64,000 nt of DNA from Abyssibacter profundi (GTDB lineage Bacteria; Pseudomonadota; Gammaproteobacteria; Nevskiales; OUC007): NCBI RefSeq assembly GCF_003151135.1, contig NZ_QEQK01000002.1, forward strand, positions 156,972 through 220,971. The letters run 5' to 3'. Position numbers and translations under genes: made by a program. Below are positions 1-64,000 of the stretch, in pieces. Every line of letters starts with the position of its first letter. Position 1 is the first letter of the stretch. Below the pieces are notes generated by a model. The model was not told where the DNA came from and made no database searches. It was given only the letters and a program-made list of their open reading frames with translations.

Positions 1-486
1 AGCGAGGCAGGACACCCAGTCCCGGGCCAGGCGGTGATGGCGCAGTTAATCGCCATGCTGCGATCGCAGCGGCCCGACGCCGAACATCTGGTGACCTGGA
101 CGGGTGTCGAGGCCCGGCGGTATCGCGATACGTTGTATCTGCTCCGCAGCCTGCCAGCGCTGCCGCCGCAGTGGGCGGTGCAGTGGTCGGGGGAGCAGCC
201 GCTCATACTCCCGGCCGATCAGGGTCGCCTAGAGACCACCGGTCGTGGCCAGTGGATAGTGCGCTTTGCCCAACACGAGGACATGATTCGCATGCCCGGC
301 CGACCGGCCAAGCGCCTGTCCCGTTGGTGCCAGGAGCAGGGCGTTGCGCCCTGGCTGCGCTGCCGATTGCCGGTGGTCCTGCGCGAAGGGCGGATTTGCA
401 GCCTCGGGCCGTGGGTTGTGGACAGGGAGGTCGCGCCGGAGAAACTTCAATGGATTCATGCGATTGCCGGTATCCCAGGCGTCTGA
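1..486 (+). CDS. tilS: tRNA(Ile)-lysidine synthase, C-terminal part (5' end outside window)
   Basis: The reading frame is open from base 1, so the start and the ATP-pyrophosphatase domain lie upstream of the window. The visible roughly 160 residues match the TilS C-terminal domain: an R-x-PGRPAKRLSRWCQE stretch followed by VAPWLRCRLPVV and a closing GPWVV motif. TilS ligates lysine to C34 of the CAU-anticodon tRNA-Ile to make lysidine, so that the tRNA reads AUA. The gene ends 63 nt before pyrG, the order seen in other gammaproteobacteria. Identification rests on the C-terminal domain alone. Confidence 0.85.
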   Translation, partial: SEAGHPVPGQAVMAQLIAMLRSQRPDAEHLVTWTGVEARRYRDTLYLLRSLPALPPQWAVQWSGEQPLILPADQGRLETTGRGQWIVRFAQHEDMIRMPGRPAKRLSRWCQEQGVAPWLRCRLPVVLREGRICSLGPWVVDREVAPEKLQWIHAIAGIPGV

Positions 487-491
487 TCGGA

Positions 492-520
492 TTGTTCGCC
501 CGTGGGTGATCGGCTACCAT
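492..520 (+). promoter_or_regulatory. candidate sigma70-type promoter for pyrG
   Basis: TTGTTC (492-497) and TACCAT (515-520) are 17 nt apart in the tilS-pyrG gap. The spacing is ideal but the hexamers match consensus only partly, so this is tentative. Confidence 0.3.
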
Positions 521-534
521 CCGCGCTTCCCTGA

Positions 535-3029
<2,495 letters not shown>

Positions 3030-3082
3030 CGGACGGGGCCATGACGGCCGCCCGACCCACTCTAAGAATTCACACGAAGTAG

Positions 3083-4378
<1,296 letters not shown>

Positions 4379-4387
4379 ACTTTCGCC

Positions 4388-4663
4388 ATGGGCAAGGCGG
4401 CACTCATCGCTGGATTGTTAATCCTGGGGTATTTCCAGTACCGCCTGTGGTTTGCTGACGGTGGCATTCCCGATGTCCGCCGTCAGCAGGCCGAAATCGC
4501 AGACATGACAGAAACCAACGCCCGGCTGCGTGCCCGCAACGAGGCCTTGCAGGCCGAGGTGGATGATCTGAAGTCCGGCGTGGCGGCCATGGAAGGTCGA
4601 GCCAGGACCGACCTCGGCATGGTCCGCCGGGACGAAACGTTCTACCTGTTGGTGTCTCGCTAG
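4388..4663 (+). CDS. ftsB: cell division protein FtsB
   Basis: FtsB is a bitopic inner-membrane component of the FtsQLB divisome complex, which activates septal peptidoglycan synthesis. The 91-residue protein has one N-terminal membrane segment (about residues 4-22, followed by QYRLWF) and then a heptad-rich coiled coil over about residues 30-70. The C terminus RRDETFYLLV matches the FtsB family. The eno-ftsB-ispD-ispF order is classical in gammaproteobacteria. Confidence 0.92.
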   Translation: MGKAALIAGLLILGYFQYRLWFADGGIPDVRRQQAEIADMTETNARLRARNEALQAEVDDLKSGVAAMEGRARTDLGMVRRDETFYLLVSR

Positions 4664-4692
4664 GGCCGACGCGCCCCAACCGGTGACTTTGC

Positions 4693-5373
4693 ATGCTTTA
4701 CGCTGTCGTTCCGGCTGCGGGCCGCGGTGCTCGCATGGATGCCGGTTTACCCAAGCAGTATCTGCAGCTCGGGGGGCGGGCGGTCATCGAGCACGCCCTG
4801 GAGCCGCTGCTCGACTATCCCGAACTGGAGCAATTGGTCGTCGTGCTCGCGCCAGACGACCAGGATTTCGCGACACTTGGCGTAGCCGGTCATCCCTTGT
4901 TGTCGACCTGCGTTGGTGGTGCGAGTCGTGCCGATTCGGTTCTCGCTGGCCTCAATGCGCTGGACGCTGCGGATGTCGACGACTGGGTCCTCGTGCATGA
5001 CGCAGCGAGACCCTGCCTGCGACCCGACGACCTGGACCGACTCGTTCGACAGGCCCGACGCAGTCCAGATGGAGGACTGTTGGCCGTGCCGGCCCGAGAT
5101 ACGCTCAAGCAGTCGCAGGAGGGACACGCCTCGTCGACACTGGACCGCAGTACGATCTGGCAGGCGCAGACCCCGCAGTTATTCCGGCTTGGGTTATTGC
5201 GCCAGGCGCTGGAGCAAGGAGATCGCATGCACATTACGGACGAAGCCTCGGCCATTGAATTGGCGGGTGGGCGGCCAAGGCTTGTGCAAGGCCATGGCGA
5301 CAATCTCAAGGTGACCTGGTTGGATGACCTGCCGATGGCAGAAGCCTCACTACGTGCGCAGGGCCGGCTGTGA
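4693..5373 (+). CDS. ispD: 2-C-methyl-D-erythritol 4-phosphate cytidylyltransferase
   Basis: IspD transfers CMP from CTP to methylerythritol phosphate in the MEP isoprenoid pathway. The 226 residues begin with the nucleotidyltransferase motif VVPAAGRGARMDAGLPKQYL and later show VLVHDAARPC and an IWQAQTPQLF segment typical of the family. The stop codon overlaps the ispF start by 4 nt (GTGA), so the two consecutive-pathway enzymes are probably translationally coupled. Confidence 0.95.
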   Translation: MLYAVVPAAGRGARMDAGLPKQYLQLGGRAVIEHALEPLLDYPELEQLVVVLAPDDQDFATLGVAGHPLLSTCVGGASRADSVLAGLNALDAADVDDWVLVHDAARPCLRPDDLDRLVRQARRSPDGGLLAVPARDTLKQSQEGHASSTLDRSTIWQAQTPQLFRLGLLRQALEQGDRMHITDEASAIELAGGRPRLVQGHGDNLKVTWLDDLPMAEASLRAQGRL

Positions 5374-5846
5374 TCCGGGTGGGCCATGGATATGACGTTC
5401 ATCGCTTCGGCGACGGCGATCATGTCTGGCTGGGTGGCGTGCGGATTGCGCATGCCCGTGGGTTAATCGCGCATTCCGATGGGGATGTGCTGATCCATGC
5501 CCTTTGCGACGCCCTGCTGGGCGCGGTGGCCCTCGGTGACATCGGTGGATTGTTTCCGGACACCAGCGACGAGTGGGCCGGATTGTCCGGGCATCGGATG
5601 TTGCAGCTGGTTCGCACCCGCCTGGAGAGCGTCGGCTATGTCCCGGCCCAGTGTGACAGCACCCTGATTGCTCAGGCACCGCGCATTGCGCCCCATGTGC
5701 CGGCGATGCGTGCACGGATCGCTGATGGACTGGGCGTGGAAGTCGGTGCCGTCAACGTCAAGGCCACGACGACCGAGCGCCTGGGCCCCATGGGGCGAGA
5801 GGAAGGCATTGCCGCACATGCGGTTGCAGTGGTCATGCCGCTTTGA
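5370..5846 (+). CDS. ispF: 2-C-methyl-D-erythritol 2,4-cyclodiphosphate synthase
   Basis: IspF cyclises CDP-methylerythritol 2-phosphate to methylerythritol cyclodiphosphate, releasing CMP. The 158-residue protein carries the metal-binding N terminus RVGHGYDVHRF, the AHSDGDVLIHALCDALLGA motif, DIGGLFPDT, and the C-terminal KATTTERLG-GREEGIAAHAV signature. The start is GTG, fixed by the family's N terminus. It overlaps ispD by 4 nt and truD by 4 nt. Confidence 0.96.
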   Translation: MIRVGHGYDVHRFGDGDHVWLGGVRIAHARGLIAHSDGDVLIHALCDALLGAVALGDIGGLFPDTSDEWAGLSGHRMLQLVRTRLESVGYVPAQCDSTLIAQAPRIAPHVPAMRARIADGLGVEVGAVNVKATTTERLGPMGREEGIAAHAVAVVMPL

Positions 5847-6862
5847 TCGGGCCCGACCCGGTTTGGCGCCTGACACCCGCGCTGGGCGCCCCGCTAGGGC
5901 GTGGCCGCCTGCGGGTGACGCCTGAAGATTTTCAGGTCGACGAGCAACTGGCTTTCACGCCCGCGGGGGAGGGAGAGCACCTGATGCTTCAGGTGTGTAA
6001 GCGGAATGCCAATACCGATACGGTCGCCCGGCATTTGGCGCGGCAGGCGGGCGTGCGAGCCAAGAATGTCGGGTATTGCGGGATGAAGGACCGGCATGCG
6101 GTGACGACCCAATGGTTCAGCCTGCCGTGGCCGATCAAGCGCGACCTGCCGGATCCGGCGGCCTGGTCGGATCCCGGTCAGGGCATCCATATCCGGCAAC
6201 TGGATCGTCACGACCGCAAGTTGCGCAGGGGCGCCCATGCGGCGAATCGTTTCCGGCTGGTGCTGCGCCTGGAGACGCCGCTGGATCCCACAGCCGTGGC
6301 CGAGCGTCTGGATCAGATGCGCGCATGCGGGGTGCCGAACGGCTTCGGACCTCAGCGCTTCGGGTGGGGTGGCTCCAATCTGGAGCGGTTCGAGGCGCAG
6401 GATCGGCCGACCGGAATCGTCCTGTCCGCCGCGCGCTCGGCCTTATTCAATCATGTTCTGGAGCAGCGCATTACCGATGGCAGTTGGGACCAGTTGATAC
6501 CAGGGGAATGGGTTTGCCTCTCCGGCAGTCGCAGTGGCTTTCTCGCGGAGTCCGTGGACGAGACATTGCTGGCCCGGCTCAAGGCCGGCGACCTGCATCC
6601 CAGCGGACCCATGCCCGGACGAGCGGGTGATGGCCCCGCGGGGGAGGCCCTGGCTCGCGAGCAGGCCTGGCTGGCGCCGGCTTCGAAGTGGCTGGAAAAA
6701 CTCGGAGTGTGTGGCGTAGATGCGCTGCGTCGGCCCTTACGTGTCATCCCGCAGCATTTACAGTGGGAACAAGAAGATAGAGACAGCCTGACGCTTTGTT
6801 TCGAGCTGCCACCTGGCAGTTTTGCAACGTCAGTTGTCGCTGAATGTATTGAAACCGATTGA
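5843..6862 (+). CDS. truD: tRNA pseudouridine(13) synthase
   Basis: TruD makes pseudouridine at position 13 of tRNA-Glu. The 339 residues start at a TTG that overlaps the ispF stop (TTGA). Family motifs are present: EDFQVDEQL near the N terminus, RNANTDTVARHLARQAGV, and the catalytic aspartate in GYCGMKDRHAVTTQWFS. NGFGPQRFG and the TRUD insertion follow. The rare start codon and the overlap suggest that translation depends on ribosomes finishing ispF. Confidence 0.93.
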   Translation: MIGPDPVWRLTPALGAPLGRGRLRVTPEDFQVDEQLAFTPAGEGEHLMLQVCKRNANTDTVARHLARQAGVRAKNVGYCGMKDRHAVTTQWFSLPWPIKRDLPDPAAWSDPGQGIHIRQLDRHDRKLRRGAHAANRFRLVLRLETPLDPTAVAERLDQMRACGVPNGFGPQRFGWGGSNLERFEAQDRPTGIVLSAARSALFNHVLEQRITDGSWDQLIPGEWVCLSGSRSGFLAESVDETLLARLKAGDLHPSGPMPGRAGDGPAGEALAREQAWLAPASKWLEKLGVCGVDALRRPLRVIPQHLQWEQEDRDSLTLCFELPPGSFATSVVAECIETD

Positions 6863-6901
6863 AGTTTGCGCCGTGTCGTACCCAAGCCGTACACTTCGCT
6901 G

Positions 6902-7540
6902 ATGAGCACAAAAGCGGCAGAAGTCGCGCGGGCGACGACCGAAAAGACCAGCGCTCGAACCAAGCGAGGCGGTCGCAACACCCGCGGGGCCATCTTGGAT
7001 GCGGCTGAAGAATTACTTCAGCGGCGCGGATATAACGCATTCTCCTATCACCATATTGCAGTGCAGTTGGGCATTCGCAATGCCGCCATCCACTATCATT
7101 TTCCGGCGAAGGAAGACCTGGGCATCGAACTGGTGTCGCGCTTCCGGCTTCGTCTGGCGGAGTGGATCGAGGCACTTGAGGAGCGCGAGAGCGACCCTTG
7201 GCAGTTGCTGAATGCCTACTTCGAGTTCTACCTGGATTTTCTAGACGAGGATCGAAAGATCTGCTTCAGCGGCATGCTGGGGGCCGAGTTCCAGGCCATA
7301 CCCGATGGCATGCGCGAAGAGACGCGTCAGACCATGGAGCAGATTCTTCACTGGTTGGTCAGTGTGCTTGAACGCGGCCGCGAAGCCGGACGTATTCAGT
7401 TCAGCGGACCGGCGGAAGCGAAGGCCGTCCATCTGGGTGCGTCGTTGCAGGGCGGCCTGCAAGTCGCGCGGGTGGCTGGACCGGAACGGTTTCACCAGCT
7501 CATCGAGCAGCTGCGACTAGAACTCCAACCCGCCAGCTAG
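6902..7540 (+). CDS. TetR/AcrR family transcriptional regulator
   Basis: A 212-residue protein with an N-terminal TetR helix-turn-helix: ILDAAEELLQRRGYNAFSYHHIA, then a recognition helix ending in AAIHYHFPAKEDLGIEL, the classic YYHF-K-L signature. The C-terminal ligand-binding half is divergent, with CFSGMLGAEF resembling regulators related to the TetR_C_11 group. The ATG at 6902 is preferred over an in-frame start at 6866 because the upstream residues are not family-like. The gene follows truD and converges on the smr gene. Its target is unknown; no palindromic operator is evident in the 39-nt gap. Confidence 0.85.
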   Translation: MSTKAAEVARATTEKTSARTKRGGRNTRGAILDAAEELLQRRGYNAFSYHHIAVQLGIRNAAIHYHFPAKEDLGIELVSRFRLRLAEWIEALEERESDPWQLLNAYFEFYLDFLDEDRKICFSGMLGAEFQAIPDGMREETRQTMEQILHWLVSVLERGREAGRIQFSGPAEAKAVHLGASLQGGLQVARVAGPERFHQLIEQLRLELQPAS

Positions 7541-7568
7541 CGCAGCATCAGGGCGTCGCTGGGTCTGA

Positions 7569-7586
7569 GTCGGGCGCTGGCCCGAC
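7569..7586. terminator. hairpin between convergent tetR and smr genes
   Basis: GTCGGGC, loop GCTG, GCCCGAC form a perfect 7-bp stem between two convergent stop codons (7540 and 7597). There is no U-tract on either strand, so this may be a weak or Rho-assisted bidirectional terminator. Confidence 0.3.
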
Positions 7587-7596
7587 GGTTTCCAAC

Positions 7597-8148
7597 CTAT
7601 CTCGCTTTTCTGAGCAGCACGATGGTTGCGCCCGAGCCACCTTCCTGCGGTTTGGCCGAGGCATAGCCGAGCACATCATTGCGACGCGCCAGCCAGCGCG
7701 CGACCGATGGTTTGATCACCGGCCCCGCTGCACTGGATCGCAGTCCCTTGCCGTGGATCACCTTGATGCAGCGATGTCCCCGATTCATTGCCTGGGCCAG
7801 GAACGCGTGCAGGGCGTGACGGGCCTGCTCGCGGTTGAAGCCGTGCAGGTCGATGCTGTCTTGAATGCTGAATGCGCCCCGCCGAAGCTTGCGGAAATCG
7901 CTGTCTGACAGGCCCGAGGCCCGATACAACAGGCCCTCGGCCGATTCTTCATGAGCTTCCGGGTCGCCTTCCAACGATTCGCGCAGGACGGCCTGCTCAT
8001 CCAGCGCCCGTTGGCGTGGTGTGTCATCCGGCGGGGCTTGGACGGGTCGCTCGCGCGCGGTGCGATTCAGCGGCTGCACGTCGCCGTAGGCCGCATCGAG
8101 CAGCGCGCGCATGTCCTTGTCGTCCTGTGTTGTCCGGTCGGCGCTCAT
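7597..8148 (-). CDS. Smr domain protein (SmrA/YdaL-like putative nuclease)
   Basis: A 183-residue protein with a polar N-terminal region and a C-terminal Smr domain: the IDLHGFNREQARHALHAFL motif (LDxHG type) and VIHGKGLRS (HGxG type), ending in GSGATIVLL. Stand-alone Smr proteins are related to the MutS2 C-terminal domain and many have nicking or RNA endonuclease activity. The start at 8148 (MSADRTTQDD) is preferred over an upstream in-frame ATG at 8223, which would run into surE. The gene diverges from surE across 55 nt. Confidence 0.85.
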   Translation of the reverse strand: MSADRTTQDDKDMRALLDAAYGDVQPLNRTARERPVQAPPDDTPRQRALDEQAVLRESLEGDPEAHEESAEGLLYRASGLSDSDFRKLRRGAFSIQDSIDLHGFNREQARHALHAFLAQAMNRGHRCIKVIHGKGLRSSAAGPVIKPSVARWLARRNDVLGYASAKPQEGGSGATIVLLRKAR

Positions 8149-8203
8149 GGTGCGGTAAGATAACGACTTCGGCCGGCGCTCTGCACGGCCTGTACCAAAC
8201 ACC

Positions 8204-8956
8204 ATGCATATCCTCGTTTCCAATGATGACGGGTGTCAGGCACCTGGCCTGATCTGTCTCGCCAATCGCTTGCGCGAATTTGCGCGTGTCACCGTGGTCG
8301 CCCCGGACCGCAATCGCAGTGGCGCCAGCAACTCACTGACCCTGCTGCGGCCGCTGCGCGTACACCAGCATGCCGACGGCACGCGCTGTGTTGATGGCAC
8401 GCCCACCGACTGTGTCCATCTGGCACTCACCGGTCTGCTAGATGAGCCGCCCGACATGGTGGTGTCGGGCATTAATGCCGGTGCCAACCTGGGCGATGAC
8501 GTGCTGTATTCAGGCACGGTGGCCGCCGCCATGGAAGGGCGCTTTCTCGGGTTTCCCTCCATTGCCGTGTCGACCACGGCCGTGGACCCGCAGCACTATG
8601 CAGCTGCCGCAGAAGTGGTGGTCCGATTGATCGACACGCTGCGCGAGGTGCCGTTTTCAGACAGCACGATTCTCAACGTGAATGTCCCGGATCGGCCCTT
8701 TGAAGCGCTGGAAGGCGTGGTGAATACCCGTTTGGGCAATCGCCACAAGGCGGAGCCAGTGATTGCGGACCGTGATCCCAAGGGACGCGAAATTTTCTGG
8801 ATCGGCCCCACCGGGCCGGAACTGGATGCGGGCCCTGGCACCGATTTCGATGCCATTTCGCGCGGATATGCCTCGGTGACGCCCATTCAGGTGGACCTGA
8901 CCCGCCACGAAGCCATTGAGCCCCTTGGGCGCTGGCTTCCAACCTTGCACGGGTAG
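8204..8956 (+). CDS. surE: 5'/3'-nucleotidase SurE
   Basis: SurE is a metal-dependent nucleotidase and exopolyphosphatase acting on nucleoside monophosphates, linked to stationary-phase survival. The 250 residues begin MHILVSNDDG, with metal ligands Asp8 and Asp9. VAPDRNRSGASNSLTL and SGINAGANLGDDVLYSGTVAAAMEG follow, supplying the remaining ligands. It heads the surE-pcm-yqaA-nlpD cluster, 5 nt from pcm. Confidence 0.96.
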   Translation: MHILVSNDDGCQAPGLICLANRLREFARVTVVAPDRNRSGASNSLTLLRPLRVHQHADGTRCVDGTPTDCVHLALTGLLDEPPDMVVSGINAGANLGDDVLYSGTVAAAMEGRFLGFPSIAVSTTAVDPQHYAAAAEVVVRLIDTLREVPFSDSTILNVNVPDRPFEALEGVVNTRLGNRHKAEPVIADRDPKGREIFWIGPTGPELDAGPGTDFDAISRGYASVTPIQVDLTRHEAIEPLGRWLPTLHG

Positions 8957-8961
8957 CGCAG

Positions 8962-9627
8962 GTGGTTGGTCTGCGACACCCGCATGTGCGCGGGCTGGGG
9001 ATGACATCCGAGCGCAATCGTAAGCGCTTGGTCGATCGGCTGATGGAAGAGGGGATTGTCGACCAGCGCGTGCTGCGTGCGATTGGGGCGGTCCAGCGCC
9101 ACCGATTTGTCGATGAGGCCTTGGCCAATATGGCCTACCGCGATACCGCGTTGCCGATTGGCCACGGCCAGACGATCTCGCAGCCTCTCATCGTTGCCCG
9201 CATGACGGAAGCCTTGCTAGAAGCCGGGCCGTTCGAGCGGGTCCTCGAGGTCGGGACGGGCAGTGGCTACCAGGCGGCGGTGCTGGCCGAGATCACGGAT
9301 CAGGTCCTCACTGTGGAGCGCATTCGGCCGCTTTATCAGCGCGCCGGCCGCCTGCTACGCGAGCTGGGGTACCACAATGTCCGTCTGCGGCAATCCGACG
9401 GATCCTGGGGCTGGCCACAGCTGGGGCCCTTCGAGCGCATTGTCGTGACCGCAGGCGGCAGCCAGATACCCGAGGCCTTGCGTGAGCAACTGGCCCCGGG
9501 TGGGGTTTTGGTGATTCCGGTGGGCCCATCCGGGCGCCAGGAGCTGATTCGTGTCACCCGTCAGGGCTCGGACTGGCACGAGGAATCACTGGGTCTGGTG
9601 AGCTTTGTACCGCTGGTATCCGACTAG
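8962..9627 (+). CDS. pcm: protein-L-isoaspartate O-methyltransferase
   Basis: Pcm methylates L-isoaspartyl residues formed by protein ageing, starting their repair, and uses S-adenosylmethionine. The 221 residues show HRFVDEALANMAYRDTALPIGHGQTISQP, the SAM-binding motif VLEVGTGSGYQAAVLAE, and IVVTAGGSQIPEAL. The GTG at 8962 is given because Pseudomonas homologues also carry a few residues before the MTSxR segment. ATG 9001 (209 residues) is the main alternative. Neither start has a strong ribosome-binding site. Confidence 0.94.
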   Translation: MVGLRHPHVRGLGMTSERNRKRLVDRLMEEGIVDQRVLRAIGAVQRHRFVDEALANMAYRDTALPIGHGQTISQPLIVARMTEALLEAGPFERVLEVGTGSGYQAAVLAEITDQVLTVERIRPLYQRAGRLLRELGYHNVRLRQSDGSWGWPQLGPFERIVVTAGGSQIPEALREQLAPGGVLVIPVGPSGRQELIRVTRQGSDWHEESLGLVSFVPLVSD

Positions 9628-9684
9628 GCCCGCGTGGGCCATCATCACGCGCGTTTCGCGCATCGACAGGGAGTCTTCAACCGC

Positions 9685-10260
9685 ATGTTCCGACGCTTGT
9701 ACGACTGGACCATGATCAAGGCCCGCCACCGCCATGCGCGCGGCTGGCTGTTCGGAACCGCCGTGGCCGAGGCGATTTTCTTTCCGATCCCGGTCGACGT
9801 ATTGCTGGCTCCAATGGTCATGGCCGAGCGCGCCCAGTGGTGGCGTTTGGCGCTGCTGACGACGCTGGGTTCTGTCGTCGGGGCCTTGATCGGCTACCCC
9901 CTGGGCTACTTCCTGATCGAGGGTCTGACTCCTCTGTTGCAGGACATCGGCTACTGGGATGCCTATCTGCATGCACAGGACTGGTTTGCACGCTACGGAT
10001 TCTGGGCGCTGGTCGTGGCCGGGTTTACTCCGATACCCTTTAAGGTGTTCACCATCGCGGCCGGTGCGGCGGCGATGCCGATACTGCCCTTTATTGCCGC
10101 CTGCGCGGTGGGCAGGTTCGGTCGCTTCGGGCTGGTGGCAGGCGTGGTCGCGGCGGCCGGACCGACATTCGAGCAGCGGCTGTTGCGGTACATCGACGGA
10201 ATTGGGTGGGCGTGCCTGGTATTGATCGGAATTGGCTTGCTGTACTGGCGCTTGGCCTGA
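9685..10260 (+). CDS. YqaA-like inner-membrane protein (VTT/SNARE-associated domain)
   Basis: A 191-residue membrane protein of the DedA-like VTT superfamily, YqaA branch: MFRRLYDWTM, HRHARGWLFGTAVAEAIFFPIPVDVLLAPM, then GYPLGYFLIEG and an arginine-containing GRFGRFGLVAG near the last helices. Members of this superfamily are proposed lipid transporters or scramblases, but the function of this branch is not settled. ATG 9685 is preferred over GTG 9634 because it matches the family N terminus. It lies between pcm and nlpD, as in related genomes, and overlaps the nlpD start by about 55 nt. Confidence 0.8.
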   Translation: MFRRLYDWTMIKARHRHARGWLFGTAVAEAIFFPIPVDVLLAPMVMAERAQWWRLALLTTLGSVVGALIGYPLGYFLIEGLTPLLQDIGYWDAYLHAQDWFARYGFWALVVAGFTPIPFKVFTIAAGAAAMPILPFIAACAVGRFGRFGLVAGVVAAAGPTFEQRLLRYIDGIGWACLVLIGIGLLYWRLA

Positions 10261-10985
10261 CGCTGCTGCTGGCCGGCTGCGCGTCGGCTGTGCGTTGGGA
10301 TGCGCCCGCGTCCGGTTTTGCCGGCAAGACCTACACCGTGCGTTCCGGTGACACCCTGTATTCCATCGCTTTTCGGCATCAGCTGGATTACCGGCAGCTG
10401 GCGCAGTGGAACGGTATCGGGCGGAGTTACCTGATCAAGCCAGGTCAGGTGCTCAAGCTCTACGCCAGCGGCTCAAGCCCTGCGCCGGCGTCGGGTTCGA
10501 CGGTAGCCCGGTCGCCCAAGCCGCGACCCTCGTCCACTCCGCCTGCGCGGCCAGCGACAACCACACCAACGCCCAGACCCCGCCCGGCGCCGACCCCCAG
10601 GGCCTCCAAGCCTGCGCTGGGCAGTGGTCAGTGGGACTGGCCGGTGCGTGGGCCCATCCTGCGGAGTTACTCCGAGCGCTCCAAGGGCATCGATATCGGC
10701 GGGGCGGTCGGGACACCAATCCGTGCAGCGGCCGCGGGTACGGTGGTGTATGCCGGTAGCGCACTCAAGGGCTATGGCCTGCTGGTCATCATCAAGCATA
10801 GCGACGCCGAGCTCTCCGCCTATGGCCATAACCGGCGCGTACGGGTGAAGGAGGGCCAGCAGGTCGCCAAGGGTGAGACGCTCGCGGAGATGGGGCTGGG
10901 CCCGTCGAAACAACCGCTGCTGCATTTTGAGATTCGCCACAATGGCAAGCCGGTCAATCCGGTGGGGCTGCTGCCAAAGTCTTAG
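10206..10985 (+). CDS. nlpD: NlpD-like lipoprotein (LysM and degenerate M23 domain)
   Basis: NlpD is an outer-membrane lipoprotein that activates amidase AmiC during septum splitting. The 259 residues contain a signal peptide with lipobox LLAGC, a LysM domain (YTVRSGDTLYSIAF ... LIKPGQVLKLYA, about 43-86), a Pro/Ala-rich linker, and a C-terminal LytM/M23 domain. Metal ligands are lost: KGIDI where active enzymes have HxxxD, and LLHFEIR where HxH is expected. This fits an activator rather than a peptidase. GTG 10212 is an alternative start. The stop codon touches the MITE-like element at 10985. Confidence 0.9.
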   Translation: MGVPGIDRNWLAVLALGLTLLLAGCASAVRWDAPASGFAGKTYTVRSGDTLYSIAFRHQLDYRQLAQWNGIGRSYLIKPGQVLKLYASGSSPAPASGSTVARSPKPRPSSTPPARPATTTPTPRPRPAPTPRASKPALGSGQWDWPVRGPILRSYSERSKGIDIGGAVGTPIRAAAAGTVVYAGSALKGYGLLVIIKHSDAELSAYGHNRRVRVKEGQQVAKGETLAEMGLGPSKQPLLHFEIRHNGKPVNPVGLLPKS

Positions 10986-10986
10986 G

Positions 10987-11014
10987 GAAACACTGATCTA
11001 TTCGCACCACCAAG
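10987..11014 (+). repeat. left terminal inverted repeat of the MITE-like element
   Basis: 28 nt, matching the reverse complement of 11364-11391 at all positions but one (A versus G at repeat position 23). Confidence 0.85.
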
Positions 11015-11130
11015 ACGGAGCCGGTTTTCCGCGAGCCCAGGCGGAGTGAGTGCCGCTTGGTCATTCCAAGCTAGTGAACGACACGAATGCGTCGGGAACG
11101 CATTCGGACGGCCGCAGGCCGGCCCGAAGG

Positions 11131-11154
11131 GCGAAGCGCATGGACGCGCTTCGC
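11131..11154. repeat. perfect hairpin inside the MITE-like element
   Basis: GCGAAGCGC (11131-11139), loop ATGGAC, GCGCTTCGC (11146-11154): a perfect 9-bp stem. The right arm has a counterpart at 11227-11242 (GGCGCAT, CC, ATGCGCC). Confidence 0.8.
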
Positions 11155-11363
11155 AACGCAGGATCGCGGGAAAACCGGCCCGTTCCGTCAGGATTGCGCC
11201 TGCAAACAGGCCAGACTGCGTTAGTCGGCGCATCCATGCGCCTCCCCCGGTGGGCCCGCCTTCGGCGGTTTCAATTCGCTCCCGGCGAATGGGTGCTCGT
11301 CGCTCATTTGGAATGACCAAACTTCGTTCCTCGCGTCTTGCCTGGCCTGTTTGCAGGCAGCAA

Positions 11364-11391
11364 CTTGGCGGTGCGAATAGATCAGTGTTTC
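11364..11391 (-). repeat. right terminal inverted repeat of the MITE-like element
   Basis: Inverted copy of 10987-11014, 27 of 28 identical. Just inside it, 11343-11358 is the inverse of 11198-11213. Confidence 0.85.
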
Positions 11392-11394
11392 TCT

Positions 11395-11614
11395 ACGGTC
11401 CGGTCGGTACTTCGGGGTAGCGCCATGGCCGCTGGCCGGTTGCTCCGCCGGGGTTGGGCTGCGGCTGGCGCCTGGTTTCCGGCAGGCGAGGCCGACATGT
11501 GGAGCGGCCGATCCCGCGCGAGGGGCGACTTCCGCTGGCATTTCGATACAATCCCCGGCCCTGCGCATCAAGCTGCTTGATGCCCACTCGACTGCCCAAA
11601 GACGAACTACGGCC
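11395..11614 (+). other. alaC upstream region, noncoding
   Basis: About 220 nt between the MITE-like element and alaC with no gene. It holds a possible -10 box, TACAAT (11547-11552), without a good -35 at the right distance, followed by a perfect palindrome at 11565-11583. Short open frames here are not supported. Confidence 0.5.
11565..11583. promoter_or_regulatory. perfect 19-bp palindrome, candidate operator before alaC
   Basis: GCATCAAGC, central T, GCTTGATGC: 9-bp arms without mismatch. It starts 12 nt after the candidate -10 box and ends 31 nt before the alaC GTG. That position suits a repressor site for the alaC-hom-thrC operon or a leader hairpin. The binding factor is unknown. Confidence 0.5.
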
Positions 11615-12811
11615 GTGAAGGATCACTTCCAGCGCATCGAGCGCCTCCCTCCCTACGTCTTCAACATTGTTGGCCAGCTCAAGCAGGAGGCGCGAGCCCG
11701 CGGCGAGGACATCATTGATTTCGGCATGGGCAATCCGGATCGCCCAACGCCGCAACATATCGTCGACAAGCTCACGGAAGCCGCGCAGCGTGGCGACACG
11801 CATCGGTACTCGGTGTCGCGAGGCGTGCCGAGGCTGCGCAAGGCGATTTGCGACTGGTACCTGCGTCGCTTTGATGTGGAGTTGGATCCCGAATCCGAGG
11901 CCATCGTCACGATCGGATCCAAGGAGGGTTTGGCACATCTGGCGTTGGCCTGTTTGGGGCCCGGCGACGTGGTGCTGGTGCCTAATCCTGCGTATCCCAT
12001 CCATCCTTACGGCGTCGTCATCGCCGGTGCAGATGTGCGGCACGTGCATCTGAGCAATGACACCGACGAGTTCTTCGTGGAGCTCGAGCGCGCGCTGCGC
12101 GAGTCCTGGCCGGCGCCGAAGATGATGTTGCTGAACTTTCCGGCCAACCCCACCGCCATGTGCGTGGATCTGGCGTTTTTCGAGCGTGTGGTGGAGATTG
12201 CCCGCGAGTTTGATTTGTGGATCGTTCAGGATCTGGCCTACGCGGAACTCTGCTACGACGGCTACAAAGCGCCGTCGATTCTGCAGGTGCCGGGTGCCAA
12301 GGATGTCGCGGTCGAGTCGTACTCACTGTCCAAGACCTACAACATGCCGGGCTGGCGTGTCGGTTTCATGTGCGGCAACCCGCAACTCATCGCCGCCCTG
12401 GGGCGGATGAAGTCTTATTTGGACTACGGCATGTTCACGCCCATCCAGGTGGCGGCGATTGCGGCGCTGAATGGCCCCCAGGACTGTGTGGAGGAGATAC
12501 GCCAGACCTACAAGTCGCGCCGTGATGTGTTGTGCGATGGCTTGGCCAGCGCAGGGTGGGTGGTGGATCGGCCGAAGGCCACCATGTTCGTCTGGGGCCG
12601 TATTCCGGAGGAGTATCGCCATCTCGGCTCGCTGGAATTCTCCAAATTGTTGTTAACCGAGGCCAAGGTGGCGGTGTCCCCGGGCATCGGGTTTGGCCAC
12701 CACGGCGACGAGTACGTCCGCTTCGGCCTGATTGAAAATGAACATCGAACACGGCAGGCGGTACGGGGTATCCGCCGACTGCTGCGTGACGGCAAGGGAT
12801 CGAAGGAATGA
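11615..12811 (+). CDS. alaC: aminotransferase AlaC-like (class I/II, PLP-dependent)
   Basis: A 398-residue fold-type I aminotransferase resembling AlaC (glutamate-pyruvate aminotransferase). Motifs: [44 protein letters not shown], the PLP lysine in [14 protein letters not shown], and RFGLIEN near the end. The start is GTG. It overlaps hom by 4 nt (ATGA) and heads an alaC-hom-thrC operon. Co-transcription with homoserine dehydrogenase suggests a role in amino-acid supply; the exact donor and acceptor are inferred, not shown. Confidence 0.88.
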
Positions 12812-14109
12812 AAGAACTGAAACTGGGCCTGCTGGGTCTGGGAACGGTGGGTGGCGGCGTGCTCACGCTGCTGGCGCGCAATGGCGAGGCCATCGCCCGG
12901 CGGGCGGGGCGACCGGTTCGCGTTGTGGCAGCCGCGGTTCGCGATGTATCCAAGCCCCGACCCGGGGCCGAAGGCGTTCACCTGAGCGAGGATATCGATG
13001 CGGTCATCGACCATCCCGACGTTGATGTCGTGCTGGAGCTCATGGGCGGGACCGATGCCGCGCGTGACGCGGTGGAACGTGCCCTGCGCGCCGGCAAGCC
13101 CGTGGTCACGGCCAACAAGGCGCTGATCGCGTTACATGGTCAGGCTTTGTTCGACCTGGCGTCCGAGGCCGGGACCACCTTGTCCTATGAGGCCGCCGTG
13201 GCAGGGGGGATTCCGTTGATCAAGGCCCTGCGCGAAGGGCTGGCCGCGAACCGTGTGCACAGCATCGCGGGCATCATCAATGGCACCTGCAATTACATTC
13301 TCACGGAGATGTCGCAGACGGGCGCTGCATTCGAGGACGTGCTGGCCGAGGCCCAGCGACTGGGCTATGCCGAGGCTGATCCGACCTTTGACGTCGGTGG
13401 CATCGATGCCGCACACAAACTGACGATCCTCGCATCCATCGCCTTTGGCATACCGCTGTCATTCGACAAAGTGACCACCGATGGAATCGGCTCCGTGACC
13501 GCCGAGGATCTGGCCTACGCCCGGGAACTGGGTTACCGCATCAAGCCGCTGGCCATCGCCCGCCGTCAGGAGCAGGGTGTGGAGTTGCGTGTGCATCCAA
13601 CGCTGGTGCCGGAGAAGGATTTGCTCGCCAACGTCAACGGCGTGCTCAACGCCGTCGTGGTACGTGCCGATGCCGCGTCTCCCACCGGGTATTTCGGGCC
13701 GGGTGCGGGCGCAGAGGCCACGGCATCGGCCGTGCTGGCCGATGTGGTGGATTTGGCGCGGCGCAGCACGGGCACCGACATGCCCGCCCTGGGGCAGGCG
13801 ACCGATGCCTCGGATGCCCTGGCACCACTGGCCATCGACGAAGCGGTTTGCGCACATTACTTGCGCCTGCGGGTGGCGGACACGCCGGGGGTCTTGAAAT
13901 CGATTTCCGGCGTCCTGGCCGAGCACGCAATCAGCATCGAGGCCATCGTGCAGAAAGAGCTGCAAACGCCAGGCGGCACAACGACAGTCATTATTCTCAC
14001 CCAGCCCGTACCTGAGCGCGTTGCCGTGGCCGCCTGCGAGCAAATGGCGGCGCTGCCGGCGATTTCCGATTCCATCCATCGCATCCGCGTGGAGCATTTT
14101 GATGACTAA
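12808..14109 (+). CDS. hom: homoserine dehydrogenase
   Basis: Hom reduces aspartate semialdehyde to homoserine, the branch point to threonine and methionine. The 433-residue monofunctional form has an N-terminal NAD(P)-binding motif [13 protein letters not shown], the [12 protein letters not shown] segment, the catalytic core [20 protein letters not shown] and [10 protein letters not shown]-terminal ACT domain (about residues 350-430, [19 protein letters not shown]) probably gives threonine feedback control. It overlaps alaC by 4 nt and thrC by 8 nt. Confidence 0.96.
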
Positions 14110-15220
14110 GACCATTCCGCTGGGCCTGATCGACCGTTATCGGGACCGACTGCCGATTGGCGCAGACACCCCGGCTGTGACCCTGGGCGAGGGCAGCACA
14201 CCGCTGATTCCGCTCAAGCGCCTGGGCCAGCCCTGTCAGGTGTACGTCAAGTTCGAAGGTCTGAATCCCACAGGCAGTTTCAAGGATCGCGGGATGACCA
14301 TGGCCGTGACGCGGGCCGCCGAACTGGGCGCCCAGGCCGTAATCTGCGCGTCCACCGGCAATACCTCGGCCGCTGCCGCAGCCTATGCGGCACGGGCCGG
14401 CATGCAGGCTTTTGTGCTCATCCCGGAAGGCAAGATCGCCAGGGGCAAGCTGGCGCAGGCGGTGATGCATGGCGCACGCATCCTGCAGATTCGCGGCAAT
14501 TTCGACGACGGTATGTCGCTGGTCAAGGAAGTGGCCGAGCAGCTACCGATTACCATCGTCAACTCGGTGAACCCGTATCGGCTGCAGGGCCAGAAGACGG
14601 CCGCCTTCGAGATCATCGAAGCGCTGGGGCAGGCGCCGGATGTGCACTGCCTGCCGGTCGGCAATGCCGGCAATATCACGGCCCATTGGATTGGCTACAC
14701 CGAGGCCACTGGCTGCGGAACGAAAGCCTGTAGCTTCTGCGAAGGGGACTGCGGCCAACTCCAGGCCCCGATGACGGATCAGCGACCCACGATGGTGGGC
14801 TACCAGGCGAATGGCTCCGCGCCGTTTCTTCGCGGCGCTCCCGTGGCACAGCCGGATACCGTCGCGACCGCGATTCGTATCGGCAATCCCCAGAGCTGGG
14901 ATGCAGCCCATATCGTGCAAGCAGAGTCCGGTGGCTGGTTCGATGAGCTCAGCGACCAGGAGATTCTGAACACCCAGCGGCGACTGGCCAGCGAGGAAGG
15001 TGTGTTCTGTGAGCCGGCGTCTGCAGCCTCCCTGGCCGGTGCGCTACGAGACATCGAATCCGGCCGGATCGCGGCGGGTAGCACGGTGGTGTGCACGCTG
15101 ACCGGCCACGGATTGAAGGACCCGGATATCGCGGCGGAACATGTCGCCGGTGCCAGCGAAACCATCGACGCGACGCTCGGCGCCGTGGAGCAGGCACTGG
15201 GCGCCTCGCTGGACGCTTGA
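14102..15220 (+). CDS. thrC: threonine synthase with a four-cysteine insertion
   Basis: ThrC converts O-phosphohomoserine to threonine with PLP. This is the short type (372 residues). It shows [15 protein letters not shown], the PLP lysine Lys61 in [29 protein letters not shown] and the phosphate-binding PVGNAGNIT. Between GYTEA and RPTMVGYQA it carries an extra segment with Cys205, Cys210, Cys213 and Cys217 (C-x4-C-x2-C-x3-C), which looks like a metal or Fe-S site. ATG 14102 matches the family; the frame is also open upstream to 14021 inside hom. The stop overlaps recJ (TTGA). Confidence 0.94.
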
Positions 15221-16914
15221 GCGAGCGTATCTGGCGAGCGCGGCCACCGGTCGACACCAGCCACCTACCGCGACATCTGCACCCGGTCGTGCGCCGGGTC
15301 TATGCCGCGCGTGGTATGCGTGTGCAGCAGGAGGCTGACCTGCGTCTGCAACATCTGCTGCGACCCGACACGCTTAGCCATCTCGAATCGGCGGCCCGCC
15401 TAGTTGCTGACAGCCTGTCTGCCGGGCATCGCATTGCCATCGCGGGTGATTTTGATGCCGATGGGGCCACGGCCAGTGCGGTCTGCGTGCGCGGCCTCAA
15501 GGCCCTGGGTGCTGCCCAGGTTCAGGCCTTTGTTCCCGACCGCTTCCGATTCGGATACGGCCTGTCGCCGGCGCTTGTGGCCGAGATGGCCGACTATGCG
15601 CCGCAGTTGTTGATCACGGTCGACAACGGTATTTCCAGTCATGCCGGTGTCGAGGCAGCCAAGCAGGCGGGGATGCGGGTGGTGGTGACCGATCATCATC
15701 TAGCGCCCGAGACACTGCCCGCCGCTGATGCCATCGTAAACCCCAATCAGCCGGGTGATCAGTTCGCCAGCAAGGCCTTGTGCGGCGTGGGCGTGGCTTT
15801 TTACCTGCTGTCGGCGGTGCGACGTGTGCTATCCGAGCGCCGGGAGCAGGAGTTGCCGAAGCTGGCGCAGTTTCTTGATCTGGTCGCGCTGGGCACCGTC
15901 GCTGATGTGGTGACGCTGGATCACAACAACCGCATTTTGATCGAGCAGGGACTGCGCCGTATCCGCGCCGGGCGGGCAGCGCCGGGCATCCTCGCGTTGC
16001 TCGATTTGGCGGGCCGGGACTACACCCGGGCCACGGCACAGGATTTGGCGTTTGCGGTGGCTCCGCGGCTCAACGCTGCGGGTCGTCTGGATGATATGAG
16101 CGTCGGTATCCGCTGCCTGCTGGCGGATGATCCGATGGAGGCGCGCGGACTCGCCGCCCAGCTGGACGCGCTGAATCGAGAACGCCGGCAGATCCAGGAC
16201 AGCATGCACGCCGATGCCTTGGATGACCTTGCGTCACTGACGGTGGACAGCCCTCAGGTCGGCCTGGTGGTGACGCGTCCGGATTGGCACGAGGGCGTCG
16301 TCGGTCTGGTGGCGTCCAAGGTGAAGGAGGCCCGTCACCGGCCGGTGGTGGCCTTTGCCCCGTCAGCAGCAGACGCCGGCATGCTAAAGGGTTCGGCCCG
16401 CTCCATTCCCGGGTTTCACATGCGCGACGCGCTGGCCGAGATCGACGCCGCGACACCCGATCTGATCGACAAGTTTGGTGGCCATGCCATGGCGGCCGGC
16501 CTGAGCCTGCCTGAAGCGGCGCTGGACGCGTTCTCGCAGGCATTCGACGCCGTTGCACGCCGACATCTCAGCGAAGAGCAACTCGCCGATGTTTGGCTGA
16601 CAGACGGTGAGTTGGCCGATAGCGAGCTGACCCTGGAGACGGCGACCGCATTGGAGGCTGCCGGACCCTGGGGGCAGGGATTTGAGGCGCCTCTATTCGA
16701 AGGGCGATTCCGGCTTATGGACCAGCGTGTGGTTGGCGAGCGGCACGTGAAGCTACGGCTGGCCGGGACCTCCGGGGTGGAAATCGGGGGGATTGCCTTT
16801 AATACCGAGCCCCAGCCTGGCGACGCCGTCGAGGTGCTATATCGGTTGGAGGCCAACGAGTTCCGTGGCTATATCAATCCGCAGCTTGTGATCGAGGATT
16901 GGCGTCCGGCGTAG
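15217..16914 (+). CDS. recJ: single-stranded-DNA-specific 5'-3' exonuclease RecJ
   Basis: RecJ degrades 5'-ended single strands in RecF-pathway recombination, base excision and mismatch repair. At 565 residues it has the usual length. Visible motifs are [49 protein letters not shown] (DHH) and GVGVAF. The DHHA1 half carries [18 protein letters not shown] and [13 protein letters not shown]. The TTG start at 15217 overlaps the thrC stop; a frame open to 15091 is rejected because it runs through thrC. Confidence 0.93.
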
Positions 16915-16925
16915 CCGGCTGTTGA

Positions 16926-19900
16926 TCAGGAATGCGTGCCGGTCGACTGGCTCGCTGCCTGCTGTGTTTGCAATTCGAACAGCAGCGGGGCTGGCCGCCC
17001 GACAATAAAGCCCTGGATGTAGTCAACGCCTAACTCGGTGAGCGGCGTGCGTGCGGCTGGATTGTCGACCTTGCCGGCAATGACCTTGGCCTTGAGTTCG
17101 CGTAGCACCCGGATGACCGCCTCCAGCGCCACGCGATCGACGCGCTCTCCCGCAGCTCGGTGCGACAGCGACTGATCCAGTTTGACGAAGTCAAAGCGCA
17201 GCGCCTTCAGCAGTTCGGCGCCGTCCATGCCCGAGTGGAAGTTGTCCAGCACAAAGCGGCAGCCGATGGGGCGTAGGGCCGACAGCAGCTCGTGGGTCTC
17301 TACGCGGTGACGGATCGCCGCCGATTCGTCGATTTCGAAGCAGACCCGGCTGGCGGGCAGGGCGGCCGCGTCGAACTCCTGGAGTACAAAGTCCAGGAAT
17401 TTGGGGTCGCGCAGCGAGGCGGTGGACAGGTTGATGGCGAAGAACTGATCGCCATCCAGTGCGGCTTGATCCGAGACATGCTCCAGTAGCTGATGCAGCA
17501 CGTAGCGGTCGATTTCGGAGGCCAGACCCGCCCGAACCGCGGCCGGCATGAACGCCGAAGGCGCAGCCCAGAATCCCTCTTCGTCCTCGAGTGAAACATG
17601 GACTTCGACCCCGGACGCCAGGCCATGGGCAAGCGGGGCGATGGTCTGCGACATCAGGTGGAACAGGCCTTGGTCCAGGCCGGTTCGCAGGCGGTCCACC
17701 CAGACGGCATCGGAATTCGAGGCGTCTGTCTGGCGCTCTTCGACACGGTAGCGCCGAATGACATTGCCCCCGACCGCCTTGGCTGACTGCACGGCGCTTT
17801 CGGCGCGTCTCAGCAACTCCATGGACGTGCCAGCACCGGGGTCGACCTTGACCAGGCCGATGCTGAATTCGGCGGCCACATTCTGTCCCTCCCACCGGAA
17901 GGGATTGCGATTGGCTGCGCGCCGCAGCACCTCGGCCTGTGCCTCGGCGGCATCCAGGGTGGCGTCACGCAGCAAGACCAGCAGCTTGTCTCCACCCAGC
18001 CGGTAGACGCGACCGGCACGGCTGATCTCGCCGGTAAACAAATGGGCTAGGTGGCGGAGCAGTTCCGAGCCTGCCTGTTCTCCGTGAGCGGCGTTGATGC
18101 GGCGCATCTGGTCGATATCGATGAGCATGACCGCATGGCGTCCACCCTCGGTGGCCTGTTCTTCGATGAGGCCGGAAATATCGTCGTCAAAGGCGGAGCG
18201 GGAGAAGAGGCCGGTGAGCGCATCGCGCGATAAATCCACCGACTGCTTGACCTCGGTGGGTCCGGATTCATTGCGCTCGTGGATGGCGACGACCGCGCCA
18301 AGCACCTCGCTGCCTCGCCCGCGCACCGGCGCGATGGTCAGAGCAACGCCTTGGCGGTTCCCTGAGGCGTCTTGCAAGACCATGTCTGCCAGCCGCAGGC
18401 GCTGACCGCCAACCAAGGCCCGGTCGACAATATCTTCGTCGTACGCCGTACCGTTGGCATGGGTGAGCTTGAGCACGCGGGTGATCGACCATCCGCGCAC
18501 CTCCTGGTTGGAACGACCCACCAGCGTTTCAGCCACCGGATTCAGGTAATCGATCTCGCCTTCGCGGTTGGTGGTAATCACACCGTCGGCGATGCACTTG
18601 AGGGTCATTTCCGCGCGTTCGCGGGTGATGGCCAGGTTCTCGACCGCGCTCTTGCGCTCTCCGACTTCCAGCACCAACTGCGTATTGACGGCCTGGGCCT
18701 GTTGCGCGATTTCGCCTAGCAGACGCGAGCGCTGGTTCAGCCAGGCTGCCAGCTCGCCGACCTCGTTTCGGTCTGATTCGTCCAGAGACACGCTCAACGC
18801 TTCTTCCAGACTGTCGGTGCGCTGCAGGGCAGCGACGATCCGCCGCATCGGGTTGAGTACGCGCAGGCGGATCAGGCCGATTAGCAGGACCATCGCGATG
18901 ATCACGAGGCCTACGGTCACGACCAGCGTCTGCGTCACAATATAGTTGGCCCCGGCCAGCTCCTGGCTCGCACTTTCGGCCACGATCAGCCGCCAGCCCG
19001 TTGTGCCCAGCGGGGCGAAGCGGGCAATGCTGTCCGCGCCTAGCTCCGGATCCTTGGGCAAGGCCAGGCGCTGCCAATCGGTGGCCACCTGATCGCGGGT
19101 CCACTGAACGGCTAGCAGGGATTCGGATTCCGCGCGGCCGAGATCGCGGGTGGCGTCGCGTAAGGCGGAGACATCGGTTGCCTGATACCGATCCAGGTCG
19201 ATGGATTGCCGAACGCGGGCTTCCTCAGCCCGGTGAATCGCTAGCGCCAGCGGGCTCAGTCCCGGCGCTTGCTGGCTGAGTTCCGCCAGATTGGCCGCGC
19301 CGGTGGTCAGGGTGTCAATCGCGTCGGTCGCGGCCAGCAGTCGCCCGCTGGCGTCGACGAGCAGGGCATAGCCTCGATTCGTCGCCAGCGCGCTTTGCAG
19401 CATGTCGCCAAGCCGCGAGACGGCGTAGTCCACCGTCACAGCACCGGCAAAGCGCTCGCCCTGGCCAAGCGGCTGAACGCAGGTCACAACGGGACGCTGT
19501 AGCAGCAGGTCGGTGCGGCGACCGGTCCAGGCGCATTGACCTGGCCGGGCATAGCGGGCGAGCGTGAACCAGAGTTCCTGCTGGTAGGTGATGCGATCGG
19601 GCTGGTTAAAGTCGTCGCGGCGTGCAATGCCCGCATCGCTGGCGATCCAGTGGTAGCCGTCGCGCTCACGGCCAGGTGTTAAAACCCCGGCGGCTGGCCA
19701 AAGTCCCAAGCCGACCACTAGACCGTTGGTTCGGCGATACGCGCGCTCCAACAGGCCTTGGCCGAGCGCAGCCAGCGGCTCGCTCGCTGGCCGGCCATTC
19801 TGGACGGCCACGGCCAGGGGTTCGCTGATTCGCGCCGCATCGGACAGTTGCCGTGTCAGGCCGGTTGCGGTCGCCGCGGCGCGCGCCCGAGCGGCGTCTT

Positions 19901-20069
19901 CGGCTTCGGCCACCAGCTCGGAGCCAACCAGTTCCTCGCTTAACCAGACGGCCGCGCAGACCAGCGCAACCAGCAGCAGGCAGGCAACGGCAACCAATTG
20001 GAACTGCAGGCCCGTCCACCAGGGGTGGCGAGCACGCGTTCGAATCGAGTCTGATGTCACCTTCGCCAA
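16926..20069 (-). CDS. membrane sensor with PAS and degenerate GGDEF-EAL domains
   Basis: A 1047-residue protein. Layout: membrane helix at about 23-45, a periplasmic Cache-like sensor (about 46-370), a second membrane helix (about 376-402), HAMP, a coiled segment, PAS (about 480-600), GGDEF (about 615-775) and EAL (about 795-1035). Both output domains have lost key residues: GGDKL at 692-696 for GGDEF, EVH at 822-824 for EAL, DNFH at 942-945 for DDFG, and AGKVD at 998-1002 for AEGVE. It is therefore probably a c-di-GMP receptor or adaptor, as known for FimX and LapD, rather than an enzyme. It lies 101 nt after sufS. Confidence 0.88.
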   Translation of the reverse strand: MAKVTSDSIRTRARHPWWTGLQFQLVAVACLLLVALVCAAVWLSEELVGSELVAEAEDAARARAAATATGLTRQLSDAARISEPLAVAVQNGRPASEPLAALGQGLLERAYRRTNGLVVGLGLWPAAGVLTPGRERDGYHWIASDAGIARRDDFNQPDRITYQQELWFTLARYARPGQCAWTGRRTDLLLQRPVVTCVQPLGQGERFAGAVTVDYAVSRLGDMLQSALATNRGYALLVDASGRLLAATDAIDTLTTGAANLAELSQQAPGLSPLALAIHRAEEARVRQSIDLDRYQATDVSALRDATRDLGRAESESLLAVQWTRDQVATDWQRLALPKDPELGADSIARFAPLGTTGWRLIVAESASQELAGANYIVTQTLVVTVGLVIIAMVLLIGLIRLRVLNPMRRIVAALQRTDSLEEALSVSLDESDRNEVGELAAWLNQRSRLLGEIAQQAQAVNTQLVLEVGERKSAVENLAITRERAEMTLKCIADGVITTNREGEIDYLNPVAETLVGRSNQEVRGWSITRVLKLTHANGTAYDEDIVDRALVGGQRLRLADMVLQDASGNRQGVALTIAPVRGRGSEVLGAVVAIHERNESGPTEVKQSVDLSRDALTGLFSRSAFDDDISGLIEEQATEGGRHAVMLIDIDQMRRINAAHGEQAGSELLRHLAHLFTGEISRAGRVYRLGGDKLLVLLRDATLDAAEAQAEVLRRAANRNPFRWEGQNVAAEFSIGLVKVDPGAGTSMELLRRAESAVQSAKAVGGNVIRRYRVEERQTDASNSDAVWVDRLRTGLDQGLFHLMSQTIAPLAHGLASGVEVHVSLEDEEGFWAAPSAFMPAAVRAGLASEIDRYVLHQLLEHVSDQAALDGDQFFAINLSTASLRDPKFLDFVLQEFDAAALPASRVCFEIDESAAIRHRVETHELLSALRPIGCRFVLDNFHSGMDGAELLKALRFDFVKLDQSLSHRAAGERVDRVALEAVIRVLRELKAKVIAGKVDNPAARTPLTELGVDYIQGFIVGRPAPLLFELQTQQAASQSTGTHS

Positions 20070-20107
20070 CGAGACCCCGCAAGTTTAAAAAAATGGCAGA
20101 ACAGCCG

Positions 20108-20136
20108 AGTGTAGGTGGCTAACGCCCGGAATCCAA
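20108..20136 (-). promoter_or_regulatory. candidate promoter for the GGDEF-EAL gene
   Basis: On the minus strand, TTGGAT (20136-20131) and TACACT (20113-20108) are separated by exactly 17 nt, about 40 nt before the start codon. This suggests transcription independent of suf. Confidence 0.4.
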
Positions 20137-20147
20137 TAAACTTGAGC

Positions 20148-20167
20148 GATGGGCGGTGTCGCCCATC
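20148..20167 (-). terminator. hairpin after sufS, probable suf operon terminator
   Basis: GATGGGCG, a 4-nt loop and CGCCCATC form a perfect 8-bp stem 3 nt after the sufS stop. The sequence downstream on the minus strand is GCTCAAGTTTATT, a weak T-tract only. Confidence 0.45.
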
Positions 20168-20170
20168 AGC

Positions 20171-21412
20171 TTAGCGAAGAATCTCGGCAGCGATTTCGGT
20201 TGCAGCGATAAGTTGTTGAATGTCCTCAAGGCTGTTGTAGCACGCCATGGACGCGCGCACCGTGCCCGGGACGCCGAATTTCGCCATGGTTGGCATGGCG
20301 CAATGATGTCCGGTTCGAACGGCGACACCCGATTGGTCGATGAGTGTGGCCAGATCCTGTGGGTGTACGCCATCGATGACGAAGGACACGATGGGCGCCT
20401 TGTCGGCAGCGGTTCCGATGAGCCGCAGTCCCTGGATTTGCTGTAGCCCCTCGGTTGCCGCGTGCAGCAACACTTGCTCGTGGGTCAGCAGCGCCGCGTG
20501 ATCCAGGGCATCAAACCACTCGATCGCGGCGGCCAGGCCGATGGCGCCTGCGATGTTGGGCGTTCCGGCCTCGAACTTGTAAGGGAGTTCGTTCCAGGTG
20601 CTGGCTTCCAGCGTGACGGTTTCAATCATCTCGCCGCCGCCGTGCCACGGCGCCAGACGATCCAGCCACTCCGTGGTTCCGATCAACGCCCCGATGCCTG
20701 TGGGGCCGTAGGCCTTATGACCAGAGAGCGCGACGAAATCCGCATTCCAGGCCTGGACGTCCATGCGCTGATGCACCGTCGCCTGTGCCGCATCAATGAG
20801 TACAGCAGCGCCGGCTGCGTGGGCGGCATCGACCAGTTGGCGGACGGGATGAATGGTGCCCAGGGCATTGGAACAGGCAGCGACCGACATCAGCTTGACG
20901 CCCTCTAACAGGGCATCAAGATCACTCAGGTCAAGCGTTCCATCTTCCGCAAGCGGAATCCAGCGCAGCGTGGCGCCAGAGCGCTGGCAGGCCAGCTGCC
21001 AGGGCACGATGTTGGAGTGGTGCTCCAGTTCTGAGATCAGCACGGCATCGCCGGGTCCGAGCTCGGTCTGGGCGAAGCACTGAGCGACCAGGTTAATCGC
21101 CTCGGTCGTGCCACGCGTCCAGACCACCTCGCGGCGATCACGTGCATTCACGAAACGGGCGAGCCGGTCGCGAGCAGATTCGTAGCGTTCGGTCGCCCGC
21201 TCGGCCAGGGTGTGCAGACCACGATGCACGTTGGCGTTGTCGTGCCTGTAGTAGTGATCCACCGCTTCCAGCACGGCCAGCGGTTTCTGCGTGGTCGCGG
21301 CATTATCGAGATAGGCCAGACGGCGACCCCGGACCTGCTGATCGAGCACGGGGAAATCCCGGCGGATCTGCTCGACATCCAAACCTGACCCGTTGGCAGC
21401 CACTGCACTCAC
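20171..21412 (-). CDS. sufS: cysteine desulfurase SufS
   Basis: SufS takes sulfur from cysteine as a persulfide for Fe-S cluster assembly. The 413-residue group II enzyme shows LDNAATTQKPLAVLEAV, the PLP lysine Lys233 in LSGHKAYGPTGIG, and the active-site Cys371 in RTGHHCAMP. It is the last suf gene here and overlaps sufD by 4 nt. No sufE or sufU follows, so the sulfur acceptor must be encoded elsewhere. Confidence 0.95.
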   Translation of the reverse strand: MSAVAANGSGLDVEQIRRDFPVLDQQVRGRRLAYLDNAATTQKPLAVLEAVDHYYRHDNANVHRGLHTLAERATERYESARDRLARFVNARDRREVVWTRGTTEAINLVAQCFAQTELGPGDAVLISELEHHSNIVPWQLACQRSGATLRWIPLAEDGTLDLSDLDALLEGVKLMSVAACSNALGTIHPVRQLVDAAHAAGAAVLIDAAQATVHQRMDVQAWNADFVALSGHKAYGPTGIGALIGTTEWLDRLAPWHGGGEMIETVTLEASTWNELPYKFEAGTPNIAGAIGLAAAIEWFDALDHAALLTHEQVLLHAATEGLQQIQGLRLIGTAADKAPIVSFVIDGVHPQDLATLIDQSGVAVRTGHHCAMPTMAKFGVPGTVRASMACYNSLEDIQQLIAATEIAAEILR

Positions 21413-22662
21413 GCGAAATCCTCCATCGCCTCGGCACCGGGGAGTCGTGAGACCAGATGGCGGCGCACGGTGTCGCGAAACACCTTCGGAACCCGCTGCA
21501 GAGCTGGCCGCACAAAGCTTTGAATCAGCAGGGCCCGGGCCGCATCGCGGGGCACGCCCCGGGTGCGCAGATAAAACTCAGCCTCGTCGTCCAGCTGACC
21601 CACAGTCGAACCGTGGGCGCAGGCGACGTCATCGGCATAAATTTCCAGTTCCGGCTTCACATTGGCCTCGGCGCCGGGGGTGAGCAGCAGACTGGCCAGC
21701 TGCTGCTCCGAATCGGTTCCGTCAGCGCCGCGCGCCACGTGGACGAGGGTGTCGAGAATGACACGTCCCCGATCCCGCGCCAGGGCGCGGCCGGTCGTCC
21801 GGCTGCTGCAGTTCGGCGCGAGGTGGTCGATGCGCAGTTGGTGATCGGCGTGGGACTTGCCACCGGCAAACAGCAGGGACTGAACGTGACAACTGGCGCG
21901 CTCGCCAACGAGCTGGGCCCGGACGTCCAGCCGGCCGGGGCGGGCACCCAGCTCGAGTAAATTGGCCGTGAGGCTGGCATCCCGGTCGATGCGCGCGTCG
22001 ATGAGATCGACCTGCTTGTGGCGTTCGGAGGTGTCCTGCAATCGGGTCAGGTTCAGGTTGGCGCCGGCAGCGAGTGTCAGCGTCCAGTTCTGGGTGGACA
22101 GGGCTGTCGCCTCATGGCTAAGCGACTGCTCCAAGATGGTGGCCGTCGCGCCGGGCTCGAGCACGATGTGATGGCGCAGGTGATGCATGCTGCCGTTGGC
22201 GTTTTCGCTGGTCAGATTCACCACTTCCAGCGGCCGGGGCAGGCTGACGCCCTCGGGCACACGCAGTCGCAGCCCATGGCGCGCGAGCGCGACATTCAAG
22301 CCCGCGACGGCATGCAAGGGCTCGCCATCCGGCGGGGCGACGGACTCGGCTTCCCATTCCACGCCCGACGGCAGCTCGCCAATGCTGGAGCGCGTGATGT
22401 CGAAGATCCCGTTAATGAACACAAAACGGTCGGTGTCCGGCAGCAAGGCCACTTCCGGAACCGTGTCCTCGGACACCACTGCGGCGACCCAGGGCGTATC
22501 GGCGAGGTCGCTCAGATCCGTGTACTTCCAGGCTTCTAATCGCTTGGACGGAAAACCCTCGTGCTGCAGCTTGGCCAGCGCCTGTGTGCGCCAGCCACGC
22601 TCGTTACTTGGCCAGACGCCCGACTCGAAGACGTTTTCCAGGGTGTCGAATGCAACAGACAT
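21409..22662 (-). CDS. sufD: Fe-S cluster assembly protein SufD
   Basis: SufD pairs with SufB in the SufBC2D scaffold and is needed for iron entry. The 417-residue beta-helix protein has the N-terminal KRLEAWKYTDLSDLA, an SHADHQLRIDHLAPNCSSR segment and the C-terminal core family stretch ACAHGSTVGQLDDEAEFYLRTRG. Its start overlaps the sufC stop by one base and its stop overlaps sufS, showing a tightly coupled operon. Confidence 0.94.
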   Translation of the reverse strand: MSVAFDTLENVFESGVWPSNERGWRTQALAKLQHEGFPSKRLEAWKYTDLSDLADTPWVAAVVSEDTVPEVALLPDTDRFVFINGIFDITRSSIGELPSGVEWEAESVAPPDGEPLHAVAGLNVALARHGLRLRVPEGVSLPRPLEVVNLTSENANGSMHHLRHHIVLEPGATATILEQSLSHEATALSTQNWTLTLAAGANLNLTRLQDTSERHKQVDLIDARIDRDASLTANLLELGARPGRLDVRAQLVGERASCHVQSLLFAGGKSHADHQLRIDHLAPNCSSRTTGRALARDRGRVILDTLVHVARGADGTDSEQQLASLLLTPGAEANVKPELEIYADDVACAHGSTVGQLDDEAEFYLRTRGVPRDAARALLIQSFVRPALQRVPKVFRDTVRRHLVSRLPGAEAMEDFA

Positions 22663-23411
22663 CAGGCTGCTTCACCCGTGACCCAGCCATAGCCCCGGGC
22701 TTCCAGCTCACGCGCCAAGTCCTCACCACCCGAACGCACGATGCGGCCTCCGGCGAGCACGTGCACGTGATCGGGTTTCACGTAATCGAGCAGGCGCTGG
22801 TAATGGGTGATGAGCACGAAAGCGCGGTCCGGCCCGCGCAAAGCGTTAATGCCATTGCTGACCAGTTTGAGCGCATCGATGTCCAGGCCGGAGTCGGTTT
22901 CGTCAAGCACGGCCAGGGCCGGCTTGAGCAGCTGCATCTGGACGATTTCATTCCGTTTTTTCTCGCCGCCAGAGAAACCCTCGTTCACCCCGCGGTGGAT
23001 CATGTCAGTCGGCAGGTCCATGGATTCCATGGCCTGACGGATCTCCGCCAGAAACCCCATGGCATCGATTTCGGGTTCGCCCCGGGCGGCCCGCCAAGCA
23101 TTGACCGCAGCTTTCAGGAAATAGGCGTTGGACACGCCGGGAATTTCAACCGGGTATTGAAAGCCCAGGAACAGGCCCGCGACTGCGCGCTCCTCGGGCT
23201 CCATGTCGAGCAGGTCCTGGCCGTTAAAGCGGACCGACCCCTCGGTGATCTCGTACCCGGGGCGACCGGATAGCACGCCACCCAGGGTCGACTTGCCGGA
23301 CCCGTTGGGCCCCATGACAGCGTGGACTTCGCCAGCGCCGATGGTCAGGTTGATGCCGTGGAGAATGGGCTTGTCCTCGACCTGGGCATGCAGATTCTTG
23401 ATTTCGAGCAT
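22662..23411 (-). CDS. sufC: Fe-S cluster assembly ATPase SufC
   Basis: SufC is the ABC-type ATPase of SufBC2D and drives conformational change during cluster assembly. From ATG 23411 it is 249 residues, the normal length, and has AGGA about 8 nt upstream; an ATG at 23420 is possible. A longer open frame to 23531 is rejected because it overlaps sufB. Motifs: Walker A MGPNGSGKSTLG, a Q-loop in FQYPVEIPGV, the signature FSGGEKKRNEI, Walker B LAVLDETDSGLDIDAL, and VLITHYQRLLDY. Confidence 0.96.
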   Translation of the reverse strand: MLEIKNLHAQVEDKPILHGINLTIGAGEVHAVMGPNGSGKSTLGGVLSGRPGYEITEGSVRFNGQDLLDMEPEERAVAGLFLGFQYPVEIPGVSNAYFLKAAVNAWRAARGEPEIDAMGFLAEIRQAMESMDLPTDMIHRGVNEGFSGGEKKRNEIVQMQLLKPALAVLDETDSGLDIDALKLVSNGINALRGPDRAFVLITHYQRLLDYVKPDHVHVLAGGRIVRSGGEDLARELEARGYGWVTGEAA

Positions 23412-23475
23412 GGTGTTCATCCTGTTGGCGTTGCCGCCGGTGCGGCAACGATGAAAAGTGGGCTGCGGGGGAGGG

Positions 23476-24927
<1,452 letters not shown>

Positions 24928-24928
24928 A

Positions 24929-25420
24929 TCAAGCTCTTGTCATACGTTGAATCGAATCGGCCGGCACGGTGACCGGGGCGGGCGGCGCAAAGCGACGGGC
25001 CAAGGCGGCAATCCGCCCTGACCCTGGAGAGGCCATGTCGGCCAACGACACCTGTTCCAATGCCATGCGCACGGCGCGGTTAATCAAGTGCCAGTTGCTA
25101 CGGGCACCACAGGACTGCTCGATCTCGCAGCGATGGTCGTGGATCGAGCACTCGGTTAAAGCGATCGGGCCTTCGATGGCTTCGATGATGGCGGTGACCG
25201 AGATATCGGCTGCCGGGCGGGCCAGCGCGTAGCCGCCATGGGCTCCACGTTCCGACTGCACCAGGCCGGCGCGCGCGAGGTCTTTCAAGACCTTGCGTGC
25301 CGCATCCACCGGCAGGTTCGCGGCGGCCGCCAAATCGGTTGCGCTGCGCCGACAATCGCTTTGCGCCAGCGTGGTCATGATGACCGTGCCGTAATCAGTC
25401 AGTTTGGATAGCCGTAGCAA
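24929..25420 (-). CDS. Rrf2-family SUF system Fe-S cluster regulator
   Basis: A 163-residue Rrf2/IscR-like repressor. The N-terminal winged helix ([19 protein letters not shown] ... [27 protein letters not shown]) is followed by a cluster-binding motif with Cys91, Cys98 and Cys104 in [16 protein letters not shown]. This fits the SUF-specific regulator group known from Xanthomonas relatives. It heads the suf operon and probably senses Fe-S supply. An AGGAC-N7-GTCCT palindrome lies 25 nt upstream, which suggests autoregulation. Confidence 0.92.
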
Positions 25421-25444
25421 GGACCGACACTCCTTCTTGGAAAG

Positions 25445-25461
25445 AGGACTTAATTGGTCCT
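25445..25461 (-). promoter_or_regulatory. candidate operator of the SUF regulator
   Basis: AGGAC, 7 nt of A/T-rich spacer, GTCCT: a perfect inverted repeat in the regulator's upstream region. IscR-type sites also have GAC ... GTC arms around an A/T-rich core. It lies between the regulator and the divergent thioesterase gene, so it could affect both. Confidence 0.5.
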
Positions 25462-25572
25462 AATTGTAGGCGCCATGCAGGGGATCCTCAAGCTGGGTCG
25501 GGCATTCGAACAACCACGCGGCCGGCCGGCGCCGACTCGCATCCATGCATTCGGGGTGGATAGACTGGTGGC

Positions 25573-26049
25573 ATGACAACAACCACCGCATCCTCGACTC
25601 CAGCCAGCCCGTCTTTCGATGTGCCCGATCCGTACGTCGAGGTCCGGCGGGTGGGTGAGGCCGATATCGATCGACTCGGACACACGAACAATGTGGTGTA
25701 TCTCGGATGGCTGGAGGCAGTGGCCTGGGCGCATTCCGAAGCACTCGGTCTGGACTGGGCGCTGTACCAACGCATTAATGCGGCGTTCGTGGCGCGTCGC
25801 CATACGTTGGATTATTTGCGCGCCACCCATGTGGGCGACGAATTGCACATTGCGACGTGGATTGCAGCCAACCCGGGGCGTGCGACCATGGACCGGGCGT
25901 ATCAGATTATTCGGGCCGCAGATGGCGTGACCGTGCTACGCGGCACAACGCAATGGGCCTGCGTGGATCTGCAAACCGGACGCCCGCGGCGCATGCCTCC
26001 AGAATTCGCTCAGGGCTTCAAGGCCGTTGCGACACAGGACCCGGACTAA
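25573..26049 (+). CDS. acyl-CoA thioesterase, 4HBT (hot-dog) family
   Basis: A 158-residue hot-dog fold protein of the YbgC/FadM type. The catalytic-loop motif is EADIDRLGHTNNVVYLGWLE (D-x-x-GHxNN), followed by RRHTLDYLRATHVGDELHIATWI. Such enzymes hydrolyse acyl-CoA thioesters; the substrate cannot be read from the sequence. It diverges from the suf operon and its 3' end overlaps the convergent hydrolase gene by 4 nt. Confidence 0.85.
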   Translation: MTTTTASSTPASPSFDVPDPYVEVRRVGEADIDRLGHTNNVVYLGWLEAVAWAHSEALGLDWALYQRINAAFVARRHTLDYLRATHVGDELHIATWIAANPGRATMDRAYQIIRAADGVTVLRGTTQWACVDLQTGRPRRMPPEFAQGFKAVATQDPD

Positions 26050-26585
26050 GGCGAAACGGCGTCCGTGCCGGCGACCAGGCGCGTCAGAAACCGATCGAAT
26101 AACTGCTCGATGAGCGGCAGGGCGTCGATCAGGCGATGACTGTCTTGAACCAGGTGCAATTCGGCTTGGTGCGTTTGCGCAAAGCGAATGGCCGACGCGG
26201 GCGGGATGATGTCGTCCTGCCAGCCATGGACCACGGCGCTGTGTCTGGGGATGCCGCTGGGTTCCTCGTCGAAACCCGGGTAGTAAAGCGCAGGGGCCAG
26301 CAGAAACAAGCCATTCGGTTGCAGGGCCTCACAGGCATGAGCGCTGACATAGCCCCCCATGGATGAGCCGCAAAGCACCAGCTGCTGCGCGCGCGGAGCC
26401 AGCGCACGTAGCTGGTCGACGCGGGCCTGGGGGTCTTGCGTGTGCCGGTAGTCGGGGCTCTCGACAGCGAAATGGTGCTGGCGTGCAACCTCGGCCAGGG
26501 CTTGAATCTTGGTGCCCCAGGGGCCGCTTTCCATGCCGTGAGCAAAGACGACGAGACGGTCCGTAGGCTTGGGTACTGTTGGCAT
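26046..26585 (-). CDS. small alpha/beta hydrolase
   Basis: A 179-residue serine hydrolase. The N-terminal VVFAHGMESGPWGTKIQAL supplies the oxyanion loop. The nucleophile is Ser75 in CGSSMGG, the acid is Asp124 or Asp125 in HGWQDDIIP, and the base is His150 in QDSHRL. It resembles YqiA/dienelactone-type esterases, but the substrate is unknown. The stop overlaps the thioesterase end by 4 nt (convergent). It diverges from a small unknown gene at 26627. Confidence 0.8.
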   Translation of the reverse strand: MPTVPKPTDRLVVFAHGMESGPWGTKIQALAEVARQHHFAVESPDYRHTQDPQARVDQLRALAPRAQQLVLCGSSMGGYVSAHACEALQPNGLFLLAPALYYPGFDEEPSGIPRHSAVVHGWQDDIIPPASAIRFAQTHQAELHLVQDSHRLIDALPLIEQLFDRFLTRLVAGTDAVSP

Positions 26586-26626
26586 GGCTCGAAGTTTGGG
26601 CTGGGATGCAGTCTAATCAGGCTGTC

Positions 26627-26914
26627 ATGGCGAGAACGAAGGCACAACGCAATCCCGAGCGGCTCGATATCCGTATGAGCTTTACCGTGCGGTACGGCGA
26701 GGAGCCGGACGACCAGCTGGTGGTCATGAATGAGCGACCGCTGAAGCTTGTGGGCAGCGTGTTCCGTTATCGCGACAAGATCATGCAGACGTTGGCATCG
26801 ACCTTGGTCAAGGTGGCCTTGCTTCAGCCCAAGGTTGCCAAGCGTGTGGTCGGTACGACACGCAAGGCAGGTCGGCGAGGGGCGCGTCGCACGCCGTCCG
26901 AGCGTCGTCGCTAG
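26627..26914 (+). CDS. small basic protein of unknown function
   Basis: A 95-residue protein I do not recognise. It starts MARTKAQRNPERLDIRMSFTVRYGEEPDDQLVVMNERPLK (quoted in part), has a moderately hydrophobic helix-like middle, and ends in an Arg/Lys-rich tail (TTRKAGRRGARRTPSERRR). The basic tail suggests nucleic-acid or membrane-phosphate binding, an inference only. ATG 26627 has AGG 7 nt upstream; an in-frame ATG at 26579 would overlap the divergent hydrolase gene. Confidence 0.5.
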   Translation: MARTKAQRNPERLDIRMSFTVRYGEEPDDQLVVMNERPLKLVGSVFRYRDKIMQTLASTLVKVALLQPKVAKRVVGTTRKAGRRGARRTPSERRR

Positions 26915-26986
26915 TCCCACCGCAGACGGAGGGCACTGACGCCAACCGCTGCACTGCTGTTTTCAGAATTCGGAAATGCAGGTCCC

Positions 26987-27274
26987 ATGCGTTACCTCTA
27001 CTACCTGAACTGCGCCATGATGGCGCTCTCGGCCGTGCTAACCGTCGTGCTGGCCGTGGTTTGTCTGATCTACGTGCTGTACCTCGGACGTGAGCCCCAG
27101 TTACAGCAGGAACTGCGGCTGCTGTTCGTGACCACGGGCTTGTTCGGTGTCATGACCGCCGGTGGCGTGGTTGCCGTGCTCGGCCAGCACCGCGGTCGGC
27201 CCTGGCACTGGGGCGGTTTGCTGATCTGGTCGGGCACTCTGGCCTTGACGCTAAGTCTGTTTGCGCCGGCCTGA
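26987..27274 (+). CDS. small inner-membrane protein, three predicted helices
   Basis: A 95-residue hydrophobic protein with membrane segments at about 8-32, 44-64 and 74-92, separated by short charged loops (LGREPQLQQELR and GQHRGRP). I do not recognise the family. It ends 2 nt before the membrane-anchored hydrolase at 27277, so the two are very likely co-transcribed and may act together. Confidence 0.65.
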   Translation: MRYLYYLNCAMMALSAVLTVVLAVVCLIYVLYLGREPQLQQELRLLFVTTGLFGVMTAGGVVAVLGQHRGRPWHWGGLLIWSGTLALTLSLFAPA

Positions 27275-27276
27275 CA

Positions 27277-28725
27277 TTGGACACGGTACTGATTCATCGA
27301 GCGCGTCAGTGGCGCGCGATCCCTGCCATCCTGGCGGCATTGATCTGGTTGGTCCTGTCACTGCAGGCAGCGCTGTGGGGCGCCGTACTGCTGGTGCCGG
27401 TTGCACTGTTGCTGGTCACGGGCAGTACCAGTGCCTGGCTCCACGCAGGTGACAGCCGGCCGCATCAGCTCATGGCCATTGGAAGCGTGCTGGGGGTGGT
27501 GTTGCTGCCGTTTGCGGGCTGGGCACTGGGGTGGTGGGCCTGGCTGCTTGCCGGGCTAGCTGTGGGGATCCTGCTGAGCTCCGGGTGGCTGGCGACGGTG
27601 GAGCAGCTACGCCCGGCGGGGGTTCCGAATCCGCCGGCCAGCATCGCGCTGTCGGCTAAGGTGGCATTGGATAACGCCTTGCTGGGCTATTTCGTAGGCA
27701 CGGCCCAGATTCCCGGTCCCGGCAATGCCCATCGCATCGCCCGTGAAATGATCGACGCTGATGCCCTGATGCGGGCGCGGGGATGGATCACCAATCCGGC
27801 CCAGTTTCACCGGGCACCGCCGCTGCCCTCGGATGTGAGCAGCCGGCAACGCAGGGTGATGGGGCAATCCTTTGTGCATTTACGCTGGACCAGCGGGTTT
27901 CAGCCGCATGCGGGGCTACCGGCCGCCGCTCGCTACATGGCGCATGACGGCCCCCGGCACATGCATGCCTGGATGCTGCAGCATGATGATGGACCCAGGC
28001 CTTGGTTGATTGCGATCCACGGGTATCGGATGGGAGTGCCGGGCATCGATTTGTCGCTGTTCTCGCCCCGGTGGTTGCACGAGCGTCTGGGACTGAACGT
28101 GCTGCTGCCGGTGCTGCCGCTACATGGACCACGTCGCATCGGCCGGCGGAGCGGCGATGGTTATCTCGGCGGCGAGTTTCTTGATCTGGTCCATGCACAA
28201 ACCCAGGCACTGCATGATCTCAGGGCTTCGGTACACTGGCTCAAGCAGGTGCAGCAGGCCGAGCGCATCGCGGTGCTGGGCTACAGCCTCGGTGGTTACA
28301 ACGCTTCGCTACTGGCGACCTACGAGGCCGAGCTGGACTGCGTGATTGCCGGGATCCCGCTTGCCGACGCCGCTGACGTGCTCTGGCGACATTTTCCCGT
28401 GTTGCCCAGGCGATCCATCGAAGCGCTGGGTGTGACCGAAGCCATGATGCGGGGTGTGATGCATCCACTGTCTCCGCTGGCTAGACCGTCGATGATTCGC
28501 TCGGACCGCTGCGCGGTGTTCGGTGCGGTTGCGGATCAGCTCGTGCCGCCGGCTCAGGTGCAACGGCTGGCCGCACACTGGGGACTGGACGCACCGACGT
28601 GGTACCGCGGGTCGCACCTGAGCGTGCGCCGCGAGGCGCTCGCCCGGTACGCAGTGGAGCGCGCATTGCTGGCGGCAGGAATGGTTGATCGGGAAGACAC
28701 CGCGCCTCGGCCGCTGATCGGATAG
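27277..28725 (+). CDS. alpha/beta hydrolase with N-terminal membrane domain
   Basis: A 482-residue protein. The first 120 residues contain about four membrane helices; a soluble alpha/beta hydrolase domain follows from about residue 220 (LIAIHGYRMG). A full catalytic triad is visible: Ser337 in GYSLGGYNAS, Asp420 in GAVADQLVPP and His447 in GSHLS. The TTG start at 27277 is forced by the preceding stop, and no ATG or GTG lies near. It is followed 28 nt later by a FabH-like gene, so a lipid or acyl substrate is plausible but unproven. Confidence 0.75.
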   Translation: MDTVLIHRARQWRAIPAILAALIWLVLSLQAALWGAVLLVPVALLLVTGSTSAWLHAGDSRPHQLMAIGSVLGVVLLPFAGWALGWWAWLLAGLAVGILLSSGWLATVEQLRPAGVPNPPASIALSAKVALDNALLGYFVGTAQIPGPGNAHRIAREMIDADALMRARGWITNPAQFHRAPPLPSDVSSRQRRVMGQSFVHLRWTSGFQPHAGLPAAARYMAHDGPRHMHAWMLQHDDGPRPWLIAIHGYRMGVPGIDLSLFSPRWLHERLGLNVLLPVLPLHGPRRIGRRSGDGYLGGEFLDLVHAQTQALHDLRASVHWLKQVQQAERIAVLGYSLGGYNASLLATYEAELDCVIAGIPLADAADVLWRHFPVLPRRSIEALGVTEAMMRGVMHPLSPLARPSMIRSDRCAVFGAVADQLVPPAQVQRLAAHWGLDAPTWYRGSHLSVRREALARYAVERALLAAGMVDREDTAPRPLIG

Positions 28726-28753
28726 AATCCGGCGAAATTCGTCGGAACCCGAC

Positions 28754-29872
28754 ATGACTCAAATCGTGATTTCCGGGACGGGGCTCTACACCCCGCCTGA
28801 ATCGATCAGCAACGAAGAACTGGTCGAGTGCTTCAACATCTGGGCGACGCGGTATAACACCGAACATGCCGAGGCGATTGCTGCTGGCAAGGTGGAACCC
28901 AAACCCCTCTCCAACGCGGAATTCATCGTCAAAGCCTCTGGCATCCGCAGTCGGCATGTCCTGGATAAGAAGGGCATCCTCGACCCTGAGATCATGCGGC
29001 CGCAGCTGCCCACCCGCGGCAATGATGAACCCTCGCAGATGTGCGAGATGGCCGTGGCCGCCGCGCGTGAGGCCCTGGCCGAGGCGGGCCGTGAACCAGC
29101 AGATGTCGACGCCGTGCTGTGCGCCGCGTCCAACATGCAGCGCTCATACCCCGCGGTCGCCGTGGAGATTCAGCACTATCTCGGCTGCGGTGGTTATGCC
29201 TATGACATGAACGTGGCCTGTGCCTCGGCCACCTTCGGCATTCAGGCTGCCGTGGACGCGCTGAGTGCCGGACACGCTCGCTGTGTGCTGATGGTGAATC
29301 CCGAGATTTGTTCAGGCCACCTGAATTTCCGTGATCGCGATAGCCACTTCATTTTCGGGGACGCCTGCACCGCGGTGGTGCTGGAGCGCGCGGATGATGC
29401 GCGCGATGGCGGCTTCGAGGTGATCGGCACCCGTCTCAAGACCCATTTTTCCAGCAATATCCGTAACAACGCGGGCTTTCTGAATCGGGCAGAGATCACG
29501 CCGCGCTCCGCAGATGACCGGCTGTTCATCCAGGAGGGGCGACGTGTGTTCAAGGACGTCGTGCCGATGGTGGTGGAACTGATCGGCTCGCATCTTGGCG
29601 CGCATGATCTGGCCCCTGCCGAAGTGCGACGGTTCTGGTTGCACCAAGCCAATCTCAACATGAATCAGCTGATCAGCAAGCGCTTGCTGGGTCGTGAGCC
29701 CAGTGATCAGGAAGCGCCGGTCGTGCTGGATGAGTACGCCAACACCAGCTCCGCTGGTTCTGTCATCGCTTTCCATAAATACAAGAGCGGCCTGGCTGCA
29801 GGCGACGTGGCCGTGCTCTGCGCGTTTGGCGCGGGCTACTCGGCCGGTTCCGTCATTCTGCGACAGCGCTAA
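28754..29872 (+). CDS. beta-ketoacyl-ACP synthase III-like enzyme (PA3286 type)
   Basis: A 372-residue thiolase-fold condensing enzyme. The triad is Cys156 in MNVACASATFG, His297 in FWLHQANLN and Asn330 in DEYANTSSAG. The NFRDRDSHFIFGDACTAVVLE stretch and the overall length resemble the Pseudomonas aeruginosa PA3286 enzyme, which shunts octanoyl-CoA from beta-oxidation into fatty-acid synthesis, rather than housekeeping FabH. Substrate preference here is inferred from that similarity. It lies between the membrane hydrolase and pepN. Confidence 0.85.
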   Translation: MTQIVISGTGLYTPPESISNEELVECFNIWATRYNTEHAEAIAAGKVEPKPLSNAEFIVKASGIRSRHVLDKKGILDPEIMRPQLPTRGNDEPSQMCEMAVAAAREALAEAGREPADVDAVLCAASNMQRSYPAVAVEIQHYLGCGGYAYDMNVACASATFGIQAAVDALSAGHARCVLMVNPEICSGHLNFRDRDSHFIFGDACTAVVLERADDARDGGFEVIGTRLKTHFSSNIRNNAGFLNRAEITPRSADDRLFIQEGRRVFKDVVPMVVELIGSHLGAHDLAPAEVRRFWLHQANLNMNQLISKRLLGREPSDQEAPVVLDEYANTSSAGSVIAFHKYKSGLAAGDVAVLCAFGAGYSAGSVILRQR

Positions 29873-29925
29873 GGCGCTCGTCGCTGGCGCACCGATTCTG
29901 GTGCCCAACCACCCACAGAATTTCC

Positions 29926-32538
29926 ATGCGCAATACCTCCACGCAAGTTAAGTATCTTCGGGATTACCAGGCTCCGCTGTTCCTGGTCGATCAAACGCAA
30001 TTGCATTTCGACATCCGCGACGGCGAAACGCTGGTGACGGCCACCCTAGAACTGGCGCGCTCAACGCCCGGTACCCAGGAGGCGCTAACGCTGGATGGCG
30101 ATGATCTGACGCTGCTCTCATTGGTGGTCGATGGTCAGCCCTGGACCGACTACGAGGTTGGCGAGGGCGGTTTGGTGGTCAACGGATTGCCGGATCGATG
30201 CCAATTAACCACCCAGGTTCGTATCCACCCCGAGCAGAACACGGCGCTGGAGGGGCTCTACGCCTGCGGTCCTTACCTGGTGACCCAGTGTGAGGCCACC
30301 GGGTTTCGGCGCATCACCTATTTCCCGGATCGTCCCGATGTGTTGTCGCGTTATCGCGTGACCATCGAGGCGGATGCATCGCGTTACCCGACGCTTCTGT
30401 CCAACGGTAACTGCATCGAGTCCCGGTCACTGGATGGCGGTCGCCATGAGGCTGTCTGGGAAGATCCGCATCCCAAGCCTTGCTACCTGTTTGCACTGGT
30501 GGCCGGTGCGTTCGAACAGCTGACAGGTGAATACACCACCACGTCCGGACGCCAGGTCTCGCTGGAGCTTTACGCCGACCAAGGTCAGGGCCAGCGCTTG
30601 GGCTTTGCGCTCGAGTCGCTAATCGAATCCATGCGCTGGGACGAGATTCACTACGGCCGTGAATACGACCTGGACCGTTATCTCATTGTCGCGGCCGGCG
30701 CGTTCAACATGGGGGCGATGGAGAACAAGGGCCTCAACATCTTCAATACGAGCTGCTTGCTCGCCGACCCCGATACCGCCACCGATGCCGGCTATCGCGT
30801 GGTGCGTGATGTGATTGCCCATGAGTACTTCCATAACTGGACCGGCAATCGGATCACCTGTCGTGATTGGTTCCAGCTCAGTCTCAAGGAGGGCTTGACG
30901 GTCTTCCGCGAACAACAGTTCTCGGAGACCGTGAACGACCCCGCCGTGGCGCGCGTCGAACAGGTGCGCGGATTGCGGGCCTTCCAATTTCCGGAAGATG
31001 CCGGTCCGATGGCGCATCCGGTGCGTCCCGAGTCCTACGTCGAGATGAACAACTTCTACACCGCGACGGTGTATGAGAAGGGCTCGGAGGTGATCCGCAT
31101 GATGCGGACCCTGGTCGGCGAGGCGGGTTTCCGCCGCGGCATGGATGTTTATTTCGACCGTCATGATGGCCAAGCCGTCACGATCGAAGATTTCGTCGCG
31201 GCCATTGAGGCCGGCAGCGGAGCTGATTTATCCGCCTTCCGCATCTGGTATGCCCAGGCAGGTACGCCGCTCGTGCAGGTGCGGGATCAGTGGGATGCAT
31301 CGACAGGCACCTACCGACTGACGCTGAATCAGCAGTTGGCGGCCACGCGCGGCCAGCCCGATAAGAAGCCCGCACCGATACCGCTAAGCGTCGCCTTGTT
31401 CGATCAATCGGGTGGGCGGGTCAGCAGCCCAGCCCAGTCCGAACTACGTCAAACCGACGACGGTGTCATCGTGCTCGATCGGCCCAATGCCCAGGTGCAA
31501 TGGACCGGTCTGGCCGAGCGGCCGGTGCTGTCCGTGCTCCGTGGTTTTTCCGCGCCGGTTCGACTGCATTTCGAACAGCCTGACGCGGATCTCGCCTTGT
31601 TGATGCGCGCCGAAGACGATGCGTTTGCGCGTTGGGAGGCCGGCCAGCGGTTGATTCACGCTGCGTTTGCCGATGTGCTCAAGGGTGATGATGCTCGCGG
31701 CAAGGCACGCCTGTCGGCGTTCTGCCAGGCCGTGGCCGCGACAGACCCCGAGGCTCCCATCGTGGGCGAATGGCTGGATATTCCGAGCACGATCGAGTTC
31801 ACGGACGGGCTGGAACGGGTTGATGTGGATGCGGTGCTGGTCGCCGACAACGTCGTGCGACGCACCGTGGCCGAAGGCCTGCGGGAACAACTGGAAGCGT
31901 GGTATCTCGCCGCTGAGACGGAACGCCCCTATCGGTTTGACGCGCAGCAGGCCCATCGTCGGCGTCGGCGCGCTGCCTGCCTGCAGTTGATGGCACAGGT
32001 CGACGCCGACAAGGCTGTTGCCCTGGCCAGCGACCTGCTCGCCACCGCGGATAATCTCACCGACCGGATGGCGGCGCTGGCCGCCGTGAACGATCTGGAC
32101 CGCCCGGAGCGGGCCCAGCTATTCCAGGCCTTTGCCGACCGTTGGGCGGATGAGGCCTTGGCCATGGACAAGTGGTTCCAATTGCAGGCGGTTTCAGCGG
32201 TCCAAGGTCTACCGGCAGGTATTGCCGAGCTGGCCCAGCGTCCGGATTACGATCGTGGCGTGCCGAATCGCGTACGGGCGTTGTTCGGCGCATTCGGGCA
32301 GCGGCATTTTGCCGGACTGCATCGTGGCAACGGTGAGGGCTATCGCTTGCTCGCCGACGAAGTGCTGACCATGGACGCTCTCAATCCGCAGGTCGCTTCC
32401 CGGTTGGTGCGTCCGCTGACGCAGCTGACGCGTATTGAGGGCGAGCGCGCGCGCTTGATGCGGACCGAGCTTGAGCGGATTGCCGCCAAGCAGGATTTGT
32501 CGGCCGACGTCAGAGAGATTGTTTCGGCGGCGCTGTGA
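29926..32538 (+). CDS. pepN: aminopeptidase N (M1 family)
   Basis: PepN is a broad cytoplasmic zinc aminopeptidase that finishes protein breakdown. At 870 residues it has the E. coli length. The exopeptidase motif is GAMENKGLN. The zinc site is His299-Glu300 and His303 in HEYFHNW with Glu322 in LKEGLT, an exact HExxH-x18-E. The helical C-terminal superfamily domain is present. It follows the FabH-like gene by 53 nt and ends 124 nt before phoB. Confidence 0.97.
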   Translation: MRNTSTQVKYLRDYQAPLFLVDQTQLHFDIRDGETLVTATLELARSTPGTQEALTLDGDDLTLLSLVVDGQPWTDYEVGEGGLVVNGLPDRCQLTTQVRIHPEQNTALEGLYACGPYLVTQCEATGFRRITYFPDRPDVLSRYRVTIEADASRYPTLLSNGNCIESRSLDGGRHEAVWEDPHPKPCYLFALVAGAFEQLTGEYTTTSGRQVSLELYADQGQGQRLGFALESLIESMRWDEIHYGREYDLDRYLIVAAGAFNMGAMENKGLNIFNTSCLLADPDTATDAGYRVVRDVIAHEYFHNWTGNRITCRDWFQLSLKEGLTVFREQQFSETVNDPAVARVEQVRGLRAFQFPEDAGPMAHPVRPESYVEMNNFYTATVYEKGSEVIRMMRTLVGEAGFRRGMDVYFDRHDGQAVTIEDFVAAIEAGSGADLSAFRIWYAQAGTPLVQVRDQWDASTGTYRLTLNQQLAATRGQPDKKPAPIPLSVALFDQSGGRVSSPAQSELRQTDDGVIVLDRPNAQVQWTGLAERPVLSVLRGFSAPVRLHFEQPDADLALLMRAEDDAFARWEAGQRLIHAAFADVLKGDDARGKARLSAFCQAVAATDPEAPIVGEWLDIPSTIEFTDGLERVDVDAVLVADNVVRRTVAEGLREQLEAWYLAAETERPYRFDAQQAHRRRRRAACLQLMAQVDADKAVALASDLLATADNLTDRMAALAAVNDLDRPERAQLFQAFADRWADEALAMDKWFQLQAVSAVQGLPAGIAELAQRPDYDRGVPNRVRALFGAFGQRHFAGLHRGNGEGYRLLADEVLTMDALNPQVASRLVRPLTQLTRIEGERARLMRTELERIAAKQDLSADVREIVSAAL

Positions 32539-32593
32539 GGCGATCGCGGCGTTTGCCTGTTGTGATGGGTTTGCTTGGCACGGGATCATGACA

Positions 32594-32611
32594 CTGTCAC
32601 AGTTTCGTCAT
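32594..32611 (+). promoter_or_regulatory. Pho box upstream of phoB
   Basis: CTGTCAC, 4 nt (AGTT), TCGTCAT. Two 7-nt direct repeats at 11-nt spacing match the PhoB consensus CTGTCAT-N4-CTGTCAT with three mismatches in total. It implies autoregulation of phoBR. Confidence 0.65.
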
Positions 32612-32662
32612 CTCATCGCCATAGTGTTTCCGCGCCGTGAGCGCGGGGGGAGTGCGTGATCG

Positions 32663-33385
32663 GTGACCACCCGTTCAGCAAAAGCGCCACTCATGCAAGG
32701 CAAGCACATTCTCGTCGTTGAGGACGAAGCCCCGATTCGGGACATGGTTCGGTTCGCGCTGGAGCGCAAGGGGCTCAGCGTGGCCGAGGCTGCCGACGTC
32801 CAGGAGGCGCGGTTGGCGATGGCCAGCCGGCGACCCGATCTGCTGCTACTCGACTGGATGCTGCCCGGTGTGTCGGGGATCGAATTCGCACGTGAGATTC
32901 GCGCGGATAGCAACTTGCGCGATCTGCCGATCATCATGCTGACGGCTCGCGCCGAAGAAGAGGACAAGGTCCGTGGCCTGAATACAGGCAGCGACGACTA
33001 CATGGCCAAGCCATTCTCCACCTCGGAGCTACTGGCACGTATTCAGGCCGTGTTGCGGCGGGCCCTGCCGGGCGGCGTCGATGAGCGTATCGAGGTTCAG
33101 GGCTTGGAGGTCGACACCGCCAGCCAGCGCGTGACGGCAAATGGTGAAGCCGTGAAGCTCGGCCCCACCGAGTACCGGTTACTGAATTTCTTCGTCAGCA
33201 ACCCCGAGCGGGTCTACACCCGAGAACAGGTTCTTGACCGGGTGTGGGGCCAGAACGTCTACGTTGAGGAACGCACCGTGGATGTGCATATCCGCCGTCT
33301 GCGCAAGGCGTTGACGCCGTTCGGTTTCGCCGATTACATCCAGACGGTCCGCGGGACCGGTTACCGCTTCTCGACCAAGGTGTGA
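32663..33385 (+). CDS. phoB: phosphate regulon response regulator PhoB
   Basis: PhoB activates the phosphate-starvation regulon when phosphorylated by PhoR. The receiver domain starts [15 protein letters not shown] and carries the phosphoacceptor Asp in [10 protein letters not shown]. The C-terminal winged-helix domain has [12 protein letters not shown] and [18 protein letters not shown] 32663 has a GGAG-type ribosome-binding site at 10 nt. ATG 32693 would give 230 residues and place the phosphoacceptor at Asp54, as in E. coli, so it is a strong alternative. It overlaps phoR by 4 nt (GTGA). Confidence 0.96.
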
Positions 33386-34686
33386 CTGCCGATCTTGCAT
33401 GGCAGGGAGAACTGCGGCGCATCGCCTTATGGTCTGCGCTGGGTCTGGTCGTCGGTACGTGGACAGATTCGGTTGCCTGGGGACTGTGCGCGGCCGCGTT
33501 ACCGTACGCGTTCTGGCACACCGTTCAGGCCTATCGGCTGAATAAATGGCTGGCGGGCGGCCGCCTCAGTGAGATTCCCGAAGCCACCGGGCTATGGGGG
33601 TCTATCTTCGAGGGCATTTACAGCCTCAAGCGGCGCAATCGCAAACGCAAGCGTCGGCTTGCGGCCATTGTCTCGGAGTTCCAGGCATCGACCGCTGCAT
33701 TGCCCGATGCGGCCGTCGTGATCAATCGCGATGAGGAGATTGTCTGGTTCAATCAGGCGGCCAGCCGCCTGCTGGGTTTCGGAACCCAGCGGGATGTCGG
33801 CCAGCGCATCGGCTTTCTGTTGCGCAGCCCCGACTTCAACCGCTATATCGAGTCGGGTGACTACGACAGCGGTGTGGAAATTGCCGCGCCGAACAACGAG
33901 GACGTCACCCTGAATGTGCGCATCGTGCCTTATGGCAACCAGCAGCGACTGCTCATCGCGCGCGATGTATCGCACCTGCATCGCCTGGAACAGACCCGGC
34001 GTGATTTTGTCGCCAATGCCTCCCATGAACTGCGCACGCCACTGACGGTCTTGTCCGGTTATCTGGACATGATGGAGCAGGAAGGTGAGGGCGAGCTCGA
34101 CGGCTGGCGGACGCCAATCCTCGAAATGCGCAGTCAGGCCCATCGCATGCAGCGCATCATCACCGATCTGCTCAAGCTGGCACGGCTGGAAACCAAGACC
34201 CTGGACGTCGGCCTGGAACCGGTGGATATCGCCGATGTCGTCCGTGAGCTGGAGGATGAGGCGCGGGAGTTGTCGCAGGGCCGGCACCGGCTCGATTTTT
34301 CCGCCGAGCCTGGCGTATTCGTGACAGGGCGGCGTAGCGAGCTGTACAGCTGCTTGTCGAATCTGGTGTTCAATGCCTTGCAGTACACGCCGGAAGGCGG
34401 TGCAATCACCGTGCGCTGGTGGCGCGATGAGCGCGGTGCGCATTTCAGTGTCCGGGACACGGGTATCGGCGTGTCTAGCAAGGATTTGCCGCGATTGACC
34501 GAGCGCTTCTACCGGGTCGATGTGGCGCGCTCGCGGGAGACCGGTGGCACGGGCCTGGGGCTGGCAATCGTCAAGCACGCCCTGGAGCGCCACCAGGGAG
34601 AACTGGAAATCGAAAGCGAGGAGGGCCAGGGCAGTTGTTTCACCTGTCACTTTCCGCTGGAACGCCTGCAGGACAAAGCGGCCTGA
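33382..34686 (+). CDS. phoR: phosphate regulon sensor histidine kinase PhoR
   Basis: PhoR phosphorylates PhoB when phosphate is low, under control of the Pst transporter and PhoU. The 434 residues contain two N-terminal membrane segments (about 14-50) with almost no periplasmic loop, a PAS domain (about 100-200), HisKA with His215 in [17 protein letters not shown], and HATPase_c with [17 protein letters not shown] and [12 protein letters not shown]. The missing periplasmic sensor domain is normal for PhoR. Confidence 0.95.
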
Positions 34687-34704
34687 CTGTCACAAAACTG
34701 TCAC
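34687..34704 (+). promoter_or_regulatory. Pho box upstream of pstS
   Basis: CTGTCAC, AAAA, CTGTCAC: two identical repeats in the 7-4-7 arrangement, each one base from consensus. It begins right after the phoR stop (34684-34686), 77 nt before the pstS start. A TCATAG-like -10 follows at about 34712-34717. Confidence 0.85.
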
Positions 34705-34780
34705 ACACGCTTCATAGCCTTCACACGCCTCGCGACTAGCCTCATGGCTGGTACACGCATCAACCCCCTAGGACATTCCC

Positions 34781-35746
34781 ATGAAATTCAGACATTGCCT
34801 GGTCGCCTTCAGCGCGGCCGTCGCGCTGCCACTGTCGGTTCAAGCCGCCGGCGTAGATGAAGATCTTCCGACCTATCAGAAAGCCCAGGGTGTCGCTGGC
34901 AACCTGTCCAGCGTGGGCTCGGATACGCTCGCTAACCTGATGACGCTGTGGACCGAGGAGTTCAAGCGGCTGTACCCGAACGTCAATATCCAGGTCCAGG
35001 CCGCGGGCTCATCAACCGCACCGCCGGCCCTGACCGAGGGGACGGCCAACCTGGGTCCGATGAGTCGTCGTATGAAAGACGGCGAGATCGAGGCGTTTGA
35101 GCGCAAGTTCGGCTACAAGCCGACGCCGGTGGGTGTGGCTATCGATGCCCTGGCCCTGTTCGTCAACAAGGACAACCCGATCGAAGGCATGTCACTGCCG
35201 CAGGTCGACGCCGTGTTCTCCTCCACGCTCAAGTGCGGGGCCGATACCGCTGTGGATCGCTGGGGACAGCTTGGGTTGACAGGCGCTTGGACGGACCGCC
35301 CGATCCAGCTCTACGGCCGTAATTCCGTGTCCGGAACGTATGGTTATTTCAAGAAGGTCGCGCTTTGCAAAGGCGACTATCGCAATAACGTGAACGAGCA
35401 GCCGGGCTCGGCCTCCGTCGTGCAGTCCGTCGCCACCGGCCTGAACGCCATCGGGTACTCGGGTACGGGCTACGTGACCTCCGGCGTGCGCGCGCTGCCC
35501 CTGTCGAAGAAAGCGGGCGGCAAGCTCTATGCGCCGACCCCGGACAACGCCATTGCCGGCAAGTATCCGCTTGCCCGCGTGCTCTACGTCTACGTCAACA
35601 AGCACCCCAACAAGCCGATGTCGCCGTTGGAGGTGGAGTTTCTGAGCATGGTGCTCTCGAAGGTTGGGCAGGAAGTTGTGCTCAAGGACGGGTATATTCC
35701 GCTGCCTGCGGCCCAGGCTGCGAAGGAACTGGCCAAGGTCAAATAG
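34781..35746 (+). CDS. pstS: phosphate-binding protein PstS
   Basis: PstS is the periplasmic phosphate receptor of the PstSCAB importer. The 321 residues begin with a signal peptide cleaved near VQAAGVD. The phosphate-binding loops are visible as [26 protein letters not shown] and [13 protein letters not shown]. It follows a strong Pho box and ends before a Rho-independent terminator, so it can be expressed alone at high level, as expected for a binding protein. Confidence 0.95.
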
Positions 35747-35774
35747 ACCAGCCGGCAAGTTCGTGCGAGACCTG

Positions 35775-35809
35775 GCGGGAGGCTCTGATGGGGTCTCCCG
35801 CTTTCTTTT
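35775..35809 (+). terminator. Rho-independent terminator or attenuator after pstS
   Basis: GCGGGAG (35775-35781) pairs with CTCCCGC (35795-35801), followed directly by TTTCTTTT. It lies between pstS and the porin gene. Confidence 0.8.
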
Positions 35810-35836
35810 GACAGGGGAGCCGCAGGTTCCGACAAG
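35808..35836 (+). promoter_or_regulatory. possible promoter for the porin gene
   Basis: A perfect -35 hexamer, TTGACA (35808-35813), is followed after 17 nt only by GACAAG, a poor -10. No Pho box is seen in this gap. Confidence 0.25.
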
Positions 35837-35853
35837 ACACTGGGAGTACGGTA

Positions 35854-37002
35854 GTGATTAAGATCATCAAGGGAATGGCGCTGGCGGCCTGTGCCACCGG
35901 TTTGATTGCGCAGCCCGCGCTGGCGGATACGGTCTCGACCAAGGGCGGTATCAAGGTCAAGTCAGACGATGGCAGCTTTGTTGGGGAGTTTGGTGGCCGG
36001 CTGATGCTGGATGCCGCTGTCTTCGACAACGATACCGCCGATAACGCGAGTGGCACCGAGTTCCGTCGCCTCCGGCTGCACTCAAAGGGCAAGATTCACG
36101 GGCTCGGCTACAAGATCGAAGTTGATTTTGCGGATGGTGATACCGTGACCAAGGACGCCTACCTGCAGATGGCAGTCGCAGGCGGTAAGCTCACCATCGG
36201 TCAGTTCAAGCAGTATTTCACGATGGAGAACCTGACCAGCTCCCGCTATACGACGTTTATGGAGCGCTCTTATCTGACCAGCTTCTCACCGTCGTATCAG
36301 GTGGGTGTTGGCTACTGGGGTCATTACAACGCACTGGGCTTTGGCATCTCTGCATTCAATGCCTATCAGGATGAAGATGCAGATGGTGGCAGCGGCACCA
36401 CGGAAGGCGTCGGCGGATCGGCCCGCGTGATTTTCTCGCCTTCACTGAGCGAGGACGTCACCTTGCACGTGGGCGGTTCGGCGCTCGTCACCGGCGGCAT
36501 CGAAGGTCGTAACCGCGTTCGTGTACGGGCGGCCGGCCATCTCTCTGATGCGTCCCGTCCGGATATCGTCAACATCAACACCGGAGAGCGGTCCGAGTCG
36601 ACGATTTTTGCGCTTGAGTTCGCGAGTATCGCGGGTCCGCTGTCGGTGCAGGCCGAATACCTGGGCGGCACTTTCGAAACCGAAACGGTCGAGCAGGATG
36701 TCGCAGCGTTTTACGCCACCACCAGCTACTTCCTGACAGGAGAGTCGCGTCCATTCAACGCCAAGACCGGTAAGTTTGGTCGCGTAAAACCGCGCAAGCC
36801 TCATGGTGCGTATGAGATCGCTGCCCGGTACGACTACGTGGAAAACGACAGCAATGACTTCGAAGTGGAGTCGGTCACGCTGGGCCTGAATTGGTACATG
36901 AACCCGCAGGTTCGCTTCATGCTGAACTACATCGCGGCCGATGTGGCAGAAGGCAGTGACGAGCCGAATGCGGTTACCGCACGGATGCAATTCGACTTCT
37001 AG
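35854..37002 (+). CDS. phosphate-selective porin, OprO/OprP family
   Basis: A 382-residue outer-membrane beta-barrel with a signal peptide cleaved near ALADTV. The N-terminal GGIKVKSDDGSFVGEFGGRLMLDAAVF and EFRRLRLHSKGKIHGLGYKIEVDF stretches match the OprO/OprP family, and it ends in Phe (MQFDF), as barrels do. The GTG start has GGGAG 7 nt upstream. OprP-type porins favour phosphate or polyphosphate; the location inside the pst cluster supports that role, although the selectivity lysines cannot be confirmed by eye. Confidence 0.88.
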   Translation: MIKIIKGMALAACATGLIAQPALADTVSTKGGIKVKSDDGSFVGEFGGRLMLDAAVFDNDTADNASGTEFRRLRLHSKGKIHGLGYKIEVDFADGDTVTKDAYLQMAVAGGKLTIGQFKQYFTMENLTSSRYTTFMERSYLTSFSPSYQVGVGYWGHYNALGFGISAFNAYQDEDADGGSGTTEGVGGSARVIFSPSLSEDVTLHVGGSALVTGGIEGRNRVRVRAAGHLSDASRPDIVNINTGERSESTIFALEFASIAGPLSVQAEYLGGTFETETVEQDVAAFYATTSYFLTGESRPFNAKTGKFGRVKPRKPHGAYEIAARYDYVENDSNDFEVESVTLGLNWYMNPQVRFMLNYIAADVAEGSDEPNAVTARMQFDF

Positions 37003-37108
37003 TCGATTGCATTGCAGTCTGACGCCGGCCTGGTCGATTCGATCAGGTCAGCGTTCGGTTTTATCGTCCTGCCCGTCGCGACATCGGCCACGGGCAGGGC
37101 GAGCCGGG

Positions 37109-37126
37109 TAGTCATCCGACTGTCAC
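37109..37126 (+). promoter_or_regulatory. Pho box upstream of pstC
   Basis: TAGTCAT, CCGA, CTGTCAC: 7-4-7 layout with three mismatches to consensus over both repeats. It ends 22 nt before the pstC ATG, so transcription from it would give a very short or absent leader. Confidence 0.6.
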
Positions 37127-37148
37127 CGGTGCTGATTAGACTTCGAGC

Positions 37149-39434
37149 ATGGAACAGACATCCCGAGGCAAGCATCCAGGGCTGGACAAGGACGATCGCG
37201 CCGGTAGCGACCGCCTGATCCAGTGGCGCTACTTCAAGGACCGCATGGCCACGGTGGCCGTCGGGATCGGCGGAATCGGCGTGTTGGTCGCCATCTTGCT
37301 GATCTTCTTCTATCTCGCCTGGGTGGTCTTGCCACTGTTCGCGCCCGCGTCCATGGACAAGGTCGCCGAATATGCTGATCCGATCGGCGAGCCTGCCTTG
37401 CTGTTATCCGTCGAGGAGCAGGCCGAGGTGGCCACGCATGTTGGCACCGATGGCCGGGTCCGTTATTTCGACGTGCTCACCGGCGAGCTGCGCGGAGAGT
37501 CACGCATCCCGATTCCCGAAGGCGCGTCAATCGCATCCTTCGACCAGATTGACTCGAACCGCGGCGTGTTCGGCTTGCTGCTGGATAATGGCGGCCTGGT
37601 GGTCGTCAAAGAAGTCCATCAGATTCGATTTGATGACCAGGGGCGCCGAGTCGTCTCCAGCCTTGATTTTCCCTACGGTGAGGAGCCGATCGAGACGGGC
37701 CTGGGTGAGGTGCGGTCGCTAGATGTCCGCGTCAGTCCCGAGTCGCTGCTCATCGCCGCGGCCATGCCGGATGGTCGCATCGAACTCGTCCGCTATGTCC
37801 AGGAAGTGGGGCTGTTTGGTGGCAGCGGTGAGTTGACTGCAGATGAGCAGGCGACGCTGCGCCTGGATTTGCCGCCTGATCAGCGCATCGAGCGACTGCT
37901 GCTAGATCCCGCCGAGAACTGGCTACACGTCCTCACCGATGCGGGCGAGGTGGTCACCACGAACATCCGTCGCCTGGATCGTCCGGAACGTCTCGGACCC
38001 GTGACGGTGGCGGGCGACGGTGCTCACGTCGTCGATGCGCGGTACCTCAACGGAGGCATCTCGCTGCTGGTGACGACGTCCGACGGTCGCATTACGCAGC
38101 TCTTCCCCGTGCGCGACGAAGGCGCGGGCTGGCGCTTGCAGAAAGTGCGCGAGTTCGAGGCACCGGGCGAGGCCATGGTGTCGGCGCTGGATATTGAGCA
38201 ACGGCGCCGAGGCTTTGTCGCGGCAGACGCCGAGGGTCGAGTGGCGATCTATTACGCGACCTCACACCGGCAATTGCTCAATGAGGCCGTGATGGACGGC
38301 CCCATCGCCGACATTGCACTGGCCCCGAGAGCCGATCGTCTGCTCGTGACGAGCCGGGACGGGCAGGTGTCGGTGTACGACGTCCACAACGAACACCCGG
38401 AAGTGTCCTTGAGTTCGCTGTGGGGCAAGGTCTGGTACGAGAGCTACCCCGAGCCCGATTACGTCTGGCAGTCCTCGTCGGCCACCAGCGATTTTGAACC
38501 CAAGTTCAGTTTGATGCCGCTGTCGTTTGGAACGCTTAAAGCCGCGTTCTACGCCATGCTGTTCGCCATGCCGCTGGCAATATGTGGCGCGATCTACACG
38601 GCGTATTTCATGTCGCCCGAGTTGCGTCAAATCGTTAAGCCCACCATCGAGATCATGGAGGCCTTGCCCACGGTGATTCTGGGCTTTCTCGCGGGGTTGT
38701 GGCTGGCGCCGGTGCTTGAACTGAATATGCCCGGGGCTTTTCTGCTGATTTTGATGTTGCCGCTGGCGATTCCGCTGTCGGGCTTCCTGTGGACACGGTT
38801 TCCGGCATCGATTCGGCATCGTGTCCCCGACGGCTGGGTGCCCGCGCTGCTGATTCCTGTGGTCGTGTTCATCGGCTGGCTGGCCTTCGCGCTATCGCGC
38901 CCGGTCGAGGCGGCGTTGTTTGGTGGCAGCATGCCGTTGTGGCTGAATAACGAGATGGGTATTACCTACGACCAGCGCAATGCCTTGGTCGTGGGCTTGG
39001 CGATGGGCTTCGCCGTCATCCCGACGATTTTCTCCATTGCTGAGGACGCGGTGTTCTCGGTTCCCAAGCAGCTGTCGCAGGGCTCGCTGGCGTTGGGGGC
39101 CACACCCTGGCAGACCCTGGTCCGGGTGGTGTTGCCAACCGCGAGCCCCGGCATGTTTTCTGCGGTCATGATTGGTATGGGCCGCGCCGTGGGCGAGACG
39201 ATGATCGTGCTGATGGCCACCGGCAATACGCCGATTATGGACATGAGCATCTTCCAGGGCATGCGGACGCTGTCGGCGAATATCGCCGTCGAGATGCCGG
39301 AGTCCGAGGTGGGCAGTACGCACTTCCGACTGTTGTTCCTGTCGGGCTTGGTGCTGTTCCTGTTCACATTCTTCTTCAACACGCTGGCGGAAGTCGTTCG
39401 TCAGCGGCTCCGCCGTAAGTACAGCACGCTATGA
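37149..39434 (+). CDS. pstC: phosphate ABC transporter permease PstC, large form
   Basis: PstC is one of the two permease subunits of the Pst phosphate importer. This 761-residue form has one membrane helix at about 38-62, a periplasmic region at about 70-430 made of repeated beta-strand units that resemble a beta-propeller (for example DGRVRYFD, DGRIELVRY, DGRITQLF and DGQVSVYD), then the permease domain from about 455. The EAA-type loop is SLALGATPWQTLVRVVLPTASPGMF. Pseudomonas PstC is also enlarged. It overlaps pstA by 4 nt. Confidence 0.92.
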   Translation: MEQTSRGKHPGLDKDDRAGSDRLIQWRYFKDRMATVAVGIGGIGVLVAILLIFFYLAWVVLPLFAPASMDKVAEYADPIGEPALLLSVEEQAEVATHVGTDGRVRYFDVLTGELRGESRIPIPEGASIASFDQIDSNRGVFGLLLDNGGLVVVKEVHQIRFDDQGRRVVSSLDFPYGEEPIETGLGEVRSLDVRVSPESLLIAAAMPDGRIELVRYVQEVGLFGGSGELTADEQATLRLDLPPDQRIERLLLDPAENWLHVLTDAGEVVTTNIRRLDRPERLGPVTVAGDGAHVVDARYLNGGISLLVTTSDGRITQLFPVRDEGAGWRLQKVREFEAPGEAMVSALDIEQRRRGFVAADAEGRVAIYYATSHRQLLNEAVMDGPIADIALAPRADRLLVTSRDGQVSVYDVHNEHPEVSLSSLWGKVWYESYPEPDYVWQSSSATSDFEPKFSLMPLSFGTLKAAFYAMLFAMPLAICGAIYTAYFMSPELRQIVKPTIEIMEALPTVILGFLAGLWLAPVLELNMPGAFLLILMLPLAIPLSGFLWTRFPASIRHRVPDGWVPALLIPVVVFIGWLAFALSRPVEAALFGGSMPLWLNNEMGITYDQRNALVVGLAMGFAVIPTIFSIAEDAVFSVPKQLSQGSLALGATPWQTLVRVVLPTASPGMFSAVMIGMGRAVGETMIVLMATGNTPIMDMSIFQGMRTLSANIAVEMPESEVGSTHFRLLFLSGLVLFLFTFFFNTLAEVVRQRLRRKYSTL

Positions 39435-41128
39435 GCCAGCAGAAGTCGATTACCCGCACGCGCGCCGGCAGCTTTTCCGAGTGGTATGCCTCCGGGCAGC
39501 CCTGGGTCTGGTTTACCGGTGGTGCAGTGGCCTTGTCCGGACTCATGGTGGTGGGGCTGCTGGCGCTCATCGCCATTCGCGGTCTCGGTCACTTCTGGCC
39601 CGCTCCGATCATCGAGGCGGTGTATGTCGAACCGGGAGAGGCGCCGAGACCACTGATCGCACAGCTGGGCTACAGCGAAACGGTGAGCACGGCGCGGTTG
39701 CAATCTGCCGGGATACCGGTGGACGGCGATCAGGAGTTCTACGAACGGCGGCTGGTCAAGGTCGCCAATCGTGATGTTTACGGCGCAGATTTCCGCTATT
39801 TACTGGACGACTGGATTCAGCAGCGGACGACTCCTGAAACGCTGAGCGTGTTCGAACGGCTGGAGTGGGGTGATCTTTACGGCTATCTGATTTCGGTCAG
39901 CGAGCATGGCGAGCCGATTGCTGGCGAGGGGGATGACCTCTGGTCCGTGTTCAAGACGCGGCATGCGCGTGCGCGCGACCTGTACCACCAGATCGAACAC
40001 ATCCAGGAAGGCGCCATCGGCTCGGTCAACTACGAGTTAGAGCAGCTGCGTCTACGCGAGCGACGACTCGAACTGGAAAACAGGGTAACGGATGAGGCCC
40101 TGGCGCGTATTCAGCAGGAGCGGGACACACTCAACGCCGAATACCGGGCGTTGCAGCAGGAGCTGGATGCCCTGAACGCGGCGATCGAGCGTGACAGCAT
40201 TACCGTGCGGGTGCAGAACGAACAAACCGTCACCGTGTCACTGGCCGAAGTCGTACGGGGTTATCGGCCCAATGCGATGAGCCTGCTGGGCAAGCTCCGG
40301 TTCTACTTCGCCAAGATCTGGGAGTTCGTCAGCGACGATCCACGAGAAGCCAATACCGAGGGCGGTGTGTTTCCGGCCATTTTCGGGACGGTGCTGATGG
40401 TGATGCTGATGTCCGTTTTCGTGACACCCTTCGGCGTGGTCGCCGCGCTGTATCTGCGCGAATACGCCAAGCAGGGTGTGGTGACACGGGTGATTCGCAT
40501 CGCGGTCAACAACCTGGCCGGCGTGCCCTCCATCGTCTACGGCGTGTTCGGACTCGGGTTTTTTGTCTACGCCCTGGGCGGCTCCATCGACCAACTCTTT
40601 TTCCCGGCGGCGCTCCCGTCGCCGACCTTCGGCACGGGCGGTATCTTCTGGGCATCGTTGACCCTGGCGCTGCTGACCTTGCCGGTGGTGATCGTGTCCA
40701 CGGAAGAGGGGCTGGCGCGCATTCCGCGCTCGCTTCGTGAGGCCAGCCTGGCCCTGGGAGCCACCAAGGCAGAGACGCTTTGGAAGATCGTTCTGCCCAT
40801 GTCCAGCCCGGCCATGATGACAGGTCTGATTCTGGCGATCGCGCGGGCTGCAGGAGAGGTCGCGCCGTTGATGCTGGTCGGTGTGGTGAAGTTGGCGCCG
40901 TCACTGCCGCTGGATGGCAACTTCCCCTACCTGCATCTGGATCGCAAGTTCATGCATCTGGGCTTTCACATCTACGACGTTGGTTTCCAAAGCCCGAACG
41001 TCGAAGCCGCGCGGCCGCTGGTCTACGCCACCGCGTTGTTACTAGTCCTGGTGATCGTCATACTCAATCTCGCCGCCGTTCGAATTCGCAACCGGTTGCG
41101 TGAACGTTACCGGGCTCTGGAGCACTAA
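39431..41128 (+). CDS. pstA: phosphate ABC transporter permease PstA, large form
   Basis: PstA is the partner permease. At 565 residues it is about twice the E. coli length: after a first helix (about 25-50) there is a periplasmic insert containing a strongly predicted coiled coil at about residues 190-257 (rich in Glu, Leu, Arg and Gln). The permease core follows, with the conserved [12 protein letters not shown] and an EAA loop [27 protein letters not shown]. Start and pstC stop overlap (ATGA); pstB follows after 5 nt. Confidence 0.93.
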
Positions 41129-41133
41129 ATATC

Positions 41134-41982
<849 letters not shown>

Positions 41983-42002
41983 TCAACGTCTCTGGAGACC
42001 CC

Positions 42003-42731
42003 ATGAGCAACGCAGATCTGCATCTTTCCAGCCATATTTCTAAGCAGTTCAATGCCGAACTGGACGATATCCGGCAACGGGTCTTGACCATGGGCGGGCT
42101 GGTGGAGCAGCAGGTCTCGGAGGCCGTACGTGCGCTGACCGAGGCCGATGGGGAACTGGGTCAGCAGGTGGCCAATCGCGATTACAAGGTCAATGCCATG
42201 GAAGTCGGCATTGATGAGGAGTGCATTCGCGTGCTTGCGCGTCGGCAGCCGGCCGCCACGGACCTGCGCCTGATCATGGCGGTGGTCAAAACCATTACCG
42301 ATCTGGAGCGGATCGGCGACGAGGCCGAGAAGATCGGCCGTATGGCAGCCAGCCTGGCAGCCAACCCCACGCCGGCGGGTTCGCTGTCTCCGGTGGAGAC
42401 CATGGGGCGGCGGGTGTCCAGCATGGTGCACCGCGTACTCGATGCCTTCGCCCGTCTGGATGCGGAGGATGCCCTGGAGATCGCCAAGGAAGATCGCAAG
42501 GTCGACTCCGAGTATGACGCGATCTCCCGCCAGTGTCTGACCTTCATGCTGGAAGATCCACGCACCATCCGGCCGGTGATGGACTTGCAGTGGGCCGCCC
42601 GTGCACTTGAACGCATTGGCGACCATGCCAGCAATATCGGCGAGTACGTGATCTATCTGATTCAGGGCAAGGATGTGCGCCATACCAGCCTGGCTCAGAT
42701 GGAAGCCGAGTTGGAAGCCCGGAACGGCTAG
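42003..42731 (+). CDS. phoU: phosphate signalling regulator PhoU
   Basis: PhoU links Pst activity to PhoR inhibition and restrains phosphate uptake. The 242-residue protein is two copies of a three-helix bundle. Metal-site motifs EVGIDEECI and ERIGDEAEKIGRMA in the first half are echoed by ESEYDAIS-like EYDAISRQCL and ERIGDHASNIGEYVIYL in the second. It closes the pst operon 20 nt after pstB. Confidence 0.96.
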   Translation: MSNADLHLSSHISKQFNAELDDIRQRVLTMGGLVEQQVSEAVRALTEADGELGQQVANRDYKVNAMEVGIDEECIRVLARRQPAATDLRLIMAVVKTITDLERIGDEAEKIGRMAASLAANPTPAGSLSPVETMGRRVSSMVHRVLDAFARLDAEDALEIAKEDRKVDSEYDAISRQCLTFMLEDPRTIRPVMDLQWAARALERIGDHASNIGEYVIYLIQGKDVRHTSLAQMEAELEARNG

Positions 42732-42847
42732 TTTCAAACGCTGATCGGCGTCTCGATCACATCGCCGTGGCCCCGCGATATGGCGTCGTGCGGGCGGGGT
42801 GGTCTGCTATGCTTTCGCTGGTTTTCTAGACAACACTTCGCGATTTG

Positions 42848-45118
42848 ATGCGCCAACGATTGCTTGTCGCCGGGCTGGTTGTGCTGTGCCTGGCAGCGTC
42901 CGCACTGGCGCTCTACACCATGCGACTGGACGTGGAGTTGCGTGCGCGCTTCGACGGCGTGCGTTGGGCGCTTCCGGCCCAGATCTACGCGGCTCCGCTG
43001 GAACTCTACGCGGGCAAACGTTTGACGCCGCAGGATGTCGTGCACGAGTTGCGGCGTCTGGGCTACCGAAGCCGCGCCGACGCGCAACGCGCCGGTACCT
43101 ACGCCGTGGTCGGCGACCGCATCCGTATCGCCTCCAGAGGATTCCAGTTCTGGGATGGGGCGGAGCCCGAACGATTGGTGGACATCAGCTTCGGTGACGG
43201 CGGCATCCGCGCGATCCAGACTGCTGCGGGTGGATCCGTGCCGATCATGCGGCTGGACCCCATGCTCATCGGCAGCATCTTCCCCAAGCACGGAGAAGAT
43301 CGGGTGTTGGTCCGGCTGGATGATGTGCCGCCGCTGTTGGTGCAAACCCTGATTGCGGTCGAGGACGGTGACTTCTACCGCCATTACGGCATCGATTGGA
43401 GCGGCATCGCCCGCGCAGCATGGGCCAACCTGCAGGCCGGCGGTGTGGTGCAGGGCGGGAGCACGATCACCCAGCAGCTCATCAAGAATTTTTTCCTCAG
43501 CAGCGAGCGCACCTGGGTGCGCAAGGCCAAAGAAGCCCTAATGGCCATTCTGTTGGAGATCCACTACAGCAAGGACGAGATTTTCGAGGCCTATTTGAAC
43601 GAGGTGTACCTCGGTCAGGATGGGCCGCGTGCAGTTCATGGCTTTGGCCTCGCCAGCGGCTTTTATTTTGGCAAGCCGCTAGGAGAGCTGCTGCCTGAGG
43701 AAATCGCGCTGATGGTGGGTCTGGTCAAGGGCCCTTCGTACTACAACCCGCGTCGGAACCCCGAGCGTTCGCTGGCCCGGCGCAATCTGGTCCTCGACCG
43801 CATGGCCGCTGATGGTTTGATTTCGGCCGAGGAGTCCGAGGCTGCCAAGGCAGCCGGTCTGGGGGTGCGGCCACGTGGCGACCGTGGAACCTCACAGTAT
43901 CCCGCTTACGTTGATCTGGTGCGTCGCCAGCTCCAGGCGCAGTACCGCGAAGAAGACCTGACGAGCGAGGGGCTGCGCATCTTCACGGCCTTTGACCCGC
44001 GGGTGCAGGCTGCGGCAGAGCGGGCCGTGCTTGCCGGGCTGGATGCCATCGAGCAGGGGCGGGGGATCGAATCCGGTTCGCTGGAGGCGGCCGCGGTCGT
44101 GACCTCGGTGGAAACAGGCGAGATTCTGGCGCTGGTGGGTGGTCGCCAGGCCGGGTATGCCGGTTTCAACCGCGCCCTGGACGCCAAGCGTCCGATCGGG
44201 TCTCTGGCCAAGCCGTTGGTTTATTTAGCCGCTTTATCGCACCCGGCGTCGTACCGCCTGACCACGCTGCTGCCCGACGCGCCGGTGCGACTGGACATGC
44301 CCAACGGCAGTGTCTGGATGCCTGAGAATTACGACCGGGAGCTACACGGCGACGTCCCGCTGTTCGAGGCCTTGTCCAAGAGCTACAACCTCGCCACCGT
44401 GCAGCTGGCGCTGCAAGTGGGCATGGAGGATGTGGCGCGTCAGTACGTGTTGCTGGGGGATGATCACAAGCCCGCCCCCCTGCCGTCGCTGGCGCTGGGT
44501 GCGGTGGAACGGTCCCCCCTGGAGGTCGCCCAGCTGTACAACTCGCTGGGCGCCGGCGGGTTCGTCACACCGCTGCAGGCGATTCGAGACGTACAGGACC
44601 GGGACGGTCAGCCGCTGGAGCGGTTCGCACGGCGTCTGCGTGGCGGGCCGGATGTCGATGCCGTAGGGCTCGTGCAGTGGGCAATGAATCGGGTGATGAT
44701 TGATGGCACGGCGCGCAGCGCCCAGCGGTACCTACGGTCCACGACGCTGGCCGGCAAGACCGGTACCACGGATGAATTAAGGGATAGCTGGTTTGCCGGC
44801 TTTGGTGGGGATGTCCAGGCCACGGTCTGGGTGGGGCGTGATGACAACAAGCCGGCGCAACTCACCGGCGCATCAGGCGCCCTGCAGCTGTGGTCGCGGA
44901 TGATGGCGGCACTGGACCCGCGGCCGGTGGACTTGTTTGCCACGGGCCAAGCCGAACCGATCTGGGTGGTGCCGCAACAGGATGCCCTGGCCGACACACA
45001 ATGTGAGGATCGGCTGCTGGTACCGTATCTACCGGGTTCGGCCCCCGACACCTGGGCCAGTTGTGCGGCTGCGGCCGAGCCGGATACCGGATTTTGGGAG
45101 CGATTGTTCGGACCATGA
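42848..45118 (+). CDS. mrcB: penicillin-binding protein 1B (bifunctional)
   Basis: PBP1b polymerises and crosslinks peptidoglycan. The 756 residues start at ATG 42848 with one membrane helix (about 5-24), then a UB2H-like region. A glycosyltransferase family 51 domain follows (IAVEDGDFYRHYGI with the catalytic Glu, QGGSTITQQLIKNFF, EAYLNEVYLG). The transpeptidase has serine and lysine in PIGSLAKPLVYL, SYN in LSKSYNLAT and KTG in GKTGTTDE. It overlaps the next lipoprotein gene by 4 nt. Confidence 0.95.
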   Translation: MRQRLLVAGLVVLCLAASALALYTMRLDVELRARFDGVRWALPAQIYAAPLELYAGKRLTPQDVVHELRRLGYRSRADAQRAGTYAVVGDRIRIASRGFQFWDGAEPERLVDISFGDGGIRAIQTAAGGSVPIMRLDPMLIGSIFPKHGEDRVLVRLDDVPPLLVQTLIAVEDGDFYRHYGIDWSGIARAAWANLQAGGVVQGGSTITQQLIKNFFLSSERTWVRKAKEALMAILLEIHYSKDEIFEAYLNEVYLGQDGPRAVHGFGLASGFYFGKPLGELLPEEIALMVGLVKGPSYYNPRRNPERSLARRNLVLDRMAADGLISAEESEAAKAAGLGVRPRGDRGTSQYPAYVDLVRRQLQAQYREEDLTSEGLRIFTAFDPRVQAAAERAVLAGLDAIEQGRGIESGSLEAAAVVTSVETGEILALVGGRQAGYAGFNRALDAKRPIGSLAKPLVYLAALSHPASYRLTTLLPDAPVRLDMPNGSVWMPENYDRELHGDVPLFEALSKSYNLATVQLALQVGMEDVARQYVLLGDDHKPAPLPSLALGAVERSPLEVAQLYNSLGAGGFVTPLQAIRDVQDRDGQPLERFARRLRGGPDVDAVGLVQWAMNRVMIDGTARSAQRYLRSTTLAGKTGTTDELRDSWFAGFGGDVQATVWVGRDDNKPAQLTGASGALQLWSRMMAALDPRPVDLFATGQAEPIWVVPQQDALADTQCEDRLLVPYLPGSAPDTWASCAAAAEPDTGFWERLFGP

Positions 45119-45726
45119 AGTCTTTTTATCTCGTCGGCCTGCTGACTTGTTTGCTCAGCGCCTGCGGCAGCCTGCGCCAACAAGGCCAGCGCGAGCCCGT
45201 CTGGCCGTATCCGGAGCCACCGGTTGTTGAAGACAGCCGGTCAGAGCGTGAACCGCAGCGGCAGAGCCCGCCCTGGACGCGCCCGAGCGAACCGGAGCCC
45301 TCGCCGGAAATCAACGACTGGCCTGAAGCGACCCCGATTCCAGAGCCTTCGGCTCCTGAATTTTCTGGCCCCCGAAACCTACGGGATGTCGCCGGCCCGG
45401 CGGCAATTGCGCTCGCAGATCAGGCTGCCACGCAACGCGCACAGGGAGATTTGCAGGGCGCAGCCGCGCAGTTGGAGCGTGCACTGCGCATCGAACCCCG
45501 GAATCCGTTTCTCTGGTTGTTGCTGGGGCAGATTCACCTCGAGCAGTCCGATACGGAGCAGGCCCGGCAGATGGCCCGTCGAGCGCGCTCCCTGGCGTCG
45601 GGCAATCCCTACGTCACAGGTCCGGCGTGGCGCATCGCTGAAGCGGCCTGGCGGGCTGAGGGCCATACCGATCAGGCCGATCAGGCTGCCCGGTCAGCGG
45701 AGCAGGCGGAGCGATCCCAGACGTGA
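45115..45726 (+). CDS. TPR-containing lipoprotein
   Basis: A 203-residue lipoprotein with lipobox LLSAC at residues 13-17, a Pro/Glu-rich linker (about 30-90) and two TPR-like helical repeats (about 100-190, GDLQGAAAQLERALRIEPRNP and LGQIHLEQSDTEQARQMARRA). The start overlaps the mrcB stop (ATGA), so it may serve as an outer-membrane partner of PBP1b; LpoB acts in that way but is not an evident homologue. The partner role is an inference. Confidence 0.75.
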   Translation: MKSFYLVGLLTCLLSACGSLRQQGQREPVWPYPEPPVVEDSRSEREPQRQSPPWTRPSEPEPSPEINDWPEATPIPEPSAPEFSGPRNLRDVAGPAAIALADQAATQRAQGDLQGAAAQLERALRIEPRNPFLWLLLGQIHLEQSDTEQARQMARRARSLASGNPYVTGPAWRIAEAAWRAEGHTDQADQAARSAEQAERSQT

Positions 45727-45763
45727 CCGGCCCGGCACGACCCCAGCGGCAGGGCGGGCTCAC

Positions 45764-47674
45764 GTGAGTGATGTGACACGGGCCTTCGATTCCAACGGCC
45801 CGCTGGCTCAGGCATTTCCGGGCTACCAGCCGCGGGATCAGCAGACCGCCATGGCCGAGTCCGTGGCTCGCGCCATCGAAACACGCGTCCCGCTGGTGGT
45901 CGAAGCCGCGACCGGAACCGGGAAAACGCTGGCGTATCTGGTGCCGGCGCTGCTCAGCGGCCAGCGCACGCTGATCTCGACCGGGACCAAAGCCCTGCAA
46001 GATCAGCTTTTCGAACGCGATCTTCCCGCAGCACGGGACGCGCTGGCGCTGGGCGGACGTATCGCGCGACTGAAGGGGCGATCCAATTATCTGTGTCTGT
46101 ACCGTATGGAACAGGCGCTGGATGACGGCAGTCTGTCCGCCTTTGTTCGCCGTGATGTCCAGCGCGTGCGGCGCTGGGCCGGGCGGACGCGCGACGGTGA
46201 TCTGGCCGGGGTCGAAGGGCTGAATGATGATTCGCCGGCCCGGGTGCATGTGTCTTCAACAGCGGATAACTGCTTGGGCCAGCGATGTCCCCGCTACGAC
46301 GACTGCTGGGTGATGGATGCCCGGCGTAAAGCGCAGGCGGCCGATGTGGTGGTGGTGAATCACCACCTGCTGTTTGCCGACCTGGCGCTGAAAGACACCG
46401 GGTTTGCCGAGCTGCTACCAGGCGCCGATATCGTCATTGTGGACGAGGCCCATCAGATTCCCGATGTCGCCGGGCAGTTTTTCGGTTATGCCTTATCAGC
46501 CCGCCAGTTACGTGAGCTGGTGGGCGATGCTCAGCGCGAGGCCGAGGAGGTTGGGGCCGGCGCGACGGACTTCATTGACGCACTGCATGCCTTATCGGAT
46601 CAGGTGGATCAGCTATACCGTGAGCTACCTCGTATTGGAGGGCGGCAGGCCTGGGATGCCGTTTTTGACGGTGTGGCCGCACAAACCGCCCTGCGTGAGC
46701 TGGACGAGGCACTGGTGGCCGTACAGTCCCAGTTGCGTCTGGTTGAAGAGGCCAGTGATGGACTGACCACCTGTGCCCAGCGTTGCGATGTGTTGGTCAC
46801 CCGCCTGCACGCCATCAGCGGGGATCAGGAGCCGGACCACGTGCGCTGGGCTGAGGTCAGCCGTAGCAACTTCGCGCTGCGTTGTACGCCACTGGTCATC
46901 GCAGACCGCTTCCAGGCCAGTCGTGAGCGCGAGCCGGCTGCCTGGGTGTTCTCCTCCGCAACGCTGGCAGTCGATGGACGTTTTGACCATTTCAAGCGGG
47001 AGATCGGCGCCGATACGGCCGCCGAGGCCGCGTTTGACAGCCCCTTTGATTTCGCAAAGCAGGCCAGGCTTTACCTGCCTGCCATGCCAGACCCCCGATC
47101 GCCGGACTATCGCGCGGCCGTTGCCGACGCTGCCGTCGAATTGATTGAAGCCAGCGCCGGCGGCGCATTCTTGCTCTGCACCAGCCACGCCGCAGTTCGC
47201 GAATACGGAGAGTGGTTGGCGCAGCGCTCGAACCTCACCGTGCTACAGCAAGGTCAGGGCCCAAAGAATCGACTGCTTGAGCAGTTCCGTGACGATGGCA
47301 ATGCCGTGCTCGTCGGCACCCAGTCGTTCTGGGAGGGTGTGGATGTGCCCGGCCGGGCGCTGCGACTGGTCATGATCGACCGTCTACCGTTCATGTCGCC
47401 GAGTGATCCGCTGCTAAAAGCGCGGGTGGAGTGGCTCAAATCGCAAGGTCTGGAACCCTTTCGGGACTATCAAATCCCGCATGCGGCCATGACCCTCAAA
47501 CAAGGGGCGGGGCGGCTCATCCGCGGCGCGAGTGATCGCGGTGTGCTGGTGATCTTTGACGCGCGCATTCATCGCACAGGCTATGGGCGGTCGTTTCTCA
47601 ACAGCCTGCCCCCGTTTCCCGTCGAGCGGGAGCGCGCACCCATCCTCGCGTTTCTTCGAGAGGTTTCGGCATGA
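45764..47674 (+). CDS. yoaA: ATP-dependent DNA helicase, YoaA/DinG family
   Basis: An XPD-like Fe-S superfamily 2 helicase of 636 residues, the length of E. coli YoaA. Motifs: Walker A VEAATGTGKTLAYL, cluster cysteines in YLCLYRM, DNCLGQRCPRYDDCW, the DEAH box VIVDEAH, and late motifs SFWEGVDVPG and LKQGAGRLIR. YoaA works with the HolC clamp-loader subunit in damage tolerance. GTG 45764 is chosen; a frame open to 45224 overlaps the lipoprotein gene and lacks family similarity. Confidence 0.9.
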   Translation: MSDVTRAFDSNGPLAQAFPGYQPRDQQTAMAESVARAIETRVPLVVEAATGTGKTLAYLVPALLSGQRTLISTGTKALQDQLFERDLPAARDALALGGRIARLKGRSNYLCLYRMEQALDDGSLSAFVRRDVQRVRRWAGRTRDGDLAGVEGLNDDSPARVHVSSTADNCLGQRCPRYDDCWVMDARRKAQAADVVVVNHHLLFADLALKDTGFAELLPGADIVIVDEAHQIPDVAGQFFGYALSARQLRELVGDAQREAEEVGAGATDFIDALHALSDQVDQLYRELPRIGGRQAWDAVFDGVAAQTALRELDEALVAVQSQLRLVEEASDGLTTCAQRCDVLVTRLHAISGDQEPDHVRWAEVSRSNFALRCTPLVIADRFQASREREPAAWVFSSATLAVDGRFDHFKREIGADTAAEAAFDSPFDFAKQARLYLPAMPDPRSPDYRAAVADAAVELIEASAGGAFLLCTSHAAVREYGEWLAQRSNLTVLQQGQGPKNRLLEQFRDDGNAVLVGTQSFWEGVDVPGRALRLVMIDRLPFMSPSDPLLKARVEWLKSQGLEPFRDYQIPHAAMTLKQGAGRLIRGASDRGVLVIFDARIHRTGYGRSFLNSLPPFPVERERAPILAFLREVSA

Positions 47675-48351
47675 ACCTGCTGGCCATTGATACCTCCACC
47701 GAAGCGTGTTCGGCCGCGGCGCTGATCGACGGTGCGTGGGCCGAGCGCGCCGAGACCATCGGCCGTGGGCATACCGACCGGCTCATGCCCATGGTCCAGG
47801 ACGTCCTGTCTGATTTGCGGGCGTCGGTCTCCGATCTTGAGCTGATCGTTGTCGGGCGTGGCCCCGGGGCCTTCACGGGCATCCGCATCGGTGTGGCCTG
47901 CGCGCAGGGCTTGGCCCAGGGGCTGGCCTGTCCGGTGGCCCCCGTGTCGAGCTTGGCTGCGATGGCTTGGCAGGCGGGTCGAGACCAGGCCCCTTGCGAT
48001 GTGGCGGTGGCGATCGACGCACGGGCGGGGGGTGTTTATTTCGCCTGTTACCGAGTGCAATGCGATGCGCTGCCTGAACAACGGGTCGCCGAGCGCGTCT
48101 GTGCGCCGGAAGCGGTGCCGGCCCTGAATTCCGAGCGGGTTCGAACGGCCGGAACGGGCTGGGGCCGGCATCCAGAGCTGTTACGCAGCGCCGTGGGCTG
48201 CCCGCTACAGGACAGTGGGGTCCAGCTGCCTACGGCGCGGGCCATGGCCGAGCTTGCTTTGCTCGGCAGCCCGACGGTGGCCCCGGCGGAATTGGAGCCG
48301 ACTTACCTGCGCGATCAGGTCGTCCATCAGACAAGAACGACAGAACGTTAA
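47671..48351 (+). CDS. tsaB: tRNA threonylcarbamoyladenosine biosynthesis protein TsaB
   Basis: TsaB partners TsaD and TsaE in making t6A37 on ANN-decoding tRNAs. The 226 residues show the ASKHA fold: [29 protein letters not shown] and [22 protein letters not shown]. It overlaps yoaA by 4 nt; this neighbourhood is common in gammaproteobacteria. Confidence 0.94.
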
Positions 48352-48371
48352 TCACACCACGGGAGACGCCC

Positions 48372-48896
48372 ATGCTCTATGCCCTCGGAGACGACCAGCC
48401 GGAACTGATCGGAGATGGTCACTACATCGCGGACAACGCCACTGTCATCGGCCGCGTGCGTCTGCACGAGCAAAGCAGCGTCTGGTTTAACGCGGTCATA
48501 CGCGGGGACTGTGATCTCATCACGGTGGGCGCGCGCTCGAACATTCAGGACGCTGCCGTGTTGCACACCGATAGTGGCATCCCGTTAACCGTGGGCGAGG
48601 ACGTGACGGTGGGCCATCAGGTCATGCTGCACGGATGCACCATCGGCGATGGCTCACTGATTGGCATTAATTCTGTGATTCTCAACGGTGCCGTCATCGG
48701 CAAGCACTGCATCATCGGCGCCAACGCATTGATTCCGGAAGGCAAGCAGATTCCGGATTACTCACTGGTCATGGGTTCGCCGGGCAAGGTCGTGCGCGAA
48801 TTGGACGAGAAAACGGCCAAGATGCTCAAGGCATCCGCCACGCACTACGTGCAGAATGCCGCGCGCTTTGCCCGAGACCTCAAGCCGCTGACCTAG
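48372..48896 (+). CDS. gamma-class carbonic anhydrase family protein (YrdA-like)
   Basis: A 174-residue left-handed beta-helix hexapeptide protein. Repeats run from [11 protein letters not shown] to [12 protein letters not shown]. Zinc-ligand histidines fit [17 protein letters not shown]. The [12 protein letters not shown] and [15 protein letters not shown] stretches are typical of YrdA. Many such proteins have no proven anhydrase activity. It converges on the sixA-like gene with a 4-nt overlap. Confidence 0.88.
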
Positions 48897-49399
48897 CCAC
48901 CCAGGTCGACCAGGCCCTTGGGCGTTGCCAGTTCGATCAGCCGGCACTGAGCGTGGGGCAGGGTTTCAGGCCAGTCCGTCACGTCCAGGGCGCAGCGCAT
49001 CCAGCTACAGGTTGGCAGCGGCGGTAGCTCGATGGGCACAAGCGCGGCGGCAAGCTCGCTGATCCCCTCGTTGTGCCCCACAACCCAGAGGTCGTCGCCG
49101 CGGCCATGGTGATGAATCATCGACCAGATCGTCTGCGGTGGCGCCAGGTACAACGCGGCCTGGTAGTCAATCTGATCCGCCGGCAGACCGAGTTGAAGCA
49201 GCAGTCCTCTTGCCGTGGTGGCGGCGCGGACGGCCGGGCTCGATAGCACCTGGTCTGGCATCGGGTGGCGGGCCGACCAGCGCGCCGCCATGGCGGGCAG
49301 ATCGCGCCGGCCGCGTGCATTGAGCGTGCGGTCGAAATCTGGGAGCCCGGGTTCGTTCCAGTCGGATTTGCCGTGCCGAATGAGGGTTAGAGTCTTCAT
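48893..49399 (-). CDS. SixA-like histidine phosphatase
   Basis: A 168-residue protein of the phosphoglycerate-mutase-like branch 1: the catalytic [10 protein letters not shown] at the N terminus and [11 protein letters not shown], with the second His, in the C-terminal half. SixA removes phosphate from histidine-containing phosphotransfer proteins; the substrate here is not known. ATG 49399 fits the family; a longer frame to 49522 overlaps rsmJ. It overlaps rsmJ by 4 nt. Confidence 0.85.
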
Positions 49400-50004
49400 G
49401 AGCGCACGTAGACGTCGTAGCGAACGCGGTTGGATTTGAGGATGAACGAAGGCTTCCGGTCCAGCAGTGTCGGCGCCTTTGGTGATCGCTTGATGACGAC
49501 GCGTCTGCCGGTGTGTTCCCATGCCAGCTGGGCCAGCTCCCGCGCATCAGGGTCACCGTCGGTGAGATGTCGCAGTGCTTCCATGGGCGCCTTGGCCAGG
49601 GCTTTCTGCCCGGGTGGGGCATACATGGGATCGAGGTAGATCACGTCGAAGGGCGGCTGGGTCTGCTGCATTAATGCGCGACTGTCACCGGCGGAGACCG
49701 TCATGCGGGCCGCGACCGCGCAGATTGCGGGATCGTCCAGGGCCTGGGCATGGGCGGCCACCAGCGCATCGGCCAGTGGTGGCAGTCGCTCGCTGAGCAT
49801 GACCTTGGCCCCCAGTGCGGCCAGCACAAACGCATCACGCCCGTAGCCGGCCGTCGCATCGAGAATCCGCAGCGAGTCGATGCGCCCCAGACCACAGGCG
49901 CGCGCAAGCGGCTGACGACGGCCACCGCGAATGCGGCGGCGCATCTCATCGCCTGTCCAGCGTACGGGGGCGATGCTTAGCGTCTGATCCACTGAGGCGG
50001 CCAT
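49396..50004 (-). CDS. rsmJ: 16S rRNA (guanine(1516)-N(2))-methyltransferase RsmJ
   Basis: RsmJ methylates G1516 of 16S rRNA. The 202 residues have RRRIRGGRRQPLARACGL, the SAM motif ILDATAGYGRDAFVLAALG and the catalytic-type VIYLDPMYAPP. The form is shorter than E. coli RsmJ (about 250) and lacks the N-terminal extension. The ATG at 50004 follows directly on the T-tract of a terminator hairpin, leaving no ribosome-binding site; GTG at 49992 is an alternative. Confidence 0.88.
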   Translation of the reverse strand: MAASVDQTLSIAPVRWTGDEMRRRIRGGRRQPLARACGLGRIDSLRILDATAGYGRDAFVLAALGAKVMLSERLPPLADALVAAHAQALDDPAICAVAARMTVSAGDSRALMQQTQPPFDVIYLDPMYAPPGQKALAKAPMEALRHLTDGDPDARELAQLAWEHTGRRVVIKRSPKAPTLLDRKPSFILKSNRVRYDVYVRS

Positions 50005-50038
50005 AAAAAAGCACGCGAAGGCGAGTGCCTTCGCGTGC
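50005..50038 (-). terminator. Rho-independent terminator after the SCP2 gene
   Basis: On the minus strand GCACGCGAAGGC and GCCTTCGCGTGC form a perfect 12-bp stem with a 4-nt loop, followed by TTTTTT and then at once by the rsmJ ATG. The SCP2 stop is 19 nt upstream. Confidence 0.9.
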
Positions 50039-50056
50039 CGTTGCGACCCGAGGGGA

Positions 50057-50377
50057 TTAGTTGCCGAGCTGACTGGCGTCGAACATCGACGACAGCTTCT
50101 GCGCCAGCATCAGATCACCTTCCAGCTGCAGCTTGCCGGTCATGAACGCGGTCATGCCGTTGAGTTCGCCGGTCATCAGTGCGATGAAATCGTCATCGTC
50201 CAGCGTCAGCGTGACATCAGCATTGTCGCTGACACCGTCGTGCACGGTGAGGGTGCCGTTGTCGATCACGCAATACTTGGGCGCGCTGACCTTGTACTGC
50301 ACGGTCGCGGACAGATCTCCGGCTTCTTCGCCATTGAATGCCGCCGGCATGTTCTTGAACACCGTCTCCATATCCAT
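50057..50377 (-). CDS. SCP2 sterol-binding domain protein
   Basis: A 106-residue single-domain protein of the SCP2/sterol carrier fold, which binds lipids or acyl-CoA. It starts MDMETVFKNMPAAF, has VTLTLDDDDFIALMTGELNGMTAFMTGKLQLEGDLMLA, the hallmark SCP2 helix-strand region, and ends DASQLGN. ATG 50377 has AGGAG at 8 nt; the open frame to 50506 is not used. It is monocistronic, ends at a strong terminator and diverges from 50508. Confidence 0.88.
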   Translation of the reverse strand: MDMETVFKNMPAAFNGEEAGDLSATVQYKVSAPKYCVIDNGTLTVHDGVSDNADVTLTLDDDDFIALMTGELNGMTAFMTGKLQLEGDLMLAQKLSSMFDASQLGN

Positions 50378-50507
50378 CGCTTGGTCTCCTGGTTGCCATC
50401 CGTGGATGGCCGAAAAAAGTTGAGGCTGCATGCTACCTGCGGGCTTGTCATGGTGGCAACGCGACGATGACAAGGGGGTATAGTGACGCGCTAGGCACAG
50501 ACCCAAA

Positions 50508-50858
50508 ATGTCGATGCGAATGAAACAACTCCTTGAGCAGTGGCAAAGCGATGCGGCTGCTCCGCGAGCTGCGAAAGTCTATGAGATCCGCCTGCCGCTG
50601 TTCGATGCAGCCAAGATTGCGGCGCTGAGTGAATTATTCCCCGGCCGAAGCGAAGAGCAGATACTGACCGATTTGTTATCTGCGGCGCTCGACCAGATCG
50701 AGGCCGAGTTTCCCTACGAGCGAGGGCCGGTGGCGGAGGTCGACGAGGAGGGTGACCCGATCTACGCCGATGCGGGCCTGACCCCGCGTTATCGCGCGCT
50801 GATCGACCAGCATGTGGAACGGCTCAAGAACAGTGACTCTGAAGGTGGCGGTGGCTGA
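50508..50858 (+). CDS. conserved protein of unknown function
   Basis: A 116-residue acidic protein. The N-terminal MKQLLEQWQSDA and the central RLPLFDAAKIAALSELFPGRSEEQILTDLLSAALDQIE match small Pseudomonas proteins sometimes labelled pilin assembly or pili tip component; I see nothing here that supports that name. The middle resembles a ribbon-helix-helix-like or helical adaptor segment. It overlaps the Nudix gene by 8 nt. Confidence 0.65.
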   Translation: MSMRMKQLLEQWQSDAAAPRAAKVYEIRLPLFDAAKIAALSELFPGRSEEQILTDLLSAALDQIEAEFPYERGPVAEVDEEGDPIYADAGLTPRYRALIDQHVERLKNSDSEGGGG

Positions 50859-51504
50859 CGCGGCCATCCGACCCGTGCCCGACCCACTGGTGCGCGTACG
50901 CCGCGCGTTGGCCTCGACCAGCGCCATGCCACCGCGTCCGGTGACGCGGCTGGACCTGCCGCTGGGCATCGATCGCATTCTCGGTCCTCATTGGCAGAAA
51001 TCCTTGCGCCCGGCCGCCGTGCTGGTCGGCATTCTTGATCGCAGCGATGGCCCCCATGTGCTGCTGACCCAGCGGTCAGAGCGGTTGCGGGACCACGCCG
51101 GGCAGATCAGCTTTCCGGGTGGCCGTATCGAGGACGGGGATGCCACGACGGCGCATGCGGCCTTGCGTGAAGCCGATGAGGAAATCGGGCTGAACCCGCA
51201 GGCCTCGGAGGTCATTGGCTACCTGGACGATTACCCGACCGTGACGCGGTTTTGCGTGACGCCCGTGGTCGCGCAGGTCGACGGCACGGCCAGCTATGAA
51301 CCCGATGGGGTGGAGGTGGACGCCGTGTTCGAAGTCCCGCTGATCCATGTGCTGGATTTGTCCAGATACCGCCGCAAGTCGGTGGGGCGCATGGGCGTCG
51401 AGATTCCCTACTACGAGCTCATGTGGCAGGACTGGCGCATCTGGGGCGCCACCGCCGGCATGTTGCATAACCTGGCCACTCGCGTCGCCGAATCCCATGC
51501 TTGA
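50851..51504 (+). CDS. Nudix hydrolase, CoA pyrophosphatase (NudL) type
   Basis: A 217-residue Nudix enzyme with the box FPGGRIEDGDATTAHAALREADEEIGL and an upstream LLTQRSERLRDHAGQISFPGG, typical of NudL-type CoA diphosphatases. It probably cleaves CoA or its derivatives, a homology inference. GTG 50851 has AAGG 5 nt upstream and is preferred over ATG 50812, which overlaps the previous gene further. It overlaps the MazG-like gene by 8 nt. Confidence 0.85.
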   Translation: MADAAIRPVPDPLVRVRRALASTSAMPPRPVTRLDLPLGIDRILGPHWQKSLRPAAVLVGILDRSDGPHVLLTQRSERLRDHAGQISFPGGRIEDGDATTAHAALREADEEIGLNPQASEVIGYLDDYPTVTRFCVTPVVAQVDGTASYEPDGVEVDAVFEVPLIHVLDLSRYRRKSVGRMGVEIPYYELMWQDWRIWGATAGMLHNLATRVAESHA

Positions 51505-51865
51505 CCCATTGGCGCGCGCCGCCCAATTGCAGCACCGCGCGGCTGCCAAAGGCTTTGACTGGCCCGATGCCGAGGGTGTGTGGGACAAGGTGCGCGAGGA
51601 ACTCGATGAGCTGGCCGCCGCTGGGGACGCGAGCCACCGCAGTGAAGAGCTGGGTGACCTGCTGTTTGCCGTCGTCAATCTGGCGCGGCATCTGAAAATC
51701 GAGCCCACCGAGGCCCTGTTGGCCGCCAACGCGAAGTTCGAGCGTCGCTTCGCCCATGTCGAACAGGTGATGGCGGAGGCCGGCCGGCCGATGAACGCCG
51801 AACATCTGGACGAAATGGATGCGGCCTGGGAGGCCGCCAAGCAGTTGGAGCGATCAGCCGGCTAG
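51497..51865 (+). CDS. single-domain MazG-like NTP pyrophosphohydrolase
   Basis: A 122-residue protein matching only the C-terminal domain of MazG: LQHRAAAKGFDWPD, VREELDEL with the metal-binding EExxE-type residues, SEELGDLLFAVVNLARHL and FERRFAHVEQVMAEAGRP. E. coli MazG has two such domains (263 residues); the first is absent here and not found upstream. It hydrolyses NTPs to NMPs, so it makes a nucleotide housecleaning pair with the coupled Nudix gene. Confidence 0.88.
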   Translation: MLDPLARAAQLQHRAAAKGFDWPDAEGVWDKVREELDELAAAGDASHRSEELGDLLFAVVNLARHLKIEPTEALLAANAKFERRFAHVEQVMAEAGRPMNAEHLDEMDAAWEAAKQLERSAG

Positions 51866-52030
51866 GACGGCCTACGTGCCCTGATCGGCGAGGCCCTATC
51901 CCGCAAGTCGACGGATGGCGCCTGCCTGGACCGGAGGCGGCCTGGCTGGGCGCGGCTCCGGCACGAAGCAGACGGTCTTTGGACCGGGGCTGAGGTGGTC
52001 GCCCGGTTATGAAACTGGGGCGGTGTCTGC

Positions 52031-52618
52031 CTAGCGCGAACCTCGTTCGTCATAGAGTTTTCGTCCGGGCTGCACGCGATCACGCGCCTCGGAGCGAGCC
52101 AGGGCTTTGCGCTCGACCTGGAGATGCGCATAGGCATTCTCGGGTTGAGCTTCATAGGGCACGCCGTTGATGTAGACCACGCCCGTGCCCTGCATCCAAT
52201 CCGTTGCCCACAGGTAGTAGAGGTCCCCGGGCCGGCCCGGGTCGCCGACGACATGCACGCCATCGTTACGTGAACTGAAATACAGGTACGAGCCCGGCTC
52301 GAAACTCACGGCAACCCAGTCGTTACCCACGCCCACGGCAATGCCCGGGGTGCCGGCCTCGATCAGAATCTCATCGACCACCCGCGCGTTGCGCTCCAGC
52401 AGAATGCCCCGTCCGATGCTGCGATTGCCGGACTCGACAATCCGGCGCAGGTGGATGTCATCGGAGACGTAGTACTGCAGCGCGCGCAGCTCGCGGTCGC
52501 TGAGCTGATAGCCGTCTCGCAGATACTCGCCAAATGCCAGCCGGTTCACCCCGGATGTGCTGGCGCAGGCCGTCAGGCCGATGGTGACCGCGAGCAGAAT
52601 GAACGACGCGCAACGCAT
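52031..52618 (-). CDS. putative lipoprotein of unknown function
   Basis: A 195-residue protein with signal peptide MRCASFILLAVTIGLTAC (lipobox LTAC). The mature part has GVNRLAFGEYLRDGYQLSDRELRALQYYVSDDIHLRR, then a beta-rich middle and a charged C terminus. I do not recognise a named family. ATG 52618 gives a proper signal peptide, so a longer frame to 52729 is rejected. It is oriented against the MazG-like gene, with about 165 nt of noncoding sequence between. Confidence 0.7.
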   Translation of the reverse strand: MRCASFILLAVTIGLTACASTSGVNRLAFGEYLRDGYQLSDRELRALQYYVSDDIHLRRIVESGNRSIGRGILLERNARVVDEILIEAGTPGIAVGVGNDWVAVSFEPGSYLYFSSRNDGVHVVGDPGRPGDLYYLWATDWMQGTGVVYINGVPYEAQPENAYAHLQVERKALARSEARDRVQPGRKLYDERGSR

Positions 52619-52784
52619 GAAACCCCCAGAGGGCACTGTCCCCGAATGTGCGGGAAGAATAACAGCGTCCGCCTTGCTTGCCTTCTTCCTGGCAGGCTGC
52701 TTGAATCCTCGGCACATCGGATGTGTCACGACCGTCGGGGGCGATCCGCCTCGCAGTGGTTGCGCCGATCAAATGGCGGTTTGA
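52617..52784 (+). CDS. possible small lipoprotein
   Basis: A 55-codon frame reading MKPPEGTVPECAGRITASALLAFFLAGCLN, with a hydrophobic segment ending in a convincing lipobox (FLAGC) and a short mature part with further cysteines. Its ATG overlaps, on the opposite strand, the start codon of the lipoprotein at 52618. No Shine-Dalgarno sequence is evident. It may be real or chance. Confidence 0.25.
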   Translation: MKPPEGTVPECAGRITASALLAFFLAGCLNPRHIGCVTTVGGDPPRSGCADQMAV

Positions 52785-52827
52785 AGAAGTCGGCGCACGT
52801 GCGCGTTCACGAATGAGAGGAGTCACC

Positions 52828-53211
52828 ATGCGGGCATTGCTATCTGGAATCGGGCTGACCGGCTATTTTTTGCTGTGCTTGGCCCTGTTCCTGGTCTGGG
52901 CGCCGCGGTTTTTCTATCTCAATTTGCCGACCGCCCCGGAGTTCACGCTGGAGTACGTCACCGTCAGCGGTTTGGCGTTCGCCGTGTTCCTGATCTCCGT
53001 CATTGCCGCGCAGGCCGTCATGCCGAAGTTCTCCGCATGGTTGGTCCTGCAGGTTGTCATTGTTGGTCTGAGTTTCTGGTTCTGTCTCTACGCCTTTGAC
53101 TTCCCGCCTCAGGCCGAATTGTTCGCATTCATCCATGTGGTGACCTGCGGGCTGTTCCTATTCATGAACCTGCGTAGCTACCACCGTCTGTCCAAGGACG
53201 AAGACGACTGA
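52828..53211 (+). CDS. small inner-membrane protein
   Basis: A 127-residue protein with four predicted membrane helices (about 5-24, 40-62, 68-86 and 92-112) and an acidic C-terminal tail (RLSKDEDD). ATG 52828 has GAGGAG 6 nt upstream and is clearly the start. I do not recognise the family. It precedes a thioesterase gene by 44 nt. Confidence 0.7.
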   Translation: MRALLSGIGLTGYFLLCLALFLVWAPRFFYLNLPTAPEFTLEYVTVSGLAFAVFLISVIAAQAVMPKFSAWLVLQVVIVGLSFWFCLYAFDFPPQAELFAFIHVVTCGLFLFMNLRSYHRLSKDEDD

Positions 53212-53255
53212 CCGGCTCAGCCGCAGCGTCTTAGCCCACCTCGTAAGGATTGCTC

Positions 53256-53699
53256 GTGCCCACCATCGAACGCAGTCGTGATGACTATCGCTACTGGTAT
53301 CCCATTCAGATTCGTTGGGGCGATATGGATGCGCTGGGGCATGTGAACAATGCGCGCTATTTCACCTTTTCCGAGTCTGCGCGGCTGGCGTATCGGGATG
53401 ACAATTTCCCGCGTCAGGCGTTGCCCGATTCGCAGGATTTAATCCTGGCGCGCACAAGCTGCGATTTTGTCGAGCAGTTGAAGTACCCCGATGACTTGGA
53501 CGCCGGCTGTCGTATCGCAAAGCTCGGGCGTAGCAGCCTGGTGTTTGAGGTCGGGATGTTTCGCCGGAATTCCGAGCGCCTGGTGGCCGTGACCGAGGCG
53601 GTGACCGTCTGGTTTGACTACGCCGCGCAGCAGACCACTGCCATTCCTGATGTGCTGCGCGACGCGTTATTGGCCTACGAGCCGGGGCTTGGGGCGTAG
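53256..53699 (+). CDS. acyl-CoA thioesterase, 4HBT (hot-dog) family
   Basis: A 147-residue hot-dog protein with the catalytic motif IRWGDMDALGHVNNARYFTF and the second-strand CDFVEQLKYPDDLDAG stretch. GTG 53256 has AAGGA 6 nt upstream; the TTG two codons earlier has no room for a ribosome-binding site. It is the second such thioesterase in the window (the first at 25573), distant in sequence. Substrate unknown. Confidence 0.85.
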   Translation: MPTIERSRDDYRYWYPIQIRWGDMDALGHVNNARYFTFSESARLAYRDDNFPRQALPDSQDLILARTSCDFVEQLKYPDDLDAGCRIAKLGRSSLVFEVGMFRRNSERLVAVTEAVTVWFDYAAQQTTAIPDVLRDALLAYEPGLGA

Positions 53700-53725
53700 C
53701 GAAGCTGCACCGGAGCCGCCGGGTC

Positions 53726-54199
53726 TCAGATTCGAAGCGCGGACAGCTCCCGACAGGTGGCGCCGTGCGCCCAATAGGTTTCGAATTGGCTGAGCAGCTC
53801 CGCCGTCCGGCCAGGGTCGTCCGGCCTGTGGACTGCGGCATCATCGCCTGCGTTGGGTCGCAGCAAAAAGGCTGACCGGTCGGCCAGAATCCACTCCTCA
53901 CGCAGGGAGTCCGCAGGTGCTGTCGCGGCGCGTATGCTGACCCGGCTTGGGATCAGCCGGGCCAGTTCCACCAGCCGATGCGCGCCATCGGCCAGCACGC
54001 GCTGGGGTTCGCGGACCAGAATCCGGACCCGGTTACGTGCGTGGCCGAGCGCCAGGGCGCGTAGCAGGTCGTGCAGACCTACGGTGCCGTAGCGCCGGGG
54101 TTCCAGCACCGACGAAAAGATCGCCAGTTCATGCTGTGCCTGGGCGGCGATGTGCAGGATGCCGCCTGTCAGGTCCAGCGGTGGCGCCGTGTCGTTCAC
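53726..54199 (-). CDS. conserved protein of unknown function next to purB
   Basis: A 157-residue protein. Features: ILHIAAQAQHELAIFSSVLEPRRYGTVGLHDLLRALALG, then RVRILVREPQRVLADGAHRLVELARLIPS, which resembles the phospholipase-D-like or DUF-type nucleic-acid-associated domain found beside purB in several gammaproteobacteria. No catalytic HKD motif is present. It starts 36 nt after purB on the same strand and is probably co-transcribed. Its 3' end faces the thioesterase. Confidence 0.7.
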   Translation of the reverse strand: MNDTAPPLDLTGGILHIAAQAQHELAIFSSVLEPRRYGTVGLHDLLRALALGHARNRVRILVREPQRVLADGAHRLVELARLIPSRVSIRAATAPADSLREEWILADRSAFLLRPNAGDDAAVHRPDDPGRTAELLSQFETYWAHGATCRELSALRI

Positions 54200-54235
54200 T
54201 GCCGGTCGCTCCTTACCGCGTCGCTCCGAGCGCCG

Positions 54236-55818
<1,583 letters not shown>

Positions 55819-57201
55819 ATGACGGGTACACGAATCGAACGCGACAGCCTGGGTGAACTCAAGGTTCCCAAAGACGCCCTATGGGGGGCTCAAACGCAGC
55901 GAGCTGTCGAAAACTTTCCGATTAGCCATCGCCGGATGCCGCGGTTGATGATCCGGTCACTGGGCCTGATCAAGGCCGCTGCTGCACGGGCCAATGCGCA
56001 GCTCGGGTTGCTGGACCAGGTCCAGGCACAGGCCATCGTCGTCGCGGCCGAGCAAGTGGCCAGCGGACAGGTGGATGAGCAGTTCCCGGTGGACATCTTC
56101 CAGACGGGTTCGGGCACGTCCAGCAACATGAACGCTAACGAGGTCATTGCCAGTCTGTGCGCGCAGCGGGGTGTCCAAGTGCATCCGAACGATCACGTCA
56201 ACATGAGCCAATCCTCCAATGACGTGATCCCCACGGCCATTCACCTGGCCTGTGCGCTGGGCTGTTCCGAGCAGCTCATGCCGGGCGTGCGGCGGCTGAT
56301 CGACACCATTGAGGCGCGTGCCGAAGAACTCGATGAGGTGGCCAAGACCGGACGGACCCATTTGATGGACGCCATGCCGGTGACGTTTGGTCAGGAACTC
56401 CGCGCGTGGTCCTCGCAGCTGGACGCTGGGTTGGATCGCCTGGTCGATGCCCGAAAGCGACTGCATGCGCTGCCGCAGGGGGGGACGGCCGTGGGTTCGG
56501 GAATCAACGCCCATCATGAATTCGGCTCCCTGTTCGCCGAGCATGTGTCGGCGCTGTCGGGTTTGACGTTCTCGCGGGCGCTCGATCATTTTGCGGCTCA
56601 GGCCGCACTCGATACGCTAGTCGAAACGTCCAGCCATCTCCGTACGCTGGCGATCACCTACACCAAAATCGCGAACGATTTGCGCTGGATGAACTCCGGC
56701 CCGCTGGCAGGCCTGGGAGAGATCGAATTGCCGACGCTGCAACCGGGTTCATCCATCATGCCGGGCAAGGTTAATCCGGTGGTCCCGGAGGCCGTCGCGA
56801 TGGTGGCCGCGCAGGTCATAGGCAATGACGCGACCGTGGCCGCGGCCGGGCAGTCGGGCAATTTTCAGCTCAATGTCATGCTGCCGGTGGTGGCCAGCAA
56901 TCTGGTGGAGTCCATCGAGATTCTGGCGGGCGCGGCCCGTGTGCTGGCTGACAAGGCGATTAGCGGTTTTTCGGTGCGCGAGGACCAGGTGGCTGCCGCG
57001 TTGTCGCGCAATCCCATTTTGGTCACCGCACTGAACCGCGAGATTGGCTATGACCTGGGTTCCAAAATTGCCAAGGAAGCCTATCGCAGCGGCCGACCGG
57101 TGATTGAGGTGGCGCAGGAATTAACCGATTTGAGCGAGGCGCGCCTGCGCGAGCTGCTGGATCCCATGACCCTGACCCGGGGCGGTCTGCCCGGCGCCTG
57201 A
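55819..57201 (+). CDS. fumC: class II fumarase
   Basis: FumC interconverts fumarate and malate in the TCA cycle without an Fe-S cluster, so it is oxidant-resistant. From ATG 55819 (GAGGG about 9 nt upstream) it has 460 residues. Motifs: RIERDSLGELKVPKDALWGAQTQRA, GSGTSSNMNANEV, the THLMDAMPVTFGQE region with the catalytic His, and GSSIMPGKVNPVVPEA. It ends at a bidirectional terminator. Confidence 0.96.
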   Translation: MTGTRIERDSLGELKVPKDALWGAQTQRAVENFPISHRRMPRLMIRSLGLIKAAAARANAQLGLLDQVQAQAIVVAAEQVASGQVDEQFPVDIFQTGSGTSSNMNANEVIASLCAQRGVQVHPNDHVNMSQSSNDVIPTAIHLACALGCSEQLMPGVRRLIDTIEARAEELDEVAKTGRTHLMDAMPVTFGQELRAWSSQLDAGLDRLVDARKRLHALPQGGTAVGSGINAHHEFGSLFAEHVSALSGLTFSRALDHFAAQAALDTLVETSSHLRTLAITYTKIANDLRWMNSGPLAGLGEIELPTLQPGSSIMPGKVNPVVPEAVAMVAAQVIGNDATVAAAGQSGNFQLNVMLPVVASNLVESIEILAGAARVLADKAISGFSVREDQVAAALSRNPILVTALNREIGYDLGSKIAKEAYRSGRPVIEVAQELTDLSEARLRELLDPMTLTRGGLPGA

Positions 57202-57212
57202 TTCACGCGCAT

Positions 57213-57251
57213 AAAAAACGCCGCGACCAGATGGTCGCGGCGCTGGTTTTT
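57213..57251. terminator. bidirectional Rho-independent terminator
   Basis: CGCCGCGACC (57219-57228) and GGTCGCGGCG (57233-57242) form a 10-bp stem with a 4-nt loop. It is flanked by AAAAAA on the left and a GGTTTTT run on the right, so it can stop fumC from the left and the lipoprotein gene from the right. Confidence 0.85.
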
Positions 57252-57273
57252 CAGCTGGCAAGCCTCGGCTCAA

Positions 57274-59304
57274 TTAGCGGGTCAGGGACACCGACTCCGG
57301 CTTGGTAACGGCGATTTGCGCATCGGCCGCCGCGTTGAGTGTGCCGGACAGGCTCAGAATGTTGTCGTAGCGCAGGACCACGTCGTTCGATTTCTCGGCA
57401 ACGAAGATGGCCGCGCCGTCAAAGGCCACGTCCACGGGGTTCCCGAGCTGGGTCTGGTCGCCCATGATCTGGACGGTGACGTTGACGTTGCCACTAGCGC
57501 TAGACGCGTTGTCGATGACGAAGATCTGGCCGTCCTCGGCGCTGGCCGCATCACCCACATCGGTCAGGATCAGCTGGTCCGACTCGGCCACATGCACGAT
57601 GCCGTGCAGGTTCACCGAGATTTGCGCCCCCCCGGAGGCCGGCAGAATCGTCCGGCTGACCATGGCTCCGGCGTCGCCGCGGGCACTGGCGGCGAAGTCG
57701 TCATAGACCAGAACGGCACCATCGGTGGCGGCGACGAATAGTCGGTCGTTAGCCGGGTCGTAGTCCAGGTCCCAAATGGAGGCGCTGCCTACATCGGTGA
57801 CGGTGAACACGGGCGCAGAATCGCCATCCGCCTCCAGGCCATAGGCGCTGATGGCCGGGGTGCCGTTGTCGGCGACCAGCATCAGACCCAGCGACTGCAC
57901 GAGCTCGATTCCTTTCGGGGCGTTCAGCTCGCTGGTGGCGCCCGCGACCAGTCGGTCGGTACTGGGAACATCCGCAGCGGTGCCCGCGCGTGCGCCCACA
58001 CGGTTGGCCACCAGGACGCCCGTATTGGCAGCGCCAGCCGAGCCATTGTCATAGGTCACGTAGGCATGGCCCCGGGTGTCGACTGCAATGCTTTCGAGCT
58101 GGCGTGCCGGGGTGCCCAGCATGCCGCCGGCGCTGGCGTCCAGCGCGCCGATCTCAGCCGACAAATCGGTTTCCAGCAAAAGGATCTGGCCCGTATCTCC
58201 GGTGCCGCCGGGGAAGGGGCTCTCCGGGGGTGTCGGATTGGTCGAGACAACGACGGCCGTCACGCTGTCGGGGGCATTGATGTCAGAGCTGTCCGCCGGC
58301 AGGTTCTCGCTGCGCATCAGCAGCGCCACGGATTCCGGCTTGGTCTGACCCCGCACGTACGAGGGTGGAACATTGCCGTTTGCCGACGTCACGTCATTGA
58401 AAGTCAGCACCAGGTCATTGGCTTTTTCAGCCACAATCGCGGTGCGGCCGGTCAGCACGAGGTCGACAGGGTTACCCAGCCGGGTGCGGCTGCCGACAAT
58501 GCGGGCATCCGCGGTAATGCCTCCATCGACGCTGCCGTCATCCGTGAGCGTAAAGATCTGGCCATCATCGGCCACCGAGGCATCACCCACGTCGGTGACG
58601 ACGAGCTGGCTGCCCACCTTGGCCAAGCCGTGGAAGTTGACCGACAGCTGTGTGCCTTCGCCATCAATCGGAAAAATGCTGCGGTCCGGCCCGGCCGTCG
58701 GATCGCTGGCAAACTCGTCGAAGATGGCGACGGTGCCGTCGACCAACGCGGCATACAGACGGTCGGACTCGGCGTCGTAGGTGACGTCCCAGGGGGCTGC
58801 GGCGGTGGTGATGGCAGCCAGTTCGACGGCGCCGTCACCGGCTGTTGTCGAAAACAGTTTGATGTCGCCGGCGGCATTGTCAGCAACCACAACGCGGCCG
58901 ATGGCGTCGATGACCACGATGCCCTTGCCGGCAAACCCACCGGTCAGGCCGCCCGCGCCATCCAGTTGGCGGTCGAAGCCCGCGGTGTAGGCGCTGCCAT
59001 CAGCGCGCGATGCAAAGTTTGCAAACACACGCAGCCCGGTAAACGTCGCGTTATCGCCTGCCTGAAACAGCGTGCCGGTGCTGTCAAAGGCGATGCCCTC
59101 GTTGGAGCCGGACGTGAAGCTGCCGGATCGCGAATTCAGATTCGGCGCAAAGACATCAACGGTGCCTTCGGAATCAGCCACATTATTGGCAACGACCACC
59201 GACACATTGGGCGGCTGCTGGCCATCATCGGAGTCGCTGCAGCCCGCGGCCAGCAAGGCCAGCGAGCCAGCGACTAAACATTTGGGGAGAATAGGGGTCT
59301 TCAT
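57274..59304 (-). CDS. lipoprotein with duplicated beta-propeller-like halves
   Basis: A 676-residue lipoprotein (lipobox LLAAGC, then an Asp/Ser-rich stretch). It is rich in short strands like NHL or YVTN-type propellers. A unit of about 200 residues occurs twice, about 346 residues apart: WDVTYDAESDRLYAALVDG to IVAEKANDLVL in the first half and WDLDYDPANDRLFVAATDG to FVAEKSNDVVL in the second. ATG 59304 has GGAGG 5 nt upstream. Function unknown; outer-membrane or periplasmic location is inferred. Confidence 0.8.
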   Translation of the reverse strand: MKTPILPKCLVAGSLALLAAGCSDSDDGQQPPNVSVVVANNVADSEGTVDVFAPNLNSRSGSFTSGSNEGIAFDSTGTLFQAGDNATFTGLRVFANFASRADGSAYTAGFDRQLDGAGGLTGGFAGKGIVVIDAIGRVVVADNAAGDIKLFSTTAGDGAVELAAITTAAAPWDVTYDAESDRLYAALVDGTVAIFDEFASDPTAGPDRSIFPIDGEGTQLSVNFHGLAKVGSQLVVTDVGDASVADDGQIFTLTDDGSVDGGITADARIVGSRTRLGNPVDLVLTGRTAIVAEKANDLVLTFNDVTSANGNVPPSYVRGQTKPESVALLMRSENLPADSSDINAPDSVTAVVVSTNPTPPESPFPGGTGDTGQILLLETDLSAEIGALDASAGGMLGTPARQLESIAVDTRGHAYVTYDNGSAGAANTGVLVANRVGARAGTAADVPSTDRLVAGATSELNAPKGIELVQSLGLMLVADNGTPAISAYGLEADGDSAPVFTVTDVGSASIWDLDYDPANDRLFVAATDGAVLVYDDFAASARGDAGAMVSRTILPASGGAQISVNLHGIVHVAESDQLILTDVGDAASAEDGQIFVIDNASSASGNVNVTVQIMGDQTQLGNPVDVAFDGAAIFVAEKSNDVVLRYDNILSLSGTLNAAADAQIAVTKPESVSLTR

Positions 59305-59418
59305 AGGTGCCTCCATGCGGGGGTTGGATGCGACTGGGAATCATTTCCCATTCAAACAAATTGACCAACGGGTCTCAACAAAACGAGCTAGACCTGTTGA
59401 TTCCTTGGGGAGTAGAGA

Positions 59419-59931
59419 ATGTTCAATAGCTTTCGTCCGATGATGGCAATCGGAGGCATCATCGCGTTCGCTGCGCTGGGTTTTGCGTTGGTGTTGCAGT
59501 ACGCGTTTGGTTTGGAACCCTGCCCGATGTGTGTGTTCCAGCGTGTGGCGATGATCGCCGTGGGGCTGATCATGCTGGCGGCCGCCCTCCATGGGCCGTC
59601 CAGCCGGCTCGGGCAGGGGATTTATGCGGGGCTGGCCGCCCTGGCCGCGGGTTCGGGCATCGCCATCGCGGGCCGTCACGTCTGGCTACAGAACTTGCCG
59701 GAGGATCAGGTCCCGGCCTGTGGTCCGTCGCTGGACTACATGATGGATGTCATGCCGGCCTGGGATGTGATCCGCACCGTGCTGTCCGGTGACGGCAACT
59801 GCGCGATTATTGATGCCAGTTTTCTAGGGGTTTCACTGCCGGGTTGGACACTGCTGGGCTTCGTTGCGTTGGCGATCTGGGGCATCATCGCAGCCTGTCT
59901 TCCCATTCGTAGTACAGGAACCGCGCCATGA
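59419..59931 (+). CDS. dsbB: disulfide bond formation protein DsbB
   Basis: DsbB reoxidises DsbA and passes electrons to quinones. The 170-residue protein has four membrane helices. It has the two periplasmic cysteine pairs expected: Cys35 and Cys38 (CPMC) after helix 1, and Cys101 and Cys128 in the second loop. The start overlaps nothing; the stop overlaps rraA by 4 nt. Confidence 0.93.
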
Positions 59932-60410
59932 GCCACCCCGTTACTGATCTTTGCGACGCCCATAGCGACAAGATTCAGGTCGCAGAACCGATGTTTGCCG
60001 ATTTTGGCGGCGAGATGGCGTTCTCTGGTCGCATTCATACGCTCAAGTGCTTCGAGGACAACAGCTTCGTCCGTAGCGAACTGGAGCAGCCGGGTGAGGG
60101 GCGCGTTTTGGTGGTCGACGGCGGTGGGTCCATGCGCTGCGCATTGCTGGGCGGAAATCTTGCCAAGCTGGCTGAAGACAACCACTGGGCCGGCGTGGTC
60201 GTTTACGGTTGCGTGCGCGATGTCGAGGAGATTGAGGCCTGTGCCGTCGGTGTGAAGGCCCTGGCGGCGCATCCGCTCAAAAGCCGCAAGCAGAACATCG
60301 GTGAACTGGGCCTGTCGGTCCGGTTCGCGGGCGTCGAGTTTCGAGAGGGTGATTATCTCTATGCAGACGCCGACGGCATGATCACCGCGACGCAGGCGCT
60401 AGAACTCTAG
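59928..60410 (+). CDS. rraA: ribonuclease activity regulator RraA
   Basis: RraA binds RNase E and inhibits it in E. coli; relatives are 4-hydroxy-4-methyl-2-oxoglutarate aldolases. The 160 residues show [46 protein letters not shown] and [18 protein letters not shown]. Length and motifs fit RraA. It is coupled to dsbB by ATGA; regulation of RNase E here is by homology. Confidence 0.92.
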
Positions 60411-60482
60411 TCAATTCAATCGCTTGGGTTGCGGTCTTTAGTGGTGGTTGATTGCTGCGCTGCGGCATTCGCGGGTGCTCGG

Positions 60483-60488
60483 TATACT
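60483..60488 (+). promoter_or_regulatory. possible -10 element for aceB
   Basis: TATACT, one mismatch from consensus, lies 86 nt before the aceB start. No good -35 hexamer is seen at 16-18 nt. Confidence 0.25.
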
Positions 60489-60573
60489 TTTCGGATCGCT
60501 CGCCCCTCCACGCTGGCCGCGTTGTTGTGCCGGACATGGCCCCCCTGTCTGCAACCAGGTCACTGAAGACGAC

Positions 60574-62175
60574 ATGACGGAAACGGTTACGACGGTTGGT
60601 AATGCCGACATTCTCGGACGGCTCGAACCCGGGTTTGAGCGCGTCCTGACGGAGGAGGCCGTCGCGTTTACCAGTCGTCTGGTCCGTCAGTTCAGGCCGA
60701 CGCTGCAAGCCTGCTTGTCGACCCGTGCTGCCAAACAGGCACTGTTCGACCGGGGAGTGCGACCCGACTTTCTGCCCGATACCCAGCACATTCGCGATGG
60801 GCGCTGGACGATTCGCGGCGTGCCGGCCGATCTGCAGGATCGACGCGTCGAGATCACCGGTCCGGTGGAGCGCAAGACGGTGATTAATGCGCTGAATGCG
60901 CCGGTGCAGTGCTACATGGCTGATTTCGAGGACAGCCTGGCGCCCACATGGCAGGCAGTGATCCAGGGGCAGGTCAATCTCATGGATGCCGTGGCCGGCA
61001 CCATCGAATTTCATGACACCGGCACCGGTAAGCACTACGCGCTGATTGACAAGCCGGCGACGCTAATCGTCCGACCCCGTGGCTGGCATTTGCTCGAAAA
61101 ACACATCCTGGTGGATGGTGCACCGGCGCCTGCGGCCATCGTCGATTTCGCGCTGTACTTTTTTCACAACGCGCGGACGCTGATCAATCGTGGTTCGGGG
61201 CCTTATTTCTACCTGCCCAAGCTCGAATCCCACCTGGAGGCGCGGCTGTGGAATGACCTGTTCATTGCCGCCCAGGACGTGCTGGGCATTAACCGCGGCA
61301 GCATCAAGGCCACGGTGCTCATCGAGACGCTGCCCGCTGCATTCGAGATGGACGAAATCCTCTACGAGCTGCGCGATCATGTGGTTGGTCTCAACTGCGG
61401 GCGCTGGGATTACATCTTCAGCATGATCAAGACCTTGAAGCTGCAGCCTGGGCGGGTCATGGCAGATCGTTTCGCGGTGGACATGACGCAGCACTGCATG
61501 GATAGCTACTCCAAGCTGCTCTGCCAGACCTGTCATAAACGAGGTGCGCTGGCCCTGGGTGGGATGTCGCCCTTGATTCCCGTAAAGAATGACCCGGCGG
61601 CCAACGAGAAGGCCTTCGGGCGTGTCCGCGCGGACAAGCAGCGCGAACTGGACAACGGCCATGACGGCGCCTGGGTGGCGCATCCTGGATTGGCCCCCGT
61701 GGTTCGTGAGGTGTTTGATGCGGGCTTAGACTCGGCCAACCAGCTTGCGCGTCCGCTCGACTGGGTGGTGTCCGCCGATGACTTGTTGTGCCAGCCCGAG
61801 GGGCCGATCACCGAGGCGGGTCTACGGAACAACGTCAGCGTGGCCATCCAGTACATCGAGGCCTGGATGACCGGCCGCGGCTGCGTACCGCTGTACAACC
61901 TGATGGAAGATGCCGCTACGGCTGAAATTTCGAGAGCCCAGGTCTGGCAGTGGATCCACCACCCCGAGGGGCGCTTGGACGATGGCCGCGAGGTCACGAT
62001 CGAGCTCTTCGAGCAGGTGCTGGCTGAAGAGATGGACATCATCCGCATGGAGGTGGGCGACGAACGCTTCGCATCGGGCCGATTTTCCGAAGCCCGGGAT
62101 CTGCTGTTCCAGCTCTGTGTGGCCGAGGAATTGGAAAACTTTCTGACCGTGCCGGCCTACGAACGGCTGGCATAG
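60574..62175 (+). CDS. aceB: malate synthase A
   Basis: AceB condenses glyoxylate with acetyl-CoA to malate in the glyoxylate shunt. From ATG 60574 it has 533 residues, the E. coli AceB length. Motifs: NAPVQCYMADFEDSLAPTW, IVRPRGWHLLEKH, FYLPKLESHLEARLW, GLNCGRWDYIFSMIK and GALALGGMSPLIPVK. The type A form is distinct from the GlcB type G form. A LysR gene and aceA follow. Confidence 0.96.
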   Translation: MTETVTTVGNADILGRLEPGFERVLTEEAVAFTSRLVRQFRPTLQACLSTRAAKQALFDRGVRPDFLPDTQHIRDGRWTIRGVPADLQDRRVEITGPVERKTVINALNAPVQCYMADFEDSLAPTWQAVIQGQVNLMDAVAGTIEFHDTGTGKHYALIDKPATLIVRPRGWHLLEKHILVDGAPAPAAIVDFALYFFHNARTLINRGSGPYFYLPKLESHLEARLWNDLFIAAQDVLGINRGSIKATVLIETLPAAFEMDEILYELRDHVVGLNCGRWDYIFSMIKTLKLQPGRVMADRFAVDMTQHCMDSYSKLLCQTCHKRGALALGGMSPLIPVKNDPAANEKAFGRVRADKQRELDNGHDGAWVAHPGLAPVVREVFDAGLDSANQLARPLDWVVSADDLLCQPEGPITEAGLRNNVSVAIQYIEAWMTGRGCVPLYNLMEDAATAEISRAQVWQWIHHPEGRLDDGREVTIELFEQVLAEEMDIIRMEVGDERFASGRFSEARDLLFQLCVAEELENFLTVPAYERLA

Positions 62176-62209
62176 GCAGGCGGTTGCCGCCCCGACTGGA
62201 TGGCCGCGA

Positions 62210-63148
62210 CTAGTCGAGCTCGCTGGCGACCTTGGCGATGAGCCCCCGCAGCCACTGATGCGCCGGGTTGTGTTGCAACAATGAACTCCACGCCATCTTC
62301 AGCTCGGTCTCGGGGATTTCGAACGGCGGGGGCAGGATCAACACATCGGGGTTGTCCTGCTGGAGCTTGGCTGACTTGCTGGGCAGGGTAATCACCAGGT
62401 CATCCATCTCGGCCAGCTGCATCGCCGCTTGATAATGGCGGGTGTAGACGCGAATCTTGCGGCGCTTGCCCAGGCGGGCGAGGGCATCATCCACCCAGCC
62501 GAGCTGCTGCATGGTTCCGGGCTCGACGCCCACGCCAATGCCCATACCGGTCTTGCTCACCCAGACATGGCTGGCTTCCAGGTAGCTCTCCAGGTCGAAA
62601 TGGTCGCGAATCGGGTTGTCCCGGCTGATCATGCAGGAGAAGCTGTCTCGCCAGATCGTCTGATGGTGAAACGACTGCGGTACTTCATCGAAGCGGTTGA
62701 TGACCAGGTCCACCTTGCCGCCCTCCACATCGCTGTAGCTCACATCGCTAGGCGTCAGGATGTCGAGGGTGATGTTGGGTGCCGTGTTGTGCATGGCCCG
62801 CAGCAGCGGGGGGAGCAGCGTGCATTCGCTGTAGTCACTCACCGACAGCCGGAAGACGCGACGTGCGGTGGCCGGGTCGAAGCCCTTGTCCGGTTCGACG
62901 GCCAACTCCACATCGGCCACGATTTTCCTGACCAGTGGTTGCAGGGCACGGGCGCGCTCGGTTGGGGCCATGCCGTCTTTGGTTCGGATCAGCAGGGGGT
63001 CATTGAACAGTTCCCGCAGACGTCGCAGGCCGTTGCTCATCGCAGGCTGGCTGATGCCCATGCTCTCTGCTGCCTGGGTCACGCTGCAGGTTTGCAGCAA
63101 GACATCCAGATAAACCAACAGATTCAGGTCGATATGCTTGAGGTTCAT
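62210..63148 (-). CDS. LysR-family transcriptional regulator
   Basis: A 312-residue LysR protein. The N-terminal helix-turn-helix is MNLKHIDLNLLVYLDVLLQTCSVTQAAESMGISQPAMSNGLRRLRELFNDPLLIR, shown here only to locate the domain (residues 1-60). The effector domain follows. ATG 63148 fits the family rather than 63166. It is transcribed away from aceA across a 216-nt AT-rich gap and towards aceB, the usual layout for a LysR regulator of the adjacent genes, so control of the glyoxylate shunt is a strong inference. Confidence 0.9.
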   Translation of the reverse strand: MNLKHIDLNLLVYLDVLLQTCSVTQAAESMGISQPAMSNGLRRLRELFNDPLLIRTKDGMAPTERARALQPLVRKIVADVELAVEPDKGFDPATARRVFRLSVSDYSECTLLPPLLRAMHNTAPNITLDILTPSDVSYSDVEGGKVDLVINRFDEVPQSFHHQTIWRDSFSCMISRDNPIRDHFDLESYLEASHVWVSKTGMGIGVGVEPGTMQQLGWVDDALARLGKRRKIRVYTRHYQAAMQLAEMDDLVITLPSKSAKLQQDNPDVLILPPPFEIPETELKMAWSSLLQHNPAHQWLRGLIAKVASELD

Positions 63149-63364
63149 GCGGGTCTGCCGAAGCACTGACTCGGCCGTCCGGTGGCATCGCCGGGACGGC
63201 TGCCTGTGGGCGCTTCATGCATTCATTGTGTGAATAGTGAGAATAATAGCCATTTATTAGAATTATTATCCGAGGGCCGCTAGAATGCGCCCGCATTACA
63301 GGAGCCCGGCCCTCGATTTCTGACTTGTGGCTCTTGGCTTTCGATCATTCAACAGGTGTTCAAT
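63149..63364 (+). promoter_or_regulatory. divergent LysR-aceA control region
   Basis: This 216-nt gap has an unusually AT-rich core (63241-63270) in a GC-rich genome. ATAATA at 63243-63248 and TATTAT at 63264-63269 are exact inverse copies 15 nt apart. A TAGAAT box lies at 63281-63286. It probably holds the aceA promoter and the LysR site; the exact elements are not resolved. Confidence 0.45.
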
Positions 63365-64000
63365 ATGTCACAGTACAAGGACGAAATCGCCGCCATTCAG
63401 CGCGTTAAGGACGCTGCGGGCAGCCCTTGGGACGAGATCAATGCTGAGTCTGCCGCTCGCATGCGCATCCAGAACCGGTTCAAGACGGGCCTGGAAATCG
63501 CCCAGTACACGGCCGACATCATGCGCCGCGACATGGCCGAGTTCGACAAGGACAAGACCAAGTACACCCAGTCGCTGGGTTGCTGGCACGGTTTCGTCGG
63601 TCAGCAGAAGCTGATCTCCATCAAGAAGCACTTCGGCACCACCGACAAGAAATATCTGTACCTGTCGGGCTGGATGGTTGCTGCGCTGCGTTCCGAGTTC
63701 GGACCGCTGCCCGACCAGTCCATGCATGAGAAGACCGCTGTAGCTTCGCTGGTGGAAGAGCTGTACACCTTCCTGCGCCAGGCTGATGCCCGTGAGCTCG
63801 GCATGCTGTTCCGCGAGCTGGACAAGGCCCGCGAAGCCGGTGATGCCGCCAAGGAAGCCGAGATCCAGGACGCCATCGACAACTACGAAACCCATGTCGT
63901 GCCGATTATTGCCGACATCGATGCAGGCTTTGGTAACGCCGAGGCGACCTACCTGCTGGCCAAGCAGATGATCGAAGCCGGCGCCTGTGCGCTGCAGATC
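63365..64000 (+). CDS. aceA: isocitrate lyase (3' end outside window)
   Basis: AceA splits isocitrate to succinate and glyoxylate, the first step of the glyoxylate shunt. The first 212 codons are visible. They match the longer Pseudomonas-type enzyme: MSQYKDEIAAIQRVK, RMRIQNRFKTGLEIAQYTA, YTQSLGCWHGFVGQQK, YLYLSGWMVAALRSEFGPLPDQSMHEKTAV and IIADIDAGFGNAEATYLLAK. The frame has no stop before the window ends, so it continues to the right. The catalytic cysteine region is beyond the edge. Confidence 0.96.
   Translation, partial: MSQYKDEIAAIQRVKDAAGSPWDEINAESAARMRIQNRFKTGLEIAQYTADIMRRDMAEFDKDKTKYTQSLGCWHGFVGQQKLISIKKHFGTTDKKYLYLSGWMVAALRSEFGPLPDQSMHEKTAVASLVEELYTFLRQADARELGMLFRELDKAREAGDAAKEAEIQDAIDNYETHVVPIIADIDAGFGNAEATYLLAKQMIEAGACALQI

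Follow-up and report, generated by a model that had tools for sequence, protein, structure and literature searches.

The window, a 64,000-nucleotide stretch of Abyssibacter profundi DNA, had been predicted to hold two hydrolases and two small proteins beside a FabH-like gene, and all five genes of this block are present. They are referred to here as hyd1, basic, mem, hyd2 and the synthase:

26046..26585, minus strand: hyd1, UPF0227/YqiA-like, a small divergent alpha/beta-hydrolase that forms a conserved flank to the block
26627..26914, plus strand: basic, 95 aa, no assigned family, first gene of the block
26987..27274, plus strand: mem, 95 aa, predicted three-helix membrane protein
27277..28725, plus strand: hyd2, 482-aa membrane-anchored serine alpha/beta-hydrolase with four helices and a TTG start
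27310..27603, plus strand: the four membrane helices of hyd2, residues 12-29, 33-55, 60-84 and 87-109 (DSSP on the AlphaFold2 model)
28285..28287, plus strand: hyd2 nucleophile Ser337, in GYSLGGY, invariant in 35/35 relatives
28534..28536, plus strand: hyd2 Asp420, invariant in 35/35 relatives
28615..28617, plus strand: hyd2 His447, in GSHLS, invariant in 35/35 relatives
28754..29872, plus strand: synthase, a PRK07515 (PA3286/FabW-type) beta-ketoacyl-ACP synthase III by its NCBIfam score

A thioesterase-like gene, recognised by Pfam profile search, lies upstream of the block at 25573-26049.

Basic is indeed a basic protein of 95 residues, with a pI of 11.6 and 24 lysines or arginines, and mem, proposed to span the membrane with three helices, contains three hydrophobic stretches by hydropathy (residues 13-31, 46-64 and 77-95). 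Against two congeners dN/dS is ~0.30 and ~0.16 for mem and 0.12 and 0.13 for basic, and by this sequence measure both reading frames are under coding constraint. Basic has no match in Pfam or NCBIfam, mem reaches the cut-off of no family in either, and profile searches of the two proteins against solved structures gave no convincing match (best E 0.1 and 0.11, respectively). The AlphaFold2 model of basic is poor (pLDDT 65.8). Because none of the alignment columns is invariant across 56 mem sequences, mem shows no catalytic signature. The basic and mem genes overlap stop to start in several genomes.

Hyd2 begins at a TTG codon at 27277, and as the mem stop codon ends at 27274 the gap between the two genes is the 2 nt originally noted. 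The AlphaFold2 model of hyd2 (mean pLDDT 92.9) shows a catalytic domain anchored by four helices, and Ser337, Asp420 and His447 are each invariant in an alignment of 35 relatives, which bears out the proposal of a membrane-anchored hydrolase with an intact Ser-Asp-His triad. Both the fold and the Ser-acid-His triad of the alpha/beta-hydrolases are thus found in hyd2. By charge bias the N terminus lies inside, as does the loop joining helices 2 and 3, from which we infer that the catalytic domain is cytoplasmic. The best match among solved structures is 4z8z (Z 31.6 over 305 residues), and the nearest solved enzymes of known substrate are acetyl esterases. Hyd2 narrowly exceeds the Pfam gathering score of Peptidase_S9 (PF00326; 23.2 vs 22.6 bits), but the match covers the shared core only and the model has no propeller or other S9 N-terminal domain, so an assignment to that family was rejected.

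The two flanking enzymes belong to recognised families. Hyd1 passes the Pfam UPF0227 cut-off (39.6 bits, cut-off 21) and falls far below that of the YqiA equivalog (21.9 vs 252 bits). The synthase, foreseen as a downstream acyl-condensing enzyme, passes NCBIfam PRK07515 with 621 bits (cut-off 304) over residues 1-371 and has an intact Cys-His-Asn set, with Cys156 in CAS, His297 in HQAN and an ANTS motif at 329. Its homologue RSp0194/FabW prefers octanoyl-CoA, according to passages of the published account (PMC4549310).

Across the order Nevskiales the genes keep the sequence basic, mem, hyd2, synthase, and membrane-type hyd2 occurs in 60 of 61 genomes. The original prediction had singled out the mem-hydrolase pair and co-occurrence with the PA3286-type synthase as the points to check, and both associations hold, so that the ground named for refuting a shared function falls away: in HMM searches mem adjoins hyd2 in 56 of 61 Nevskiales loci, and the synthase exceeds its family cut-off in 54/61 genomes and lies directly downstream of hyd2 in 54/61 loci. 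Basic is upstream of hyd2 in 37/61 loci by HMM search, and pepN and hyd1 are also conserved neighbours, hyd1 pointing away from the block in most loci of the order. The arrangement is repeated across dozens of genomes and so is not due to chance.

The same prediction had proposed a two-part membrane enzyme acting on acyl esters. A membrane acyl-ester enzyme best fits the fold and lipid context, but an obligate partnership is not supported, as hyd2 has neither mem nor synthase adjacent in 22 of 80 named loci, from delta-type and other non-Nevskiales lineages (genomes reached via named loci come with no completeness figures), and is kept without mem in L076, L079 and L080. An apparent joint loss of mem and the hyd2 transmembrane helices in L079 and L080 proved to be a start-codon artefact, the helices lying in open frame further upstream. 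Since hyd2 occurs elsewhere with neither gene adjacent, mem looks, from this comparison of loci, like a Nevskiales-specific accessory of hyd2 and not an obligate half.

The stronger functional clue to hyd2 lies outside the window, in its association with WS/DGAT, the wax ester/triacylglycerol synthase, which occurs in 59/61 Nevskiales relatives as against 21/369 genomes of the host's class. Within the class, where hyd2 is found in 6 to 8 of 369 genomes, WS/DGAT is present in 6/6 genomes with membrane-type hyd2 and in 15/363 others (Fisher test, shared ancestry ignored), a sample that represents about two independent hyd2 lineages. In a second phylum the figures are 30/31 and 52/157 (Fisher test, shared ancestry likewise ignored); one scoring step in this co-occurrence analysis of membrane-type hyd2 took at most eight first-look candidates per genome. 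The association is not strict in either direction. WS/DGAT is found without hyd2 in 15 of the 21 class genomes that have it, two Nevskiales genomes (G025 and G035) keep hyd2 and show no WS/DGAT, and the latter is also absent from 5/20 non-gammaproteobacterial hyd2 genomes, the set of 26 genomes in that check including two duplicates with identical matches (G609 of G287 and G614 of G171).

Soluble relatives of hyd2 are coupled to WS/DGAT directly. In at least five loci they end 6, 8 or 11 nt before a downstream WS/DGAT gene or overlap it by 4 nt, and in at least two further loci a soluble relative adjoins WS/DGAT in divergent orientation; the chance expectation, from rounded genome sizes, is ~0.57 such pairs within 1.5 kb. 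Among the matches listed, the WS/DGAT-linked forms fall in three separate places in the tree and adjacency is confined to soluble relatives, the coupled proteins having no membrane helices. In the genome of the window both WS/DGAT copies are on contig 7 and hyd2 is on contig 2. Other lipid genes near hyd2 include a PlsB-like acyltransferase family that adjoins it in four delta-type loci (L118, L147, L171 and L172; only the L171 member is identified). At L144 and L151 the neighbour is a FadE-type dehydrogenase (only that of L144 identified).

The explanation we favour, tentatively and somewhat short of calling it probable, is that hyd2 serves neutral-lipid metabolism as a serine esterase of the inner membrane, in bacteria whose WS/DGAT produces wax esters or triacylglycerol. 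It builds on observed gene order, conservation and triad, on the co-occurrence with WS/DGAT and its coupling to relatives, and on a modelled fold; the activity and substrate of hyd2 are predictions, and a complex with mem would be hypothetical. Weighing against it are the separation of hyd2 from both WS/DGAT copies in this genome, the missing membrane helices of the coupled relatives, the many WS/DGAT genomes devoid of hyd2, the hyd2 genomes that show no WS/DGAT, and the acetyl esterases as nearest solved enzymes of known substrate. The four N-terminal helices would keep the catalytic domain at the cytoplasmic side of the membrane, as the charge pattern suggests, and the enzyme would hydrolyse acyl esters by the ordinary Ser-Asp-His mechanism, hydrolysis being the presumed direction of the reaction. 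The substrate would most likely be triacylglycerol, diacylglycerol or wax ester, met at the membrane or lipid-droplet surface. In Nevskiales mem may assist hyd2 as an anchor, regulator or substrate guide. Beta-oxidation could turn the released chains into medium-chain acyl-CoA, which the FabW-type synthase might then re-use. A wider version is possible but rather doubtful, in which hyd2 represents an undescribed family of storage-lipid lipases, with a four-helix inner-membrane form and dedicated mem partner in Nevskiales, soluble forms coupled translationally to WS/DGAT in the delta-type phyla, and, with the FabW-type synthase, recycling of stored fat into new membrane lipid.

It is unlikely, though worth weighing, that hyd2 instead works like ABHD18, the eukaryotic cardiolipin lipase, as a phospholipase or lysophospholipase in the turnover of membrane lipids, whose freed chains would feed storage lipid and so link it to WS/DGAT indirectly. 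Mitochondrial ABHD18 deacylates cardiolipin (PMC12173737), its Pfam profile is matched by 13 of 35 hyd2 relatives at E <=0.01, and the PlsB-like neighbour of the delta-type genomes would suit such a role. The match is, however, confined to the nucleophile elbow; the window hyd2 fails the family (PF09752) with 12.6 bits against a gathering score of 21, and L070 alone exceeds the cut-off (30.0 vs 21 bits, profile positions 161-203 of 351). A search of 200 genomes of the phylum with the ABHD18 profile gave four weak matches, too few for a profile comparison. Phospholipids are moreover universal, yet hyd2 is rare in the class and tracks WS/DGAT. That hyd2 acts on a lactone, or on an acyl-CoA or acyl-ACP thioester, in place of a storage-lipid oxygen ester is highly improbable: 31/35 relatives match RcgR (NF047337), a family of putative quorum-lactone hydrolases, at E <=0.01 and the thioesterase-like gene lies upstream of the block, but the window hyd2 scores 22.7 bits where the RcgR cut-off is 182, and there is no signal synthase among the genes examined around hyd2.

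The genes of the block might also be independent in function and still neighbours merely through slow gene-order decay in one order, which we consider quite improbable. In several genomes, G049, G054, G015 and G059 among them, basic has moved elsewhere, a flavin-reductase-like gene separates mem from hyd2 in eight loci, and the conserved neighbours extend to pepN and hyd1. Against this, G060 lacks the synthase along with basic, mem and membrane-type hyd2, and the stop-start overlap of basic and mem recurs. The WS/DGAT coupling is unaffected in any case, as it concerns relatives outside the block.

The synthesis of wax esters and triacylglycerol by WS/DGAT is well studied, while the Gram-negative enzymes that break down these stores are, to our knowledge, poorly known. 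As its relatives adjoin and co-occur with WS/DGAT, hyd2 is a candidate for an enzyme still missing from the turnover of bacterial fat, and co-occurrence in two distant groups together with coupled soluble relatives makes the candidate for store breakdown a concrete one. Cultured carriers include Solimonas flava, Hydrocarboniphaga effusa, Fontimonas thermophila and Salinisphaera shabanensis. The paper listings consulted on wax-ester hydrolases, Hydrocarboniphaga, Abyssibacter lipid and Salinisphaera/Solimonas FabH contain no description of the block.

Several known systems resemble parts of it. PA3286 and RSp0194 (FabW) share the model PRK07515 with the downstream gene; unlike the block here, RSp0194 is given no hydrolase partner in the passages of its account (PMC4549310). 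According to an annotation-level remark on WS/DGAT gene clusters of marine sediments (PMC10351704), an alpha/beta hydrolase accompanies WS/DGAT on a scaffold related to Woeseia. ABHD18 is, like the proposed hyd2, an alpha/beta-hydrolase of membrane lipids. The acetyl xylan esterases and cephalosporin C deacetylase of carbohydrate esterase family 7 are soluble sugar deacetylases without a lipid context; they share the alpha/beta-hydrolase fold (Z ~23) at 11-14% identity in most aligned rows, and this fold match is the only link, no profile of that family being among the Pfam and NCBIfam matches listed for hyd2. The closest relative of solved structure remains 4z8z, an uncharacterised alpha/beta-hydrolase of Ruminiclostridium thermocellum with the same catalytic-domain fold and a detectable sequence relation to hyd2 that includes the LP-x-H--R stretch. 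Its matched stretch has no ABHD18 assignment and its crystal chain lacks the four-helix membrane anchor of hyd2, and through this comparison an uncharacterised fold gains a possible biological setting.

hyd2 is a 482-aa serine alpha/beta-hydrolase with a four-helix membrane anchor, encoded in the window by a genome that belongs to the genus-level group of Abyssibacter. It lies in the following stretch of genes:

25573-26049, thioesterase-like gene (4HBT_2, 64.7 bits)
26046-26585, minus strand, hyd1, a small UPF0227/YqiA-like hydrolase
26627-26914, plus strand, basic, a 95-aa basic protein
26987-27274, plus strand, mem, a 95-aa three-helix membrane protein
27277-28725, plus strand, hyd2
28754-29872, plus strand, PRK07515 (PA3286/FabW-type) beta-ketoacyl-ACP synthase III

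The end of the thioesterase-like gene, a common upstream neighbour of the block in other loci, overlaps the end of hyd1. It lies upstream of the block, as do a SUF cluster and an Rrf2 regulator, and pepN is on the downstream side. The closest named loci, at 73% and 75% identity, come from an Abyssibacter MAG and a Salinisphaerales MAG, respectively. NCBI taxonomy assigns Abyssibacter to the Oceanococcaceae, Chromatiales; we take the order to be Nevskiales from record titles and the GTDB classification.

Protein searches matched hyd2 in all 61 Nevskiales genomes and the membrane type (relatives with helices) in 60, the match in G007 being truncated by a contig end; G060 has a distant soluble relative only. 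An HMM built on mem was run over 61 loci, comprising the window plus 60 retrieved regions, and found this gene in 56, the unmatched loci being L076, L079, L080, L096, which is at a contig end, and L110 of G060, where the hydrolase is a non-orthologue. This soluble paralogue lies just downstream of an ORF that by eye resembles a TesB-type acyl-CoA thioesterase. The synthase is immediately 3' of hyd2 in 54/61 loci, and 54 of the 61 genomes pass the PRK07515 cut-off; it is missing from two g15 genomes, G060 and four genomes of family f4, which retain mem and hyd2. The basic gene was found by HMM in 37/61 loci and is able to travel separately, since in some genus g11 genomes it is located apart from mem and hyd2 (G049:C31, G054:C5, G059:C205, G015:C5). 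Eight loci (L088, L089, L092, L098, L099, L101, L104, L108) carry between mem and hyd2 a flavin-reductase-like gene, assigned by eye from its resemblance to NADPH-dependent FMN reductases.

Mem occurs in 58 of 80 named loci, and the 22 records without it, mostly Deltaproteobacteria, Myxococcota, Binatia and related MAGs, also contain no synthase within the stretch examined per locus. Outside the order hyd2 adjoins a PlsB-like acyltransferase family (L118, L147, L171, L172), a FadE-type acyl-CoA dehydrogenase (L144, L151) or unrelated genes, among them transporters, an SDR enzyme and a trypsin-like protein. Mem is under selection (dN/dS ~0.16-0.30), and charge analysis with hand-set helix ends gives an N-in, C-out topology. 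It is best seen as a putative accessory that is linked, selected, fast-diverging and dispensable outside the order.

The wax ester/triacylglycerol synthase WS/DGAT (PF03007) is present in 59/61 order genomes; the other two, G025 and G035, retain a diverged hyd2. In these small genomes (2.0-2.5 Mb; L079, L080) WS/DGAT, mem, basic and the FabW-type synthase are all absent. Membrane-type hyd2 occurs in 6/369 genomes of the class sample, with weaker partial relatives in two more, and WS/DGAT in 21/369, divided as 6/6 membrane-type genomes versus 15/363 others in a test that ignores shared ancestry. The phylum of genome G612 (n=188) has membrane-type hyd2 in 31 genomes (E up to 1e-130), with WS/DGAT in 30/31 of these versus 52/157 others, shared ancestry again being ignored. 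Among non-gammaproteobacterial genomes behind named hyd2 loci 15/20 carry WS/DGAT, uncorrected for ancestry.

In L213, L214 and L215 soluble hyd2 relatives stop 8, 6 and 11 nt, respectively, upstream of a WS/DGAT gene; in L216 and L217 they run 4 nt into its start. Divergent pairs occur in L218 (93 nt), L219 and L212 (1.1 kb apart). Among the matches listed, at least these loci are WS/DGAT-adjacent, against a chance expectation of ~0.57 pairs within 1.5 kb, and the HHxxxDG motif is visible in all partners except those of L218 and L219. The tight same-strand pairs (L213-L217) are from delta-type genomes and two distinct hydrolase clades. WS/DGAT-linked hydrolases fall in three places of the tree, the L212-L215 group within the half containing the membrane type (support 100/100). 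One paper notes a Woeseia-related scaffold that carries WS/DGAT together with an alpha/beta hydrolase (PMC10351704).

Alternatively, hyd2 may act in phospholipid turnover; ABHD18 is reported to deacylate cardiolipin (PMC12173737). Hydrolysis of stored acyl esters with chain recycling is the most likely working of hyd2, and fits a membrane-face esterase in a neutral-lipid setting. hyd2 would be a serine esterase anchored to the inner membrane on its cytoplasmic side in neutral-lipid-making organisms, with relatives that are probably produced jointly with the neutral-lipid synthase. Chains released from stored esters would enter beta-oxidation and in part return to synthesis via the FabW-type enzyme. 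Octanoyl-CoA is the preferred substrate of RSp0194/FabW, and PA3286 condenses the octanoyl-CoA that beta-oxidation supplies (PMC4549310).

All 35 of 35 hyd2 relatives share the S337-D420-H447 triad and the HGYRMG stretch without change. K/R residues average 2.0 per protein before helix 1, 1.09 in the helix 2-3 loop and 0.03 in the other two loops, a bias from which the positive-inside rule predicts a cytoplasmic catalytic domain. Pfam and NCBIfam hold no curated hyd2 family beyond a marginal Peptidase_S9 score. Of the solved structures 4z8z is clearly the best match (Z 31.6, rmsd 2.7, 305 residues), followed by acetyl xylan esterases and related enzymes at Z ~23. Within its very large superfamily hyd2 is a member of a new kind, and its four-helix anchor is unusual.
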